From: Synergistaceae bacterium | GTDB lineage: Bacteria > Synergistota > Synergistia > Synergistales > Aminobacteriaceae | Length of the DNA stretch: 64,000 bases | Direction: 5' to 3' | Assembly: GCA_018436725.1 (NCBI GenBank) | Contig: JAHDKT010000026.1 | Coordinates: 64,001-128,000 of the forward strand | Shown: piece after piece, positions 1-64,000 of the stretch | Layout: every line of letters starts with the position of its first letter | Numbering within the stretch: position 1 is the stretch's first letter | Notes under the pieces: generated by a model | Told to the model about the DNA's origin: nothing | What the model saw: the letters and a program-made list of their open reading frames with translations, nothing else | The model's database searches: none | Program-made: the position numbers and the translations under genes

Positions 1-99
1 CCTGCAAGCTTTCCGGTTCTCTTGCGCTTTTCTTCCATGAGGGGAGCGTTTTATGAAGACCACTCATAGTGTTGAGGAAAAATTGATTTGGAGACGTCT

Positions 100-509
100 A
101 TGAAGAAGTTGAGTATCGAAAAGATACCAACTCTCGTGGAAAACCTATACCGGATTGTCGAGGAGCTTGAATCAACTTTTCCTAGCCGGAAGTTCACACT
201 TGATGGTCATCTCATCGGGAGCATTGGCGAGGTGCTTGCTGCATTCGCTTACAAACTCGATCTTCTTCCCCCTCATTTAAGGGACATGATGCTGAAGATT
301 TCGATGGCCGCTTAATTCAGATTAAGGCCACCCAAGGAGAAAAGGTTGGCTTGCGCTCCTGCCCGTATCATTTATTAGTTCTTAAGCTTTGCTCAAACGG
401 CACTTTCGACGAGATATTCAACGGCCCAGGCGAAAATGCTTGGGCTCTCGCAGGAAAAATGCAGAGCAATGGACAACGCTTCGTCTCTATCACTAAGCTA
501 TCCTTTTAG
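100..509 (+). pseudogene. DUF6998-type protein, frameshifted
   Basis: Two frames together give one DUF6998-like protein. The first frame (ATG at 100, GGAG six bases upstream) reads FTLDGHLIGSIGEVLAAFAY and stops at 313-315. From about position 285 another frame carries GHDAEDFDGRLIQIKATQG and, after more sequence, FNGPGENAW and KMQSNGQRFVSITKLSF, ending at the TAG at 507-509. These halves match, in order, the usual single-domain layout of the family (about 130 aa), so a small indel near 270-290 has split the gene. The function of DUF6998 is not established as far as I know; members are often found in accessory islands. A TTG at 88 is an alternative start. High confidence in the break, moderate in the family name. 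Confidence 0.7.
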
Positions 510-644
510 ATGGATAAGATTTCGAACGCAATGCGTTTATTGAGGAGATCGGATGACAAATGAGCAGCTAGAAGAATTGCTTGCGGTAATAGAAGTATCA
601 GCGATTGGGGGGCGCGAATATGCACTACATCACCATGCTTAATT

Positions 645-900
645 ATCGAATACAAACGGACCACCACCGAGAAGGAGGAGGACCAAGCTGACGCTTTTGC
701 ACGTGACAGCCTCATCCCTCCAGCAAGGTTGAAGACGTTCGTCCAGAGGAGAGCCTTCTCCAGCACCGACTTCGCGAGCATCGCCGAAGAGGTCAACATC
801 GTCTCCGGCATCCTACTCGGGTGCCTACGACACGAGTAGATTCTGTCGTTCAGTCACTATCTCAACAGCGAGCTAAAGATTTATAAAAAAGTGGAAAGAA
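645..900 (+). pseudogene. Remnant of a HigA/IrrE-type protein (C-terminal part)
   Basis: One frame from 645 reads EKEEDQADAFARDSLIPPAR, then FVQRRAFSSTDFASIAEEVNIVSGILLGCLRHE, and hits TAG at 837-839. The same frame continues past the stop with ILSFSHYLNSELKIYKKVE. This is the typical end of XRE/ImmA-IrrE antitoxin-like proteins (pattern: ADxFARDxLIPP, then FAxxxxIxxGIVVGRLQH, then SHLNxLK). No start, helix-turn-helix or HExxH motif is preserved upstream. A short open frame at 553-642 (MTNEQLEELLAVIEV...) may be unrelated or part of the same wreck. The internal stop and missing N-terminus make this a dead fragment. Confidence 0.6.
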
Positions 901-1134
901 GTGGCACGAGCAAAGCGGCATCGCAATTAATCTGCAGAATTTTTTTTGATCTATTGGGCAGGCGATGTTGGCATCTCAGTTTACATTCCCTTCTTCGGGG
1001 CACTAAATGGGCGATTAGCATATTTAGTTTATTATTTTATGAAAATATAAAATAAAAAGCCTCTACTGAGATTGGAGAATATTAATATTGGACTAAAAAA
1101 TATATTGATAATTCATTACTAGGAGGCGTAAGGT
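901..1134. other. AT-rich gap before the PHP-ATPase gene
   Basis: Strongly AT-rich sequence holds the end of the decayed IrrE-type remnant and the upstream region of the next gene. The only clear site is AGGAGG at 1121-1126, the ribosome binding site for the GTG at 1135. I see no convincing operator or terminator. Confidence 0.5.
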
Positions 1135-4100
1135 GTGAATGACCCTCGTGGATCTATTTGGAGGAAATGGGATTTGCACGTTCATACACCATTTTCGCAT
1201 CTAAACAATGGTTATACGAGCAACTTCGAAGAATATGTTAAAACATTGCTTCAACGCGCTGTTGAAAACGAAGTTGCCGCCGTTGGAATCACAGACTACT
1301 TCACCATCGAAGGATACAAAAAACTCCGAAGCATTCTTGACGACGCAGCACTTCTTAAATCACTTTGTGCCAACAACGCAGTCGAACACATTCAAAAAAT
1401 ACTATTTATTCCAAATATAGAATTTAGAAGTAATATTTTGGTAAATGATCAGCGGGTAAATTTTCATGTAATATTTTCTAATGAATTATCTCCAGAGCAA
1501 ATCGAAGAAGACTTCCTCCGGGAACTTAAGTTTACTGTGGAAAGTGGTCCAAACGTGAGCGACGAAAAACATCCTCTAACGTTTCGCAACCTAGAATCAC
1601 TTGGGAAACGCCTCAAATCTCAGCATATTTCTTTTCAAAATAAGACCGACATTGAGATAGGCATGATGAATGCTGTAATCGATCACGAAGATGTTAGCAG
1701 AATTTTGGAAAACAAACGCTCCATATTTGCGAATCGTTATCTTTTTGCTATTCCTGCAGATGAGGATTTATCTAAGTGCCATTGGGATGGACAAGGGCAT
1801 TTGATGCGCAAAGTAATGATTCAAAAATCGCACATTATTTTCTCTTCCAACGCGAGTACACGCGCCTTTGCTTTGGGATGCCGCCATCCTTCTGTGAAGG
1901 AGTTCGTAGAAGAATTCAAATCACTAAAACCATGTGTACATGGCTCGGATGCGCACGACGAAGCGCATTTATTCTCCCCAGATGAACAACGATTTACATG
2001 GATCAATGCTGATCCTACATTTGCTGGCCTCAAACGTATCTTAAAAGAACCAGATTCGCGGGTTTTCATAGGTCCGGAACCACCTGCTTTGCTCCTCCAA
2101 CGCAATAATACCACACGCTATTGTACTATGCTGTCTTATGAAAAAGATCCAAAATCAACACTTGAAGAGCATTGGTTTTCTGGAGATGTCCCGTTGAACA
2201 CGGGGCTCGTAGCAGTGATCGGTAATAAAGGTAGCGGCAAGAGCGCGATGGCTGATTCCCTCGGCCTTCTTGGCAATTCAACCAAAGAATCACATTTCTC
2301 TTTTCTGCATCCCGACAGGTTCCGCAATCCGCGCGAGAGAAAGGCTGAACAGTTCCGAGCATCTCTTCGCTGGCTATCCGAGAATGTTGACACGAGGCTG
2401 TTGTCGGATACTACTGATCCATCTTCTGTAGAAACAATTAAATACATTCCTCAAAACTACCTCGAAGATGTCTGTAACGAAGTAACAGGCGGTGAATTTG
2501 ACAAGGAGCTCAAGAGCGTTATCTTCTCTCATGTTCCAGATCATGAACGAATGAAACGCGAATCATTAGATGATCTAATAGCATTTAAGACGGACGAGAC
2601 AAACAGACATATCGCGTTGCTACGCCAGAAGTTACATAACCTCAACGAGCGTGTTATTAGTCTCGATATTAAGCTTGCCTCTGAATATAGACAGACGCTT
2701 GAGCACCAACTTAAGCATAAGCAATCTGAACTTGCAGCCCACATAAAGACAAAACCAGTTCAAATCCTCCCACCGGACAAAGATCCATTGCTTGAAGATG
2801 AGAACGTTAAAATTTCAACCGAGATTGAACACCGTCGCGCAGAAGTCGTCTCTATTGACAAGTATTTCATCGAGATTAAGGAAAAGATCAAACGGACATT
2901 ACATCGCAAGGCATTAGCAGAGAAACTCAAGGCTAAGATTGAGAACCTTCAACGCATATACAACGATTTTGCCGAAAGTTGTACAGAGTGCACTGAGCTG
3001 GGCATCAAACTGAATGACTTTATCATATTTAATGTACAACTCGAGAAAATCGAGGAAATAATCTCTGACGCATATCTGGAAAGCAAACATCTTTTAAAGT
3101 GTCTGGAAGATGGGGAGGGGACATCTGCTCACACGAAAAAAATGCACCTCGCAAAGATAGAGGAATTACGCAAGACCATGAGCATTCCCCAGCAGCGCTA
3201 TCAGCAGTATATAGAAGATTTGTCGAAATGGGAAGCCCGTCACAAGGAAATAGAGGGTGCGGCAGATATACTTGATAGTCTCGTCTTTTTTAAGGCCCAA
3301 ATTGAAGAATTGAAGGGGCTACCCGCCGAACTTGAGTTTATCAAAGGAGAACGAGTCGCCATAGTTCAAAACATTTTTCAGCAAATTAACAGTCTCGCTC
3401 GAATGTACGAATCACTATACAGTCCTATCGAAAAAAACATAGCTGACGAACCACTCAGAGATTGCGGTTGGGGAATTGGATTCAAGGTTTCTATCGTACC
3501 CGAGAAATTTGAGGTGCGATTATTTAGCCTTATCCAGCAAGGAAGACGGGGTACGTTCTGCGGTGTTGAAGAAGGGGAAGAAAGGCTTCGCAAAATGTTG
3601 CGACAATCTGTTTTTTCTACATCGCAAGGTGTTGAAAACTTCGTTGCATCCATAGAAGATGCATTATCATTTGACCTTCGGGATGACGGACGACAACCTG
3701 TACGAATCTCAGATATTATAAGAAAAGGCAATGATCCAATTGATGTATACGATTTTTTATTTGGCTTAGACTACCTTTCACCACGCTACGCATTAACTTG
3801 GGGAGACCGTATGATTGATCAGCTTTCTCCAGGTGAACGCGGAGCATTGCTTCTCGTATTTTATCTTCTTGTGGATAAAAACACTATGCCACTGCTCATT
3901 GATCAACCTGAGGAGAATCTCGATAATGAATCCATATATCGAATACTCGTACCCTGTATCAAGCAAGCTAAAGAACGGCGACAGGTTATTATTGTGACGC
4001 ATAATCCGAATCTCGCCGTTGTTTGTGATGCCGATCAGGTTGTATACTGTAAAATCGACAAGGCGGGAGGTAATCGAATCACTTATACAACAGGAGCTAT

Positions 4101-4200
4101 CGAGAACCCTGTGATCAATCAACATATAGTTGATGTATTGGAAGGCACGCGCCCAGCATTCGACTTGCGCGACGCAAAATATAAATTAACATCTCCATGA
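1135..4200 (+). CDS. PHP-domain plus SMC/AAA-like ATPase (TrlF-type, probable defence protein)
   Basis: A 1021-aa protein with an N-terminal PHP phosphoesterase domain fused to an ABC/SMC-like ATPase. PHP metal-binding signatures are HVHTPFSH (about residues 15-22) and HGSDAHD (about 269-275). The ATPase half has Walker A GNKGSGKS (about 363-370), a long charged coiled-coil stretch (about 470-720), a signature-like LSPGERGA (about 897), Walker B LLIDQPEENLD (about 922-932) and an H-loop VTHNPN. This order is that of TrlF-family AAA-like ATPases, thought to be nucleases of mobile defence loci. The start is GTG, set by AGGAGG nine bases upstream. Base composition is clearly more AT-rich than the rest of the window, suggesting transfer. 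It stands alone, so it may be a single-gene system. The family is fairly sure; the substrate is unknown. Confidence 0.8.
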   Translation: MNDPRGSIWRKWDLHVHTPFSHLNNGYTSNFEEYVKTLLQRAVENEVAAVGITDYFTIEGYKKLRSILDDAALLKSLCANNAVEHIQKILFIPNIEFRSNILVNDQRVNFHVIFSNELSPEQIEEDFLRELKFTVESGPNVSDEKHPLTFRNLESLGKRLKSQHISFQNKTDIEIGMMNAVIDHEDVSRILENKRSIFANRYLFAIPADEDLSKCHWDGQGHLMRKVMIQKSHIIFSSNASTRAFALGCRHPSVKEFVEEFKSLKPCVHGSDAHDEAHLFSPDEQRFTWINADPTFAGLKRILKEPDSRVFIGPEPPALLLQRNNTTRYCTMLSYEKDPKSTLEEHWFSGDVPLNTGLVAVIGNKGSGKSAMADSLGLLGNSTKESHFSFLHPDRFRNPRERKAEQFRASLRWLSENVDTRLLSDTTDPSSVETIKYIPQNYLEDVCNEVTGGEFDKELKSVIFSHVPDHERMKRESLDDLIAFKTDETNRHIALLRQKLHNLNERVISLDIKLASEYRQTLEHQLKHKQSELAAHIKTKPVQILPPDKDPLLEDENVKISTEIEHRRAEVVSIDKYFIEIKEKIKRTLHRKALAEKLKAKIENLQRIYNDFAESCTECTELGIKLNDFIIFNVQLEKIEEIISDAYLESKHLLKCLEDGEGTSAHTKKMHLAKIEELRKTMSIPQQRYQQYIEDLSKWEARHKEIEGAADILDSLVFFKAQIEELKGLPAELEFIKGERVAIVQNIFQQINSLARMYESLYSPIEKNIADEPLRDCGWGIGFKVSIVPEKFEVRLFSLIQQGRRGTFCGVEEGEERLRKMLRQSVFSTSQGVENFVASIEDALSFDLRDDGRQPVRISDIIRKGNDPIDVYDFLFGLDYLSPRYALTWGDRMIDQLSPGERGALLLVFYLLVDKNTMPLLIDQPEENLDNESIYRILVPCIKQAKERRQVIIVTHNPNLAVVCDADQVVYCKIDKAGGNRITYTTGAIENPVINQHIVDVLEGTRPAFDLRDAKYKLTSP

Positions 4201-4706
4201 TGCCGAGTCAATTAATAAAAGCTCTAACTTGATTGATGGCAAGGCTTTTTCGTGGATGCACCATTTTAGTCACTCCCAAAGGCGTTTCTTCGGTTCTGGA
4301 GAGAGGGTGTCTGTCCTGAGATTCACCATAGGATCCCCTTTCCTCTCAGCAAACCTAGCTCTCTAAACATCGAAATCGCAAGGCAACTCTTCTCTCCGGC
4401 AGAGAAGGTTCCATGCCTTCTCGTTCCTCCCAATCGACGTGAAGCGCATACGTCCGCAGGTGTTCCACTCCTTGGTGCGAAAACCGTCGAAGATTGCGGT
4501 ACACTTCGTTGCGCTCTTTCGAAGGCTGCACACTGGAAATTCTTCATTTTATTGCCGGAATAATGTTAGCACTTTCGTGCAAAGAGGGGAAGTGGATATA
4601 ACGATCAAAACGATCATCTCGCTCATACGAGCGATATCCTTTCGAAGAGGGTGCGTCAACGGTCATTCTCAAGACGTGTCAATCTCAAGACGGTGCCGAT
4701 AGTCTT
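4201..4706. other. Intergenic stretch without a supportable gene
   Basis: About 500 bases with intermediate GC content. Short open frames exist on both strands, but none has a ribosome binding site together with a recognisable protein. It is probably eroded island DNA between the PHP-ATPase and the toxin-antitoxin locus. Confidence 0.5.
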
Positions 4707-4736
4707 TTGAATTATAACGCTTATAGCGTTATAATT
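4707..4736 (+). promoter_or_regulatory. Promoter with overlapping palindromic operator
   Basis: A TTGAAT -35 box (4707-4712) and a perfect TATAAT -10 box (4730-4735) are 17 bases apart. An inverted repeat covers both: AATTATAACGC (4710-4720), spacer TTATA, GCGTTATAATT (4726-4736). This is the expected layout for autorepression by a ribbon-helix-helix antitoxin such as the RelB-like product just downstream. Confidence 0.75.
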
Positions 4737-4757
4737 CTCTGCGGAGGAGGTGTTTTT

Positions 4758-5042
4758 ATGGGTGCGCGCGTTACAAAAACCAAGCGTCCCGGATTCCGCA
4801 GCGTCAATGTGCGGCTTGTTGCCTGGGATAAGGAGTTGGCGGAGAATATCTTCAGGAAAGTCGGTCTGACTCCCACCGAGGCGATTCGGCTCTTTTATCG
4901 GCAGACCATCAACACGGGAGGTATCCCCTTCGGGCTGACTTTACCCGAAGCTACTCTGGCCGCCATGCGGGAAGCGGAGCCCGGCACGGCGGAGGAACTG
5001 TCGCTGGACGATCTGAAGACCGAGCTGGATGCGATCCGTTAG
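4758..5042 (+). CDS. RelB/DinJ-family antitoxin
   Basis: A 94-aa protein. The N-terminal part (SVNVRLVAWDKELAENIFRK, then GLTPTEAIRLFYRQTINTGGIPF) is a ribbon-helix-helix DNA-binding domain of the RelB/DinJ type; the acidic C-terminus (EELSLDDLKTELDAIR) would wrap the toxin. The ATG at 4758 follows GGAGGAGG; an in-frame TTG 51 bases upstream lies inside the operator and is rejected. Such antitoxins bind their own promoter, and a palindrome sits exactly over the -35/-10. The next gene is a YafQ-like toxin without a start codon, so this may now be an orphan antitoxin. Confidence 0.85.
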   Translation: MGARVTKTKRPGFRSVNVRLVAWDKELAENIFRKVGLTPTEAIRLFYRQTINTGGIPFGLTLPEATLAAMREAEPGTAEELSLDDLKTELDAIR

Positions 5043-5124
5043 CGACAGAAGCGTTCGCACTAAGTGACCGACTCGGCTCCTTGTTCGCTTCGCTCACGTT
5101 CGCCGGTCGTCTACTTATAGGTAA

Positions 5125-5388
5125 ACGACGGCATTCAAGAGCGATTTTAAACGGGAGAGCAAGGGTTTGTCGCGGCATATCCTCAAGGAGCGTCTCTGGA
5201 GTGTCGTCAACGCGCTGGCGACGGGGACTCCTCTCAACCCGTCGTATCGGGATCACGCACTTGGAGGAAACTGGCGCGGTCATAGAGAGTGTCACATCGC
5301 ACCGAATCTGCTGTTGCTCTACCACCTGTCGGAAGACGCTCTTACACTGGTACGCCTCGGAAGCCACGCGGAGCTTCTAGGTCTGTGA
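5125..5388 (+). pseudogene. YafQ-like mRNA-interferase toxin lacking its start
   Basis: The frame reads TAFKSDFKRESKGLSRHILK, then NPSYRDHALGGNWRGHRECH and LLLLYHLSEDALTLVRLGSHAELLG. This is the YafQ/RelE-family fold with its conserved HALxGxWxGxRECHI block and C-terminal RxGSHxEL. The frame is closed by TAA at 5122-5124, right before the first conserved residues, and has no ATG or GTG near there; the first possible codon is TTG at 5167, which would remove the first helix. In intact loci the toxin start overlaps or abuts the antitoxin stop, but here about 80 unexplained bases intervene (5043-5124). The gene has probably lost its N-terminus by insertion or rearrangement. Confidence 0.7.
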
Positions 5389-5573
5389 TGGCGACGAGAT
5401 TGTCGCAGCCGATAGCGACTGCTGGAGATAGAGACCCCTTGCTCCGGCCGGTCGCCGCAGGGCATCTGTTTATGGATGCGGCGTCCCCGATTAAAGAGAC
5501 ATCGAAGATAGACAGAGTTCTCTGCTGATTACAGCTCATAAAGCAGCGCATAAATATGCGCCTGACGTATAAA
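5389..5573. other. Gap between toxin remnant and Schlafen pseudogene
   Basis: No gene is supportable. A short perfect palindrome (5546-5561, GCGCATA-AA-TATGCGC) lies just downstream of the minus-strand pseudogene and may be a weak terminator or chance. Confidence 0.4.
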
Positions 5574-6303
5574 TTAGCGCTTGCGTTCATAAAGAGCAGC
5601 TTTTCTTTCTCCGGTTTGCACAACATCGCCCTGTTTTTTCAATCGTAGAAGCAACTTATATGCTTGGTCTTTTGAGATGCGGCACAACTCCATTACATCC
5701 GCGCGTTTTTGGATACACCGGGGTAAATGGAGCCACGTGTCCGATGCGATGGAGAGCAAGACGGCTACGGTATAGTCGGTGGACATCGAGTAGTCCGGTG
5801 CAGGACGGCCGTAGCGGAGCATTCCCTCGAAAATACGGTCGATGCCGCGTCCGGTGCGCTCGGCGAGGCCGATTCGTTTGATGATATCGGCCAGTAGCGG
5901 ATTGCGGGAGCGAGGGGGCGTCACTAGAAGGTTACCGATACCCACTCCTTCGATGAACCCTCCGGGGCTGCTGATTGCGAGGCCGTCGTCGTCCAGTTTG
6001 AATGGAAATCCACGCAACGCTCTTTCCTCGGACATCGCATCGCTCCACTCCGACCGAGATGGAAGGGTTGGTCTTGTTTGCGATCAGTGAAGACATGCCC
6101 GAAACGTTCAGATGATTCGCGTGCAGACCGGTCACGCTGCCGTCGTCTTCGACGCCGAGCAGCAGATCGCCTCCTTCAGTATTCGCCAAAGAAACAACGG
6201 CGGTTACTAGTTCCCGATCAGACAGGTTTTTCGAGTCGCCTTTGAACTCCAATCTCAAACCTTCGCCTTGTCGGATCAATTCTTCTATATCATGTTCATT
6301 CAC
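5574..6303 (-). pseudogene. Schlafen/AlbA_2 ATP-binding protein, frameshifted and internally deleted
   Basis: Reading leftward from a GTG at 6303 (GGAGGAG seven bases upstream), the first frame encodes an AlbA_2 domain: LRLEFKGDSKNLSDRELVTA, then SLANTEGGDLLLGVEDDG. Near 5990-6010 the coding sense moves to another frame: LDDDGLAISSPGGFIEG, NPLLADIIKRIGLAERTGRGIDRIFEGM, and a winged-helix-like tail ending at 5574. Intact relatives have about 200 residues between these two blocks, so besides the frameshift the middle of the HATPase_c_4 region is gone. The two neighbouring genes on the same strand are intact members of the same superfamily, so this is a dead paralog. Confidence 0.75.
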
Positions 6304-6392
6304 GAGCACTCCTCCGCCTCTTTCCATAATCGTAAGCCGCTCAGGAGCATTCAACTGCATCTCCCGTTAGTGCTTGGCAGCGATAACGGACT

Positions 6393-6770
6393 TCACCGAC
6401 TGGCTTCCCGGAGGCATGCAAGCGGAACCCAACCGGATTCCGAGCCGCCGAATTGTTCGCACCATACCCAACCGTTCAGAGTTCTCGAGCCAAGAAGCAC
6501 ATCGCCCTGTTGCACATTCAGCTCTCTCGCGGTGTAGTCTTCGCGCGCGCGGCCGGCGTCGCCTTCGACTCTTTCGATGATCTGCGCCGGAACCCAGCCG
6601 CCTTTCCGACCGGGTGATTCGCAGAAAAACCAGTTATCCCAGCCCTCCGGGCCTTCGTATTTCTCGCCGACGCTCAGGGGAGCCCCTTTTTCGAAGGTGA
6701 TGGGCTCGGGATACTCGCTTGTGTGGTCTTGAATTACAAGGTAGCGCGTGGTCTCGGTGCATGTATCCAT
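6393..6770 (-). CDS. Small two-repeat SH3-domain protein
   Basis: A 125-aa protein with two SH3-like repeats: YLVIQDHTSEYPEPITFEKG...GWDNWFFC...KGGWVPAQII and ARELNVQQGDVLLG...NGWVWCE...SGWVPLACL. The GWVP motifs at matching places mark the repeats. No signal peptide or membrane segment, so it is cytoplasmic. The ATG at 6770 follows GGAG eight bases upstream; a longer frame starting further upstream lacks a site. It lies between a broken and an intact Schlafen-type gene, all on the minus strand. Proteins of this type are usually annotated as ligand-binding SH3 proteins; the role is unknown. Confidence 0.7.
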   Translation of the reverse strand: MDTCTETTRYLVIQDHTSEYPEPITFEKGAPLSVGEKYEGPEGWDNWFFCESPGRKGGWVPAQIIERVEGDAGRAREDYTARELNVQQGDVLLGSRTLNGWVWCEQFGGSESGWVPLACLREASR

Positions 6771-6851
6771 TATAAACACTCCTTCGGTTATGTTCGGATA
6801 GTCGCCTTCCAAGCATATCGATCTCTGTTCTCGCGACTGCGAAGCGCGGAT

Positions 6852-8396
6852 TTATTTCGAGCTGCCGCTGGACTCCAGGAGAGCTCTGCCTTTGGCGGTG
6901 AGCCGATACTTCTGGGTAGGGCTTTTCGGCGAGTCGGGCTGTGTCATTTCGATAATCTTTATCCTGAGCGCGGGCTGCAGATACTCGTAAAGGAAGGTTG
7001 GACGATGACGCAATCGAAGCGCCGCCATTACCTCCCGTCCATTCATCTCTTCGCCTGCAACAACTCCCAGCAACCTTCGCACTTGTTCGGTTACTTGTTC
7101 GGTTACTTGTTCGGTTACTTGTTCGGTTACTTGTTCGCCGGTATCACCCGACCGGATTCGCCCTGAAGACACGGGGGGAGTCGCCGCGATCAGCGTCAAC
7201 TCGAACTCCTTGCTCGCCTTGACGTTTCGAATGACGGGGCGGACGTAGCCAAGGCCGGTCCACTGGGAAATCACGTCGTTCAAGCCCCAACCGGCATTTT
7301 CGCTGAAGCCGATGCGGCGGAAGGCTACGGCGATAGTCGGATTGCGGACCTCCTTCGGGCCGGGAGCGAGCAGATCGCCGGTGGCGAAGGCGTCGCCGGG
7401 ATTCCAGAAGATGGTGCGATCCGAAAAACGCCGGATCTCCGGTTTGCGGGTATGGTCCTGGTAGTCCTGATGACAGAGCACATTGACGAAAGCCTCCCGG
7501 AAAGCGATAAAATCGGCAGGCGTGTCGTTCCGCTCCATGGTCGCCGGGTCGAGGCGGAACGGGACGGAGGCGAACTTCATATACCATTCCAGGAAGGAGA
7601 GCCACGCCTGAACGATGTTCGACTCCATGATCACCCTATCCAGCCAGCGCACACCGGGCGGGTTCTCGCCGAACGCGAATCCGAAACGCTGGCAGTCGGC
7701 TGCGGGACGTGGCATCATCCCGCGCAGATAGCCGTCCGAACCGAAGAGTAAAACGGCCGCGTGCGTGGGAAGCCTGCCGTGCGGCGTCTCCCGGATCAGC
7801 CCCAGTTGAAAGAGAAATTCGTTATCGTCGACTTCCGCATAGGAGCGGTTGTTGGGCCGGCTTTCGTAACGGCTTCGATACCAGGCCAGGGAACGGCGGT
7901 CGAAGCAGCGGTCCGGATCGTATTCTATGGTGAGGCTGTCCCACCGTTCCGCCGCCGCATCCCGCAGGAATCGTTCGATCTCCGTCTGCAGGCACTGCTC
8001 GTCCCCGGCGCCGCGACGGATGTAGCACTGTCGGATGTCTCCTCTGAGATAGACGGGTTTTTCGCTGCGCGACGCCTCGGGGATATGGAAAACGAGCACA
8101 ACCTTGTCTTCGACTTCGAAGCGTTCCGCTTCCGCGTTTATTCTGCGATTCAGCTTATCGCCGGTCCGCAGCGCGCTGAGAAAGTCGTTTTGCACCTTGT
8201 CCGGAGCATCGACCCCCGCGATCTCCAGTTCACCCTCGGAGTCCTTCACACCGAACACCAGAGTGCCGCCCTCGGTATTGGCGAAGGCGGAGACCGTCCG
8301 ATACGCATCTTCGGAAACGCCCTTCCGCGATCTCTTGCATTCAAGATCGCTCCATTCCGGCTGCTTCAGTCTGGCGATAAGTTCCTCTTTTTTCAT
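6852..8396 (-). CDS. Schlafen AlbA_2 / HATPase_c_4 ATP-binding regulator with VTEQ repeats
   Basis: A 514-aa protein. N-terminal AlbA_2 (Schlafen) domain: SDLECKRSRKGVSEDAYRTV and SAFANTEGGTLVFGVKD (about residues 1-140). Next comes an HATPase_c_4-like region with FREAFVNVLCHQDY and NPTIAVAFRRIGFSENAGWGLNDV (about 290-410), then four VTEQ repeats (about 420-437) and a C-terminal winged helix (RPTFLYEYLQPALRIKIIEM). Such proteins are predicted ATP-binding DNA- or RNA-acting regulators; their biological role is poorly known. The ATG at 8396 follows GGAGG seven bases upstream. The 65-base gap to the next upstream gene suggests cotranscription with that paralog. Confidence 0.8.
   Translation of the reverse strand: MKKEELIARLKQPEWSDLECKRSRKGVSEDAYRTVSAFANTEGGTLVFGVKDSEGELEIAGVDAPDKVQNDFLSALRTGDKLNRRINAEAERFEVEDKVVLVFHIPEASRSEKPVYLRGDIRQCYIRRGAGDEQCLQTEIERFLRDAAAERWDSLTIEYDPDRCFDRRSLAWYRSRYESRPNNRSYAEVDDNEFLFQLGLIRETPHGRLPTHAAVLLFGSDGYLRGMMPRPAADCQRFGFAFGENPPGVRWLDRVIMESNIVQAWLSFLEWYMKFASVPFRLDPATMERNDTPADFIAFREAFVNVLCHQDYQDHTRKPEIRRFSDRTIFWNPGDAFATGDLLAPGPKEVRNPTIAVAFRRIGFSENAGWGLNDVISQWTGLGYVRPVIRNVKASKEFELTLIAATPPVSSGRIRSGDTGEQVTEQVTEQVTEQVTEQVRRLLGVVAGEEMNGREVMAALRLRHRPTFLYEYLQPALRIKIIEMTQPDSPKSPTQKYRLTAKGRALLESSGSSK
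7078..7137 (-). repeat. 12-nt tandem repeat encoding VTEQ
   Basis: About five tandem copies of a 12-base unit (plus strand TTGTTCGGTTAC) lie inside the Schlafen-type gene and encode consecutive Val-Thr-Glu-Gln blocks. The unit is a multiple of three, so copy-number change would alter linker length without a frameshift. Confidence 0.85.
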
Positions 8397-8461
8397 TCCG
8401 TTGCCTCCATGCAGGAAGGATAGAACAAGAAGCCGCCTACATTCACTCTCGCGAGCACCGT

Positions 8462-9718
8462 TCACTCCCTATCGTGAGGCGGCTCAGCGGCGAATATCGT
8501 CAGCTTCAGTTCGGCGTCGTCGAGCAGGAGATATTCCGGCCTCCTCCCGGACAACGCCTCGCTCTCGGTGATGATGATCGGAACGCCTTCGCCTCTTCTG
8601 TCCATGATGTAGCTCCGCTTGCTGCCCGTCGCCTCTACGTTCATTGGGCATCGGGCAAGGAGCGAGCTGAGCAGTTCGTTCCTGGCGGACTGTCGCTGGG
8701 AGATACTTTCGACAGTCATCGTGTTCGGGATCGTACCGGGAGAGAAGAGTTCCAGCCTGTCCGTAAAAACGTGCAATCGAATCTTGGAACCGTAGATCGA
8801 GTAGTCTCGGTGAGCAACCGCATTCGTCACCGCCTCGAAAACAGCGTTCATCGAAAACTGCGGCGTCTCGATTCTATTGGGGGCTTTTACGGCGAACACC
8901 CGCGTGTTTCGTTCGACGAATTTGCAGGCCTCCCTTATTTGAACGTCCAGCGGACCGACGATATCCTTCGCGTCCAGTTGGTACGCGGCGTTCCGCTCGG
9001 CGCCGCGATAGCATACGGCTTGAATGAAAGCGCTGGAAAGGTACGATTCCGGCGCGTCCGAAGCCATGAGAATACCGCTCACCGTCGCTCGAATGCTCCC
9101 GTCTTCGTCTTTGGCGATCAGTTTCATCTTCCCGAGGAAATCCCGGTCGTCCTTCGGCGAGAGCACCGTTCGGAAGCGCTCCCAAAGTTTGGGATTCAGG
9201 TCGTCGAGCGAAGTACCGGGGACGGTCTGTTCGTCGAAGCGGATGAGACGCGCCTGACTGCGCTGCTGAAAGAGCCGCGCCAGGACGTCCGGCTTCATCT
9301 CCCGCTTGGCGCTTCCGATGCGGCGAAAATAACCGTTCGGGCTTTTATGGACGAAGAGACTGCGAGGGACGTCTATTCTCAGGATGATTTTTTCATCTCC
9401 CTGGCCCGCGGATACCAAGAGTTTGCGTAGAACGCAATCCAGCGGAGGAGTTATCGAATCGTTGCATATCGAACGAATCCAGCTTTCGACACTGTCGATC
9501 TTCTCCGGTGGTATCCCGAGAATTTCTCTGCTCTTGTCGTCGACGCCCAGCACAACTATGCCGGTCGCAGTGTTCGCCATGGCCGCCAGTTCGTCCGCCA
9601 TGCCGTCCTTGTGCGGGCCGACGACTCTGTCGCCTCTGAATTCCAAAGCCTTGAGTTCGAGCACGGAGTCCTCGCCAAGAGCGATTTGTTTCAGCAGATC
9701 AGCCGTATTCTCGTACAT
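8462..9718 (-). CDS. Schlafen AlbA_2 ATP-binding regulator, paralog
   Basis: A 418-aa protein. AlbA_2 domain at the N-terminus (DSVLELKALEFRGDR, then MADELAAMANTATGIVVLGV), a linker carrying RIDVPRSLFVHKSPNGYFRRIG, and an HATPase_c_4-like segment (FEAVTNAVAHRDYSIYGSKI, then LELFSPGTIPNTMT). It lacks the long winged-helix tail seen in its neighbour. The ATG at 9718 is chosen because GGAGG lies seven bases upstream; the frame stays open further upstream without a good site. It is the first gene of a minus-strand group with the next Schlafen paralog and the SH3 protein. Confidence 0.8.
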   Translation of the reverse strand: MYENTADLLKQIALGEDSVLELKALEFRGDRVVGPHKDGMADELAAMANTATGIVVLGVDDKSREILGIPPEKIDSVESWIRSICNDSITPPLDCVLRKLLVSAGQGDEKIILRIDVPRSLFVHKSPNGYFRRIGSAKREMKPDVLARLFQQRSQARLIRFDEQTVPGTSLDDLNPKLWERFRTVLSPKDDRDFLGKMKLIAKDEDGSIRATVSGILMASDAPESYLSSAFIQAVCYRGAERNAAYQLDAKDIVGPLDVQIREACKFVERNTRVFAVKAPNRIETPQFSMNAVFEAVTNAVAHRDYSIYGSKIRLHVFTDRLELFSPGTIPNTMTVESISQRQSARNELLSSLLARCPMNVEATGSKRSYIMDRRGEGVPIIITESEALSGRRPEYLLLDDAELKLTIFAAEPPHDRE

Positions 9719-9930
9719 AATCGACCTCCGTTCTCGCGCCTTCTCGCGTACATTCATTTCGAGCTGTCGTCGGGACTCCATCCTCAGGCTTATGCCTTGT
9801 CGTTGCGGATGGCGGGGCGGACGTAACACGCTCGATCCACTATATGTAGACGGAGGGCGCTTGTCAAACGTTTCCCCGCCTCGCCGGCCCGACTACCCGA
9901 ACCTCTCCCGCATACGCCTCCTCTCCCACC
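9719..9930. other. Divergent region between Schlafen genes and the riboswitch promoter
   Basis: Upstream region of the minus-strand Schlafen gene. It contains the ribosome binding site for the start at 9718 and probably that gene's promoter, but no box pair stands out. Confidence 0.4.
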
Positions 9931-9960
9931 TTGACACCGTATGAACGCGAAGGGTATTAT
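9931..9960 (+). promoter_or_regulatory. Promoter of the riboswitch-mutAB-meaB transcript
   Basis: TTGACA (9931-9936) and TATTAT (9955-9960) separated by 18 bases. The predicted start, near 9967, lies about 35 bases before the first paired element of the cobalamin aptamer. Confidence 0.6.
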
Positions 9961-9989
9961 TCAGTATGAAGAAGTTTGTTGTATCGTAA

Positions 9990-10160
9990 CACAACACCAT
10001 GTACGTCGCAGATGTTCGGGAATCCGGTGAAAAACCGGAACGGCCCCGCCACTGTAACCGTGACGAAACCGCACTGCCACCGGAGTTTTTCGGGAAGGCG
10101 CGGATTGAGGATGAACGGGAGTCAGGAGACCGGTCTGCGATGCGATGCCAGGAAGCGTCT
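9990..10160 (+). ncRNA. Cobalamin (B12) riboswitch aptamer
   Basis: Hallmarks in order: GGGAATCCGGTGAAAAACCGG (10018-10038), CCCCGCCACTGTAA with the B12 box GCCACTG at 10048-10054, and GAGTCAGGAGACC near 10120-10132. The closing P1 helix is visible: 10005-10012 pairs with 10134-10141. The arrangement is that of adenosylcobalamin-type aptamers. The expression platform follows immediately and the first gene encodes a subunit of a B12-dependent mutase. Confidence 0.92.
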
Positions 10161-10262
10161 GCGCGGGCGGAGGCTGCTTGACCGGGAGAGGGGGTATCCC
10201 TCTCTATATACTGTTGTTCATCGATGAAAGGCCGCCCGCGCACCGGGGCGGTCTTTTTTTGT
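10161..10262 (+). terminator. Riboswitch expression platform: antiterminator and intrinsic terminator
   Basis: The terminator stem is 10227-10237 with 10246-10256, followed by a run of T ending at 10260. The segment GCGCGGGCGG (10161-10170) is a perfect 10-base complement of 10232-10241, which is inside the terminator's left arm, so it can act as antiterminator. The same segment can instead fold into a local hairpin (10154-10162 with 10167-10175, imperfect). Ligand binding could stabilise that hairpin and so release the terminator. This architecture predicts shut-off by cobalamin. Confidence 0.75.
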
Positions 10263-10294
10263 CTTTGAAAATTCACGAAGAGAGGATGCCGAAG

Positions 10295-12450
10295 ATGGAT
10301 ACCGAAATTCAGGCTCACGTTCAGGAAACGGCGCCGGTAGCGTTCGACGAGTTCCCTCCCTCGTCCTACGAGGAGTGGCGCAAGGAGGCGGAAACGGCGC
10401 TCAAGGGAGCGCCGTTCGACAAGAAGATGTACACGAAAACCTACGAGGGAATCACGCTCGAACCGCTCTACACGGCGGACCACGCGAAGGAGAAGGGGTG
10501 GGAGGGCGCGCTTCCGGGCGTCTTCCCGTTCCTTCGCGGAACCGACGCTTCGGGGTACATCGCCGCCCCCTGGCGGATCGCCCAGGCTGTCGACGCTCCG
10601 CTTCCGGAGGAGGCGAACCGCATTCTCCGCACGGAACTGGAGAAAGGGGGGACCTGCGTTCACCTCGTGCTCGACCGCGCGTCGCGAAACGGCGCGACGC
10701 CGGATCTTCAGGAGGAGGAACGGGGAGTCTCGATCTGCACGCTGCAGGACTTCGACGACGTCTTCAGGGAAATCGATCCGACGCGGAACGAAATGCACAT
10801 CCATGCGGGCTACTCCGCCGCCCCGCTGCTGGGGCTGTTCGCGGCCCGTCTGCGGGCGCACGGAAGGCGCCATGAGGTGAAGTCGCTCTCCGGCTGCGTC
10901 GGGGCGGACCCTCTGGGCTCGCTCGCCGAGGAGGGGTCGCTCCCGGCGCCGATGGACGAAATCTACGACGAGATGGCGCTTTCCCTCTTCTGGGCCGCCG
11001 AAAACGCTCCGCGCATGAAGACCGTACTGGTGCGCGGCGACGTCTATCACGACGGCGGCGCGGACGCGGCGCGCGAGATCGCCTGCATGGCCGCCACAGG
11101 CATCGCCTATCTCAAGGCGATGCTGCGCAGAGGGGTTCCCTTGGCGGAGGTCGCGGCGCGGACACGCTTTTTCACCTCCGTCGGCGCGAACTTTTTCATG
11201 GAGGTCGCCAAGATCCGCGCGCTGCGCTCCGTCTGGGCCCGTATCGTCAAGGAGTTCGGCGGCGAGGAGAAAGAGTGCGCGCTCGACCTCTTCGCCCGGA
11301 CGTCCGCGTTCACGCAGAGCGTCCGCGACCCGTACGTCAACATGCTACGGGCGACTTCGCAGGCCTTCGCCGCAGTCGTCGGCGGCGTGCGCGGGTTGCA
11401 CGTCGCCTGCTTCGACGAGGCGATTCGCCCCTCGAACGAGCAGTCGCGCCGGACGGCCCGAAACATCCAGCTCATGCTGCGGAGCGAGTTCGACCTGTTG
11501 CAGCCCGTCGATCCGTCCGGCGGGTCGTGGTACGTCGAAACGCTGACGGCGCAGCTCGCCGAAAAAGCGTGGGCTGAGATGCAGAAGATCGAGGGCGAGG
11601 GAGGAATGGAGGCGGCCCTTCTCGCGGGCGGAATTCAGCACCGGATTCAGGGAGTGCTGGAGGAGCGGTTCAAGAAGCTCGCCGTCAGATCCGACCGCGC
11701 CGTGGGAACGAACATGTACGCCAATACGACGGAACTTCCCCTGGAGTTCGAGTCCGATAATGAATCGCTCCGCCGCAAGCGTCTGGAGGATATCAAGCAT
11801 TTCGTCGCCGACGTGGACGAGATTCATCGGGACGCCATGCTCGCCGCGCTCCCCGAAGCGGTCGGAGGGGAACCGGAAAGGTTCGTGGGCACGGTCGCCG
11901 AGGCGTTCCTCGCCGGGGCCACGATCCAGGAGGTCAGAGGGGCGCTGCTCGACGGCGCGACGGGCGGACCGCGCGTCGCCCCCGTCGTCAAGCGCCGCTG
12001 GACCGAGCAGTTCGAGGCGCTCCGCGGACGCAGCGACAAGTACAAAGCCTCCGCCGGCAGGGGCATCCGCGTCTTTTTGGCCTCGATGGGCCCCGTGTCG
12101 CAGCACAAGGCCCGCGCGGACTTCACCGCGGGGTTCATGGAGGCGGGGAACTTCGAGGTGCTGGGGAACAACGGCTTCGCCTCGGTGGACGAGGCCGTCG
12201 CCGCCGCGTCCGAATCGGGCGCCGACGTCGCGGTGATCTGCTCCACCGACGAGACCTATCCGGAGTTGGTTCCCCCGCTCGCGCGAGGAATCAAGAGCGC
12301 ATGCCCAAAGACGACGGTGCTGCTCGCGGGCGCTCCCGTCCCGGAGATGGAAAGCGTCTACCGGGAGGCGGGCGTGGACGACTTCATCCACGTCAGGGCG
12401 GACTGTCTCCGCGTCCTCTCCGACATCCAGAAGAAAAGAGGCGCGTATCG

Positions 12451-12454
<4 letters not shown>
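10295..12454 (+). CDS. mutA: Methylmalonyl-CoA mutase small (beta) subunit
   Basis: A 719-aa protein, the non-catalytic partner of MutB. It has the TIM-barrel mutase domain (about residues 25-560, e.g. [20 protein letters not shown]) and a C-terminal flavodoxin-like domain ([20 protein letters not shown]) in which the DxHxxG cobalamin-binding motif is absent, as is normal for small subunits. The ATG at 10295 has AGAGG nine bases upstream; the in-frame ATG at 10286 touches that site, and longer starts run into the riboswitch. The stop overlaps the mutB start by ATGA, so the subunits are translationally coupled. The enzyme interconverts methylmalonyl-CoA and succinyl-CoA in propionate formation or use. 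Confidence 0.92.
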
Positions 12455-14655
<2,201 letters not shown>

Positions 14656-14656
14656 C

Positions 14657-15787
14657 ATGGCCGCGAACGGCGGCCCCCTCAGGCCGGAGTGGGCCCCGGA
14701 GGACGCCGGAGCGGAGTTCGCGTGCCGCGTCCTGCCGGGAGTGGACGAGAGCGCCGGCGGGGAGAGCGCGCGACCGCCCGCCGGGCCGCCTCGTCCGGCG
14801 AAACCGACGGTGGACGACTACGTGGAGGGGATCCTCTCGGGCAACAGGATGCTTCTCTCCAAGGCGATCACGTTGATCGAGAGCAACGCTCCGAAGCACT
14901 TCGAAACGGGGCAGGAGATAGTGCAGCGGATTCTGCCGCACACTGGAGGAGCTATCCGGATCGGCATCACGGGCGTCCCCGGCGCGGGCAAGAGCACCGC
15001 CATCGAGGCGCTCGGCTGCCTTCTGTGCGAGATGGGGAAGAAGGTCGCCGTTCTCGCGGTGGACCCCAGCAGCAGCATCTCGCGCGGGAGCATCCTGGGC
15101 GACAAGACGCGGATGGAGAATCTTTCGCGGACGCCGAACGCCTACATCCGCCCCTCCCCCTCCGGAGGGACGCTCGGCGGCGTCACGCGCAAGAGCCGGG
15201 AGACGCTGCTGCTCTGCGAGGCGGCCGGGTACGACGTCGTCGTCGTCGAGACGGTCGGCGTCGGCCAGGGCGAGGTTACGGTCCGCGCCATGGTGGACTT
15301 CTTCCTGCTGCTCGTTCTCACCGGCGCGGGCGACGACCTGCAGGGAATAAAGAAAGGTATTCTGGAGCTGGCCGATTCGATCTGGGTGAACAAGGCCGAC
15401 GGCCCGAACCGGCAAAAGGCGCTGAGCGTCCGGGCCGACTACGACCAGATACTGCACTATATCCGACCGGCGACCGAGGGGTGGCGGACGCGGGCCTACG
15501 CATGCTCCGCGCTCACCGGCGAGGGGATCGGCGACATCTGGCGCGTCGTCGAGGAGTTCCGCAAGACGGTGACGGCGTCGGGATTTCTTCGGGAGCGCCG
15601 TCGCAGTCAAACCCTGACGTGGGTCCGAAGCATGACGACGGAATATTTGCAGCACAGGATCGCCCGAAACGCCGAACTCGCCGAGTGGACGGCGAAGATC
15701 GAGCGAGAGGTCGCGCAGGAGTCGATCGCGCCGACGCTCGCCGCCCGGAAGATCATCGAGCGGATGGAAGAAACGCTGTTTCGGTGA
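14657..15787 (+). CDS. meaB: MeaB/ArgK-family G protein, mutase chaperone
   Basis: A 376-aa protein. P-loop GVPGAGKST near residue 104, DPSSSISRGSILGDKTRM, ETVGVGQGE (switch region) and the NKADG guanine-specificity motif define the MeaB/MMAA family of SIMIBI GTPases. It gates cofactor loading and protects or reactivates methylmalonyl-CoA mutase. The first 45 or so residues form a Pro/Gly-rich extension not usual in the family; no better start is seen downstream, and GGAGGAGGAG precedes the ATG. Third gene of the riboswitch-controlled operon. No methylmalonyl-CoA epimerase gene is present nearby. Confidence 0.93.
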   Translation: MAANGGPLRPEWAPEDAGAEFACRVLPGVDESAGGESARPPAGPPRPAKPTVDDYVEGILSGNRMLLSKAITLIESNAPKHFETGQEIVQRILPHTGGAIRIGITGVPGAGKSTAIEALGCLLCEMGKKVAVLAVDPSSSISRGSILGDKTRMENLSRTPNAYIRPSPSGGTLGGVTRKSRETLLLCEAAGYDVVVVETVGVGQGEVTVRAMVDFFLLLVLTGAGDDLQGIKKGILELADSIWVNKADGPNRQKALSVRADYDQILHYIRPATEGWRTRAYACSALTGEGIGDIWRVVEEFRKTVTASGFLRERRRSQTLTWVRSMTTEYLQHRIARNAELAEWTAKIEREVAQESIAPTLAARKIIERMEETLFR

Positions 15788-15795
15788 GGGGGCGA

Positions 15796-15847
15796 TTTCA
15801 AGAGCACGAGAAGAAATCTCGGGGACCGTCTTTTCGTGTTCTTGAAA
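15796..15847. repeat. 18-bp inverted repeat after meaB
   Basis: 15796-15813 pairs with 15830-15847 with only two G-T wobbles. No T-run follows on either strand, so it is not a classical intrinsic terminator. It may stabilise the 3' end of the mutAB-meaB mRNA or be a small dispersed palindrome. Confidence 0.6.
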
Positions 15848-15897
15848 AAAGACATTGCATCGGGTGCTATTTTTTTTCATTTTCGTGTTACCATTGT

Positions 15898-15907
15898 GTT
15901 CGCGAAC
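15898..15907. promoter_or_regulatory. Candidate operator palindrome before nikA
   Basis: GTTCGCGAAC is a perfect 10-base palindrome flanked by ATTGT and AAT, about 55 bases before the nikA start, in the only AT-rich part of this intergenic region. It does not resemble the known NikR box (GTATGA-N16-TCATAC). The binding protein is unknown. Confidence 0.35.
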
Positions 15908-15962
15908 AATCGACGTGTTTCGCCGGGATTCGCAATACGATAACGGGGAGGAACAACCAGGT

Positions 15963-17552
15963 ATGAAACGTTTTCGCATTCCGTTCATGATCGCAACGCT
16001 CTTGGCTCTTATCGCCGCATCCGTCGGGACCGCGACGGAGAAGGACACGCTTGTGTATTCGTGGTCGAGCAACGTCGGGCTTCTCAATCCGCACATGTAC
16101 TCGCCGAATCAGATGTTCGCCCAGGCCATGTCGTACGAGCCTCTCGTGAGCTACGGCGACGACGGCGTCATCGCGCCGTGCCTCGCCGAACGGTGGGAGA
16201 TTTCGGACGACGGGAAGGTCTACACCTTCTTCCTCCGGAAGGGAGTCGTTTTCTCCGACGGCGAGCCATGGAACGCGGAGGCCGCGAAGAAAAACTTCGA
16301 CGCCGTCATGGCGAACGCGCCGCGCCACGCGTGGATCGGCTTGACGAACCAGTTCGAAGCCGCGGAGGCCGCGGACGAGCATACGCTGAAGCTTGTGCTG
16401 AAAAACGCCTACTACCCGACGCTCCACGATCTGGCGACCATCCGTCCGTTCCGTTTCCTCTCCCCCGCCGCCTTTCCGGAGAACGGCAAGACTTCGGAGA
16501 GCATAAAAAAAGCGGTGGGAACCGGCCCCTGGGTGTTGAGCGAGACGAGGAAGGGCGAGTTCGACCTTTTCACGCGCAACGAGAAGTATTGGGGCGCGAA
16601 GCCGGCCTTCGCCAAGGTGCTGGTCAAGGTGATCACGGACAGCGAGGCGCGGATGCTCGCGCTCGAGACGGGAGAGATCGACCTCGTCTACGGCGCGGCG
16701 GGCTCCGCCGTAGCTCAGGTGGGCATTGAGAGCTTCAAGCGCCTGGAGGCGACCGGACGCTTCGAATCCGCTATTTCGGGGCCTATTTCATCGTACACGT
16801 TGGCTTTGAACTCCGGGCGGGGACCGACGGCGGACCGCGCCGTCCGCAAGGCCATCCAGCACCTTGTGGACAAAGATCTTCTCATCCGCGCCGTCTTTCT
16901 CGATATGGAGAAAAAAGCGGACTTTCTCTTCGAACCTCGGATTCCCTACTGCAACGTCGGCCTTGAGGCGTACGCCTACGACCCCGCGAAAGCGGAGGCG
17001 TTGCTGGAGGAAGCGGGATGGAAGAAAAGCGACGGCGCCGTCTTCCGTTCCAAGGAAGGAGTGGAACTCTCCATCGACATCTGCTTCGTGGGCATCGATT
17101 CGGTACAGAAAACGGTCGCCGAAGCGCTTCAGGGCGAACTGCGCAAGGCGGGCATCCGTCTCGTCCTCATAGGAGAGGAGAACGATTCCTTCTACAAGCG
17201 CCAGAAGGACGGCGACTTCGGCATGATCTACAACGACACGTGGGGAGCGCCCTACGAACCGCACGCCATGGTCAGCTCGATGCTCGTGCCCTCGCACGCG
17301 GACTTTCAGGCGCAATCCGGCCTTCCCATGAAGAAGGAGCTGGACGAGAAGATCCGCGAAGTCCTCATCAGCACCGACGAAGAGAACAGAAAAACGCTCT
17401 ATCGAGAGATTCTGACGACGCTCCACGAGGAGGCCGTCTATCTGCCGCTCACCTACAAGACGTTGGTGAAGATGCACGCGAAAAACCTGACGGGAGCGGA
17501 TTTCACGCCGATCAGGCAGTTCGTCCCCTTCGATCGTATGTCTTGGAAGTAA
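15963..17552 (+). CDS. nikA: Nickel/peptide-type ABC transporter substrate-binding protein
   Basis: A 529-aa exported solute-binding protein of family 5. Signal peptide MKRFRIPFMIATLLALIAAS with no lipobox cysteine, so probably periplasmic rather than a lipoprotein. It follows E. coli NikA closely along its whole length: NVGLLNPHMYSPNQMFAQAM, GTGPWVL, RNEKYWG, GEIDLVYG, TWGAPYEPHA and PSHADFQAQSG. NikA carries Ni(II) as a complex with small chelators such as histidine. The ATG at 15963 follows GGGGAGG and gives a proper signal peptide. It leads a five-gene operon with both permeases and both ATPases. Binding of a metallophore complex rather than simple nickel is possible. Confidence 0.9.
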   Translation: MKRFRIPFMIATLLALIAASVGTATEKDTLVYSWSSNVGLLNPHMYSPNQMFAQAMSYEPLVSYGDDGVIAPCLAERWEISDDGKVYTFFLRKGVVFSDGEPWNAEAAKKNFDAVMANAPRHAWIGLTNQFEAAEAADEHTLKLVLKNAYYPTLHDLATIRPFRFLSPAAFPENGKTSESIKKAVGTGPWVLSETRKGEFDLFTRNEKYWGAKPAFAKVLVKVITDSEARMLALETGEIDLVYGAAGSAVAQVGIESFKRLEATGRFESAISGPISSYTLALNSGRGPTADRAVRKAIQHLVDKDLLIRAVFLDMEKKADFLFEPRIPYCNVGLEAYAYDPAKAEALLEEAGWKKSDGAVFRSKEGVELSIDICFVGIDSVQKTVAEALQGELRKAGIRLVLIGEENDSFYKRQKDGDFGMIYNDTWGAPYEPHAMVSSMLVPSHADFQAQSGLPMKKELDEKIREVLISTDEENRKTLYREILTTLHEEAVYLPLTYKTLVKMHAKNLTGADFTPIRQFVPFDRMSWK

Positions 17553-17664
17553 GGGGCGGAGAACGTCCAACCGAGAGCGGTTCGGACACCTCCGCCCGGC
17601 AAGGCGCGCCGGACGCCTTTTCGCGGCTCCGGCGCGCCTATCATCCCTACAGGAGAGTATTTTT

Positions 17665-18606
17665 ATGATTCGATTCATCATCAAACGCATTCTGGTGCTT
17701 CTTCCGATTCTTCTTCTCGTCTCCGTGGTCGTCTTTCTCATTCTCCGCCTGGCCAAGGGAGACCCGGCGATGGCGTATCTGCGCATGTCCAACATCCCCC
17801 CCACGGAGCAAGCGCTCGTCGACGCGCGGATGGAACTCGGGCTCGACAAACCGATTCCCGCGCAGTACTTCGACTGGCTGAGCAAAGCGCTCCGGCTCGA
17901 CTTCGGGCGCTCGTACGTCACGGGAAGGCCCGTGCTGGAGGAGATCCTTCACTATCTGCCGGCTACGCTCGTGCTCGCCGGAGCCGGACTCCTCTTCACG
18001 CTGCTTGCGAGCATCCCTCTCGGCGTCGTCGCCGCGCTGAAAAAAGACAGACTGCCCGATCATCTCCTGAGGGCGTTCTCTTTCGTCGGCGTCTCGATAC
18101 CGAGCTTCTGGCTCGGCTTTCTGCTCGTGTACGCATTCGCGGTAAAACTGGGGTGGCTGCCCACCATGGGCAGGGGCGGGCCGCTCCATATGATCATGCC
18201 GGTCGTCACGCTCTCCTTCATGTCCATCGCCATCAACGTCCGCTTCCTGCGGGCCAATCTGCTGGAGCACATCCGTTCCCGCTCGACGCTCTACGCCCGC
18301 GCCCGGGGCGTCTCCGAACGGCGCATCGTCTGGGTCCACGTGATGCGGAACTCCATGATTCCTGTAGTCACGGCCATCGGCATGCATCTTGGAGAGATGC
18401 TCGGCGGCGCCGTGCTCGTCGAGAACATCTTCTCATGGCCGGGAGTGGGGCGCTTCGCGGTGCAGGCGGTCTTCAACCGCGACTACCCGGTGCTCCAGTG
18501 CTTCATCCTGATGATGACGGTGATCTTCGTCCTCTGCAATCTCTTCGTCGACATCCTCTACGCCTTCATCGATCCTAGAATACGACTGGCGGGTGAACAG
18601 CGATGA
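17665..18606 (+). CDS. nikB: Nickel/peptide ABC transporter permease, NikB type
   Basis: A 313-aa inner-membrane permease. First membrane helix LVLLPILLLVSVVVFLILRL followed by the DppB-type periplasmic segment with ELGLDKPIPAQYFDWL, then five further helices. The EAA loop (YARARGVSERRIVWVHVMRNSMIP) contacts an ATPase. It begins 112 bases after nikA with AGGAG before the ATG, and its end overlaps nikC by four bases. It forms the translocation channel with NikC. Confidence 0.9.
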   Translation: MIRFIIKRILVLLPILLLVSVVVFLILRLAKGDPAMAYLRMSNIPPTEQALVDARMELGLDKPIPAQYFDWLSKALRLDFGRSYVTGRPVLEEILHYLPATLVLAGAGLLFTLLASIPLGVVAALKKDRLPDHLLRAFSFVGVSIPSFWLGFLLVYAFAVKLGWLPTMGRGGPLHMIMPVVTLSFMSIAINVRFLRANLLEHIRSRSTLYARARGVSERRIVWVHVMRNSMIPVVTAIGMHLGEMLGGAVLVENIFSWPGVGRFAVQAVFNRDYPVLQCFILMMTVIFVLCNLFVDILYAFIDPRIRLAGEQR

Positions 18607-19439
18607 TGCGCGGCATGCTCGGAAAAGGAATCGTCCGCCTCTCTCTGGCGCTTCTCCTGATAGTGGGCGCGCTCGCCCTGAGCGCCCCGTGGCTCGGCCT
18701 CCCCGACCCGGAGGAGGTGAACCTGGCGGAAAAGCTCGCGGCCCCAAGCGCGCAACATCTGCTGGGGACGGACCACCTTGGGCGCGACGTGCTCTCCCGG
18801 CTGATCTTCGGCTCGCGCGTCTCCATCGGCTCGGTCTTCGCCATCCTGCTGCTCATCGTGGGGTTCAGCACCTTCGCGGGAAGCCTGGCCGGATTCGCGG
18901 GGGGCGCGGTCGACAGCGCGCTCATGAGAATCTGCGACATCTTCCTCACCTTCCCCACGCTCATTCTGGCGATGTTCTTCGTCGGAGTTCTGGGGACGGG
19001 GCTGACCAACGTCATTCTGGCCATCTTCCTGACGCACTGGGCATGGTACGCGCGCATCGTGCGGGGGATCGTGCTTTCGCTGAAGTCGCGCGAGTTCGTG
19101 CTCGCTGCCCGCGTCGCGGGGACGAGCAGATTCCGGCTCGTCGTCCGGCACATCCTCCCTTCGCTCGCGCCGCAGGTGCTGGTGCTCGCCACGCTCGACA
19201 TCGGCCACATGATGCTCCACGTGGCGGGGCTCTCCTTTCTGGGCCTCGGCGTTCAGCCCCCTCTGCCGGAGTGGGGCGTGATGATCGGCGACGCGCGCCA
19301 GTTCATCTGGACGCAGCCGCAGCTTCTGCTCTACCCGGGGCTTGCGATCTTCGTCGTCGTGATGGCCTTCAACCTGCTGGGAGACGCGATGCGCGACGCG
19401 CTCGACCGCTCCGGCATGCTCGAGGAGGCGGTGAAATGA
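18603..19439 (+). CDS. nikC: Nickel/peptide ABC transporter permease, NikC type
   Basis: A 278-aa permease with about six membrane helices. Features are HLLGTDHLGRDVLSRLIFGS, characteristic of DppC/NikC, and an EAA loop with AARVAGTSRFRLVVRHILPS. The ATGA overlaps with nikB upstream and nikD downstream show tight translational coupling. It pairs with NikB in the membrane. Confidence 0.9.
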   Translation: MMRGMLGKGIVRLSLALLLIVGALALSAPWLGLPDPEEVNLAEKLAAPSAQHLLGTDHLGRDVLSRLIFGSRVSIGSVFAILLLIVGFSTFAGSLAGFAGGAVDSALMRICDIFLTFPTLILAMFFVGVLGTGLTNVILAIFLTHWAWYARIVRGIVLSLKSREFVLAARVAGTSRFRLVVRHILPSLAPQVLVLATLDIGHMMLHVAGLSFLGLGVQPPLPEWGVMIGDARQFIWTQPQLLLYPGLAIFVVVMAFNLLGDAMRDALDRSGMLEEAVK

Positions 19440-20251
19440 GCGCGCTGCTGGAGGTTCGCGATCTGCGCGTCGAAACGGTCGCCGCGCCGGTGAAGGAGCT
19501 TGTGCGCGGCGTGTCGTTCGACGTCCGGGCGGGGGAGACGACGTGCATCGTCGGCGCGAGCGGATCGGGGAAGTCGCTCTCGTGCCTCTCCGTACCCGGC
19601 CTGCTGCCTCAGGGGGTGCGCCGGACGGGAGGAGAGATCTTCTTCCGGGGGGAGCGTCTCGACGACGCCGCTCCCGAGGCGTTGACGCGGCTTCGGGGTT
19701 CGGCCGTCTCGATGGTGATGCAGAGTCCTATGAGCTGCTTCGATCCGATATTCTCGATAGAGAGCCACTTCCGGGAGACGCTCCGAGCGCACGGCGTGCG
19801 CGGTCGTCGCGCCATGGACGAAAGAATAACGGCGGCGCTCGCGGAGGTCGGCTTCGAGGACGATCCGGCGATACGGCACGCCTACCCCTTCCAGCTCAGC
19901 GGCGGCATGCTGCAGCGGACGATGCTCGCCATCGCGCTGATGCTCGACCCCGAGCTGCTGATCGCCGACGAGGCGACGAGCGATCTGGACACGGTCGCCC
20001 AGGCGCGGGTGCTCGACCTGATCGACGCGGCGCGCCGCCGCCGGAAGATGGGCGTGCTGCTGGTGACGCACGACTTCGGCGTGGCGGCCCGCATGGCGCA
20101 CCAACTGATGGTGATGGACGGCGGAACGGTCGTCGAACGGGGACAGGTGGAGGATCTGTTCGCGGCCCCGTCCCACGAATGCACGAAGGCGCTGCTGGCG
20201 GCCCACGGGAAGTTGTGCGCACGGATGAGAGAGGAGGAGCGCGCGGTATGA
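19436..20251 (+). CDS. nikD: Nickel/peptide ABC transporter ATPase, NikD type
   Basis: A 271-aa ATPase. Walker A GASGSGKS (about residues 39-46), Q-loop in MVMQSPMSCFDPI, signature LSGGMLQRTM, Walker B ELLIADEATSDLD and H-loop VTHDF. It couples ATP hydrolysis to import through NikBC together with NikE. The start overlaps the nikC stop and the end overlaps nikE. Confidence 0.9.
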   Translation: MSALLEVRDLRVETVAAPVKELVRGVSFDVRAGETTCIVGASGSGKSLSCLSVPGLLPQGVRRTGGEIFFRGERLDDAAPEALTRLRGSAVSMVMQSPMSCFDPIFSIESHFRETLRAHGVRGRRAMDERITAALAEVGFEDDPAIRHAYPFQLSGGMLQRTMLAIALMLDPELLIADEATSDLDTVAQARVLDLIDAARRRRKMGVLLVTHDFGVAARMAHQLMVMDGGTVVERGQVEDLFAAPSHECTKALLAAHGKLCARMREEERAV

Positions 20252-21120
20252 CGAGTCTGATTTCCGCGAAAGGGGTGCACCGGCTGTACCGTCGGGGCGG
20301 CTTCTTTCGGAAGGCGGAGCCGCTTCACGTGCTCCGGGGCGTGGATCTGGAGATCCGCGAGGGTGAGGCCGTCGGGCTCGTCGGACGGAGCGGCTGCGGC
20401 AAGAGCACGCTCGGCCGCGTCGTACTGGGGCTGGAGCGGCCGGACGAAGGGACCGTCCTCTACGACGGGCGCGACGTCTTCGCCGCCGACGGGGAGCGGT
20501 TCAAGGAGTACCGGCGGAACGTGCAGGTGGTCTTCCAGAACGTGCAGGGGGCCGTGAATCCGCGCATGACCGCCGGCGAGATCGTGGCGGAGCCGCTGCG
20601 CAACTTTCTCGGGCTCTCGAAGAAGGAGGCCGTCGAACGTTCGCGCCCCCTCCTCGAACAGGTGGGGCTGAAAAGTTCCGACGCCGACAAGTTCCCGGCG
20701 CACTTCAGCGGCGGCGAACTCCAGAGGGTGTGCATCGCCCGCGCGCTCGCGCCGGAGCCGAAGGCCGTCGTCTTCGACGAGGCGGTCAGCAGCCTCGACA
20801 TGCTGGTGCAGGCCCGCGTGCTCGACCTGATACGGAAGATCCGCGACGAACGGGGGCTCGCCTGCCTCTTCATCTCGCACGACCTCCGGGTGGTCGCGGG
20901 GCTGTGCGACGAGGTCGCCCTGATGGCCGACGGCGTGATCGCCGCGCGGGAGCGCAGCGTCGCCGCCCTGGCCGCCTCGGGACACCCCGCCATCAAGCGT
21001 CTGCTGGAGTCGGTTCCGCCGTCCCGCCCGCTGCACTGCCGCGAGCGCGCGGCGACGGACGGGGAACCGGAGGCCCTTCCGGTGCATGTCGCCGCGGGGG
21101 TATCGCAGGCCGCGATGTAG
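20248..21120 (+). CDS. nikE: Nickel/peptide ABC transporter ATPase, NikE type
   Basis: A 290-aa ATPase. Walker A GRSGCGKST, Q-loop VVFQNVQGAVNPRM, signature FSGGELQRVCIARAL, Walker B AVVFDEAVSSLD and H-loop ISHDL. Residues after about 260 form a Pro/Ala-rich tail typical of dipeptide/nickel ATPases. Last gene of the nik operon; a strong hairpin begins 20 bases after its stop. Confidence 0.9.
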   Translation: MTSLISAKGVHRLYRRGGFFRKAEPLHVLRGVDLEIREGEAVGLVGRSGCGKSTLGRVVLGLERPDEGTVLYDGRDVFAADGERFKEYRRNVQVVFQNVQGAVNPRMTAGEIVAEPLRNFLGLSKKEAVERSRPLLEQVGLKSSDADKFPAHFSGGELQRVCIARALAPEPKAVVFDEAVSSLDMLVQARVLDLIRKIRDERGLACLFISHDLRVVAGLCDEVALMADGVIAARERSVAALAASGHPAIKRLLESVPPSRPLHCRERAATDGEPEALPVHVAAGVSQAAM

Positions 21121-21139
21121 GAAGGAGATATTCGTTCTC

Positions 21140-21185
21140 CACATAGATAACGGGAGAGTAGCTCTGCTCTCCCGTTATCTATGTG
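21140..21185. terminator. Shared 19-bp hairpin between nikE and the AraC gene
   Basis: 21140-21158 and 21167-21185 are perfect 19-base complements around an 8-base loop. It lies between convergent genes. The araC-type stop codon (21179-21181) is inside the right arm, so the last codons of that gene form part of the hairpin. The following T-richness is modest. Confidence 0.8.
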
Positions 21186-22072
21186 CTCTTTCCGATCGCT
21201 TTTCTGTATTGTGTAGGAGAGACCCCCATAATTCTCGTAAAATTTCTATAGAACGTCGAAATGTCGTCATATCCAACAAGCGTCGCAATTTCGTGAAGGG
21301 GGAGCGACTCGACCAACAAGAGGGACACCGCCTGCTCTATACGTTTTTTGTTGATATACCGCTTTAAAGGAACACCGGCGATTTGCGGAAATAGAAAGCA
21401 GAAGGTGGAGCGAGAGAGCATGAATTTTCTAGCAAGATCAATCAACGTCAATGGCTTCATATAGTTCATATCAATATGTTTTATACAGGCTCGTATTGAA
21501 TCGTGATACTCGTTGATTCCTCTGAGTTGTTTTTCTCCGTCGGGTTCCGCGAAGTAGTTTCTCGACAACAGCACCAGGATGGATGCGATAAGATGGCTTG
21601 CCATTGTGGCATCTCTTGCCGGATCCAAAGTACATTCACGCAATAAACAGTCCAGCAAAGACTCCAGAAGGACTTCTTCCGCACCATTCAAACGAATCTT
21701 CAATCGAATATCCAGCTTCTTACCCAAGAATGAATTAATCTGAAGCGCCATTAAAAATTTATAGGCGTCCGAGGAAAAAAACCCCGGATAAAAAACCTGT
21801 TCCTGAAAAGAAAGAGAAAAGAACTCCGTTCTTTCATTTCTGGAGACGATGCTATGAGTAAATACAGGAGGGATAATGAAGGCGTCGCCTTTTACCAGAG
21901 TAACCTCTTTTTCTCCCTGTTGATGCACTATATCGCCGCACGTTACGAAACAAATTTGGAAATAATCATGATGATGCGGAGATTCCGCAACGATGCTGCT
22001 GTTTAATTTGTAAATATGATAAAAGCGCGAAGAACTCTTAAAATAGTCAAGTGTAATTTCTCGCCCTTCCAT
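21179..22072 (-). CDS. AraC-family transcriptional regulator
   Basis: A 297-aa protein. N-terminal cupin-like sensing domain (HHHDYFQICFVTCGDIVHQQ, then GDAFIIPPVFTHSI) and C-terminal double helix-turn-helix (PLTLIDLARKFMLSRSTFCF, then LPLHEIATLVGYDDISTFYR and FTRIMGVSPTQYRK). The start at 22072 is chosen because AGGTGAGG lies just before it; a slightly longer frame exists. It lies downstream of, and on the same strand as, a seven-gene catabolic cluster, so it is the likely regulator, though a terminator-like hairpin separates them and it may have its own promoter. Confidence 0.85.
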   Translation of the reverse strand: MEGREITLDYFKSSSRFYHIYKLNSSIVAESPHHHDYFQICFVTCGDIVHQQGEKEVTLVKGDAFIIPPVFTHSIVSRNERTEFFSLSFQEQVFYPGFFSSDAYKFLMALQINSFLGKKLDIRLKIRLNGAEEVLLESLLDCLLRECTLDPARDATMASHLIASILVLLSRNYFAEPDGEKQLRGINEYHDSIRACIKHIDMNYMKPLTLIDLARKFMLSRSTFCFLFPQIAGVPLKRYINKKRIEQAVSLLLVESLPLHEIATLVGYDDISTFYRNFTRIMGVSPTQYRKAIGKST

Positions 22073-22434
22073 CGACCTCACCTCGACATCATACTTGTTC
22101 CGCTTCGATCCGGCGAAGTACGGCAATCAGAGATCGAAGCCGATTCCATACTAAAGCTACCCGCCCCTCGAAGTCAAGGTTCTTCATCGTCTCACTCGGT
22201 AGCCTGTAGAGCGCCGTCACGAACTCTACAAGCGAGAGAAATGCTGAAAAGAATTTGCAAACAAAGATAAATATTTTTACCCAGTTTCCTAATATCAAAA
22301 AAACGGCTCATTAACCAAGGAAGGAGCGCTCAAAAAACCGCTCCTTCCTTTTATCTTTCTTTACCATAGACTGCGCACATTCCCTAAGTACTCATGCAGT
22401 CTCACTATTACAATTTCGCAATTCTATTCTTCTT
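22073..22434. other. Region between fumarase beta and the AraC gene
   Basis: AT-rich, no gene. It contains the terminator-like hairpin at 22317-22350 and, to its left, space for a separate promoter of the AraC gene. Confidence 0.5.
22317..22350 (-). terminator. Terminator at the end of the catabolic cluster
   Basis: AAGGAAGGAGCG (22317-22328) pairs perfectly with 22339-22350. On the minus strand the hairpin loop is T-rich and a T-run follows about 13 bases later (near 22300); the plus side is also T-rich (TTATCTTTCTTT), so it could work in both directions. Confidence 0.65.
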
Positions 22435-23061
22435 CTAGTATAATTTTGTGTAACCAAAACAACTCGATATTCCTAACTCAGCAAGCGCCTTTTTTCTATT
22501 TTCGTCCACCGAACGATTGATTCCATCGAATAAATTGCGCCCATGGCAGTCGATATCGACGACAAACGGCCCCAACCTGTCGAGCCGTAAGTGCCATGCC
22601 GCCTCGATGCTTCCCAACTCATCGAAAAGATGAACTCCCTCGATACGAATCGCATCGACCCATAGATTCGGACTTACCGAGCGGGGAGAAACATGAACGC
22701 AACGTTTTTGTTTCATCATCTCGATCGTGCGGCTTCCCATAGTCGTTTTCCCGCATATCAATTTGAGCCCCCATTCCTCCACGGAACGCGCTCCCCATTT
22801 TTCAAAACGGATGCTCGACGTAGGCATAAAGGAGACCAACTTCCACTGACCGTCCTTAAGGATCACGATCGGGCCGGTATGAATCAGCATATTTCTGACG
22901 TTCGTCGAAAAAGGGAGTTCATGATCTTCGTCGAAGACATATCTATGAAGCCGGGAGCGACAGGTGAACGCGGCGCCGCTAAGGTAGACGCTGTCCCCGA
23001 TTTCAAGCTGTTCCACATCTTCGTCGCGAAGAGGCGCGCTCAATGTGTATTCCGCCACCAC
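22435..23061 (-). CDS. Class I fumarase/tartrate-dehydratase-type beta subunit
   Basis: A 208-aa protein matching the beta (C-terminal) domain of iron-sulfur hydro-lyases: LEIGDSVYLSGAAFTCRSRLH, LIHTGPI, GKTTMG and an aromatic segment around AAWHLRLDRLGPFVVDIDCHG. With the alpha subunit it adds or removes water on a C4 (or methyl-C4) dicarboxylate; fumarate, mesaconate or tartrate are all possible. It starts with GTG at 23061 (a second GTG follows), with GGGGAGGTAGGG overlapping the alpha-subunit stop. Last gene of the cluster. Confidence 0.85.
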   Translation of the reverse strand: MVAEYTLSAPLRDEDVEQLEIGDSVYLSGAAFTCRSRLHRYVFDEDHELPFSTNVRNMLIHTGPIVILKDGQWKLVSFMPTSSIRFEKWGARSVEEWGLKLICGKTTMGSRTIEMMKQKRCVHVSPRSVSPNLWVDAIRIEGVHLFDELGSIEAAWHLRLDRLGPFVVDIDCHGRNLFDGINRSVDENRKKALAELGISSCFGYTKLY

Positions 23062-23064
23062 GCC

Positions 23065-23982
23065 CTACCTCCCCTCGAACCAATCAGGCTGTTGCATCGG
23101 CTGGACCGAGGAATCTCCCAGTATGCGGCTGCTCGCACGACGTGCAATCATACAATTGCTGCTTGTCGCGACGACGACGCCGGCGATGTGAGTGTAAGCA
23201 TATTCGATGTTGACCGCGAAAACCGAAGTGCTCCCGCCCGCCCCCATGATTCCTACCCCGAGACTATTGAGGGCGACATACAAATCTTGTTCAATTTTCG
23301 CAATCATAGGCTCCGGATGCCGAGAACCTATCGTTCGCAGACATGCGGCTTCTTTTGCGAGATTCGCCGCGATATTCGCGGTTCCTCCGATACCGATACC
23401 CAGAATCGACGGCGGACATATGGCTCCGGCACGGGTCGAGTCGACGAAGCTGTCGATCACGAACTTTTCTATTCCGGAGATACCATCCGCAAACGCCACG
23501 ACACGATGCCTTGTGCCGCCGAAACACTCCGACCCCCCACCTTTTGCGACATAAGTAATTTCCAAATTCTCCCCGGGTACAAAACGATACGTGAAATCCG
23601 GGATGTTCATTCCCACGTTGTCGCCGGGATCGGCTCCGGTAAGAGGATGCTTCATCGTAGAGCGAAGGTACCCCTTGCGCGTCGCGTTGCGCACTGCGCT
23701 TCGCGCGGCATCCTCAAGACCCGTGAAACCTCCTTCGAACGCACACTCGTCTCCCACTTTGAAATAAAAGATGGGCCACCCCGTATCCGGACAGGCGGGA
23801 GTCGAGTTGATCGCCGAAAGTCGTATACTTTCGAGGGTTTTCTCCAGTCCCGTTTTCGCGACCGGAAAGACCTCTCGATCGATCGCCGCGGCGAACGCTT
23901 CGCAGACATCCTCCGATAACACTGTGGAGCCCCGGCAAATAGTTTCGAACAGAACCCTTTCATAGAGCGATCTCTTAATCAC
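23065..23982 (-). CDS. Class I fumarase/tartrate-dehydratase-type alpha subunit
   Basis: A 305-aa protein with three cysteines placed for a [4Fe-4S] cluster: PACPDTG, GGGSECFGG and AICPP. Other family blocks are DPGDNVGMNIPDF and GIGIGGTANIAANLAKEA. The cluster activates the substrate for hydration or dehydration and is oxygen-sensitive, which fits an anaerobe. Its stop is three bases before the beta subunit. Its position after a carrier and two amidohydrolases suggests it finishes a dicarboxylate-forming pathway rather than serving a general TCA role. Confidence 0.87.
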   Translation of the reverse strand: MIKRSLYERVLFETICRGSTVLSEDVCEAFAAAIDREVFPVAKTGLEKTLESIRLSAINSTPACPDTGWPIFYFKVGDECAFEGGFTGLEDAARSAVRNATRKGYLRSTMKHPLTGADPGDNVGMNIPDFTYRFVPGENLEITYVAKGGGSECFGGTRHRVVAFADGISGIEKFVIDSFVDSTRAGAICPPSILGIGIGGTANIAANLAKEAACLRTIGSRHPEPMIAKIEQDLYVALNSLGVGIMGAGGSTSVFAVNIEYAYTHIAGVVVATSSNCMIARRASSRILGDSSVQPMQQPDWFEGR

Positions 23983-24026
23983 GCCAACTCCCTCTTTCTA
24001 TTCCATCGCACGCCGCGACGCCGTTT

Positions 24027-25421
24027 TTAAAACGGGCCGATATTCATCACCGTTGCGATTGCAAGGAAAACGGCGCCGATGACTAGATTCAGAAGCAGCC
24101 ATTTCCAAATATACTGCAACCACTTACCGAAGGGAATGCCGCCAAAGGCCAGCCCCGCCATCAGAACGGAGGACATGGGAAGAATCTGATTCGTGAAACC
24201 GTCTCCGAACTGAAATGCCAGAACCACCGTCTGTTGCGTGAGTCCAAGCACATCGCCCACGGGCGAGAGGATCGGGATGACGGTAGCGGCCTGTCCGGAT
24301 CCCGAGGTAATGAAAGTATTGATAATGATATTGACAACATACATAACCTGGGCGGCCACGACTTTCGGCAAACCTGTCATTAAGCCGGCGAGACCATGAA
24401 CTATGGTATCTATGATGTTTCCGTTTGCCAGCACAACGCCGATTCCTGCGGAAATGCCCACGATAAGAGCGCCGAAGGTGATTTTCTCACACCCTTTGAC
24501 GAAAATTTTCGCGATTTCGCTCGGGCTAAAACCGTAGATAAAACCGCACGCCAAACCGGTAGCAAGGAAAACCGCCGGAATAGCATCGTTTGCGCTCCAA
24601 GACTCCACGGCGCCGTAGACAACGAACCCGAACCCGATAAGAAAAGCCAGCAGAACCATCCGCCTACGGGAAGTGAGTTCGAAGATCCGCACGTCTCCCG
24701 CTTGCGTGACGACTCCTTCGACGCCGTACACAACGCTTGCGGTCGGATCTCGCTGAAGGCGTTTCACATAGAGAGTGAGAAAGATGGAACCCGCCGCCCA
24801 AAGCACCGCGGTCACGATCAAACGAAATTCCCAGCCGGAAAACATGGGCAATCCTATGATCGCCTGTGCTATACCCGTAGTAGGAGCGACGAACGCGCCG
24901 CCGGTAAACCCCAGGTTCATTCCCATACCGACAAGAGAGACACCGACGAGAGCATCGGCGCCCAAGTTAAACGCAATCAATAATCCCAACGGGATAAAAG
25001 CCACGATGGCATTGCTGACATTGAGGGCTCCCAGTATTACGAAACAGAGCAACAGCAGCGGAATAACGATGAACGGTCGATTCCGGAAGGCATGAGCTAA
25101 ACGGCCGATGGAGGCTTCAAGCGCTCCCGTCTTATTGATGATCTCCACAGAGCCGGCGATGACAACGATCATAAAAATAATACCGGCTTGTTTAATGAGC
25201 CCCTGAGGGATAGCGAGCAGCATATTCCACAGATTAACGGGCGTATTCGGAACAGTATGAAACGAGTTCGGATCCACCACTTTCCTGCCGTCAACGACTA
25301 CCTTTTCATACATTCCGGCTGGGAGAATGTAACTCAATATACCGGCAATCAAAATCAGACACACAATAAGAACATAGGCATGGGGCATTTTAAAACCAAA
25401 CGTTTTCTTCTCGGTTTCCAT
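24027..25421 (-). CDS. YfcC-type (DcuC superfamily) membrane carrier
   Basis: A 464-aa integral membrane protein with about 12 helices; first helix AYVLIVCLILIAGILSYILP. Blocks such as SNAIVAFIPLGLLIAF, NLGFTGGAFVAPTTGIAQAI and TFITSGSGQAATVIPILSPV are typical of the YfcC/C4-dicarboxylate or basic-amino-acid carrier group. The substrate cannot be read from sequence; the neighbours suggest an N-acylated amino acid or dicarboxylate, in uptake or exchange. GAGGAGG stands before the ATG, and the gene starts three bases after the deacylase stop. Confidence 0.82.
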   Translation of the reverse strand: METEKKTFGFKMPHAYVLIVCLILIAGILSYILPAGMYEKVVVDGRKVVDPNSFHTVPNTPVNLWNMLLAIPQGLIKQAGIIFMIVVIAGSVEIINKTGALEASIGRLAHAFRNRPFIVIPLLLLCFVILGALNVSNAIVAFIPLGLLIAFNLGADALVGVSLVGMGMNLGFTGGAFVAPTTGIAQAIIGLPMFSGWEFRLIVTAVLWAAGSIFLTLYVKRLQRDPTASVVYGVEGVVTQAGDVRIFELTSRRRMVLLAFLIGFGFVVYGAVESWSANDAIPAVFLATGLACGFIYGFSPSEIAKIFVKGCEKITFGALIVGISAGIGVVLANGNIIDTIVHGLAGLMTGLPKVVAAQVMYVVNIIINTFITSGSGQAATVIPILSPVGDVLGLTQQTVVLAFQFGDGFTNQILPMSSVLMAGLAFGGIPFGKWLQYIWKWLLLNLVIGAVFLAIATVMNIGPF

Positions 25422-25424
25422 TTA

Positions 25425-27092
25425 TTACACCTCCTCATTTTTGTGTTTCGTTTTTTTCTCAACATCCCGATTCCCCACATCTCCCCGACGTATCACCCGC
25501 CCTCCGGCGACGCCGGTCACGCGACCATGCTCCACTGCGATTTTTCCATTGACAAGTACATACTCCATACCTTGAGGGGATAGCAAAGGTTCCAGATAAG
25601 TGGCCTTATCGCAAAAAAACCCCTCGTCATAGATTGCGATATCTGCCTTGAATCCTTTTTTTAAAAAACCTCTATCGTAAAAAGCGAAACGAGTGGCGGG
25701 AAAACCCGTCATTTTTTGGATAGCGGCCTCCAGAGTGAGCACGCCTCTATCCCGCACATATTCCCTGATAATACGAGGGAAAGTACCGCTGTTGCGCGGA
25801 TGAGCGCTCCAACCGAGTTTGACGGGTACCGAATCGGAACCGATCATGACCAAAGGCCATTGCACAAGAGTTTCCATATCCTCTTCCGACATCGCAAAAT
25901 CAACGGCCATGGCGGTAATATCGGAATCGATCATGAGCTTTATTCCCGCGTCAAGAGGAGATATATTCAGTTCTCTGCCGATTTCCAACAATGTCTTGCC
26001 CACATGCTGTTCGTTGTTTTTCGCGATGACAAGCATCGCTTTTCCACACCCCTCGTACATCGCCTCTTCCGTCGAGTAATTCCTATGCGCATAGATACCC
26101 TCGGTTATTTTTTCGTGAAGAGAAGCGTTTCGCAGACGTTCGATCATAGCGCGTTCATCGCCCTCGCGAACCCATGCAGGCAACAGAAGAGCCTCCAATC
26201 CCATGCAGCAGGCATTGTAGGGATAAAAATCGCACGTGATATCGACGCCTCTCCCACGAGCCTGCTCTACAAGCGCGATAAAATCGCTTATCAAGTTCTT
26301 TGAATTTTTCTGATGCATCACTTTGACATGATGAATTTGGCCTGGAATGCGATTTTTTTCCGCGACTTCGATGACGTCCCGAACAGCGTCGAGCCACCCG
26401 GAGGTCTCATTCCGCAGATGACAGGCGAAGGGGGCGTTGAATTCCGCCAATACCGAAGCCAACTCCACAATTTCATCGTTGTTCGAGAAAATGGCCGGCG
26501 CATAGATCAAACCAGCGCTCAGTCCTACGGCCCCTTCTTCCAACGCTTGGCGCAACATCTCCTTCATCGACGCCATGTCGTCTTCGGTCGGTTGCGCATC
26601 CGAGAGACCAAGAGCGTTGAAGCGAAGCGTCGTGTGCCCCACATAGGAGGCGAAGTTCGTGCCGAGCGGACATTTTTCCAATTCGGACAAATACTCGCCG
26701 AAGCTGTTCCAGTGCGCGTCTTCATGACGTTCTATGTTGCGCGAGGTCCTTCGTTTCAACCAGGCGGCTTTGTTCGCTTCGGCAATGGGGGCCATGGAGT
26801 TGCCGCAGCACCCGGTAATGACGGTCGTCACTCCCTGCAACAGCTTGTCTTCTACTAGGCGATTGACAAAACCTGCAAATTCAAAGGGGACAAGATCGTA
26901 ATGGGTATGCGTATCGATGAAACCGGGGCAAACAACTTTCCCCGCCGCGTCGATTTCGATATCGGCTCGGCACCCCTTAAACTTGCCGATCTCGGCGATG
27001 CTATCGCCGGTAATCGCAACATCCGCCATATACCAAGGCGTCCCTGAACCATCCACTACCCTGCCGTTTCTGATGATCGTGCCGAAATGCAT
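25425..27092 (-). CDS. N-acyl-D-amino-acid deacylase family amidohydrolase
   Basis: A 555-aa amidohydrolase. DTHTHYD (about residues 60-66) provides the HxH metal ligands, followed by GVTTVITGCCGNSMAP, CHLRNE, QIHHVKVMH and MIGSDSVPV with the conserved Asp. This is the D-aminoacylase arrangement; the enzyme removes acyl groups from D-amino acids or related N-acyl compounds. The ATG at 27092 has GAGG upstream and leaves a 10-base gap to the preceding gene. The protein is longer than typical D-aminoacylases (about 480-530 aa). The true substrate is unknown. Confidence 0.82.
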   Translation of the reverse strand: MHFGTIIRNGRVVDGSGTPWYMADVAITGDSIAEIGKFKGCRADIEIDAAGKVVCPGFIDTHTHYDLVPFEFAGFVNRLVEDKLLQGVTTVITGCCGNSMAPIAEANKAAWLKRRTSRNIERHEDAHWNSFGEYLSELEKCPLGTNFASYVGHTTLRFNALGLSDAQPTEDDMASMKEMLRQALEEGAVGLSAGLIYAPAIFSNNDEIVELASVLAEFNAPFACHLRNETSGWLDAVRDVIEVAEKNRIPGQIHHVKVMHQKNSKNLISDFIALVEQARGRGVDITCDFYPYNACCMGLEALLLPAWVREGDERAMIERLRNASLHEKITEGIYAHRNYSTEEAMYEGCGKAMLVIAKNNEQHVGKTLLEIGRELNISPLDAGIKLMIDSDITAMAVDFAMSEEDMETLVQWPLVMIGSDSVPVKLGWSAHPRNSGTFPRIIREYVRDRGVLTLEAAIQKMTGFPATRFAFYDRGFLKKGFKADIAIYDEGFFCDKATYLEPLLSPQGMEYVLVNGKIAVEHGRVTGVAGGRVIRRGDVGNRDVEKKTKHKNEEV

Positions 27093-27102
27093 CGTCGTTT
27101 CC

Positions 27103-28284
27103 TCACAACCCATTCATACTGTCCGCGACAAACTGAACAAAAACCCGAACGGCTATCGACAACGCGTCTTCGTCAATGTCCCAGTCGTTCCGGTGCGGCA
27201 TGCTCACAATTCCCTTCGCTTCGTTTCGACTGCCTATCCGGAAAAAAACCCCCGGTTTTCGAGTCTGATAGAAGGCAAAGTCCTCCGAACTCATCTTGGG
27301 CTTCTCCATGACGACGACGTTCTCTTTGCCTACCGTTTTTTCTGCGGACGCCATCAATCTCGATGTAATAAACGGATCGTTCACCACCGCCGGCAGGTAT
27401 TTTTCAACGGTAAGACACCCTTCCCCGCCCATCTCCCGAGATATCGAATGAACGATCTCATCCGCCCTCCGCATGATGAATTTCGCCACTTCCTCCGAAT
27501 GCGTCCTGACGGTTCCCTCCATCCCGCAGTGATCGGCAACCACATTTTTCGCGGTCCCCGCATGAAACGAGCCTATATTCATCACTCTGAGAGCGAAGGG
27601 ATCGATTTCACGATTCATCATGAGTTCCAACGCCGTATAAATACGCATTCCCATCGTGATCGCGTCGACTGCCGTATGCGGAAAAACCGCATGTCCGCTT
27701 TTTCCGCGCAATTCGATGCGGAAGTCGTGACAGGACGCCATCGCCGCTCCGGGGAGAAAGCCGACCGTCCCGACATCGTAGGCGTTGTCCATATGGCATC
27801 CGATGATGATGTCGATATCGTCCATCACCCCGTCCTCGACCATCGACTTCGCCCCGCTGGCAATCCCCTCTTCGCTGGGCTGGAAGAGCAACACGACGCG
27901 ACAATTCAGATCTTCCTTTATCCGGTCCAGCAGTTTTGCAACGCCGAGCAAAATGGCGGTATGCGCGTCATGTCCGCAGGCATGCATTTTTCCGTCGTAT
28001 CTGGACTTGTAGTAGGATGTTTCACCGGCTTCTTGTACGGGAAGCGCATCCATATCGGCCCGGATGCCGATAGTAAAACCTCTTTTGTGCCCGTTGATGG
28101 TAGCTACGACGCTGCTTCGACCGTATTTTTCCGTGTAGGGAATCCCCATATCGCGAAGTTGCGAGGTGACCAGCTCGACTGTTCTCGGCAGATCGAATCC
28201 CGTCTCCGGGTACATATGAAGCGTTCGCCGCGTCTTTCGGAGCCACTCTTCGTCTATATTTTCGAACAGCGTTTGAAGATCCAT
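27103..28284 (-). CDS. M20D-family amidohydrolase (hippurate hydrolase-like)
   Basis: A 393-aa zinc-dependent amidohydrolase. MHACGHDAHTAILLG, FQPSEEG, a GCHMDN block and SSEDFAFY are metal-ligand and catalytic blocks of the M20D group (hippuricase, IAA-amino acid hydrolase, N-acetyl-diaminopimelate deacetylase). The dimerisation lid (ELRGKSGHAVFPHTAVDAI) is intact. It hydrolyses an N-acyl amino acid or small dipeptide. A paralogous chemistry is encoded by the next gene, so two amide bonds, or both stereoisomers, may be handled. Confidence 0.85.
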   Translation of the reverse strand: MDLQTLFENIDEEWLRKTRRTLHMYPETGFDLPRTVELVTSQLRDMGIPYTEKYGRSSVVATINGHKRGFTIGIRADMDALPVQEAGETSYYKSRYDGKMHACGHDAHTAILLGVAKLLDRIKEDLNCRVVLLFQPSEEGIASGAKSMVEDGVMDDIDIIIGCHMDNAYDVGTVGFLPGAAMASCHDFRIELRGKSGHAVFPHTAVDAITMGMRIYTALELMMNREIDPFALRVMNIGSFHAGTAKNVVADHCGMEGTVRTHSEEVAKFIMRRADEIVHSISREMGGEGCLTVEKYLPAVVNDPFITSRLMASAEKTVGKENVVVMEKPKMSSEDFAFYQTRKPGVFFRIGSRNEAKGIVSMPHRNDWDIDEDALSIAVRVFVQFVADSMNGL

Positions 28285-28313
28285 TTTTCTTCCTCCTGTC
28301 GATCATTCTTTCG

Positions 28314-28634
28314 TTAGAGCAAATCCACTTCCAGATCCATCAGAGGAGCATGTTGTTGCGCCCCGTAGACATCTCTGTCTTCGAAGTTCCCGGAACAAAC
28401 GGGCCTCTTTATGGTAGCTTTGATAGCATGCGCGGGCGCATAGCTCACAACGCAGAGCACATTCTCCGGTTGAATGCAATAGAGCCTCGCAATCAGCTCC
28501 GCATCGATACGGCCGGACGCGACGATCCGTTCAAACATCTCTCGCTCTTTGAATATGATATCCAGCGTCAGTTCATAGGGGCCCGCGTTTTTGGACCGAA
28601 TCACTTCGGCCACATCAAGCAACCGTACCTTCAT
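28314..28634 (-). CDS. DUF4387 protein, partner of the AtuA-like protein
   Basis: A 106-aa protein with the DUF4387 signature: LLDVAEVIRSKNAGPYELTLDIIF, ARLYCI and PVCSGNFEDRDVYGAQQHAPL. DUF4387 proteins are nearly always encoded next to AtuA-like (DUF1446) proteins and probably form a complex with them. The start overlaps the AtuA-like stop by four bases. Biochemical role unknown. Confidence 0.85.
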   Translation of the reverse strand: MKVRLLDVAEVIRSKNAGPYELTLDIIFKEREMFERIVASGRIDAELIARLYCIQPENVLCVVSYAPAHAIKATIKRPVCSGNFEDRDVYGAQQHAPLMDLEVDLL

Positions 28635-30022
28635 CGCACTTGCCCCCCGACTATGTTGTAGTACGTTACCGGGAAGAGTTCCGACGTTTCGTCGACCTCC
28701 AACAAATGGTAGATCGAGAAGACGTAGACTTCACCCATAGCTACATCCGACGGAGAATATGGAAAGGCCAGATTGCCCGCCGTCGCCACACGCCCGGGGT
28801 ATCCGGCATGAAGCAGAATCGAGCGAGCCACTGAACAGATGGTATTCGCTTCTTCCTGCTTCGAAGCGACAGCATCGATCACAATACAAATCTCATGCCC
28901 CTCGGTATGTTGACACCGCTCAAGATCTCCCATCACGCCGTTTTTTCCGTAGACGATAAAGTCCAACGTGTACGGAAAAAGAGAACGTCTGAAATTTTCG
29001 GCCACCTGCCGCTTAACGTCTTCAAGTATGCTTTCGACTTGAGAGATAAAGATTCTGTCGCGATTCCCGGCGATGGATATGGTTCGATACCCTGCAAAAC
29101 GGGTTCCCTCCAATTTCACAGTTTTTTTGCCGGAATCTACGAAGCTACTGCCGGCGACCTTGACCCTTCTCTCGCTTTCCTGACAAAAAGATGTTTCCGA
29201 CAAATTCAGCGCGCCGCCCGGCCCCGGCAAAAAACAAGGGTTTGACTTCTCATACAACGTATGCGCCGCCACGGAAGTCACAGTACATCGTCGCAAGGGA
29301 TTCAGCGGCTCCACACTGAATGAATCGTCTCGCAAATACCCCATGATGCAGTCGGAGCCGCTCCCGGGGACGGAAGCGATACACCCGCACTCCAGTATTT
29401 TTCCCAAGTGGATCGCCAGCGCTTTGGAGTATCCCAAACGTATCGCCGGAGCTGCGAAGACGGCCGGATCATAGCATCTTCCGCATAAAACGATCTGAGC
29501 GCCGCCATCGAGCGCATCGATGATCGGTTCGACTCCCATCTGCCCTACGATATGCGCGCTGTTGCGAATATCCGCCTCCACAATCTCGGGAGCGGGAAGC
29601 AATGAAGAAATTTTGCCGTTCTTGAACTCGGAAACTACGAATTCTCTCTCCAGTTCCGCGGAGATCGTGGCAAATGAAAAGGAAAGACCGAACTCGTTCG
29701 CTATCTCGAAAACAATCTTCTTGTCTCTTTCAAGATGAGACAACGCTCCGGAACCACCCGCAGAACCGATGACAAGGGGAATATCGCGTTCGCATGCGGC
29801 TCTCATAAGCAACGTCAGGTCACGTTTTACGGCATTTTCCGTGGTAAACGATTTCCCGCTTCCCAAATAATAGGGGCCCGGATCCGTGGAGCCTGCGTCG
29901 ACGGCAATCCAGTCGGGATTTTTCGCAAGCCCGATGAGGAAAGATTCTTCCGGGAAACCGTACCCAAGAATTCCTGTCGGCGACAACACTTTCACTTCTT
30001 TCAAGCAGTCCACCTTCTTCAA
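28631..30022 (-). CDS. AtuA-like (DUF1446) protein
   Basis: A 463-aa protein of the acyclic terpene utilisation AtuA family: GFPEESFLIGLAKNPDWIAV, DAGSTDPGPYYLG, IGSAGGSGA and ALDGGAQIVLCGRCYDPAVF. In terpene-degrading Pseudomonas AtuA lies in the citronellate locus, but in anaerobes the family occurs with DUF4387 and varied catabolic genes, so the terpene name probably does not describe its role here. It is the first gene of the seven-gene cluster, and the promoter must lie within about 150 bases upstream, next to decayed insertion sequences. Confidence 0.82.
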   Translation of the reverse strand: MKKVDCLKEVKVLSPTGILGYGFPEESFLIGLAKNPDWIAVDAGSTDPGPYYLGSGKSFTTENAVKRDLTLLMRAACERDIPLVIGSAGGSGALSHLERDKKIVFEIANEFGLSFSFATISAELEREFVVSEFKNGKISSLLPAPEIVEADIRNSAHIVGQMGVEPIIDALDGGAQIVLCGRCYDPAVFAAPAIRLGYSKALAIHLGKILECGCIASVPGSGSDCIMGYLRDDSFSVEPLNPLRRCTVTSVAAHTLYEKSNPCFLPGPGGALNLSETSFCQESERRVKVAGSSFVDSGKKTVKLEGTRFAGYRTISIAGNRDRIFISQVESILEDVKRQVAENFRRSLFPYTLDFIVYGKNGVMGDLERCQHTEGHEICIVIDAVASKQEEANTICSVARSILLHAGYPGRVATAGNLAFPYSPSDVAMGEVYVFSIYHLLEVDETSELFPVTYYNIVGGQVR

Positions 30023-30185
30023 CGAACAGTATTGAGAAAAAGCTTCTCGAAGATACTAAAGCAACTCTCCCTGAAAATGAATTGCAAAACGTCCAAAAAA
30101 ATATGCAATACATACATTACACGCACAACTCATAACACCGTATGAAAAAACAATACCGTGTACATGGGATGAATTTAAGGAATCT
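30023..30185. other. Upstream region of the catabolic cluster
   Basis: An AT-rich stretch that must hold the minus-strand promoter of the cluster. ATTGCA and TGCAAT (30083-30109) form a short imperfect inverted pair that could be an activator site. No clear -35/-10 pair could be fixed by eye. Confidence 0.35.
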
Positions 30186-30335
30186 ATGAGCCACTTCGTA
30201 CTCATCGACCTCGGAAACGAATTCGCCGCCGATGAAACCGTCATCTGCGAATTTCTTCGCCTTCTCGAAGCGCGCTGGGCATGATGAAATACCTTTTCGA
30301 GTGGGAAGAGCGGGATCGATTCCGAGGAGTGTTCC
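30186..30335 (+). pseudogene. IS5-type transposase remnant
   Basis: The frame from 30186 reads HFVLIDLGNEFAADETVICE, then FLRLLEARWA, and stops at 30282-30284. FxGIDLGxxxxPDETTIxxFRHLLE is the N-terminal motif of IS5-group transposases. Similar coding sense continues weakly in the next frame. No inverted repeats or DDE residues remain. Confidence 0.5.
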
Positions 30336-30350
30336 ATACGGAAATACAAG

Positions 30351-30805
30351 ACTGTGGAAAAAGGACACGGGCGGATAAATCTACTCCGTCCCCGCACTCT
30401 GGATTATCGATGAATTGAATGAGTGGCCGGAGTTGAAGAGCGTCACGATGGTTGTATCGATGCGCCAAGGTTAGCGGGCGAGAGTCTAGCGAAGAACGGC
30501 CCTATTATCCGAGCACTTTGAACATGGATGCGGAAAAGATCGGTATGGAGAGCCGCTCCCGTTGGGAATGAGAAATAGAGAACAGTCTTTAGAGGGTGTT
30601 CGACGTATATTCCGAGAGGGTGCGTCGCATAACCACAAGGATCACAGAGCGAAGAATACCTGTGACCGAAGCTGTTTAAGACTGAATATATCGACTATTC
30701 ATTATATGGCGACCAATCTCCTGAAAAAGGAACAATCCTCGAAGAGGAGCTTCCAAAACAAACGTTTGAAATTTTCGTGGAACGCCAACTATATTCTACA
30801 GCTTT
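30351..30805 (+). pseudogene. ISAs1-type transposase remnant, several frameshifts
   Basis: Successive frames give TVEKGHGRIN (30351 on), WIIDELNEWPELKSVTMVVS, SGRESSEERPYYPSTLNMDAEKIG, FREGASHNHKDHRAKNTCD and NLLKKEQSSKRSFQNKRLKF. In that order these are the blocks of the second half of ISAs1-family transposases, including the ExVxKGHGRIExR and NLLKQEKxxKRGxxxKRLKA signatures. Frame changes and internal stops are numerous. It lies directly after the IS5-type remnant. Confidence 0.65.
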
Positions 30806-30858
30806 TCTCTTTAGCGCGATGCGTTTGCGCTGGTCTGGCTTGCCCCCCCCGCCGTTCC

Positions 30859-31734
30859 CTATCGTTTCCCCCCGAACGCCCGCAACAGCAGGTACGCGCA
30901 GACCACCGTGACCGCCGCCTGGCTCGGAATCAGAAAGATCACGGGGACGACGTTCTGCCCGAGGAAGGCCATGGCGAGCACCTTGGCCGTGAGCGCCGTC
31001 ATCAGGAACGAGAGGAAGACGAGATAGACCGCCCCGAGCAGCAGGCCGAACGGAACACGCCTGATGAGCTGCACCCCCGCCACCAGCGAAAGCGGCAGCA
31101 GAAAGGCCAGGTCGAACCCCTGTACGATCAGGGTGGTGTAGTGCTCCACGGCCTTCGGAATCACCGATCCGTCGAGAAGCGGCGGGACGATCACGCCGAG
31201 CCAGAGCGCGATGACTGAGCAGGAGGAGAACAGGAGGAAAACGCCGCTCACCTTGTGGATTTTCTCCCCAGCGTACGCCGTGCGTACCTCGTCGAAGGAG
31301 AGGTCGGCGAGCGCGAGTCCGAAGGCGAAGGCGCTCGTTCCGGCGAGCAGGACGTAGACCGGGAAAAGCGCGCTGTACGTTCCCATGGCGAGGTAAAACG
31401 TGTAGGTCACCAGAAAGTAGAGCAGCGTTCCGGCGAGAAAGAGCTTGCGTCCCGCCGAACCGTCGCCCGCCCTCAGGTACGCCCGAAGAAGCAGCGGAAC
31501 GGCGATGAAGAACGTCACGACGTCCTGGGCGATCCCCTGAGGAGCGACGTCCTCCGACATGTGTTGGTACACGCCGCGCCCGAAAATCCGCACGGTCTCG
31601 CCGCGGACCGAAACGTGCTCCCACGGCCCCGGGCCGCCCGAACCGAACATGCCTACCCCCGCCGCAACCGCGGCGAACACGGCGATCACGAGGACGAGAC
31701 ACCCCGTCGTTCTCCGAAATGAAATCCTTCGCAT
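30859..31734 (-). CDS. Conserved membrane protein of unknown function
   Basis: A 291-aa protein. One N-terminal helix (TGCLVLVIAVFAAVAAGVGM) is followed by a soluble segment with VRIFGRGVYQHMSEDVAPQG, then about six hydrophobic helices. I do not recognise a named domain. The IFGRGxYxxxS...AxxIAQDxVTF block looks like a conserved feature of an uncharacterised family of integral membrane proteins. It stands alone, next to IS debris on its 3' side. GGGAG lies ten bases before the ATG. Confidence 0.7.
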   Translation of the reverse strand: MRRISFRRTTGCLVLVIAVFAAVAAGVGMFGSGGPGPWEHVSVRGETVRIFGRGVYQHMSEDVAPQGIAQDVVTFFIAVPLLLRAYLRAGDGSAGRKLFLAGTLLYFLVTYTFYLAMGTYSALFPVYVLLAGTSAFAFGLALADLSFDEVRTAYAGEKIHKVSGVFLLFSSCSVIALWLGVIVPPLLDGSVIPKAVEHYTTLIVQGFDLAFLLPLSLVAGVQLIRRVPFGLLLGAVYLVFLSFLMTALTAKVLAMAFLGQNVVPVIFLIPSQAAVTVVCAYLLLRAFGGKR

Positions 31735-31855
31735 CCGTAGTTCACTCCCGAATCAAGAAGATGACGCGGAGGACGAAGCCGGGAAGGCTCGGTCCTCCGC
31801 GCGGAAAAAAGTCCGCCTCGCAACGGCCGACGCCGCGACTTTCCGCGCCGCCCTC

Positions 31856-32332
31856 TTAATAGACGCCCTTCAGTCCGTTCTCCCGAAGCACCGAGTCGAG
31901 ACAGCCGACGTGGTACATGTTGTGGCCGCACAACGAGGTCAGGACACCCGCATTGGTCACCTCGGTCTTCCGCCGCTCGGACATGCCGTCGTGCCTGTCG
32001 CCGAGCGCGCCGTCGTCGAGCGCGGCGATCCATGCGTCCGCCTTCGCCTTCATCGCCTTGCCGTACTCCCTTATTTCGTCCTTCGACGGAACGGTATCGA
32101 GCGTCTCGCTGAACATCGCTACCGCCCTGCCGTACGGCTTTTCCGGAAGTTCTCCTCCGGCAGGGGCCAGAAAGTAGTCGATACAGAAGAAGGCATGGTA
32201 TATCTGCTGCCAATAGAAGAAGCCGCCGCCCTTCTTCCCCCAGAGTTCATCGGGACACTCGTCGATCAAGCGGAAGAGAAAGCCCATTCCCCGCTCGTAG
32301 TAGGCCTCCATGGAGGCAACCGCGTTTCTCAT
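31856..32332 (-). CDS. DinB-superfamily protein
   Basis: A 158-aa protein of the DinB/YfiT-like four-helix fold. Two regions supply metal-ligand histidines: YWQQIYHAFFCIDYF and LTSLCGHNMYHVGCLDSVLR. Family members are putative metal-dependent thiol-using enzymes or damage-inducible proteins without firm function. The ATG at 32332 is preferred because GGGAGG lies seven bases upstream; two further in-frame ATGs lie 6 and 15 bases earlier. Monocistronic. Confidence 0.75.
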   Translation of the reverse strand: MRNAVASMEAYYERGMGFLFRLIDECPDELWGKKGGGFFYWQQIYHAFFCIDYFLAPAGGELPEKPYGRAVAMFSETLDTVPSKDEIREYGKAMKAKADAWIAALDDGALGDRHDGMSERRKTEVTNAGVLTSLCGHNMYHVGCLDSVLRENGLKGVY

Positions 32333-32506
32333 TTCCATTCCTCCCATGCGCCGCCGTAGCCGGCGGCCGCTTCAAGATGTATGTTCCCCGAAGGAATTAT
32401 AAACCATCGGAACGAGGACGAGAGTGAAAAAATGATACAATACATATGTATCTTCTCTGTGGCGGAATAGAGGATGTTCCACAGGGTTCGCAGACTCTCC
32501 GCAAGG

Positions 32507-35068
32507 ATGGTGAAGAATATGCCGCGCCCTTCCATCATATCGAGTACACTGCGGCCTTCCGTCCGGGTAGCGCTTCTTCTTGTCGCGGCGTTTCTGCTCT
32601 CCACGGCGTTCTTCCCCCCCTCCGCCGCCATCGCCTCCGCGAACAGAAAAGTGTTGTTGCTTCACTCGTATCACCAGGGGTACGAGTGGGGCGACTCCGT
32701 CCACGCCGGTATCGTCGACGAACTCGACGCCTCGGGACGGGACGACGTCGATCTGTACGTCGAATATCTGGACACAACGAGAAATCCGGGAAAACGCCAC
32801 TCCGAAACGATGCGCGAGCTGCTCCGGCTGCGTTATACGGAGAAGGGGATCGTCTTCGACGTCGTTATCTGCACGGACGACAACGCGTTCCGTTTTTTCC
32901 TCGACGAAGGGCCGGCACTTTTCGGCGACGTTCCGACGGTCTTTTGCGGCATCAACGACTTCACCTCCGAACAGATCGCCGGACGAAGCGACATCACCGG
33001 CGTCAACGAGAGCATCTCGCTGCGGGAGACGCTTGACATCGCCCTGAAACTGCGCCCGTCCGCGAAGCATGTCGCCGTGGTCTCCGATTCTACGATGACC
33101 GGTCGTCGCAATCTGGAGCTGCTACGGAGCGTCGAGTCACGCTTCGCCGGCGAAGCGGAGTTCCTCCATTTCAACGAGATGGAGCCGGAGGAGCTTTCGG
33201 ACCGTCTAAAGCAACTGACCGCCGACGATATCGTCCTCTACCTGTCGTATCTGCTCACCCCGGAGAGAAGGGTTTTTTCCGTGAAGGAGAGCGTGCGCTT
33301 CGTTACGGCCGCGACCGCGGCCCCGGTCTTCGGATGCTGGGACTTTCTGCTCGCCCACGGCATCGTCGGGGGCAAGGTGGTCCACGGCTACTCGCAGGGG
33401 CAGGAGGCCGCGGCGCTCGCGCTGAAGATTCTCGGCGGAGCGAAGGCGGACGATCTCCCCATACTCATCGAAAGCCCCAATCGCTACGTCTTCAACGCTT
33501 CGCAGCTTGAACGCTTCGGCATCTCCGAATCGCCGCTCCCCCCGCGGTCGCTGCTCGTCAACCGGAAGCTCCCTCCGCTCCCCGAGGAGTGGAAGGGCAT
33601 CGCCGAAAGCAGCTTCTTCGGGTACGAACTCTTCATGGCGCACAGCGCCCCGATGCTGCTTGTGGACCCCGAGACCGGCGTCGTGCTCGACGGCAATCCG
33701 GCGGCCCACAGTTTCTACGGCTACGGCGCGCTGCGCGGAATGCACCTCCAACGGATAGAAGCGGCGATGTCTCCCGACGAACTGAGAACGCAGCTTCGAC
33801 GAGCGGGAACGATGCACTCCAATCACTTCTCCACCCGCAACCGCACGGCGGACGGTACGCTTCGAGACGTCGAAGTCTACACTTACCCGGTTTCCATCGA
33901 AGGGAGAGATATCTTCTTCTCCATGATCATCGACACGACGGACAGAATACGCGCCGAAGAAGAGGTACACCGGAGGAACCGCATCATCGCGGCCGGACTT
34001 GCCGTCGCGCTCCTCCTTCAGTCGGGCGCTTTCTATCTGCTGACTCGGAGCGAGAAGCGCTTCCGCGCATTTTTCGAACAGCACAGCGTGGGGTTCGCCA
34101 TACTGGAGCAGCCGAGCGGCCGGGTGAAGGTCAACGAGCATCTGTGCGAACTCTTCGGCTACAGCCGCGAGGAGCTTGAGAAGATCTCCTGGAGGAATCT
34201 CGTCCATCCCGACGCTGCGGACGAGGTGACGACGTATCTGAAGAACAAGGCGGACGAGAAGGCCGACGAACACTCCTTCGAGACGAAGTGCGTCCGGAAG
34301 GACGGCGCCCCCGTCGACGTTTCCGTCTCGACGAAGCTGCTCAATATCTCCGGCGGAGAAATCAGCCGGGCGTTCTTCATCAGCGACATTTCGGAACGAA
34401 TCCGCTCGACGGCCCTGCTCGCGGAGAAGGCCCGCGAGCTTGAACGGCATCAGGAGGCCATCATCATCAGCATGGCCGTTCTCGCGGAGTTCCGCGACGG
34501 CGGCACGGGAGAGCATATAGAGCGGACGAAATCCTACGTTCGCCTTCTCCTGGAGCGTTCGGAGGCCGAGAAACACTACCCGCAGGAGCAATTCGGGCTG
34601 ATCGCCCGCTCGGCGGTGCTCCACGACATCGGAAAGGTCGGCATACCGGACAGAATCCTCCTGAAGCCAGGCCCGCTGACCCCGGAGGAGTTCGACACCG
34701 TGCGGACGCACCCGATCATCGGCGCCTACGCGATAGGAAAGGCGGAGAAGACGATCGGAGAGGCCCCGTTCCTCAAGTACGCGCGGGAGATCATCCAGTA
34801 CCACCACGAAAAGTGGGACGGTTCCGGGTACCCGTACGGCTTGAAGGGAGAGGAGATCCCCTACGCGGGGCGGATCATGGCCGTCGCCGACGTCTACGAC
34901 GCCCTCGTCTCGGAGCGCCCCTACAAGAAGGCGTTCCCGCACGGTAAGGCTATGGAGATCATCGTCTCGGAGTCGGGGCGTCACTTCGATCCGGAGCTTG
35001 TGGAGGTTCTGCTCGGATGCGAGGAGGAGTTCCGGGCGATCTCCGAGGGAAAAGGAGGATGTTCATGA
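32507..35068 (+). CDS. Membrane sensor with ABC-sub-bind-like, PAS and HD-GYP domains
   Basis: A protein of about 850 aa. The N-terminal signal/anchor (VALLLVAAFLLSTAFFPPSA) precedes a periplasmic-binding-like domain (KVLLLHSYHQGYEWGDSVHA, then PTVFCGINDF). Next are a PAS domain (MLLVDPETGVVLDGNPAAHS), a membrane helix (IIAAGLAVALLLQSGAFYLL), a second PAS (FAILEQPSGRVKVNEHLCEL) and an HD-GYP domain with HDIGKVGIPD, THPIIGAYAI and YHHEKWDGSGYPYGLKGEEIP. The HD and GYP residues are intact, so it should hydrolyse c-di-GMP in response to a periplasmic ligand. Start uncertain: ATG at 32507 or 32519. The end overlaps the next gene by ATGA. Confidence 0.87.
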   Translation: MVKNMPRPSIISSTLRPSVRVALLLVAAFLLSTAFFPPSAAIASANRKVLLLHSYHQGYEWGDSVHAGIVDELDASGRDDVDLYVEYLDTTRNPGKRHSETMRELLRLRYTEKGIVFDVVICTDDNAFRFFLDEGPALFGDVPTVFCGINDFTSEQIAGRSDITGVNESISLRETLDIALKLRPSAKHVAVVSDSTMTGRRNLELLRSVESRFAGEAEFLHFNEMEPEELSDRLKQLTADDIVLYLSYLLTPERRVFSVKESVRFVTAATAAPVFGCWDFLLAHGIVGGKVVHGYSQGQEAAALALKILGGAKADDLPILIESPNRYVFNASQLERFGISESPLPPRSLLVNRKLPPLPEEWKGIAESSFFGYELFMAHSAPMLLVDPETGVVLDGNPAAHSFYGYGALRGMHLQRIEAAMSPDELRTQLRRAGTMHSNHFSTRNRTADGTLRDVEVYTYPVSIEGRDIFFSMIIDTTDRIRAEEEVHRRNRIIAAGLAVALLLQSGAFYLLTRSEKRFRAFFEQHSVGFAILEQPSGRVKVNEHLCELFGYSREELEKISWRNLVHPDAADEVTTYLKNKADEKADEHSFETKCVRKDGAPVDVSVSTKLLNISGGEISRAFFISDISERIRSTALLAEKARELERHQEAIIISMAVLAEFRDGGTGEHIERTKSYVRLLLERSEAEKHYPQEQFGLIARSAVLHDIGKVGIPDRILLKPGPLTPEEFDTVRTHPIIGAYAIGKAEKTIGEAPFLKYAREIIQYHHEKWDGSGYPYGLKGEEIPYAGRIMAVADVYDALVSERPYKKAFPHGKAMEIIVSESGRHFDPELVEVLLGCEEEFRAISEGKGGCS

Positions 35069-35865
35069 TCGCCGATATGTTCGACGTTTTTTTCTTCGAC
35101 CTCGACGGAGTGATCTACATCGGCGGAGAGACGACGCCCGGAGCGGCGACGGTGCTCGACGCCCTGCGGAGCATGGGGAAGACGATCCGCTTCCTGACCA
35201 ACAACCCCACCACGAGGGTGCGCATCGCCGACCGGCTGCGAGGGCACGGCATCGCGGCCGAGATGGACGAGATCGTCACCGCCGGGTCGGCCACCGCGAA
35301 GTACCTCGCCGGGGAGGGTATCGAGCGGGCGTGGGTCATCGGCGAACAGGGGCTCCATAAGGAAGTGGAACTTGCCGGGATCCTTTCCGCGAACGAGGCC
35401 GACTGCGAGGCGGTCGTCGTCGGCTGGGACGACGCGGCTACCCTCTCGACGATTCGCAGGGCGGCGTCCGCCATCAGAAAGGGAGCCCGCTTCGTCGCGA
35501 CGAACATCGACAGCACATTCCCCTCTCCCGACGGGCCCGTGATGGCCGTCGGGGCGCTCGTCGAGGCGCTTCGCGTGGGCTCCGGGCAGGAACCCGCAGT
35601 GGTGGGCAAGCCGTTCGCGCCGATGTTCCGCGAGGCGCTGCACTCGGTGGACGCTCCCCCGCAGCGCGTGGTGATGACGGGCGACACGCCGGAGGTCGAC
35701 ATACTCGGAGCGCATCGGGCGGGCGTCACCGCCATCCTGATGGGCGACGCCCCCGTCCCGGGAGAAGGCGACTTCCGCCGTCCGGACGGGCGGATCATCT
35801 CGCTCCCCGATCTCCTCGATCCGTCGAAAAGCGTCGTCCGATGGACGCCGCCCCCGACGGAGTAG
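35065..35865 (+). CDS. HAD-IIA family phosphatase (NagD-like)
   Basis: A 266-aa protein. Motif I DVFFFDLDGVIYIG, motif II FLTNNP, a mid-region Lys (VVGKPFAPMF) and motif IV MTGDTPEVDILGA are those of HAD class IIA phosphatases (NagD, p-nitrophenylphosphatase, glycerol-phosphate or nucleotide phosphatases). The ATG at 35065 overlaps the HD-GYP gene stop, with GGAGG six bases upstream. The natural substrate is unclear. Confidence 0.87.
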   Translation: MIADMFDVFFFDLDGVIYIGGETTPGAATVLDALRSMGKTIRFLTNNPTTRVRIADRLRGHGIAAEMDEIVTAGSATAKYLAGEGIERAWVIGEQGLHKEVELAGILSANEADCEAVVVGWDDAATLSTIRRAASAIRKGARFVATNIDSTFPSPDGPVMAVGALVEALRVGSGQEPAVVGKPFAPMFREALHSVDAPPQRVVMTGDTPEVDILGAHRAGVTAILMGDAPVPGEGDFRRPDGRIISLPDLLDPSKSVVRWTPPPTE

Positions 35866-35879
35866 CCGAAAAGAGTTCG

Positions 35880-36785
35880 TTACGAAACAGGGCCGCTTTC
35901 GGCGGCGGAGAGGAATTCTTTCTTCACGCCGCCGAAGGTGAAGAGCGCGACTCCGGACAGGATGACCGCTCCCCCGATCAGCGTCGGCGCGTCCGGCAGT
36001 TCGTTGGTGAGAAGAAAACCCAGCAGCGTCGTCAGGAACGGCGTGACGAACATGTAGTTGCTGACGTACGATGTTCGCTCCGCTTTCGAGAACGCCTTGG
36101 CCCACGAAACATACGCGAGCGCGCTCGAAAAAACGCCGAGCATCAGAACATAGGAAAGGTGCGCCGCCGGCGCGTTTTTCACCTCCACGACCGAAACCGG
36201 CAAAAACACCGCGAGCATCAGCGTTCCGGCGAAGATTCCGTACATGGATGACTGGAGCGCCGAGTAAGTCTTCGTAAGCTTTCGCTGCAACAGATTGTAC
36301 GCGCTGAGCGAAAGGGCCGCGAGGAGAAGCCAGAGCACGCCGCTGTTCACTGTGAACGTGCCCCCCATCAGTGTAAGGACGAGGATCCCCGCGAATTCGA
36401 CCGCAATGGCCGCCCACTGGAGCGCGTACAACCGTTCCCCGTAGAAGAGCCGGGCGAAGAGCGCCGTCATCACCGGAACGGTTGCGATCACGACGCTGCT
36501 GGTAGAAGCGCTCACTGTTCTGCACCCCGAGTTGAACGACACCATGTACAGGAAGAAACCGGTCGTTCCGGCAGCGACGAACCATTTCAGGTCTCCGCGT
36601 TTCGGCGGCTTGATTCCGGCGGCGATCCCCATCGGCAGCAAGGCGCATGAAGCCGTGAAATAGCGCAAAAACCCGAGAGAAAACACGGAAAAATGACGAA
36701 GCGCCAGACGCGTGAGCACATAGGCCAAAGACCAGAAAAAAATCGTCGCCATCGCGTAAGGGTGGAACGAATCCTTGAATTTCAT
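35880..36785 (-). CDS. EamA/DMT-family transporter
   Basis: A 301-aa membrane protein with ten predicted helices in two EamA repeats (first MATIFFWSLAYVLTRLALRH; second LLLAALSLSAYNLLQRKLTK). DMT transporters export amino acids or other metabolites. It is divergent from the MocR-type regulator, separated by 131 bases, a pairing that usually means the regulator controls the exporter. An amino acid or vitamin-like compound sensed through PLP would be the expected substrate. Confidence 0.85.
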   Translation of the reverse strand: MKFKDSFHPYAMATIFFWSLAYVLTRLALRHFSVFSLGFLRYFTASCALLPMGIAAGIKPPKRGDLKWFVAAGTTGFFLYMVSFNSGCRTVSASTSSVVIATVPVMTALFARLFYGERLYALQWAAIAVEFAGILVLTLMGGTFTVNSGVLWLLLAALSLSAYNLLQRKLTKTYSALQSSMYGIFAGTLMLAVFLPVSVVEVKNAPAAHLSYVLMLGVFSSALAYVSWAKAFSKAERTSYVSNYMFVTPFLTTLLGFLLTNELPDAPTLIGGAVILSGVALFTFGGVKKEFLSAAESGPVS

Positions 36786-36916
36786 GGAACGCCATACCTC
36801 CCTTTTTTTCTATGCTCGATACAGGTATACTAAAGCACAAAAAACCGGTTCATTAAAGATCCACTTTTTTTCTTTTTCATTGAGCCGGTATGCGCGATAA
36901 GGAGGGTGGACGGACA
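36786..36916. promoter_or_regulatory. Divergent promoter region, EamA transporter and MocR regulator
   Basis: 131 bases between divergent start codons, with an AT-rich core around 36820-36880. On the minus strand TTTAGTATACCTGTATCG (about 36819-36836) is a plausible -10 area for the transporter. Exact MocR half-sites could not be fixed. Confidence 0.4.
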
Positions 36917-38323
36917 ATGCGCTTCCTTGAGATTCAAAAGGACCGAAAAGGTTCCCTTGCACAGCAGATTTTTGAACAGTTCCGGGTGAAGATTCTGGAT
37001 GGCGAGATGGCGGCGGACGAAAAGCTTCCCTCGACGCGGGAACTGTCGCACATGCTGAACGTCTCAAGGAACACCGTGCTCGCCGCGTACGAAATGCTGG
37101 CTTCCGAGGGGTGCGTTACAAACGTCCCCGCATCGGGGGTGTATGTGAAGGAGGGAGCGGCGCGGACGGAACTCTCCGAAGAAACGGCGGGCGCCGCGCG
37201 GATGAGAGACGACGAGGAAGAAAGCGGCGCTCTCGAAGGCGTCGTCAGCTTCGACAGCGGCGTCCCGGCTCTTGATCTCATCCCCCGCAACGGCTGGCTC
37301 CGGGCGGCGAACACGGCTTTTCGGGAGGCGCCGCTTGAAGCGTTCGGGTACGACGATCCCCGGGGAAGACGCGAGTTGCGCGCGCTCCTTGCGAGCTATC
37401 TGCAACGAACGCGCGGAATTCGCTGTCACCCGGACCGGGTGCTTGTCACTTCGGGGACGAAACAGGGGTTGACGCTGCTCGCGAAAACCTTCCTCTCCCC
37501 GGGGAGCGAAGTGTTCATCGAGGATCCTTCGAACGACAACGTCCGGCGGATTTTTTCGTACCACTCGCAGCACATCGTTCCCATCCCGGTCGACTGCGAA
37601 GGCATCCGAACCGATCTGCTTCCGGAGGACAAGCGTCCGTCGTGTATTTTCGTCACTCCGTCGCATCAGTTTCCTTTAGGGGGTTCGCTTTCCATACAGC
37701 GAAGAGTTGCGCTGGTCCAGTACGCGCAGCAACGGGATTCCTACATCGTCGAAGACGACTACGACAGCGAATTCGTGTACTCCGGCCATCCGGTACGTTC
37801 GCTGCACGAGCTGGACCGCGAGAGAGTCGTCTATGTCGGGACCTTCAGTAAAATCCTCTTTCCCTCGGTCAGGCTCGGCTACCTCGTGCTGCCATACTCG
37901 CTGGTCGATCGGTGCCGGGAGTGGAAACGGCTCGGAGACCACCACTCGAACTCCCTCTACCAGCTCGCGCTGGCGCGCTTTATCGAAAGCGGCGAGCTGG
38001 AACGGCATATACTTCGGATGAAAAAGATCTATCGAAAACGGCGCGATCTGCTGATCGATCTCTTGAAACGCGCTTTCGCCGGTTCCGTCCGTATCTTCGG
38101 CGAAACCGCCGGAATGCATCTCGTCGCGGAGTTCGAGGAGGTCGTCTTTTCCCCGGAGACATTGGAACGGCTTCGAAGAGCCCGCGTCGCCGTCGTTCCG
38201 GTCGAGGAACATGCGATTATCAAAGGGAAGCACCTTGGCCGCGCCATTCTGGGGTATGCGCACCTTCCTCCCGAACTGCTGCACGAAGGAGTCGCCAGAC
38301 TACGGAGAGCCCTGGAACGCTAA
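36917..38323 (+). CDS. MocR/GabR-type regulator (GntR HTH plus aminotransferase fold)
   Basis: A 468-aa protein. N-terminal GntR winged helix (SLAQQIFEQFRVKILDGEM, then LPSTRELSHMLNVSRNTVLA) linked to a fold-type-I PLP aminotransferase domain: FGYDDPRGRRELRALLASYL, VTSGTKQGLTLL, IVEDDYDSEFVY and the PLP lysine in VYVGTFSKILFPSVRLGY. The lysine and Asp are present, so PLP should bind. Such regulators sense amino compounds through PLP. The ATG at 36917 follows GGAGGG (about 11 bases); an upstream ATG at 36890 has a poorer site. Confidence 0.88.
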   Translation: MRFLEIQKDRKGSLAQQIFEQFRVKILDGEMAADEKLPSTRELSHMLNVSRNTVLAAYEMLASEGCVTNVPASGVYVKEGAARTELSEETAGAARMRDDEEESGALEGVVSFDSGVPALDLIPRNGWLRAANTAFREAPLEAFGYDDPRGRRELRALLASYLQRTRGIRCHPDRVLVTSGTKQGLTLLAKTFLSPGSEVFIEDPSNDNVRRIFSYHSQHIVPIPVDCEGIRTDLLPEDKRPSCIFVTPSHQFPLGGSLSIQRRVALVQYAQQRDSYIVEDDYDSEFVYSGHPVRSLHELDRERVVYVGTFSKILFPSVRLGYLVLPYSLVDRCREWKRLGDHHSNSLYQLALARFIESGELERHILRMKKIYRKRRDLLIDLLKRAFAGSVRIFGETAGMHLVAEFEEVVFSPETLERLRRARVAVVPVEEHAIIKGKHLGRAILGYAHLPPELLHEGVARLRRALER

Positions 38324-38445
38324 GCGCTCGACTTCTCGGGCTTCGAGAATCGGATTCCAGCAACGACGCGCTTTTCGCGCTTTGCAAGAGCGCTACGCAC
38401 GGCGAACCTGTACGCAGCCTTGACCTTGCTTCGAACCGCCGTCCG

Positions 38446-41400
38446 TTATCGCAGCGCGTCGCGCAGCGTCTTCAGCGCGTCCGCGAAGTCGTAATCCCGG
38501 ATTTGCTCCTCCATGAGCTTCGCCGATTCTCCAAGCAGCTCGTACAGACAGCCTCGTTCCGACTCCCAAAGTTCCGCCGCCAATGCGTCGTTCTTCTCGA
38601 GCAGAGACGCCAGACGATCCGCGACCGCCGCCGCGCGGACCGGGTCGGCTTCCTCTTCCGAAGCGTCTATCGGAGATCGCCGCGCGGAGGAGGCGCGCCG
38701 TACCTCGTCCGCGAAGGCATGCAACTCCGGAGCCAGTTCTTCCAGGCCGCGGCGCAACGAATCGGCGGAGGCTCCTTCGAACGCCCCGCTCTCCAGCGCC
38801 GCGGCCAGTTTCCGGATCCGAAAAGCGCCCAACACCCCCGCAACTCCTTTGAGGGAGTGCGCCGTATGCTTGACCGCGTCGAAGGCTCCCGACGCGAGAT
38901 ACCCGGCAATACTGTCCGCGTCCTCTCCGTGCTTTCGAACGAACTGATCGAGCAGGCGAAGGTAGCGCGCCACGTCTCCTTGCACCATACGGATTCCGGC
39001 GCCGACGTCCAGTCCCTCGACGGCGCGGACCGCGTCGAGCGCCGCAAAATCCTCCTCGCTCGCCGCTTCGGGGTCGAGGGGTACGAAAATTTCCTCATCA
39101 GCTCCTCCGGTCGGACGTTCCGGAAGCCATTGTACAAGGGCTTTAAAAAGCTGTTCCGGCTCCACGGGCTTCGGAACATGACCATCCATTCCCGCCTCCA
39201 TACATCGCCGACGGTCTTCCTCGAAGGCGTTGGCGGTCATCGCCAGAATCGGGAGAGCCGCCCGCTCCGGAAGCCCGCGAATCGCAAGCGTCGCCTGCAG
39301 TCCGTCCATCACCGGCATCTGTACATCCATGAGGATGAGGTCGAACGTTTGCTCCCGAACCATATCCACGGCTTTTCGACCGTTTTCGGCGACGCTCGTC
39401 AGCATTCCTACGGATTCCACCAGTCGACAGGTGACATCCTGGTTGATCTCGTTATCCTCCACGACGAGGATATGCGCCCCCCGGCGTTTTTTCAACGCCT
39501 CCGCGAGATCTCCTTCGTCGGCCGCGGCATCCTCTCCTCCCGGCGAACATTGATCGGCAAGCGCGTCGTGAAGGGTGGAAGGCGTCACCGGTTTGGTCAG
39601 AATCCGAACATTCCCCAGGCGCTCCATCTCCTCCCGGGGGAGAAGATGCCCGTACGCAGTGACCATCAGCACGCAAGGCAACTTCCTCAACTTAAGCGAT
39701 TGAACCAATAGAATCGCGTCGACGCCGTCCATATCCGGCAATTTGAAGTCGACGAACAGGAGTTCGTACGGATCGTCCGCCCGATCCGCCCTTGAGAGCA
39801 TTTCCAGAGCGTCCGCTGCGGATGGGGCGGAATCGGGGCGAAGCCCGAACTCCGACAACATGTCCGACAATATCTCCCGGTCCGCCGGCAAGTCGTCGAT
39901 GATCAAGGCGCGCTTCCCCATAAACGAAAGAACATGTTCGGCGTTTTTAGGAAGCGTTGCGGATATCTCGAAGGGAATTTCCAACCAGAACAGACTTCCA
40001 CGATGCATCTCGCTCTCGACGCCGATGCGCCCTCCCAGCAGTTCGGTCAGGCGCTTGCTGATGGCCAGTCCCAGGCCGGTCCCGCCGAAACGTCGCGTCA
40101 TGGAGACGTCGCCCTGCATGAAATCCGAGAAGAGGCGCTTCACCTGCTCTTCCGTCATTCCGATGCCGGTATCGCGCACTTCGAACCGCAGGAGCGCCTG
40201 ATTCTCTTTCTGTTCGAGGGTTCGAGCGGAGATAAGCACCTCTCCCCGTTCGCAGAACTTGACGGCGTTCCCGACGAGATTCAGCAAGATCTGTCCGAGC
40301 CTGACTCCGTCGCCTCGGAGCACCAACGGAGCATGGTCCAGATGCACGCGCAAAGCCAATTTTTTCGCTGCGGCGGAGCTTGCGACGATATTGCATACAT
40401 GGTCGACCACTCGGGCCAATTCGAAGTCCTGATTCTCAAGCTCTATTCTGTTCGCTTCGATCTTTGAGAAATCCAGGATATCGTTGATGATGTTCAACAG
40501 GTGGCGCGCCGAATCCGTTAATTTTTCCAGCTGATCGAGCTGCCGCGACGTCAGAGGATCCCGCCGTATAAGGTGCGCATAGCCGATGATCGCGTTCAGC
40601 GGGGTCCGAATTTCGTGGCTCATATTGGACAAAAACGCGCTCTTCGCCTGATTCGCGCTCTCGGCCTGGGCCTTGGCGGCGTTCAGCGCCGCCGTTCGCG
40701 ATTCCACCATTTCCTCCAGATGCATACGGTAGCGATCCAGCTCCCGCACTGCATACACCTGTTCGGTGATATCCCTGACGACGCCGAGTCCGGCCAAGGG
40801 AACCCCCTTTTCATCGACTTCGAACTCCGCCCGCACCTCGACCCAACGAACTTCCTCTCCGGCCAGGATACGATGTCTGAGAGCGAAAGGCGTCCCTTCG
40901 AGCGCGGCCGCCCAGGCGTCTTCGACCTCTTCGCGGTCTTCGGGGTGAAGACGGTCGAGAAACATCTCCAGCGTAAGGGGCGTTCCCGGCTCTATGGCGA
41001 ATATACGGTAGGTCTCGTCGGACCATACGAGTTCCGTTCCGCGGATATCCATATACCAATGGCCCGTTTTCGAAACCTCCTGGGCGCGCTTCAGAATGCT
41101 CTCGCTTCGGCGCAGCGCCCGGAGAGCCTCCAGCCGATCCCGGTTGAGAAAGACCATGCCGAATCTGTCCGCGACCTGGCAGCAGAAAACGATCTCGTCG
41201 CGCTCCCAGTTATGCGGGCGCCCCGTATGTTCGAAGCACATGATCCCGAGACATCGGCCCCCGAAACTGATGACGCAGTCGAGCATGGAGACGATCCCCA
41301 GAGGCTTCAGATACCCTTCGACGTACCCTTTCGTCCGGGGATCGTTTACCGCGTCGTTCGCATCCACGTATCGATTGTTCTTCACATGCTGGAATTCGTC

Positions 41401-43578
41401 ACGAAACAGTCTCTCTTCGAGCGTCGCCCCTTTGGAATGGCGCCCGAACTCCCGCTCGTAAAGATCGACGCACTCGAGAAGGCATCCATCGTCGCTGAAA
41501 ATCCATACGGAGACCCGCGCGATATCCAGGCTTTCCCCCAGCAGTTCGGTAATCTCCTTGGAGAAGAGGGCGACTTCTCCGTCGTACCCGGATTCCAAAG
41601 TTTCAATCCTGTTGAGCAGTCCGGCGTGCAGATGCAGTCGATCATTGACTCTCCGTTGCTCCCGCTCTCTGATTTTCTGCTCCGTGACGTCGCGCCAGAT
41701 GACGCAAATAAAGCGGGCGCCTCCGTAATCCAAAAGAGAGGCTTTGACGACCGAATCACGAACGTCTCCGTTCCTGCACCGATGCCGGACTTCGAACTCG
41801 GTCAGGGTCCCCGCCAGAATGCGTTCGAGATTGCGCTCCACATCGCCGCGGCTCTGATCGTATTGAACGTCGAACACGGACAGCCGGGAGAATTCCTCCC
41901 GCGAATACCCCAAACGTTCGTAAGCGACGGTGTTGAAGTAGACGAAAGCGCCGCCGGCAGGCTCCAAAAGAACGATCGAATCCGTAATCCGCGCGAACAT
42001 GAGTTGCAGCAGCTCCTCCTGTTCACGCAGCACTTCCGCGTTTTTCCGACGGTTCACGACATCCGTCAGACGATGCACGATCGACTTCGCAAGCACGCGT
42101 TCTTCCTGAAGAAACGGGTCTTCCCCGTCCATAGGCGGTTCCACCGCGTACGCCACCGTCAGACGGACGACGCCGCTTCGTTCCGTGACTCCTTCCGTCG
42201 TCAACATCCACGGCGTCTCGACGAACGTGGGCGCGCTGTACTCTCTCCCTGAAAACTCGATCCGGACCCAGGTGATTTCGGGGTACTGAAAACCGTCGCG
42301 CACGATAAGCGCGATGCGCTGCATCAACTCGTCGAGAGATGTATCGATATCGTCCGAAATACGAAAAATCTCGTTCATGCACTGCCATTCTTTGACTCGC
42401 TCGCGGAGCGATCGTCGCTCCTGCCGCAACGCCGCCTCGGCTTTCTTAAGCGGCGAAATATCGTTTGCGGCGATCATGACGGCCGGTTCGCCTTCGAACT
42501 CCACCATTCTCCCCGACAAGAGGACATCATAGTCGACGCCGTTCCAACCGACTATCTTCATCTCTCGGTCATGGACGACGCCTTCCTCGATCAAAAGATC
42601 CCGTATGCGCTTCCATTCGACCTCGTACTGGTACAAGCTCTTCTCGGAAACGCCACCGTCCCGCTCGGCCACGACGCCGAACAGGGCTATCGCCCGTTGA
42701 TTGACGTAGCGCAACAGCCCGTCGCCGGCTCCTGTGACGACGATCGGGAAAGGGGCGTTTTCCAGAAGGTTGCGAAATCGTCTCTCGCCGGCGGCAAGCG
42801 CCTCCAAGGCGCGTTTTTCCTCCGTGATATCCCGGATGAGAGCGATGCACTTCGTTCCCACCTTGGTCGGACTAAGACGGCATTCGTAGCACCTTTGCCC
42901 GTCGGGAAACGGAAGACGGTACTCGAAGCAGCTCAACGCTCCCGTTTCAATGCTGCTTCGCATATTGCGAAGAAACATATCGGCGACGTCGGACGGAAGC
43001 ACTTCGAGGACGCGCTTATTTAAAAAGACTTCCGGAGGCACATACAGGGAGGAGGATCGCATCGCTCGAAAATCCAGTATCGTTCCCTTGTCGTCGAAGA
43101 GAAAAAAAAGGTCCGGTATAGCCTGAAAGAGCGATTCGAAGAGGTCGTCCCGCTCCTCGCCGCGAACCATCGCTCCCCGAAGATCGGCGATATCCTGAAT
43201 CGCCCCCTCGATTCGAACGACGCGTCCGTTCTCCGTTACGGGAAACCCCGCGGTCCTGAGCCACTTCGAAGCACCGCGCGCCGTGATGATCTCGCATTCC
43301 ACCGCGAAAGGGCGGGCGTCCTCGACAGCCGTCCGGAAGGCCTCCTCCATTTTCTTTCGGCATTCTCCTTGGTAAAACGCCGCATAGTCGTCCGCGGATA
43401 CTTCGCGATTCGGCTCCATATCCCAAATGTTCGCGGCTTCCTCGCTCAATTCGATCCGCCCCGTCCCGACATCGGCGCGCCACCACCCCGTCTTGGCGAG
43501 ACGGCACGCCATGGCGAGCATGTTGTTCCGCCGCTCAAGTTGCGAGAAAAGATCGGCCCTTTCGTCCACGGCGCTCAT
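38446..43578 (-). CDS. Very large cytoplasmic hybrid sensor histidine kinase
   Basis: A 1710-aa protein without membrane segments. In order: three PAS-like domains (about residues 20-385), a sensor segment starting EWQCMNEIFRISDDIDTSLD, a fourth PAS, a GAF domain (about 665-830), a fifth PAS, HisKA with SNMSHEIRTPLNA, HATPase_c (NLVGNAVKF, DTGIGM, GGTGLGLAIS), two receiver domains (FVDFKLPDMDG; LMDVQMPVMDG) and an Hpt domain with HTAHSLKGVAG. All phosphorelay residues are present, so signal can pass His-Asp-His. The ATG at 43578 lies 13 bases after the HD-GYP response regulator, its probable output partner. Confidence 0.92.
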   Translation of the reverse strand: MSAVDERADLFSQLERRNNMLAMACRLAKTGWWRADVGTGRIELSEEAANIWDMEPNREVSADDYAAFYQGECRKKMEEAFRTAVEDARPFAVECEIITARGASKWLRTAGFPVTENGRVVRIEGAIQDIADLRGAMVRGEERDDLFESLFQAIPDLFFLFDDKGTILDFRAMRSSSLYVPPEVFLNKRVLEVLPSDVADMFLRNMRSSIETGALSCFEYRLPFPDGQRCYECRLSPTKVGTKCIALIRDITEEKRALEALAAGERRFRNLLENAPFPIVVTGAGDGLLRYVNQRAIALFGVVAERDGGVSEKSLYQYEVEWKRIRDLLIEEGVVHDREMKIVGWNGVDYDVLLSGRMVEFEGEPAVMIAANDISPLKKAEAALRQERRSLRERVKEWQCMNEIFRISDDIDTSLDELMQRIALIVRDGFQYPEITWVRIEFSGREYSAPTFVETPWMLTTEGVTERSGVVRLTVAYAVEPPMDGEDPFLQEERVLAKSIVHRLTDVVNRRKNAEVLREQEELLQLMFARITDSIVLLEPAGGAFVYFNTVAYERLGYSREEFSRLSVFDVQYDQSRGDVERNLERILAGTLTEFEVRHRCRNGDVRDSVVKASLLDYGGARFICVIWRDVTEQKIREREQRRVNDRLHLHAGLLNRIETLESGYDGEVALFSKEITELLGESLDIARVSVWIFSDDGCLLECVDLYEREFGRHSKGATLEERLFRDEFQHVKNNRYVDANDAVNDPRTKGYVEGYLKPLGIVSMLDCVISFGGRCLGIMCFEHTGRPHNWERDEIVFCCQVADRFGMVFLNRDRLEALRALRRSESILKRAQEVSKTGHWYMDIRGTELVWSDETYRIFAIEPGTPLTLEMFLDRLHPEDREEVEDAWAAALEGTPFALRHRILAGEEVRWVEVRAEFEVDEKGVPLAGLGVVRDITEQVYAVRELDRYRMHLEEMVESRTAALNAAKAQAESANQAKSAFLSNMSHEIRTPLNAIIGYAHLIRRDPLTSRQLDQLEKLTDSARHLLNIINDILDFSKIEANRIELENQDFELARVVDHVCNIVASSAAAKKLALRVHLDHAPLVLRGDGVRLGQILLNLVGNAVKFCERGEVLISARTLEQKENQALLRFEVRDTGIGMTEEQVKRLFSDFMQGDVSMTRRFGGTGLGLAISKRLTELLGGRIGVESEMHRGSLFWLEIPFEISATLPKNAEHVLSFMGKRALIIDDLPADREILSDMLSEFGLRPDSAPSAADALEMLSRADRADDPYELLFVDFKLPDMDGVDAILLVQSLKLRKLPCVLMVTAYGHLLPREEMERLGNVRILTKPVTPSTLHDALADQCSPGGEDAAADEGDLAEALKKRRGAHILVVEDNEINQDVTCRLVESVGMLTSVAENGRKAVDMVREQTFDLILMDVQMPVMDGLQATLAIRGLPERAALPILAMTANAFEEDRRRCMEAGMDGHVPKPVEPEQLFKALVQWLPERPTGGADEEIFVPLDPEAASEEDFAALDAVRAVEGLDVGAGIRMVQGDVARYLRLLDQFVRKHGEDADSIAGYLASGAFDAVKHTAHSLKGVAGVLGAFRIRKLAAALESGAFEGASADSLRRGLEELAPELHAFADEVRRASSARRSPIDASEEEADPVRAAAVADRLASLLEKNDALAAELWESERGCLYELLGESAKLMEEQIRDYDFADALKTLRDALR

Positions 43579-43591
43579 TCTACGGCTCCGG

Positions 43592-44773
43592 TCAGTCGTC
43601 CGCCAGGGCTCGATGTATCTCGGCGAATTCTCCAAGCTCCGATTCGAACGCGTCGACCACATCCGGATCGAACTGCGATCCCCGCTGTTCCATGATGTAC
43701 GCGTTCGCCTCGACCGCGCTCCAGGCCGATTTATACGGACGATCGCTGGTCAGCGCGTCGAAAACGTCCGCCAACGCCATGATTCGGGCCGACAGGGGGA
43801 TCTCCTCCCCTTTCAGACCATCCGGGTATCCCGTTCCGTCCCATCGTTCATGGTGGAACCGGGCTATCGTTTCCGCCTCTTCAAGAATGCGGAGCGACAT
43901 CGGTTTCACATCGGAAAACCCTCCGCTCCGGGCAAGCAGAGCTTTGTCGATCGCGTTGCGAATGGCGTTTCCACCGATATCCGTATGTGTTTTCATGATC
44001 TCGAACTCCTCGGGCGTCAAAGACCCCGGCTTGAGGAGAATCGAATCCGGGATTCCTATCTTTCCTATATCATGCAACGGAGAAGCCTTTACGAGAACAT
44101 CGATCCCGTCTTTCGTTCCGTCCGGAAACCGCTCCGCGGACATCAGCCTGCGCGCCAGCAACTCGACATAGGATCGAGTGCGAACGATATGATTGGCCGT
44201 TTCCGTATCTCTGGTTTCCACCAGTTGAGCAATCACGATGAGGCTGATGTCTTGAATAAGCTGGTTTTCCCTCAATCGGCGATCGACCTCGGCTTCGAGC
44301 CACTCGTTTTGATTTTTCAGAAGCTCGCGCGCCTCTTTGAACTCCAACTGCGCCCGAACCCTGGCCAGCACGACGATCGGTTTGAACGGTTTCGTTATAT
44401 AATCGACCGCGCCCAGAAGCAGGCCTTTTTCTTCGTCGACGTCGCTGTTCAAGGAAGAGAGAAAGACGACGGGAATATCCCGCGTATCCCGGTTCTCCCG
44501 CATTTTAGAGAGAACCTCGTACCCGTCCATGCCGGGCATCATAATATCCAGGAGGACCAAATCCGGATACGGAGCGATACTGGCGTTCCGCAGCGCGTCT
44601 TCTCCGCTCTTGCAGACTCTCACAACGAAAAACGGCGTCAGCACTTTCGAGAGGATCGAGAGATTGACGGGTTCGTCGTCGACAATCAGAATCTCTCGTT
44701 TACGCCTGTCATCACCGATTGCATATTTTGAAAAAAAACGTTCATAACGCGGCATTTCCGTCGACATGTCCAT
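43592..44773 (-). CDS. Response regulator with HD-GYP output
   Basis: A 393-aa protein. Receiver domain ILIVDDEPVNLSILSKVL with phosphoacceptor in LVLLDIMMPGMDG and TKPFKP, a coiled linker, then HD-GYP: HDIGKIGIPD, THTDIGG, FHHERWDGTGYPDGLKGEEIPL. It is predicted to hydrolyse c-di-GMP when phosphorylated. The ATG at 44773 follows a G-rich site; an ATG six bases later is possible. It is cotranscribed with the large hybrid kinase that follows. Confidence 0.9.
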   Translation of the reverse strand: MDMSTEMPRYERFFSKYAIGDDRRKREILIVDDEPVNLSILSKVLTPFFVVRVCKSGEDALRNASIAPYPDLVLLDIMMPGMDGYEVLSKMRENRDTRDIPVVFLSSLNSDVDEEKGLLLGAVDYITKPFKPIVVLARVRAQLEFKEARELLKNQNEWLEAEVDRRLRENQLIQDISLIVIAQLVETRDTETANHIVRTRSYVELLARRLMSAERFPDGTKDGIDVLVKASPLHDIGKIGIPDSILLKPGSLTPEEFEIMKTHTDIGGNAIRNAIDKALLARSGGFSDVKPMSLRILEEAETIARFHHERWDGTGYPDGLKGEEIPLSARIMALADVFDALTSDRPYKSAWSAVEANAYIMEQRGSQFDPDVVDAFESELGEFAEIHRALADD

Positions 44774-44855
44774 TCGATTCCCCCCTCTACACAACTTCGG
44801 GAACTCGATGAAAACTTTCTCAAGCCTCTATGGAGTTCCTCTTCTGTTTCGGCCA

Positions 44856-45794
44856 TCAGCTCATCGAAGCGAGGAGATACCCTGTGACGATGGAGGCGGC
44901 CCAAAGCAGCGCGCCGAAGAGCATCCCCTGCGCGCCCACCTTCTTCAGGACGTCTCGGTGGAGGCCGAAGCCGACTATGTAAAGCGCGACCGCCATCAGC
45001 ACCTTCCCGGCGGATGCAAGCGACTTGAAGAGCGGAGCGAAGGGGAGGACCGACGCCGTCATCGATGCCAGCAAAAAGAGGACGATGAAGAGCGGTACCG
45101 AGAGTTTCCCCTTCTCCCCCTGGCGCAGCGAGATCAGGAAGACGATCGGCGTGATCCAGAGTGTACGGGTGAGCTTCATGATGGTCGCCGTGCGCAGCGA
45201 GGCGTCTCCAAGCACCGCGGCCGCACCCACGACCGAGCTGGTGTCGTGGATGCTCAGCGCGCACCAGACGCCGTACTGTTCGGGGGAGAGCGGCAGCAGG
45301 GACGAGAGCAGCGGAAAGGCGACGAGCGCCACGGCGTTCAGCAGAAAGACGACGCCCATGGCGACGCCGATGTCCTCGTCGCGGACCTTCATCACCGACG
45401 AGACCGCTGCGATGGCGCTCCCTCCGCAGATGGAGGTACCGAAGGTGATCAGCTTGAGCGTAGCCGCCTCCGCCCGGAAGCAGCGGAGCAAAAAGTAGCC
45501 GAGCGAGATGATGACTACGAGGCTTACGGCGGTCTGCCAGAAGCCCTGCCCCCCCACCGCGACGACATGCCGGATGTTCAGTCCGAAGCCGAAGAGAACT
45601 ACCGCTGTATTCAGCGCGAGTTTCCGCATCTTCCCGAGCCCCGGAGGCGCCGCGTCGGGGGCGAGATTGCTCACGACCGCCCCGAGGACGAGCGCCGTCC
45701 CCACGGCGTACGGAGCTGTCTCGGGGATCAGCGCTGGGATAAGGGCGAGTCCGAGACACAGAAAAAAGAGTTTATAGGTACGAAGAGTCTCCAC
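44856..45794 (-). CDS. YeiH-family (UPF0324) putative sulfate exporter
   Basis: A 312-aa protein with about ten hydrophobic helices. Family motifs are KLALNTAVVLFGFGLNI, FGTSICGGSAIAAVSSV and SIHDTSSVVGAAAVLG. YeiH proteins are annotated as sulfate or sulfonate-related exporters, with little biochemical proof. The start is GTG at 45794 with GGGAGG upstream. It stands alone on the minus strand. Confidence 0.87.
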   Translation of the reverse strand: METLRTYKLFFLCLGLALIPALIPETAPYAVGTALVLGAVVSNLAPDAAPPGLGKMRKLALNTAVVLFGFGLNIRHVVAVGGQGFWQTAVSLVVIISLGYFLLRCFRAEAATLKLITFGTSICGGSAIAAVSSVMKVRDEDIGVAMGVVFLLNAVALVAFPLLSSLLPLSPEQYGVWCALSIHDTSSVVGAAAVLGDASLRTATIMKLTRTLWITPIVFLISLRQGEKGKLSVPLFIVLFLLASMTASVLPFAPLFKSLASAGKVLMAVALYIVGFGLHRDVLKKVGAQGMLFGALLWAASIVTGYLLASMS

Positions 45795-45897
45795 ACGTAT
45801 TCCTCCCTGGAAGGAGTTCGCTTTCCGGAAGAGTCGCTTTTTCCGGAAAGGGCGTTACCAAACGGCACGACTCGTTTTCAGCGGCACGCAAAAGTGT

Positions 45898-46797
45898 TCA
45901 GCCCCCCTGAACGAATCCGGAGGAGAGCTTCTCCAGCATCGCGGAGACGGACGCCATCTCCTCGCTTGACGCGGCGATGCTCTCGATGATCCTGGACTGC
46001 TCCTTGATGATCTTCAGCAGCGTGTCGGTACTGTCGTCGATCTCGATCGTCGAGTTCTTGAAGTACTCCAGAATCTCCTTGATCCGCCCCGCCGATTCGG
46101 AAGAACGAACCGCGAGCTTCCGCACCTCCTGCGCCACCACGCCGAATCCCTTGCCCTGGTCTCCGAGGCGCGAGGCCTCGATGGAGGCGTTGAGGCCGAG
46201 CATATTCGTCTGCTTCGCCACGCCCTCGATGACGCCGAACACCTGCTCGGTGCTCTCCACCTTGCTCACGGCCCGTGCGGTGATCGCGTTCAGCGTCTCG
46301 CCGGCGGCGCGCATCTCCTCCATCTGACCGGTCATCGTTTGGAGCGAGTCCGCGATCTGGCCGGTGGAGGCCCGCAGCAGTTCCGCCGTCTCCCTCATCG
46401 TCTCCTGCCTCGTGGTGTTCTCCGCCGTGATGACGCAGCCGACGGCCTTTCCGGAAGCGTCGAAGATCGGGACGGAGGTCGCGACGTACGGGAAGCCGAA
46501 CGGCGACTCCTCCTTCTTGAACTCCTTCGCGATCTTGCGTTTTTCCATCATGCACCGGTGGCCAGCCGATCCTTCGGTGAGCTTGTCGCCGGGCTTCTTT
46601 TTGATGTCGATCGTCTTTCCCGGCATATAGACGAGGTACTCGTCGCCTTCGACGACGGCGAAGCTCATATCCCCCGGGAAGATCTCCCGGATCAGGTGCG
46701 CGATGCAGGCGAGCGCGTGCAACGCCTCCCGGCCGCTCATCGCGCCGCACACGTACGACTCTCCCGCGGGCAAACTCTCTCGTTGAGGTGCTGCCAT
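45898..46797 (-). CDS. Soluble methyl-accepting chemotaxis-type protein
   Basis: A 299-aa protein without membrane segments. The N-terminal sensing domain (about 1-140) contains EIFPGDMSFAVVEGDEYLVY and FGFPYVATSVPIFDASGKAVG. The C-terminal half is an MCP signalling hairpin with the conserved tip region GVAKQTNMLGLNASIEASRLGDQG, FGVVAQEVRKLA and ASSEEMASVSAMLEKL. It is short for an MCP, and methylation helices appear reduced. The ATG at 46797 is chosen from GGAGGG seven bases upstream. Divergent from the diguanylate cyclase gene. Confidence 0.85.
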   Translation of the reverse strand: MAAPQRESLPAGESYVCGAMSGREALHALACIAHLIREIFPGDMSFAVVEGDEYLVYMPGKTIDIKKKPGDKLTEGSAGHRCMMEKRKIAKEFKKEESPFGFPYVATSVPIFDASGKAVGCVITAENTTRQETMRETAELLRASTGQIADSLQTMTGQMEEMRAAGETLNAITARAVSKVESTEQVFGVIEGVAKQTNMLGLNASIEASRLGDQGKGFGVVAQEVRKLAVRSSESAGRIKEILEYFKNSTIEIDDSTDTLLKIIKEQSRIIESIAASSEEMASVSAMLEKLSSGFVQGG

Positions 46798-46927
46798 TGT
46801 CCATCCCTCCATAATCGATAGATCCTCGCCGAAAAGAATACCACAAAGCGGGAAAGAGCGGCGCATCTTCCTCTCCTTTACGACATTCCGTACAAGAAGC
46901 GATGGGAAGAGCCTATAATGAAAAAAG

Positions 46928-46961
46928 CCGTGTCGTAGTATAAAATTATGATGCGACACGG
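46928..46961. promoter_or_regulatory. Inverted repeat in the MCP/GGDEF intergenic region
   Basis: CCGTGTCG (46928-46935) and CGACACGG (46954-46961) are perfect complements around an 18-base AT-rich spacer containing TATAAAAT. The size fits a dimeric repressor site over a promoter serving one or both divergent genes. A second TATAAT lies at 46914-46919. Confidence 0.45.
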
Positions 46962-47015
46962 AGTCCGAGAGATGACATTAACAGACAAGAGCGGAGCGAC
47001 GAGAGGATGGTCCTT

Positions 47016-48839
47016 ATGAGAAAACACCGTCGTGGAATCCCCCTGAAAACTTTCCTGACAGCGGTACTCGTGCTCGTTATTCTGACGAGTACGGGGCTCG
47101 TCGGGTATATCGCTCAACGGCACAGCCATAAAACGGTGTACGAGATGGGGCGCTTGCTGTTGCAGGAGATCTCCGCACGCATCGTCGAGCATATTCGCGC
47201 TTACTTGGATACGCCGCACCGAATCAACGAACTGAACGCGACGGCGATGGAAGAGGGGCGCTTCTCCCCCGACGATCCGGGGCCTCTGGAACGCCGCTTC
47301 TGGCGCCAGATCGGGATCTACACAACCGTTTCGAGCATCTATTTCGGCAATTCCTCCGGAGGCATCGTAAACAGCGGGAGAGAAGCCGAAGGAGACTCGC
47401 TCTACGTCATTTTCACCGAAGGGAACAAAGCGGGCCCTTTCTTCAAGTACCGAGTCGACGAAGAGGGCCGAAAAACGACGATGACGAACACCATCCCCTC
47501 GTTCGACGCCCGCGCCCGAAGCTGGTACTCGCGCGCCGCAGAGAAGGGCGGAAGCGTCTGGAGCGATATCTATATCCTCTTTACGGGGCAGGACATGGCC
47601 CTCGCGGCGAGCCGTCCCGTCTACGGAGAGGACGGCGGTTTGCTGGGCGTGGTCTCCGTGGACATCTTTCTCTCCAGGATCGAGCAGTTTCTGCGGAGTC
47701 TGAGCATAGCCGAAACGGGGATCGCTTTCGTCATGGAGCGCTCCGGTTTGCTGGTCGCCGCATCGACGGGGACCCCGGCGCTTCGTCCGCCCGAGGGAGA
47801 GGCCGCGGCGAGGCGCCTCGGCATACAGGAGAGCGAGCACCCCCTTATCGGACTTGCCGGAGAACAGTTCGCCGTACTGCACGGAAACGGCGAAACTTTC
47901 CAAAAGCCGTTGCACACCACTTTCTCCAAGAACGGGGAGAACTACCTTTTCCAGATAAGCCCGCTTCGGGATTCGTACGGCATCGACTGGCTGGCGGCGG
48001 TCATCGTACCGCAGAGCGACTTTACCGGGATGCTGGAGGATGGCAACAGGATAACGAACTTCTTCATCCTGCTGGTTCTGTCGGCCTCGGTACTGCTGGC
48101 GACGTTCGCGGCCCGGTGGCTTACAAAGCCTATTCTGCGGTTGAACGAGGCCACGGGAGCCCTTGCGAAGGGGAAGCTACCGGTCGGAATCGAAGTGGAC
48201 AGCATGATCATGGAGGTGCGGGAACTCGCGAACGCCTTTAATCACATGGCCGCACGGCTGCACGGGACGATCGAGGGGCTGCATACCGAGGTCGAGCAGC
48301 GACGCCGAATCGAGAACGCACTCAGGGAGAGCGAGGAGAAACTTCGAGTGCAGGCGGCCAGAGATCACCTTACCGGCCTGCCGAACAGGCGGGCCTTCAT
48401 CGATCGTTTGGAGAACGAACTGGCGAGAGTCCGGCGCTTCCGCACAAAATGCGCGCTGATGATGATCGACATCGATCACTTCAAGCTGGTGAACGATCGC
48501 AACGGACACGCCGCAGGCGACAGGGTACTGAAAGCATTTGCGAACGTCCTCGGGGCAACGCTCCGACAGGCCGATTTCGCCGGGCGCCTCGGAGGAGAGG
48601 AGTTCGGGCTGCTTCTCCCGGAGACCACTCCTTCGGCGGCGCTCGTGCTCGCCGAACGCCTTCGAAGAAAGTTCGAGGAGCTGCACGTGGAAACCTCGTC
48701 GGGAACGATCAGGTTCACCGCGAGCGTCGGTGTCGCGGCGGTTCTTCCGGAGGATGAAAGCATCGACGCACCCCTTGCCCGCGCGGACGAAGCGCTCTAC
48801 CGCGCGAAAAGCAAGGGGCGCAACCGGGTGGAGGATTAG
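47016..48839 (+). CDS. Membrane diguanylate cyclase with dCACHE sensor
   Basis: A 607-aa protein. Helix FLTAVLVLVILTSTGLVGYI, a large extracytoplasmic dCACHE domain (about 40-330; SWYSRAAEKGGSVWSDIYIL), second helix FFILLVLSASVLLATFAARW, HAMP, coiled coil and a GGDEF domain. Active site RLGGEEFG and RDHLTGLPNRRAF are intact. An inhibitory I-site RQAD lies five residues before GGEEF, so product feedback is expected. It makes c-di-GMP in response to a small ligand such as an amino or organic acid. Start 47016 is preferred over 47007 because AGAGG is nine bases upstream. Confidence 0.9.
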   Translation: MRKHRRGIPLKTFLTAVLVLVILTSTGLVGYIAQRHSHKTVYEMGRLLLQEISARIVEHIRAYLDTPHRINELNATAMEEGRFSPDDPGPLERRFWRQIGIYTTVSSIYFGNSSGGIVNSGREAEGDSLYVIFTEGNKAGPFFKYRVDEEGRKTTMTNTIPSFDARARSWYSRAAEKGGSVWSDIYILFTGQDMALAASRPVYGEDGGLLGVVSVDIFLSRIEQFLRSLSIAETGIAFVMERSGLLVAASTGTPALRPPEGEAAARRLGIQESEHPLIGLAGEQFAVLHGNGETFQKPLHTTFSKNGENYLFQISPLRDSYGIDWLAAVIVPQSDFTGMLEDGNRITNFFILLVLSASVLLATFAARWLTKPILRLNEATGALAKGKLPVGIEVDSMIMEVRELANAFNHMAARLHGTIEGLHTEVEQRRRIENALRESEEKLRVQAARDHLTGLPNRRAFIDRLENELARVRRFRTKCALMMIDIDHFKLVNDRNGHAAGDRVLKAFANVLGATLRQADFAGRLGGEEFGLLLPETTPSAALVLAERLRRKFEELHVETSSGTIRFTASVGVAAVLPEDESIDAPLARADEALYRAKSKGRNRVED

Positions 48840-48960
48840 CGCGGGACTACTTGCCCACGCTCCGGCGAAACCTTTGCCGACGGATTTCGCACGTCCATCG
48901 GCGTACGCCTCCAAGCGCCCGGCAATCCGTTCTTCGCTCCAAGGTACCTTTTCATACTCT

Positions 48961-49001
48961 ACGACAAAGACACCTTCCAGAAAAGAAGGTGTCTTTGTCG
49001 T
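48961..49001. terminator. Hairpin terminator after the diguanylate cyclase gene
   Basis: 48961-48977 and 48985-49001 form a perfect 17-base stem with a 7-base loop, between the convergent diguanylate cyclase and OB-fold genes. Only a short T-run follows on the plus strand. Probably works in both directions. Confidence 0.75.
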
Positions 49002-49031
49002 TTGGCTCCTCGCAGTCTTAGCGAAATCTAT

Positions 49032-49331
49032 CTATATCGCCGCGTTCTCAAGAGAGTCGGCAAGAATGAACATTTCGCCGCTCCCCGTCGACGAGCGAAG
49101 CGTCCCGGACACCCGGACGGTATCGCCGTGCCCCTTGGCCCTGAGCCACTCCTGAAGCGCCGTGTCGAAGACGCGCACCGGAAGGAAGCTGGGCCGCTCC
49201 ACACCGTCATATCCGACGGTCATCTGCTTCACGGCGAATTTGAGGTAGGTTCCGTGCCGATTTCGCCCGACCATATCGCCTTTGGGCAGATGAATCGCTC
49301 CGGTAACCACAACGGAATTTTCACAGTTCAA
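49032..49331 (-). CDS. Small OB-fold (SSB/PriB-like) protein, copy A
   Basis: A 99-aa protein: NSVVVTGAIHL, YLKFAVKQ, FLPVRVFD, DTVRVSGTLRSS and GSGEMFI. The strand pattern resembles short single-strand DNA-binding OB folds (SSB, PriB). It has no acidic SSB tail. It aligns without gaps to the protein at 55313-55609 (40 identities in the 89 positions I counted). It starts with TTG at 49331, with AAGGAG about 11 bases upstream. It lies 90 bases after the betaine-type binding protein gene and may be cotranscribed. Function inferred from fold only. Confidence 0.6.
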   Translation of the reverse strand: MNCENSVVVTGAIHLPKGDMVGRNRHGTYLKFAVKQMTVGYDGVERPSFLPVRVFDTALQEWLRAKGHGDTVRVSGTLRSSTGSGEMFILADSLENAAI

Positions 49332-49421
49332 CTACAATTCAACTCCTTAAGTACAATATCCCCACCCATTAGGGTAGATGATGAAGATACCACTTTTTAC
49401 CTTTTTTCGCAAATTTTTTTT

Positions 49422-50327
49422 CTACTTGACCAGCCCTTTTTCGCGGAGGAACGCGCCCGCGATGTCCGCAGGGTCCTCCCCTTCGTCGAATGCCAGGTTC
49501 ATCGAGGCCATCGCCTGCTCGTCGATCCGTCCGCTCAGCTTTTCAACGACACCGACAAGGCCGGGGTACTTCTCCGCAAGAGCAAGAGGCAGCACGAACG
49601 CGGCGCTGTAGTCCGGGAAGAACTCCTTGTCGTCCTCAAGAAGCACGAGGTTGAATTTCCCTATCCGCGAGTCGGTCGAGTAGGCTGCGATGACCTCGAC
49701 TTCTCCTTGCATCAGCGCCATGTACATCATGGCGTACTGCATCGGCAGGACGTCACGGAAGGTGATGCCGTACCGTTCCGACCAGCCGGGATAGGCGTCG
49801 AGTCTGGTGTCGAAGTTCTCGTCTCCGCCGAGCTTCCAGCCGGGCGCGTGAGCGGCCAGGTCGGACGCTTTCTTCAGAGTGTATTTCTCCGCCGTCTCGG
49901 GACGCACCGCCATGATGTACGTGTTGTTGAATCCCACCGGGCGCGTCCAGGTCATGCCGAAGTGCTTCTCGAAACCCTCCTTTACCATCCTGAACGTCTC
50001 GTCGGAGGGTTTCGATTCCCCTTCGTAGCGCAGGATGCCTGTGAGCTGCGTCCCCGTCCATGACGGATAGAGATCGATTTCCCCGGCGGCCATCGCTTGA
50101 TGGAGGACGGCAGACCCGGCGAATTCCGTGTTCAGCGTCGTGCGCAGGCCGGTGTGCTCCTCGACGAGGAGTTTCGCCATCCAGGCGAGGATGATCGTCT
50201 CGTTGACGTTCTGCGAGGCGATACGCAGCCGCCCCTCATACTTCATCGGATCGTCGGCGGACGCTGCGGGAACAAGCAGCCCTGTCGTCAGAGCGAGCGA
50301 GAGAACGAATGCGAGTATTTTCTTCAT
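49422..50327 (-). CDS. Glycine betaine/quaternary amine-type ABC substrate-binding protein
   Basis: A 301-aa protein. Signal peptide KILAFVLSLALTTGLLVPAAS ending near ASADD; OpuAC domain with LRIASQNVNETIILAWMAKL, EIDLYPSWTGTQL, FNNTYIMAVR and EVIAAYSTDSRIGKFNLVLL. This is the OsmF/OpuCC group that binds quaternary or related osmolytes. The usual aromatic cage cannot be confirmed by eye. AAGGAGAG precedes the ATG at 50327. It is the last transporter gene of the operon, with permease and ATPase upstream. Confidence 0.85.
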   Translation of the reverse strand: MKKILAFVLSLALTTGLLVPAASADDPMKYEGRLRIASQNVNETIILAWMAKLLVEEHTGLRTTLNTEFAGSAVLHQAMAAGEIDLYPSWTGTQLTGILRYEGESKPSDETFRMVKEGFEKHFGMTWTRPVGFNNTYIMAVRPETAEKYTLKKASDLAAHAPGWKLGGDENFDTRLDAYPGWSERYGITFRDVLPMQYAMMYMALMQGEVEVIAAYSTDSRIGKFNLVLLEDDKEFFPDYSAAFVLPLALAEKYPGLVGVVEKLSGRIDEQAMASMNLAFDEGEDPADIAGAFLREKGLVK

Positions 50328-50414
50328 GAGAGCACTCTCCTTATAATATAGAATGTATGATGCATTTTGCGGGGCGGGCATGAAGCCTCACACCGCGGAG
50401 TTGGATCCGGTTTC

Positions 50415-51107
50415 TCAGGGACGGGCTGGTTCACCGTGTCGTCTCGCCAGCCGCTTCGCCCGCGCGGAGGGGTTGAAGTATTCCTGCGCGCGCTTCAGCA
50501 GCCAGTCCGCGGCGAGGGCGAGCAGCGTCGCGGGGATGGCCCCGGCGAGGATGATCTCGTTCCGTATGGAAGAGAGACCGGAGAAGATGAGCCGTCCGAG
50601 TCCGCCGCCGCCGATGGCGGAGGCAAGCGTCGCCGTCCCGATGGTCCAGACCATGGCCACCCGGACGCCGGCGACGAGGACCGGAAGAGCGAGCGGAAGC
50701 TGTACCTTGACGAGGATCTGGTAGTCGGTCATTTCCATTCCGCGCGCCGCCTGCACGTACGACTTCGGAACGCTCCGGATGCCGGTGTAGGTGTTCTGAA
50801 GCACGGGGAGCATGGCGTAGAGGAAGAGCGCGCAGATCGCGTTGTCGTTCCCTATGCCGAAGACGAAGATCAGAAAACCCAGCAGCGCGAGGCTCGGCAC
50901 CGTCTGAAAGACGTTCGCCAGACCGATGACGTACGGGGCGGCGCGTTCGTTCCGCGTGAGGTAGATCCCCAGAGGAACGCAGACGGCCACTGTGATACCC
51001 ACGGCGATCAGAGAGATCAGCAGGTGTTCCCCGGTCAGCCGGAGTATCCGTTGCCAGTTCCTTCCGACGAAGGTAATGAACAGGTCGATCAAGCTCCTCT
51101 GATTCAT
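50415..51107 (-). CDS. Glycine betaine-type ABC transporter permease
   Basis: A 230-aa membrane protein with about six helices of the OpuAB/ProW group: HLLISLIAVGITVAVCVPLG, TVPSLALLGFLIF and the EAA loop YVQAARGMEMTDYQILVKVQ with LPLALPVLVAGVRVA. A single permease gene implies a homodimeric channel. The start overlaps the ATPase stop by four bases. Confidence 0.87.
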   Translation of the reverse strand: MNQRSLIDLFITFVGRNWQRILRLTGEHLLISLIAVGITVAVCVPLGIYLTRNERAAPYVIGLANVFQTVPSLALLGFLIFVFGIGNDNAICALFLYAMLPVLQNTYTGIRSVPKSYVQAARGMEMTDYQILVKVQLPLALPVLVAGVRVAMVWTIGTATLASAIGGGGLGRLIFSGLSSIRNEIILAGAIPATLLALAADWLLKRAQEYFNPSARAKRLARRHGEPARP

Positions 51108-52294
51108 CGCGCTCCCTCCTTCTTTTCTTCGACCGCGCGGACCTGCCGGTTTCCTCGGAGGCGGTTCATCGCAAGGCGGGAGAGCCCCGCAGAGGTGACG
51201 ACGCCCAGCAGGCGGTCGTTCGCGTCGAGCACGGGGATGGAGATATCCTTGTCGGCGAGCATCTCCGCTACGTCGCGGAGCACCGCGTCGTCGAGGTAGA
51301 GCTTCCTGTCGCGGGAGAGACTTTCGACGACGCCCTTACCCGCCACCGCAGCGCGCCGCACTCGCCCGAGCAAGGCCGCGCCGAGCCATACGCCGCTCTT
51401 CGGTTCGACAACGTGTATAAACTCGCGGTCGTTCTCCTCCATCCGTTCGAGAACCGACGCGGCGCTCTCGGAGGGGAGCGCTCTGGCCCACGGCTCCTCC
51501 AGCAGCACGCCGACCGGATCGTCGGGCGACATCTGGGAGAGTCTGTCCTCGCCGATGAAGTTTCGGATGAAGTCGTTCTTCGGCGAGGTCTGAATCTCCT
51601 CGGGCGTTCCTATCTGCTCCACCCTGCCGTTCCTCAGAATGGCGACGCGGTCGGAAATACGGATGGCCTCGTCCATGTCGTGCGTGACGAAGACGATGGT
51701 CTTTCGGAGATTTTTCTGCAGCGAGACGAGTTCGTTCTGCAACGTTTCCCGGCTGATCGGATCGAGCGCGCCGAACGGCTCGTCCATCAGGATGACCTGC
51801 GGGTCCGCCGCAAGTGCTCGGAGAACGCCGATACGCTGTTTCTGCCCGCCGCTGAGCTGCTCGGGGAGGCGGTAGCGATAACGTACGGGGGAGAGCCCCG
51901 CCATGTCGAGCAGTTCGTCCGCCCGCGACCGCATCTTCGCTGCGGACCACCCGAGCAGCGCCGGGACGACGTTGATGTTCTCCGCGACGGTGAGGTGCGG
52001 GAAGAGTGCGATCTCCTGGACCACGTAGCCGATACGGCGCCGCAGCGCGACGGGATCGCACACTCCGATGTCCTCTCCGCCGACGAGAATGTCCCCGGAT
52101 GTGGGCTCTTCGAGGCGGTTGATCATCTTGAGCGTGGTCGTCTTGCCGCACCCCGACGGACCGATGAGGCTGATCAGCTCTCCCCGGCGGATATCGAGGT
52201 TCAAAGCGTCCACCGCTTTCGTTCCGTCGGGGTAGATTTTGCTCACCTCCGTGAAGACGACGCCGTCTCCCGAGGCGATTCGATCCGCGTTCAT
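51104..52294 (-). CDS. Glycine betaine-type ABC transporter ATPase with CBS domains
   Basis: A 396-aa protein. Walker A GPSGCGKTT, Q-loop VVQEIALFPH, signature LSGGQKQRIGVLRAL, Walker B VILMDEPFGALD and H-loop VTHDMDEA. After residue 240 a C-terminal extension holds a CBS pair (REFIHVVEPKSGVWLGAALL, then ISIPVLDANDRLLGVVTSAG); in OpuA such domains sense ionic strength or nucleotides. The ATG overlaps the aminotransferase stop (ATGA). The operon layout couples it to both the enzyme and the permease. Confidence 0.9.
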   Translation of the reverse strand: MNADRIASGDGVVFTEVSKIYPDGTKAVDALNLDIRRGELISLIGPSGCGKTTTLKMINRLEEPTSGDILVGGEDIGVCDPVALRRRIGYVVQEIALFPHLTVAENINVVPALLGWSAAKMRSRADELLDMAGLSPVRYRYRLPEQLSGGQKQRIGVLRALAADPQVILMDEPFGALDPISRETLQNELVSLQKNLRKTIVFVTHDMDEAIRISDRVAILRNGRVEQIGTPEEIQTSPKNDFIRNFIGEDRLSQMSPDDPVGVLLEEPWARALPSESAASVLERMEENDREFIHVVEPKSGVWLGAALLGRVRRAAVAGKGVVESLSRDRKLYLDDAVLRDVAEMLADKDISIPVLDANDRLLGVVTSAGLSRLAMNRLRGNRQVRAVEEKKEGAR

Positions 52295-53406
52295 GCTTCG
52301 CCCTCCCCGTATCCCGAAAGGACGCCGCGCAGCGCCGCCAGGAAAAAGTCGTTCTGCTCCGGCGTACCGACGGTCACTCTGAGCGAAGAGCCGAACCCCC
52401 AGCCGCCGCAGGGCCGTACGATGACGCCTCTTCGGAGCAGCTTTCCGAAAACTTCGTCCGCGTCGGCCTGGAATGTAACGAAGATGAAGTTGGCGTGCGA
52501 CTGAAGCGCCTTGCCCCCCATTCCGAGAAGGGCCTTCGTCACACGCTCCCGCTCCCGCACCGTCGCCGCGATCGCCTCGTTGAACGGCGCCTCGTCCCCC
52601 TTCAGAGATGCCGACGCCCCCGCGATGGCGACTCTGTTGGCGTTGAACGGCTCGCTCACCGTATCGATGGTTCGCACCATCTCCGGACGGGCCAGAGCAT
52701 ACCCGATGCGCGCACCCGCAAGCCCCCACGCCTTCGAGAAGGTCCGCACGACGATCAGGTTGCATTCCGCCTCCAGAAGCTTCGCGACCGACGGCAGCTC
52801 TTCCGGCGAAGCAAACTCGGCGTACGCCTCGTCGAGCACGAGCCAGACCCCGCGCGGCAGGCGCTTTATCAGAGTCTCCACGCTCTTTTTGGGAAGCAGC
52901 AGGCCTGTGGGGTTGTTCGGGTTGGCAAGCCAGATCAGCTTGGTTCTCCCGGTGAGGGCGCGCTCCATCTCGCGGAGGTTGACGGAGAGATCCTCCTTGA
53001 GCATGATCTCCTTCGGCGTCGCCCCCATGACGAGCGAAATCTCCCTGTAGAGCCCGTAGGTGGCGCGGGAGAGCACGACCTCGTCGCCCGGATCGAGGAA
53101 GACCTTGCCCAGCGTCTGGAGCATTCCCTCGGCGCCGTGGGAGATGGCCACCCACTCCGGGCCGAGCCCGAATCGCTCGCCGATGAGCCCCTTGATCTCC
53201 CTGAAGGAGACGTCCGGGTAGGCGTTGAGCTTTCCTATCTCCTCCGTCATCGCCCTGCGTGCGGCGGGGAAGGGACCGTACGGGTTCTCGTTCGAGCCGA
53301 GCTTCACGATCTTTTCGAGCCCCAGCTCCCGCCGCACTTCCTCGACGGTCTTCCCGGGAACATAGGGAGTCGCCGTCGCGACTGCCTTGCGAACTCCCGC
53401 GATCAT
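52291..53406 (-). CDS. HisC-type PLP aminotransferase
   Basis: A 371-aa fold-type-I aminotransferase close to histidinol-phosphate aminotransferase: LGSNENPYGPFPAARRAM, LIWLANPNNPTGLLLPK, LVLDEAYAEFA and the PLP lysine in VVRTFSKAWGLAGARIGYAL. No other his genes are near, and both ends overlap neighbours by four bases (TPP enzyme upstream, transporter ATPase downstream). It therefore probably transaminates a different substrate, possibly delivering the 2-oxo acid used by the TPP enzyme. The hisC name is avoided for that reason. Confidence 0.82.
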   Translation of the reverse strand: MIAGVRKAVATATPYVPGKTVEEVRRELGLEKIVKLGSNENPYGPFPAARRAMTEEIGKLNAYPDVSFREIKGLIGERFGLGPEWVAISHGAEGMLQTLGKVFLDPGDEVVLSRATYGLYREISLVMGATPKEIMLKEDLSVNLREMERALTGRTKLIWLANPNNPTGLLLPKKSVETLIKRLPRGVWLVLDEAYAEFASPEELPSVAKLLEAECNLIVVRTFSKAWGLAGARIGYALARPEMVRTIDTVSEPFNANRVAIAGASASLKGDEAPFNEAIAATVRERERVTKALLGMGGKALQSHANFIFVTFQADADEVFGKLLRRGVIVRPCGGWGFGSSLRVTVGTPEQNDFFLAALRGVLSGYGEGEA

Positions 53407-55001
53407 CTGTGGAACTCCTTTCCGTTGCGGACTTCGATCAACGACGGGACGGGCTCGGCGAAGGCCTCTTCGAGAGCATCTTCGAGAGCGCCCCGGCCGG
53501 GGGCGAAGTACGGAATTCCGTAGGAAGCCGCCAGCGCGCGGAAGTCGGGGTTCCAGTGATCCACCGCGATCCGCGGCCCTCCCTTCGCATGCTGGCAGCG
53601 CCGGATTTCACCGAACCCTCCGTCGTTCCACAACACCACGGGAAGCGGGATGCGCTCCTGGACGCCCACGGCGAGTTCGGGAAGCGTGAACTGGAACCCC
53701 CCGTCGCCTGCGAGCGCCGCCACCCGACGTTCCGGAAAAGCGCATTTCGTGGCAAGCGCGGCGGGCAGCGCCGCGCCGAGCGTGCCGAAGCCCACCGGGT
53801 GGAGAAAGCGGCGGGGGAGCGCGGCGGGGTACTCGCTGATCGCATAGTAGGAGGGCGTCGTCATATCCGCCCAGAGCGTTCCATCGTCCCCCAACGCCTT
53901 CCGCAGCGCCTTCGTCGTCTCGCGGAGCAGAGGCAACTCATCGGCGAGACCAAGAACCATGCCGAGATCCGCAGCGCACCGGGCATGAATTTCGTCCTTC
54001 CCGGTCCGCTGCGGTGCGCTTCTCTTGCGAACCCCCGCCAGCAGGAGCGGAAGCACCGCTTCGCACGTTCCGTGCAGAAAGACGCCCTTGCGCGAGGAGC
54101 GATGCGCCTCGTCCACATCCGCGGAGATCACCGTTCCGCAGAACTCGAACTCCTCCAGCCAGAGATCCGTCGGGGAGATTTCGGTTCCGAGGGCGAGAAG
54201 GCAATCCGCCCTCGCGAGAAGCTCTCTGGCGGCGGGGAAGTGAAGACGGGCGCCGAGACAGAGCGGATGCTCTTCGGAGAGAACGCCTTTCCCGGCGCAG
54301 GTGAGCAGAACGGGAGCATTCAACGCCTCGGCCGTTCCGCGGACCGCATCGCCGCAGTCCGACGCGCCGCCGCCCGCGAGAATGACGGGAAACTCGGCCC
54401 CGTCGAGCGCGCGGATCGCCTCGGCGACGTGCTCGCCCGAGATGGGGGGCGGACGATCGCCGCGGAGCGCCGGTTCCGGCAGGGGACACGGTTGGGAGAG
54501 GTAGTCGAGCGGAATTTCCACGTGGACCGGCCCCGGTCTGCCCGCCGAGGCCAGCCGGTACGCATGGTCGAGAAGCGGCGCGATCTCCGAGGGGGAGGAC
54601 GCCCTGAAGCTTCCCTTCGTCACCGAGGACGACATCGTTGTGGAATCCCTGAGTTCGTGAAGATACCCTGAACGGGCGGAGAGGTAGCGCGAGGGGATCT
54701 GCGTGGAGATGACCACCATCGGGACGGAGTCGTGGAACGCCTGTCCCATGGGGGTGAGAATGTTCGTCAGCCCCGGCCCCGTGATGACGAGGGCCGTTCC
54801 GGGGTCGCCGGTGGCCTTTCCCCATCCGTAGGCCATGAATCCGGCCCCCTGTTCGTGCCGCGTGGCGATATGCCGGATGGAGCTGTGCGCGAGACCGTCG
54901 TAGACGGCCAAGTTATGAATGCCCGGTATGCCGAAGAGAACGGAAATGTTCAAACGCTCCAGGACCCGGACGGTAGTCATCCCGCCGGTATTCCCTACCA
55001 T
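53403..55001 (-). CDS. TPP-dependent acetolactate-synthase-like enzyme (2-oxo-acid decarboxylase type)
   Basis: A 532-aa protein with the three TPP-enzyme domains. The N-terminal block LFGIPGIHNLAVYDGL with TRHEQGAGFMAYG carries the catalytic Glu; FGTLGAALPAALATK and GDGGFQFTLPELAVG through NDGGFG form the TPP/Mg site. It resembles 5-guanidino-2-oxopentanoate decarboxylase-like proteins more than true IlvB, and no IlvN partner is present. The ATG at 55001 follows AGGAGG. First gene of the operon with the aminotransferase and betaine-type importer; the reaction is unknown but a 2-oxo-acid decarboxylation is likely. Confidence 0.82.
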   Translation of the reverse strand: MVGNTGGMTTVRVLERLNISVLFGIPGIHNLAVYDGLAHSSIRHIATRHEQGAGFMAYGWGKATGDPGTALVITGPGLTNILTPMGQAFHDSVPMVVISTQIPSRYLSARSGYLHELRDSTTMSSSVTKGSFRASSPSEIAPLLDHAYRLASAGRPGPVHVEIPLDYLSQPCPLPEPALRGDRPPPISGEHVAEAIRALDGAEFPVILAGGGASDCGDAVRGTAEALNAPVLLTCAGKGVLSEEHPLCLGARLHFPAARELLARADCLLALGTEISPTDLWLEEFEFCGTVISADVDEAHRSSRKGVFLHGTCEAVLPLLLAGVRKRSAPQRTGKDEIHARCAADLGMVLGLADELPLLRETTKALRKALGDDGTLWADMTTPSYYAISEYPAALPRRFLHPVGFGTLGAALPAALATKCAFPERRVAALAGDGGFQFTLPELAVGVQERIPLPVVLWNDGGFGEIRRCQHAKGGPRIAVDHWNPDFRALAASYGIPYFAPGRGALEDALEEAFAEPVPSLIEVRNGKEFHR

Positions 55002-55312
55002 TGAATCGACCTCCTGTGATGTAGAATGAAATGGACAAAAACCCCCTTGCGGGGGTGAACGCTTCGATGAGGGGGATACCCCTGCATATTCGACAAAAGG
55101 CGAGGCGCCAAAGCGTGCGGGCTTGGAAAACGAGGACAATATAACACGGAGCGGTTCCGCGCGATGAACGAAAAGTGAGGAAAACCGCCGTGTTCGGCAC
55201 AAAAGCAATAAAAGGTATCGACGGTCGAAGAATCGACACCAAGCCCTGAAACAATACGTGAAAGAGGCGTCCCCGGTAGGGGAACGTCCTCGTTCACTCC
55301 GGAAGAGCAGCT
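55002..55312. other. Leader/intergenic region between the OB-fold copy B gene and the TPP operon
   Basis: About 310 bases with no protein gene. It holds the minus-strand promoter of the operon and, close to the start, a small GC-rich terminator-like hairpin listed separately. Confidence 0.45.
55037..55055 (-). terminator. Terminator-like hairpin in the TPP operon leader
   Basis: On the minus strand CCCCC-GCAA-GGGGG is followed at once by TTTTT (plus coordinates 55055 down to 55037), about 36 bases before the ATG at 55001. Just upstream, AGGGGTATCCCCCT (55083-55070) could pair with itself or compete for the terminator's C-run. This may be an attenuator. Confidence 0.5.
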
Positions 55313-55609
55313 TTACGCCAGCTTTTCAATCTCCTGAACGTTTATATACATCTCGCCGCTTCCGAGAGAGGAACGCACATCTCCGCGAATCCGCACCTTC
55401 GCGCCCTCCTCCAGCTCCCTGAAGGAATCCTGAAGCTTCGGGTCGTACACTCTGGCGAGAAGAAAATCCTTCCGGACGCTCCCGTCCGTCCCCGGCGTCT
55501 CCTGGCGGACCGAAAAATGCAGGTATTTTTTCGGTTTGCCGGCGTTCGATGCGCCGCCATGGATCAGATGGAGCGTCCCTGAAACCGTCACGGCGTTTTC
55601 CGTCGTCAT
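55313..55609 (-). CDS. Small OB-fold (SSB/PriB-like) protein, copy B
   Basis: A 98-aa protein: NAVTVSGTLHL, KYLHFSVRQE, FLLARVYD, AKVRIRGDVRSS and GSGEMYI. Paralog of the protein at 49032-49331, gapless over nearly the full length. Short OB fold without an acidic tail, so a role in single-strand nucleic acid binding is possible but unproven. The ATG at 55609 follows GGGAG. Transcribed in the same direction as the TPP operon, 311 bases upstream of it. Confidence 0.62.
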   Translation of the reverse strand: MTTENAVTVSGTLHLIHGGASNAGKPKKYLHFSVRQETPGTDGSVRKDFLLARVYDPKLQDSFRELEEGAKVRIRGDVRSSLGSGEMYINVQEIEKLA

Positions 55610-55761
55610 TGGACATCAACTCCCGTTCTCGGAATATGTGGGGTCTCTTCGGAGAGCCCTTCCTTCAATTTGTTACCATATTGTACCATCTTTGCTCCTC
55701 CTTGTCGCCTCGTTCCCGGAGGGGAATATACGATGTACAATGCATTTCGAAGGAGAGGCCG

Positions 55762-57630
55762 CTACGCAAGTCCGAGGCGAACGAGCGTCTCCTCCTTCGG
55801 CGCGCCGCTCGTTCCGTTCCACCCCCGAGCGTCGTAATAGTCGTCGAGCATCCCTTCGTAGTCCCGCACGGCGCACTCCGGGCTTTCCGCATAGGCGCCG
55901 GAGACGGGAAGCGACCGGACCCGTTCGGGGAGCATGTCGTCCTCTCTGGAGAACCCCTCGCGGCAGTTGAAGAGGCGCTGAAGGTTCGTCGTCCGCTCCG
56001 CGGCTTCCATCAGCTCCTCGCCGGAAATCTCCCGGCCCAGAAGCGGCGAGAGCATTGCCGCGTACTCGCGTGGCGTGATGCCGACGTACATGTAGAACTT
56101 GCATGTTCCGAGAATCTCCGGGAGCGTTCCCGCGTCTTGCAGGATCCGCAGCGCCTCCCCTTTCCCCCGCTCTTCCCAACGGTGGAACCCCTCCGGATCC
56201 GGAAGGCCGAACGAACGCAGCCCGAAATCGAACTTCGAGGCGTCGTACGCTACGGTCTCGAGCGGGTGGATATGACACATACCCCGGTTTCCTGTCCCGT
56301 AGCTCACTGCGAGCGTTTTTCCCGCCCTCGGATCGTGGCACGGTCCTTCGAGCCCCTTGACGTGGACGGCGAAGGCCTCCGAACCTCCTCCGATACGCTC
56401 CGCGGCGCGGCGGACTCCGTCGGCGAGGATGTCCCCGACCCCTTCCCGGAGCGCGATCATCCGCACGAGTCGTGGAAGCACCGAGGCGTTCCCCCAGGAA
56501 AGATCGAGCCCCCGTGTCGTCTCTTCGGAGAGCAGCCCCTTCTCGGCGCACTCCATCAGGAAGCCGATGACGCCTCCCGTCGAGATCGTGTCGATTCCGA
56601 ATTCGTTGCACAGATAGCCGCAGTGGACGGCGCAGTCGACATCCTCGTTGAGCATGTACGCGGTGAACGAGCCGATGGTTTCGTACTCGCCCCCGTCATG
56701 TTCGGGCGTCTTCCACTCTCCCCCCTTCACATGCACTTTTCTGCCGCACTTCATCGGACACCCCTTGTAGCACCCCTTTCCCCCGGTGAAGTTCTCCTCC
56801 ACGAAGTGCGCGGCGATCCGCTCTCCCTTCCCCCACGAGTTCGACTGCCAGTTCTTCGTAGGGAGGTCGCCCATCGCGTCGCTGCTCTCGTACCCCCCCA
56901 TCGTGCCGAGCGCGGTGAAGCCGAAGGTGTTGGGATGTTCCTTGACGATGCGGTGCGCCTCGCGGACGGCCTTCATATACCCGTCGGGGTCGGCGGGAAG
57001 CACCTTCCCGCTCCCCTTCACGGAGACCGCGAACAGGTTCTTGGATCCGAGGACGGCGCCGCACCCGATACGCCCGGCGGCTCTGTGCCCCACCATCACC
57101 GAGGCGAAAAGGACGAGCCGCTCCCCCGCAGGGCCGACGACAAGCGTATCGTACTCCGCAAAACCGTCCTCTTTCAGCAGCGCGTCCTTCTCCAGCACCG
57201 TCCTCCCCCGGAGATGCTGCGCGTCGCGCAGTTCCGCCGCGCCGTCGGTGATCACCAGATGCACCGGGCGCTCCGCCCTTCCCGAGAGGACTACGAAGTC
57301 GTATCCCGCCTTTTTCAAGGTTCCTCCCATGTCGCATCCTACCCTGGCCTCGCCCCACGCGCCGGTGAGGGGCGACTTGCAGCAGACGGAGAGACTTCCT
57401 CCGCCCGGAACGAGATTGTCCGTCAGAGGCCCCGTCGCCAGCACGAAAAGAGCGTCCGGACCGAGCGGATCCGTCCCCGCCGCCATTTCGCCGTACAGAA
57501 TACGAGCTGCGTACCCCGTTCCCCCGATGAAAGGGCGTATCCATTTTTCATTCAGCCGCTCCGTCGAGATCGCTCCCGCGGAGAGATCGACGCGAAGCAC
57601 CGAACCCGCATAACCGGCAAGCGCTTTCAT
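55762..57630 (-). CDS. aor: Aldehyde:ferredoxin oxidoreductase (tungsten-type)
   Basis: A 622-aa protein. N-terminal AOR domain (RVDLSAGAISTERLNEKWIR, FIGGTGYAARILY, ATGPLTDNLVPGGG) binds the tungstopterin; GCYKGCPMKCGRK supplies cysteines for the [4Fe-4S] cluster, with another possible ligand in LFNCREGF. It oxidises aldehydes to acids with ferredoxin, useful in amino acid fermentation where 2-oxo acids yield aldehydes. No ferredoxin or tungstate transporter gene is adjacent. Monocistronic, about 580 bases downstream of the UspA gene on the same strand. Confidence 0.9.
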   Translation of the reverse strand: MKALAGYAGSVLRVDLSAGAISTERLNEKWIRPFIGGTGYAARILYGEMAAGTDPLGPDALFVLATGPLTDNLVPGGGSLSVCCKSPLTGAWGEARVGCDMGGTLKKAGYDFVVLSGRAERPVHLVITDGAAELRDAQHLRGRTVLEKDALLKEDGFAEYDTLVVGPAGERLVLFASVMVGHRAAGRIGCGAVLGSKNLFAVSVKGSGKVLPADPDGYMKAVREAHRIVKEHPNTFGFTALGTMGGYESSDAMGDLPTKNWQSNSWGKGERIAAHFVEENFTGGKGCYKGCPMKCGRKVHVKGGEWKTPEHDGGEYETIGSFTAYMLNEDVDCAVHCGYLCNEFGIDTISTGGVIGFLMECAEKGLLSEETTRGLDLSWGNASVLPRLVRMIALREGVGDILADGVRRAAERIGGGSEAFAVHVKGLEGPCHDPRAGKTLAVSYGTGNRGMCHIHPLETVAYDASKFDFGLRSFGLPDPEGFHRWEERGKGEALRILQDAGTLPEILGTCKFYMYVGITPREYAAMLSPLLGREISGEELMEAAERTTNLQRLFNCREGFSREDDMLPERVRSLPVSGAYAESPECAVRDYEGMLDDYYDARGWNGTSGAPKEETLVRLGLA

Positions 57631-57674
57631 TCCATCCTCCCCCTTCTTCTCCGTATTCTCCTCCCTACAATACC

Positions 57675-57717
57675 ACGCTACGGGCGGAGGGGCATCTTCT
57701 CCCCCCGCCCGTAGCGT
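57675..57717. terminator. Hairpin between the UspA and AOR genes
   Basis: 57675-57687 pairs perfectly with 57705-57717 (13 bases); further G/C pairing is possible inside. Probably ends the minus-strand uspA transcript and separates it from AOR. T-runs are weak on both sides. Confidence 0.55.
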
Positions 57718-57787
57718 TATTCTCTCCGCGCCGGTACGTCAGCGATCCGCTCCGGCTCGCCTGTCACCGCGCATCTTTTCCTGCTCC

Positions 57788-58246
57788 TTACACCTCGCTC
57801 CGCCGCTCCTTCGGGCGATGGACATAGACGCTGCACGGCGCCTGCGCCACCACCTTGGCGGCTACGCTCCCGAGGAAGAAGCGCTGCATCGGACTCAACC
57901 CTCTGTGACCGATCATGATCATATCCGCGTCCTGTTCCTCGGCAAAACGCACGATCCGATCATAGACCTTACCCGAGCGCACCGAGACGGACATCCTCGG
58001 GATCCGCTTTCCCACCGCTTCCATCCGATCTTCGATGAATTTCGTAAATTCCGCCGTAACCTTTTCGTCCGACGGAGGGAGCACAACCTCTCCTTCGCCG
58101 TAGAAAACGGGTTCGTGTTCCAGGACGGTGATCACATGAAGAAAGAGCATGTCCGCTTCCTGCTCTCTGTTCGCGTAGTAGATGGCGTAATCCACGACAC
58201 CCTTGCTGGTCTCGCTTCCGTCGATGGGTACAACCACTTTTTTCAT
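57788..58246 (-). CDS. Universal stress protein UspA family
   Basis: A 152-aa protein: KKVVVPIDGSETSKGVVDYA at the start and the ATP-binding motif GHRGLSPMQRFFLGSVAAKV near the end (G-2x-G-9x-G-S pattern), so an ATP-binding UspA type. The ATG at 58246 follows GAAGGAGG. A good promoter lies upstream. Role: stress or energy-state response, not further defined. Confidence 0.88.
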   Translation of the reverse strand: MKKVVVPIDGSETSKGVVDYAIYYANREQEADMLFLHVITVLEHEPVFYGEGEVVLPPSDEKVTAEFTKFIEDRMEAVGKRIPRMSVSVRSGKVYDRIVRFAEEQDADMIMIGHRGLSPMQRFFLGSVAAKVVAQAPCSVYVHRPKERRSEV

Positions 58247-58321
58247 CTCCAACCCCTCCTTCACGCCCTTTTTCGGGCATCCGCATCCTTGGTCCAGTCA
58301 GCGCCGGAAGGTCCTGATTAG

Positions 58322-58351
58322 AGTATAGCATAAGACAGTCTATTCAGTCAA
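58322..58351 (-). promoter_or_regulatory. Promoter of the UspA gene
   Basis: On the minus strand TTGACT (58351-58346) and TATACT (58327-58322) are 18 bases apart, about 75 bases before the start codon. Confidence 0.6.
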
Positions 58352-58476
58352 TTACCCCGACATTTTTCCTTGAGTTCGACGGCGGCGTCCTCACCCTCCG
58401 CGGAAGAAGCTCTCCTCGCGCTTCTCCTCGGAAGCCTCGGCGAAGTGCGATTTTTTTTCCCCACCTCATTTGCCCC

Positions 58477-58504
58477 TTGACAAATCACGATGCATCCCTA
58501 AAAT
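58477..58504 (+). promoter_or_regulatory. Promoter of the aromatic leader/aro operon
   Basis: TTGACA (58477-58482) and TAAAAT (58499-58504) with a 16-base spacer. The predicted start is near 58511, about 47 bases before the leader peptide ATG. Confidence 0.65.
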
Positions 58505-58557
58505 AGTTCATCAATACCGCTCTGCGGAAAAATCTTCGAAGAAAGGAGACGGTCGCC

Positions 58558-58722
58558 ATGACGAAGAGAACGGCACGCCTGAATACCCTCGGCGCGGACG
58601 GAGTGTTCGCGTTCGCGTTTACCAGCGGCCTGTGGCTTTATTACGCCACCGGCCGGTCTTCGCGTAGAGATCCGTCTTCGGCTTCTTCATATCCGGCCTC
58701 TCCGGGAGCAGCGCACCGATAG
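58558..58722 (+). CDS. Attenuation leader peptide rich in Phe, Trp and Tyr codons
   Basis: A 54-codon reading frame with AAAGGAG upstream of the ATG. It contains VFAFAFTSGLWLYY: codons TTC, TTC, TTT at 58606-58620 and TGG, TAT, TAC at 58633-58644. The RNA can fold a protector hairpin over the Trp/Tyr codons (58627-58636 with 58645-58654). Segment 58649-58658 can instead pair with the left arm of the terminator at 58750-58764. The following genes are DAHP synthase and aroB, so stalling at any aromatic codon would favour read-through. The peptide itself probably has no function. Confidence 0.7.
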   Translation: MTKRTARLNTLGADGVFAFAFTSGLWLYYATGRSSRRDPSSASSYPASPGAAHR

Positions 58723-58749
58723 GACGAGACGGATACAGAGAAAGGGACA

Positions 58750-58793
58750 AACGCCGGAACCGGGTTTCTACACCCGGTTCCGGCGTTTTTTTT
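58750..58793 (+). terminator. Attenuator terminator of the aro operon
   Basis: 58750-58764 and 58773-58787 form a perfect 15-base stem with an 8-base loop, and eight T residues end it (58786-58793). It lies between the leader peptide stop and the DAHP synthase start, so transcription of the operon must pass it. Confidence 0.9.
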
Positions 58794-58828
58794 CAAGGGT
58801 GCATTCATCCGAAAAGGGGGAAGAAATC

Positions 58829-59875
58829 ATGATGGTGGTCGAAATGACCGAGAGCAGTTCGCGGCGGGATCTCGACAGGGTATGCGAATCGCTGGCGCGC
58901 GGTGGACGGAGCTTCCGGATTACTCCGGGGAGGGGGCGCTCCTTTGTCATGTCGTCCGACATCGCCCGCAGGGAGGACTCTTCCGACTACCGGGCGCTTC
59001 CCGGTGTTCGCAGCGTGAATGTGACGACGTGCTGCCACCCCCTCGCCAGCAGGGAGATAGGCGGGGAGGCGCGCCCTATGGAGCTGGTCCCCGGTCTCCG
59101 GATCGGCGATGGCGAACCGCTGGTCATGGCGGGCCCCTGCGCGGTGGAGAACAGGGAGCAGCTCATGACGACCGCCATAGGCGTGGGACGGGCGGGGGCG
59201 CATGTTCTCCGGGGCGGAGCGTTCAAGCCGCGCTCTCACCCCTACGCCTTCCAGGGGTTGGGGAGCGAGGGAATCGCCCTGCTGAAGGAGGCTCGCGCAT
59301 CCAGCGGGCTGCCCGTTGTCACCGAGGTAATGTCCCCGGAGGAGGCGGAGTGGGTGGCGCCGCACATCGACATTCTCCAGGTGGGCGCCCGGAACATGCA
59401 GAACTTCGCCCTGCTCAGGACGCTCGGCGGCATCGACAGGCCGGTGCTGCTGAAACGCGGGATGTGCGCCACCGTCGAGGAGTGGCTTCAGGCTGCGGAG
59501 TACATCCTCGCCGGAGGGAACGAGCGCGTGATCCTCTGCGAGCGCGGAATCCGCAGCTTCGACAAGAACACGCGCAACACACTCGACCTGAGCGTCATCC
59601 CGCTGCTCAAGTCCATGACGCACCTGCCCGTCGTCGTGGACCCGAGCCACGCTACGGGAAGGCGCGACCTGGTGGCGCCGATGAGCCTCGCAGCGCTCGC
59701 CGCCGGCGCCGACGGACTCGTCGTCGAGGTGCACTGCGCCCCTGAAGAGGCGTTGTGCGACGGGCCGCAGTCGCTGACCCTGGACGACTTCGCGCACCTG
59801 ATGACAAGAGCGTCGAAAGTGCTCCGCGCGCTCCGGGAGGAGGAACCGTCATGGCGCATGCCGATCGCCAGATGA
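58829..59875 (+). CDS. aroF: 3-deoxy-7-phosphoheptulonate (DAHP) synthase, type I-beta
   Basis: A 348-aa protein. An N-terminal regulatory domain (about 1-70) is followed by the TIM barrel: [52 protein letters not shown] and [14 protein letters not shown]. It joins phosphoenolpyruvate and erythrose-4-phosphate, the first step of the shikimate pathway. The metal ligands (Cys in GPCAVE, His in DPSHATG, Glu, Asp) are present. The ATG at 58829 follows GGGGGAAG. The N-terminal domain suggests feedback control by an aromatic amino acid, in addition to the leader attenuator. Confidence 0.93.
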
Positions 59876-60960
59876 CGCTCCCTTCCGCGGAGGATGCGCC
59901 CGAATCGCTCCTCATTCGGCGGGGAGAGTATCCGACGAACGTGGTGGTCGGCGAGGGACTGCTTTCTCGCGTGACCCGCTTTACAGGAGTCGAAGAGCGC
60001 CCGTTCGTCGTGGCCGACGAGATCACCGGGCCGCTCTTCGGGGAGTTTCTGGAGGGGAAACGCGCTCTTTTCACGCTCCCGCGCGGCGAGGAGGGGAAAA
60101 GTATGGAAAACCTCTCGAAGATCTACGCCGCGCTCGCCGCAGCAGGCGTCGACCGATCCGGCACGCTGCTCGCTCTCGGAGGAGGCGTGGTGGGCGATAC
60201 GGCGGGGTTCGCCGCCGCCACATGGATGCGCGGCGTCCGTCTGATCCACTGCCCCACAACCCTGCTCGCCCAGGTTGACAGCGCCATCGGCGGGAAGACC
60301 GGAGTGAACCTGCAGGAGGGGAAAAACCTCGTCGGCGCATTTCACCCCGCCGAGTGGGTATTCTCCGACGTGGAGTGTCTCCGGTCGCAGAGCGACGATG
60401 ATTTCCGACAGGGCGCGGCGGAAGCGGTGAAGTACGGCGCGGGGGAGGAGTGGGCGTTCTTCGGATGGCTCGAGGAGAATGCGCGCGCCGTTCTTCGGCG
60501 ATCGCTCCCCGTCCTGAGGACGCTTGTCGCCGAGTGCTCGCGGATGAAGCTCGACGTGGTCGCGGAGGACGAACACGAGCACACCGGAGCGCGGGCGCGG
60601 CTGAACCTGGGGCATACCGTCGGGCACGCGCTTGAAGCGGCGTCCGGATACCGGTGGCGGCACGGCGACGGCGTCGGCGCGGGGATGATGGTTGTCGGGA
60701 GGCTGGCTCTCCGCCTCGGGGAACTGAGGGAGGAGGAGTTCGAACGTTTGGGGAGACTGCTCGACGGGTTTAAAATTCCGCGCCGCCCCGACATGCCGTG
60801 GGACGAGATCGCCCCTTTCCTCGCACGGGACAAGAAGTTCTCCGGAGGCGCTCCCCGCCTTGTGGTCCCGAGATCCGGCGGGCGCTGCCGTCTCAGGAGC
60901 GACATCCCTCTCGCCGCGCTCCGGGAGGCATACGAAGAGGAGCTTTCCGGAGCGCGCTGA
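59851..60960 (+). CDS. aroB: 3-dehydroquinate synthase
   Basis: A 369-aa protein. Motifs are [53 protein letters not shown] and zinc ligands in [20 protein letters not shown] and RHGDGV. It cyclises DAHP to 3-dehydroquinate, the second shikimate step. The ATG at 59851 follows GGAGGAGG and lies inside the end of the DAHP synthase gene (25-base overlap), so translation is coupled. No further aro genes follow; the next gene is on the other strand. Confidence 0.94.
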
Positions 60961-61003
60961 CCCGGCCCGGGAAGCTCCTCGCATGCGGCGCTGTCACGCG
61001 TGG

Positions 61004-62050
61004 CTACTGCTTCTCCTCGAACTCCTTCTGGTAGACTTTTCCGGAGCCCATCATGACGCTGATCACGTTGAGCATCGGGAAGTTCTCGCAGACGATCTTG
61101 ATGATGGCCGCGATGATCACCGAGATGAGCGCGCCCACCACTCCCCAGATGAGTCCCCAGAAGAGCAGCGAGATCAGCACCACCACGGGGCTGAGGTTGA
61201 GCCGGTCTCCCATGACCTTCGGCGTGATGAAGTTGCCGATGACCACCTGGATGGTGAGCAGCGTGAGCGCGGTGATCAGAGGCGCGGTCAGACCCGGGTA
61301 AAACTGAACCACCGCCACCAGAATCGGGGGGATGGACGCGACGATGGAGCCGATCGTGGGGATGAAGTTGAGGATGAACGCGAGCACCCCCCACGTCACC
61401 GCGAAGTCCACCTGCAGGTATTCGAGAGCCATCCAGACGACGAAGCCCGTCACCGCGCTGATGAGCGACAACGCGCTCAGGTAGCGCCCTATCTGCCACG
61501 AGATGGTGCTCAGTATTTTTCGCGCCCGCTCGGCGCCGTGCTGCGTGACGAAGGCTTTTTTGACTTTGTATTCGAAATACGGGGAACCGAGAAGCATGAA
61601 GACGAGGAAGACGATGACCATGACGAGTTTCGAGATGATGGTGACGAAAGAACCGGAGAGGTCGAGAAGATACCCTCTGATGGTGAACCCCCAGTTGATC
61701 GACGTCCAGAAGTCCGGGGGAAGATCGAGATTCGTCGTGAGCGATTTGCCTATCTCCATCAGCCGCGAATAGTACTTGGGGAAGGCTGCCGCGAAAGAGG
61801 CGATCCGGGTGTTCAAAAAGAGCGCGCCGAGAAAGCAGAGGCCGAAAAAGATGGCAAGAACGAAAACCACCGCAAGCCCGACGGGGACGCGGCGTTTCGC
61901 GAGAAACCGGACGACCGGACCGAAAATATACGAAAGAAGCCATGCGATGATAAGAGGGATGAATACATCCTGTGCGAAGTTAAGCACGAAACCGACCGCG
62001 ACGAGGGCGATAACCCCTACGAGGCCGGCCATGACCTGAAACTTTTCCAC
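61004..62050 (-). CDS. AI-2E-family membrane permease
   Basis: A 348-aa protein with about seven or eight membrane helices; helices VMAGLVGVIALVAVGFVLNF and VIALVAVG open it. The family core is VLAFILNFIPTIGSIVASIP and MGDRLNLSPVVVLISLLFWG. The family includes sodium/proton antiporters and proposed autoinducer-2 exporters; the substrate cannot be told here. The start is most likely GTG at 62050, with GGGAAGGG upstream. Convergent with the aro operon. Confidence 0.82.
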   Translation of the reverse strand: MEKFQVMAGLVGVIALVAVGFVLNFAQDVFIPLIIAWLLSYIFGPVVRFLAKRRVPVGLAVVFVLAIFFGLCFLGALFLNTRIASFAAAFPKYYSRLMEIGKSLTTNLDLPPDFWTSINWGFTIRGYLLDLSGSFVTIISKLVMVIVFLVFMLLGSPYFEYKVKKAFVTQHGAERARKILSTISWQIGRYLSALSLISAVTGFVVWMALEYLQVDFAVTWGVLAFILNFIPTIGSIVASIPPILVAVVQFYPGLTAPLITALTLLTIQVVIGNFITPKVMGDRLNLSPVVVLISLLFWGLIWGVVGALISVIIAAIIKIVCENFPMLNVISVMMGSGKVYQKEFEEKQ

Positions 62051-62211
62051 ACTATCCCTTCCCTTCCTTGATATCGGAGCAGAGGTCCTCCGACGACTAT
62101 TGTACACGGAGGACCTCGTTTTTGGAGAAGGGGGAAAAAAGTATTTTATTTCACTCTCCCCGAAGGGGCGACGCGGAGCACGCCTCTCCCGTGTGTTGAA
62201 ACGTTGCCGCG

Positions 62212-63402
62212 CTACAGGCGTCTATCCGCTTCCAAGACGGTTCTGGCAAGCGCTTCCGCTCCGCGTACAAGATCGTCCGGCGCGGTCTTCTCTCCCTTCG
62301 CGTGGCTGATGCCGCCCATGCTGGGAACGAAGAGCATCCCGGTCGGCGTGATGCGGGCCATCGGGTTGGCGTCGTGCGACGCGCCGCTCGGCATGCGCAC
62401 GCAGGAGGCGCCCATCTCTCCGCAGGCCTTCTCGGCCGCGTCCTGGAGCATCGGCGAAAGATCCACCGCGCCCTTCCATACGAGAGGCTCCATCGAGACC
62501 GCCGCGCGCGTTCTCTTCCCCAGAAAGGCCCGGAAGACGCCCGCAGCCTCGTCCATAACGGAATCCTTCAGCGAACGGATCTCCAACGTGAACTCCGCCC
62601 GGTCCGGCACGATCGCCGCAGCTCCCGGACGGAGCGAGAACACTCCGACATTGCAGACAAGATCATCTCTCGAGTCCGTCCAGGCGAACCATTCGCTCAG
62701 CAGCTCCGCCGCTTCGCGCATCGCGTCCCTGCGCTCCTTCATCGGGGTGGTCCCGGCGTGGTTCGCCTCGCCCGCGAGGCGCACGGAATACCGGCTGATC
62801 CCGACGATACCCGTCGGAATGCCTATGGAGATTCCACGGCGCTCAAGGAACGGCCCCTGCTCGATGTGCAGCTCCAGGTAGCAGGCGATCTTCGATGGGT
62901 TCGCCCTCGACGAACGGACCATTTCGGGGGTAAGCCCGATGGCAGCCAGCTTTTCCTCCGGCAGCGGCTCTTCGAGCAGCCCGGCAAGCGCACGGCTTCC
63001 GAAAGTCCCCCCCATTTCGCCGCCCTCCTCGGCGGTAAAACCGACCACTTCGAAGGGGTGGCGCAGCGGGATGCCCCGCTCCGCGACGGAGCGAGCCGTT
63101 TCCAGCGCCGCCATCACCCCGAGAGGCCCGTCGTACTTCCCGCCTCCGGGCACCGCGTCGAGATGGGAACCGGACATGATCGCCGGCAGCGAAGGATCGC
63201 TCCCCTCCAGCCTGCCGAAGAGGTTCCCCACGCCGTCCACCCTGACTGCGAGCCCGGCCTCCTTCATCTTCGCCTCGACGAAACTCCGCGCCTCGTCGTA
63301 GGAAGGAGAATAGGCGGGACGACGCATCCCCTCCCCCTCGACCCACCCTATGCGCCCGAGCGCTTCGAGGTCGGCGAGAAAACGCTCTCCGGAGACGATC
63401 AT
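62212..63402 (-). CDS. M20 zinc hydrolase, N-carbamoyl-L-amino-acid hydrolase/allantoate amidohydrolase type
   Basis: A 396-aa metallohydrolase. Zinc-binding blocks are SGSHLDAVPGGGKYDGPLGV, FTAEEGGEMGGTFGSRALAG and ELHIEQGPFLE; the C-terminal block MPSGASHDANPMA carries the last His ligand. The lid domain VRLAGEANHAGTTPMKERRD is typical of the hydantoinase/carbamoylase family. It hydrolyses N-carbamoyl or ureido amino acids. Five bases after the DapA-type gene, so one operon with it. Relation to the deacylases at 25-28 kb is functional only. Confidence 0.88.
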   Translation of the reverse strand: MIVSGERFLADLEALGRIGWVEGEGMRRPAYSPSYDEARSFVEAKMKEAGLAVRVDGVGNLFGRLEGSDPSLPAIMSGSHLDAVPGGGKYDGPLGVMAALETARSVAERGIPLRHPFEVVGFTAEEGGEMGGTFGSRALAGLLEEPLPEEKLAAIGLTPEMVRSSRANPSKIACYLELHIEQGPFLERRGISIGIPTGIVGISRYSVRLAGEANHAGTTPMKERRDAMREAAELLSEWFAWTDSRDDLVCNVGVFSLRPGAAAIVPDRAEFTLEIRSLKDSVMDEAAGVFRAFLGKRTRAAVSMEPLVWKGAVDLSPMLQDAAEKACGEMGASCVRMPSGASHDANPMARITPTGMLFVPSMGGISHAKGEKTAPDDLVRGAEALARTVLEADRRL

Positions 63403-63406
63403 GACG

Positions 63407-64000
63407 CTACGCCGCGGGAACGCCCAGCTCCTTCAGTATCCGGGCGATCTCCTTCTTCGTCTCTTCGCTCGCGGGGAGGATCGGCAGGCGCGGCAGTCCG
63501 CCCTTGTACCCGACCATGTCCATCGCGGCCTTCATTCCTCCGATGGCGAACCTGCTGGTGACGGCGGCGTTCAGCGGCAGCAGAGCGAGCTGCATCTTCC
63601 TCGCTCCCTCGAGGTCGCCCTTCTCGAAGCGTTCCTGGATCTCGGCGCAGTAGTCGGGAACGACGTTGGCCACGGCGAGCGTGCCCCCGACGCCGCCGAG
63701 CACGAGCGTCGCCAGAAGATAGCTCCCCGAACCGGCGAAGACCGAGAAGTCCGCAGGCGCCTTGGCCAGCACCTCGGATATCTGCACGATGTTGCCGCCG
63801 CTGTCCTTGATGCCGGTGATGTTCGGATGGGCGGAGAGCTTCAGCGTCAGCGCCGAGGGGACGTTCACGCCGGAGTTGCCGGGCATGTTGTAGATCATGA
63901 CGGGGATCGGAGAGGCGTCGGCGAGCATCGTGTAGAACTTCTCCAGAGCCGCATCGTTCATGTCCTTTTTATAGTAGTTCGGGGTGACGACCAGCGCCAC
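63407..64000 (-). CDS. DapA-family aldolase, 5' part beyond the window
   Basis: The C-terminal 197 aa of a class I aldolase: VMIYNMPGNSGVNV with the catalytic Tyr, GIKDSGGNIVQIS with the Schiff-base Lys, and GSGSYLLATLVLGGVGGTLA. The N-terminal third lies beyond base 64000. True 4-hydroxytetrahydrodipicolinate synthase (dapA) and related 4-hydroxy-2-oxo-acid aldolases share these motifs. With an M20 carbamoylase immediately downstream and no dapB nearby, a catabolic aldolase is at least as likely as lysine synthesis. Confidence 0.82.
   Translation of the reverse strand: MALVVTPNYYKKDMNDAALEKFYTMLADASPIPVMIYNMPGNSGVNVPSALTLKLSAHPNITGIKDSGGNIVQISEVLAKAPADFSVFAGSGSYLLATLVLGGVGGTLAVANVVPDYCAEIQERFEKGDLEGARKMQLALLPLNAAVTSRFAIGGMKAAMDMVGYKGGLPRLPILPASEETKKEIARILKELGVPAA

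Follow-up and report, generated by a model that had tools for sequence, protein, structure and literature searches.

A Synergistaceae operon combines a probable citramalate lyase with a variant class I Fe-S hydratase and putative amide hydrolases

What compound is degraded by an operon in which AtuA-like and DUF4387 proteins are encoded beside two amidohydrolases, a membrane carrier and a two-subunit Fe-S hydratase? We addressed this question for a gut-type Synergistaceae bacterium (GCA_018436725.1), using a window of 64,000 nucleotides, the whole stretch of DNA analysed (contig JAHDKT010000026.1, positions 64,001 to 128,000). In agreement with a preliminary description of the locus, seven genes of these families lie tightly packed on one strand, and all seven ORFs are intact, on the minus strand and in operonic order (Table 1). 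Transcription proceeds from cmlA through cmlB, the M20D gene, the D-aminoacylase-type gene, the YfcC/DcuC carrier and hydratase alpha to hydratase beta, with gaps of -4, 29, -11, 3, 44 and 3 nt, such that cmlA and cmlB overlap by 4 nt. Since the ORFs are intact and operonic, the family matches strong and the hydratase-lyase core present in 23 other genomes, the gene set appears to be more than a chance assembly. The AraC-type regulator that had been described as part of the cluster is indeed present, but it forms a separate unit behind a strong hairpin; its homologues (38-45% identity) stand divergently beside many of the relative clusters. The cmlA start is likely better placed at the TTG at 30004, which has GAAGGTGG just upstream and agrees with the N-termini of homologues; for the D-aminoacylase-type gene, Met8 may be the true start. 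Upstream of cmlA, positions 30023-30860 comprise about 840 low-GC bases with short overlapping ORFs only, which may be a leader or degraded island-edge DNA.

Table 1. Features of the operon and its surroundings, in window coordinates.
Feature	Position	Strand	Evidence
cmlA (AtuA family, PF07287), probable citramalate lyase subunit A	28631..30022	-	9erq_A E 1.2e-143; Foldseek 9evf E 2.7e-59; 115/116 invariant columns
cmlB (DUF4387), probable citramalate lyase subunit B	28314..28634	-	PF14330 E 3e-38; 9erq_B E 2.5e-30
M20D amidohydrolase, cluster-specific subfamily	27103..28284	-	Pfam M20; closest relatives beside CmlB; shared motifs
D-aminoacylase-type amidohydrolase	25425..27113	-	1m7j D-aminoacylase E 2e-74; metal motifs
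DcuC/YfcC-family membrane carrier	24027..25421	-	PF03606 E 4e-65; NF008611 236 bits
Class I Fe-S hydratase alpha, variant subclass (CPDTG)	23065..23982	-	PF05681 E 1e-66; alignment and tree
Class I Fe-S hydratase beta, variant (TCRSRLH, PTSSIRFE, GKTTMG)	22435..23061	-	PF05683 E 2e-18; Foldseek 7xky_B E 1e-17
Terminator-like hairpin 3' of hydratase genes	22316..22350 (about)	-	fold of region -26.7 kcal/mol
AraC-type regulator, own transcription unit	21179..22126	-	domain match; 308 nt downstream of operon
Low-GC island: operon and AraC	21130..30860 (approximate limits)	.	GC 43-55% vs ~65% left, 62% right

The key to the locus is the AtuA-like/DUF4387 pair. Among solved structures, the sole significant relative of the AtuA-like protein is 9erq_A, deposited as 'Citramalate lyase, subunit A (cmlA)' and aligned over residues 9-445, and that of the DUF4387 protein is 9erq_B (cmlB). 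An AlphaFold model of the window CmlA (mean pLDDT 84) matched 9evf, 'Citramalate lyase - ADP - pyruvate complex' (TM 0.84), and Foldseek returned no other match at E < 0.001. Of the 116 alignment columns that do not vary among 45 lyases with a link to glutamate mutase/methylaspartase, all except one are retained in the window CmlA, and 88 and 54 in two Synergistota paralogue groups. In the CmlA tree, the window protein and 16 gut-Clostridia proteins form a clade (SH-aLRT 100) nested among lyases linked to methylaspartate ammonia-lyase (MAL) or glutamate mutase. The E. coli O157:H7 orthologues ECs_0760 and ECs_0759 (53% and 52% identity to the window pair) sit in a methylaspartate cluster with glutamate mutase, methylaspartase and FumD, which in EHEC is an assayed mesaconase; a 2015 paper noted the DUF1446 gene of that cluster, its function then being unknown (PMC4682846). 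The window pair resembles known CmlAB (PDB 9erq, 9evf; EHEC ECs_0760/0759) in both subunits, their order and overlap and 51-53% subunit A identity, and differs in having no adjoining methylaspartase or glutamate mutase and in falling into its own clade with gut Clostridia. These alignments and structural models support well, short of proof, a reading in which the window CmlAB would cleave citramalate to acetate and pyruvate.

The identity of this central pair is already known, since the structure depositors named it citramalate lyase. An earlier reading, which invoked an AtuA/DUF4387 conversion and knew of no described pathway with this gene set, is thus outdated, the pair being CmlA/CmlB orthologues, and the proposed order of steps has to be reversed, as citramalate lyase acts after the hydratase and not before it. 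Literature searches ('citramalate lyase', '9ERQ') yielded no open paper describing CmlAB or its assay, and none was found on DUF4387. We rejected the acyclic terpene utilisation (Atu) pathway, as geranyl-CoA carboxylase and other Atu genes are absent among the eight island genes; only the Pfam family name PF07287 is held in common, and it is misleading here. The RefSeq annotation of E. coli O157:H7 Sakai (NC_002695, 846933-848617) calls the CmlA orthologue a 3-methylaspartate ammonia-lyase and the CmlB orthologue an acyl-CoA synthetase; both names look wrong.

Both hydratase subunits carry class I fumarase family domains and keep the three cluster cysteines, and the predicted model of the beta subunit matches fumarase beta subunits. 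Fold, two-subunit organization and cysteines are those of two-subunit class I fumarases, mesaconases and L-tartrate dehydratases (PDB 7xky), from which the enzyme is set apart by four signature motifs that are altered throughout its subclass. Where the comparison set, EHEC FumD and MAL-linked hydratases, has the signature CQDTG, T[AG]RDxAH, GPTTxxRMD and GKG, the window hydratase has CPDTG, TCRSRLH, MPTSSIRFE and GKTTMG. These changes are class-wide, affect both subunits and accompany a deep tree split from the MAL-linked hydratases. Residues that are catalytic in the Leishmania enzyme (H334, R421, T467, R471 and the GKG lysine) appear kept by motif, and the PDB holds variants at H334, R421, T467 and R471. 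Because the active-site motifs are unlike those of assayed mesaconases, the substrate may not be mesaconate.

The genomic partnership of this hydratase is consistent. It adjoins CmlAB in 24 of 24 loci, mostly from rumen or gut Clostridia, in a set biased towards hydratase-lyase pairing by the 16 loci that were found through CmlA; locus neighbourhoods were determined with tblastn. An independent search with the hydratase, covering 394 genomes from the taxonomic order of one relative, returned eight matches at E < 1e-140 and none from 1e-140 to 1e-60, and all eight (seven new loci and one already known) have CmlAB adjacent. In seven of them the lyase is of a second CmlAB type, 40-44% identical to that of the window, of which the tree placed six in one clade; the PGSGSD motif is missing from this clade. 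By alignment and tree, the hydratase is a new, deep and motif-altered subclass, partnered with CmlAB in every locus seen. A further class I hydratase pair with non-canonical motifs (CADTG, TSRSGFYR; alpha subunit 38% identical) lies beside glutamate mutase S, L and E in genome G154 (locus L162, G154:C93:1-12000).

Within Synergistota, the operon stands out as probably foreign. Across 188 genomes of the phylum, the variant hydratase subclass was found only in the window's own, the next best match being 39% identical. The right flank of the low-GC island is found in a congener (G043) at 89-90% identity and continues there into unrelated high-GC genes, with the cluster absent; the left flank, in the single congener having it, ends at a contig end, such that the empty site is seen on the right flank only. 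The simplest reading is that the operon was horizontally acquired, in a transfer that involved gut Clostridia and may have run in either direction.

The M20D protein scores 331 bits against TIGR01891 (cut-off 154) and has the HACGHDAH/EEG metal motifs. It is like the M20D N-acyl amino acid hydrolases (YxeP, ILL2, aminobenzoyl-glutamate hydrolase) in fold family and metal motifs, and unlike them in its cluster-specific motif GxRNxxKG...PHxND, part of a set (SSEDF...GxRNxxKG...PHxND) shared by the cluster M20Ds. Over full length it is 43-51% identical to M20Ds beside CmlB in gut Clostridia and at most 38% identical to paralogues in its own genome (18 matches including itself), and in eight genomes its best relatives are the copies beside CmlB. 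Of the 24 variant-hydratase loci, 11 carry this subfamily, against none of 51 glutamate-type loci (Fisher p 5e-7, a value that ignores shared ancestry), and it accompanies the module repeatedly, in two Cml clades. Judged by motifs and neighbourhoods, a specific M20D hydrolase subfamily, new here, is tied to variant-hydratase loci. The pathway first proposed had joined the hydrolases and the hydratase; among homologous clusters none was found without the hydratase, which favours it, and 13 of 24 are without M20D, which counts against it and makes the hydrolases accessory.

The second hydrolase keeps the metal motifs HTHYD, GCCGNS, HLRNE, HHVKV and GSDSVP and shares these and the overall length of the amidohydrolase domain with D-aminoacylase and N-acyl-D-glutamate deacylase (1m7j, 3gip), from which it differs in being longer (562 aa) and in scoring 196 bits against NF006560, under the curated subfamily cut-off of 340. 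The carrier falls within the DcuC Pfam family and below the 500-bit cut-off of the YfcC equivalog. Neither the D-aminoacylase-type nor the YfcC-like gene occurs in any of the other 23 variant-hydratase loci. In several relatives a CapA/PGA_cap-family gene follows M20D (L064:11371-12663, with homologues in L065, L071, L095, L110 and L223), and its only NCBIfam relative is the MslH lasso-peptide epimerase, far under the cut-off of that model. Speculatively, the conjugate may exist in an L and a D form, with M20D and an epimerase dealing with these in relatives and M20D and a D-acylase in the window.

With the Fe-S pair being a class I hydratase, the lower pathway likely leads from a C5 unsaturated diacid through citramalate to acetate and pyruvate. 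Our best explanation, which we consider about evenly balanced, is that the acquired operon serves to ferment a branched, unsaturated C5 dicarboxylate set free from an amide or N-acyl conjugate, mesaconate being the most likely acid. The DcuC/YfcC-type carrier would import the conjugate or the acid; M20D would cut the amide bond, with the D-aminoacylase-type enzyme perhaps serving the other stereoisomer; the variant hydratase, whose family is clear, would add water to give citramalate; and CmlAB, by its close orthology to the solved and depositor-named lyase, would split this into acetate and pyruvate, the latter yielding energy by the usual anaerobic route. AraC would regulate the operon. In effect, the operon would be the lower half of the methylaspartate pathway, separated from the glutamate mutase and methylaspartase steps and supplied with a different front end. 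The earlier proposal of hydrolytic steps followed by hydration of an unsaturated dicarboxylate into central metabolism fits this evidence, except that the lower half was already known. The gene families, the operon, the lyase orthology and the partner specificity are shown here. Counting against the best explanation are the D-aminoacylase-type and YfcC-like genes, seen in no other cluster, and the roughly half of relatives without M20D; moreover, we know of no natural C5-diacid amide that is an abundant substrate.

Glutamate is the obvious alternative source of the C5 acid, given the likeness to the methylaspartate pathway of the EHEC cluster with FumD (PMC4682846), which has a class I hydratase and citramalate lyase as its lower half; the window genome differs in having no upper half, hydrolases and a DcuC-type carrier in its place, and another hydratase subclass. 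The hydrolases could release glutamate from N-acyl-L/D-glutamate into an ordinary methylaspartate pathway ending in the window hydratase and lyase, as N-acyl-D-glutamate deacylase is among the relatives of the D-aminoacylase and aminobenzoyl-glutamate hydrolase among those of M20D, and GlmE and MAL occur together in three relatives (among 16, GlmE in four and MAL in three). We judge this very improbable. The 4.78-Mb genome, 99.45% complete, has no match to glutamate mutase E (GlmE, PF06368) and no convincing MAL (PF07476; best 28 bits over a partial domain, with a model that also gives matches in 11 of 14 control genomes); with both enzymes missing, we rejected glutamate as the C5 source in this genome. 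Use of the cluster in trans for glutamate by the three MAL-carrying relatives is weakened by citrate/citramalate-lyase genes around the glutamate cluster in two of them (CitC in both, CitXG in one, CitF in the other). These lyase genes, the single DUF4387 in each of the three and the lack of GlmE and of a convincing MAL in the window's own genome imply that the module probably has its own C5-acid source. A protein of about 300 aa without Pfam or NCBIfam match (L039:1604-2545, minus strand) is also encoded, as homologues, by most MAL/CmlAB loci and next to CitC in L159 and L160; the family recurs in glutamate-fermentation clusters of both lyase types.

The choice of acid is less clear-cut, as pathway context favours mesaconate and the altered hydratase favours itaconate or citraconate. 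It is possible, though on balance unlikely, that itaconate, citraconate or a related 2-alkylfumarate is the substrate of the variant hydratase and that CmlAB then splits the (2-alkyl)malate so formed, making the operon a CoA-free route for that acid. The class-wide motif changes in both subunits, the deep split from MAL-linked hydratases and the association with a second CmlAB clade lacking PGSGSD point this way, as does a report that healthy human faeces are rich in itaconate, an acid for which no fermenter is known (PMC12290011); the near-complete conservation of the window CmlA speaks against it, and the non-canonical G154 hydratase, also adjoining glutamate mutase genes, points to mesaconate. 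Narrower and more doubtful still is the version in which variant hydratase and CmlAB perform CoA-free fermentation of itaconate (or citraconate) in gut bacteria, from itaconate via citramalate to acetate and pyruvate, with the dedicated M20D opening acid conjugates. Alternatively, the lyase-hydratase half may ferment mesaconate or citramalate that the carrier imports in free form, the two hydrolases being independent N-acyl amino acid scavengers that share the operon. The relatives without hydrolases and the D-aminoacylase-type gene unique to the window agree with such a division, which we nevertheless regard as improbable, somewhat less so than the itaconate fermentation just described, as a particular M20D subfamily with shared specific motifs is repeatedly found with the module, in two Cml clades.

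Other AtuA/DUF4387 loci place the pair in a wider setting. The commoner Synergistota cluster (most of L040-L059, and L006 of the same genome) comprises two AtuA-like genes, DUF4387, two MmgE/PrpD genes and a TRAP transporter, suggesting a lyase that works with a different (de)hydratase/isomerase family. Three further loci (L036, L037 and L038) have a CmlAB-like pair (43-45% identity) without PGSGSD, beside a GntR regulator, a TctA-type tricarboxylate transporter, aconitase and NADP isocitrate dehydrogenase (annotated in L036); this pair may be a lyase acting on a tricarboxylate, for example citrate. Together, these arrangements suggest that the AtuA/DUF4387 family consists of lyases paired with different (de)hydratase families, namely class I fumarase, aconitase or MmgE/PrpD, a view that provides testable candidate functions for many clusters that are currently annotated as 'acyclic terpene utilization'.

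The most likely role of AtuA/DUF4387 in this operon is settled, namely that of a citramalate lyase working outside glutamate fermentation, in company with hydrolases and a hydratase subclass of its own. What is new is the combination, a citramalate lyase with a variant hydratase and amide hydrolases in a genome without GlmE or methylaspartase. If the hydratase takes itaconate, the operon would represent a fermentative route, not yet known, for an acid reported to be abundant in the gut (PMC12290011).
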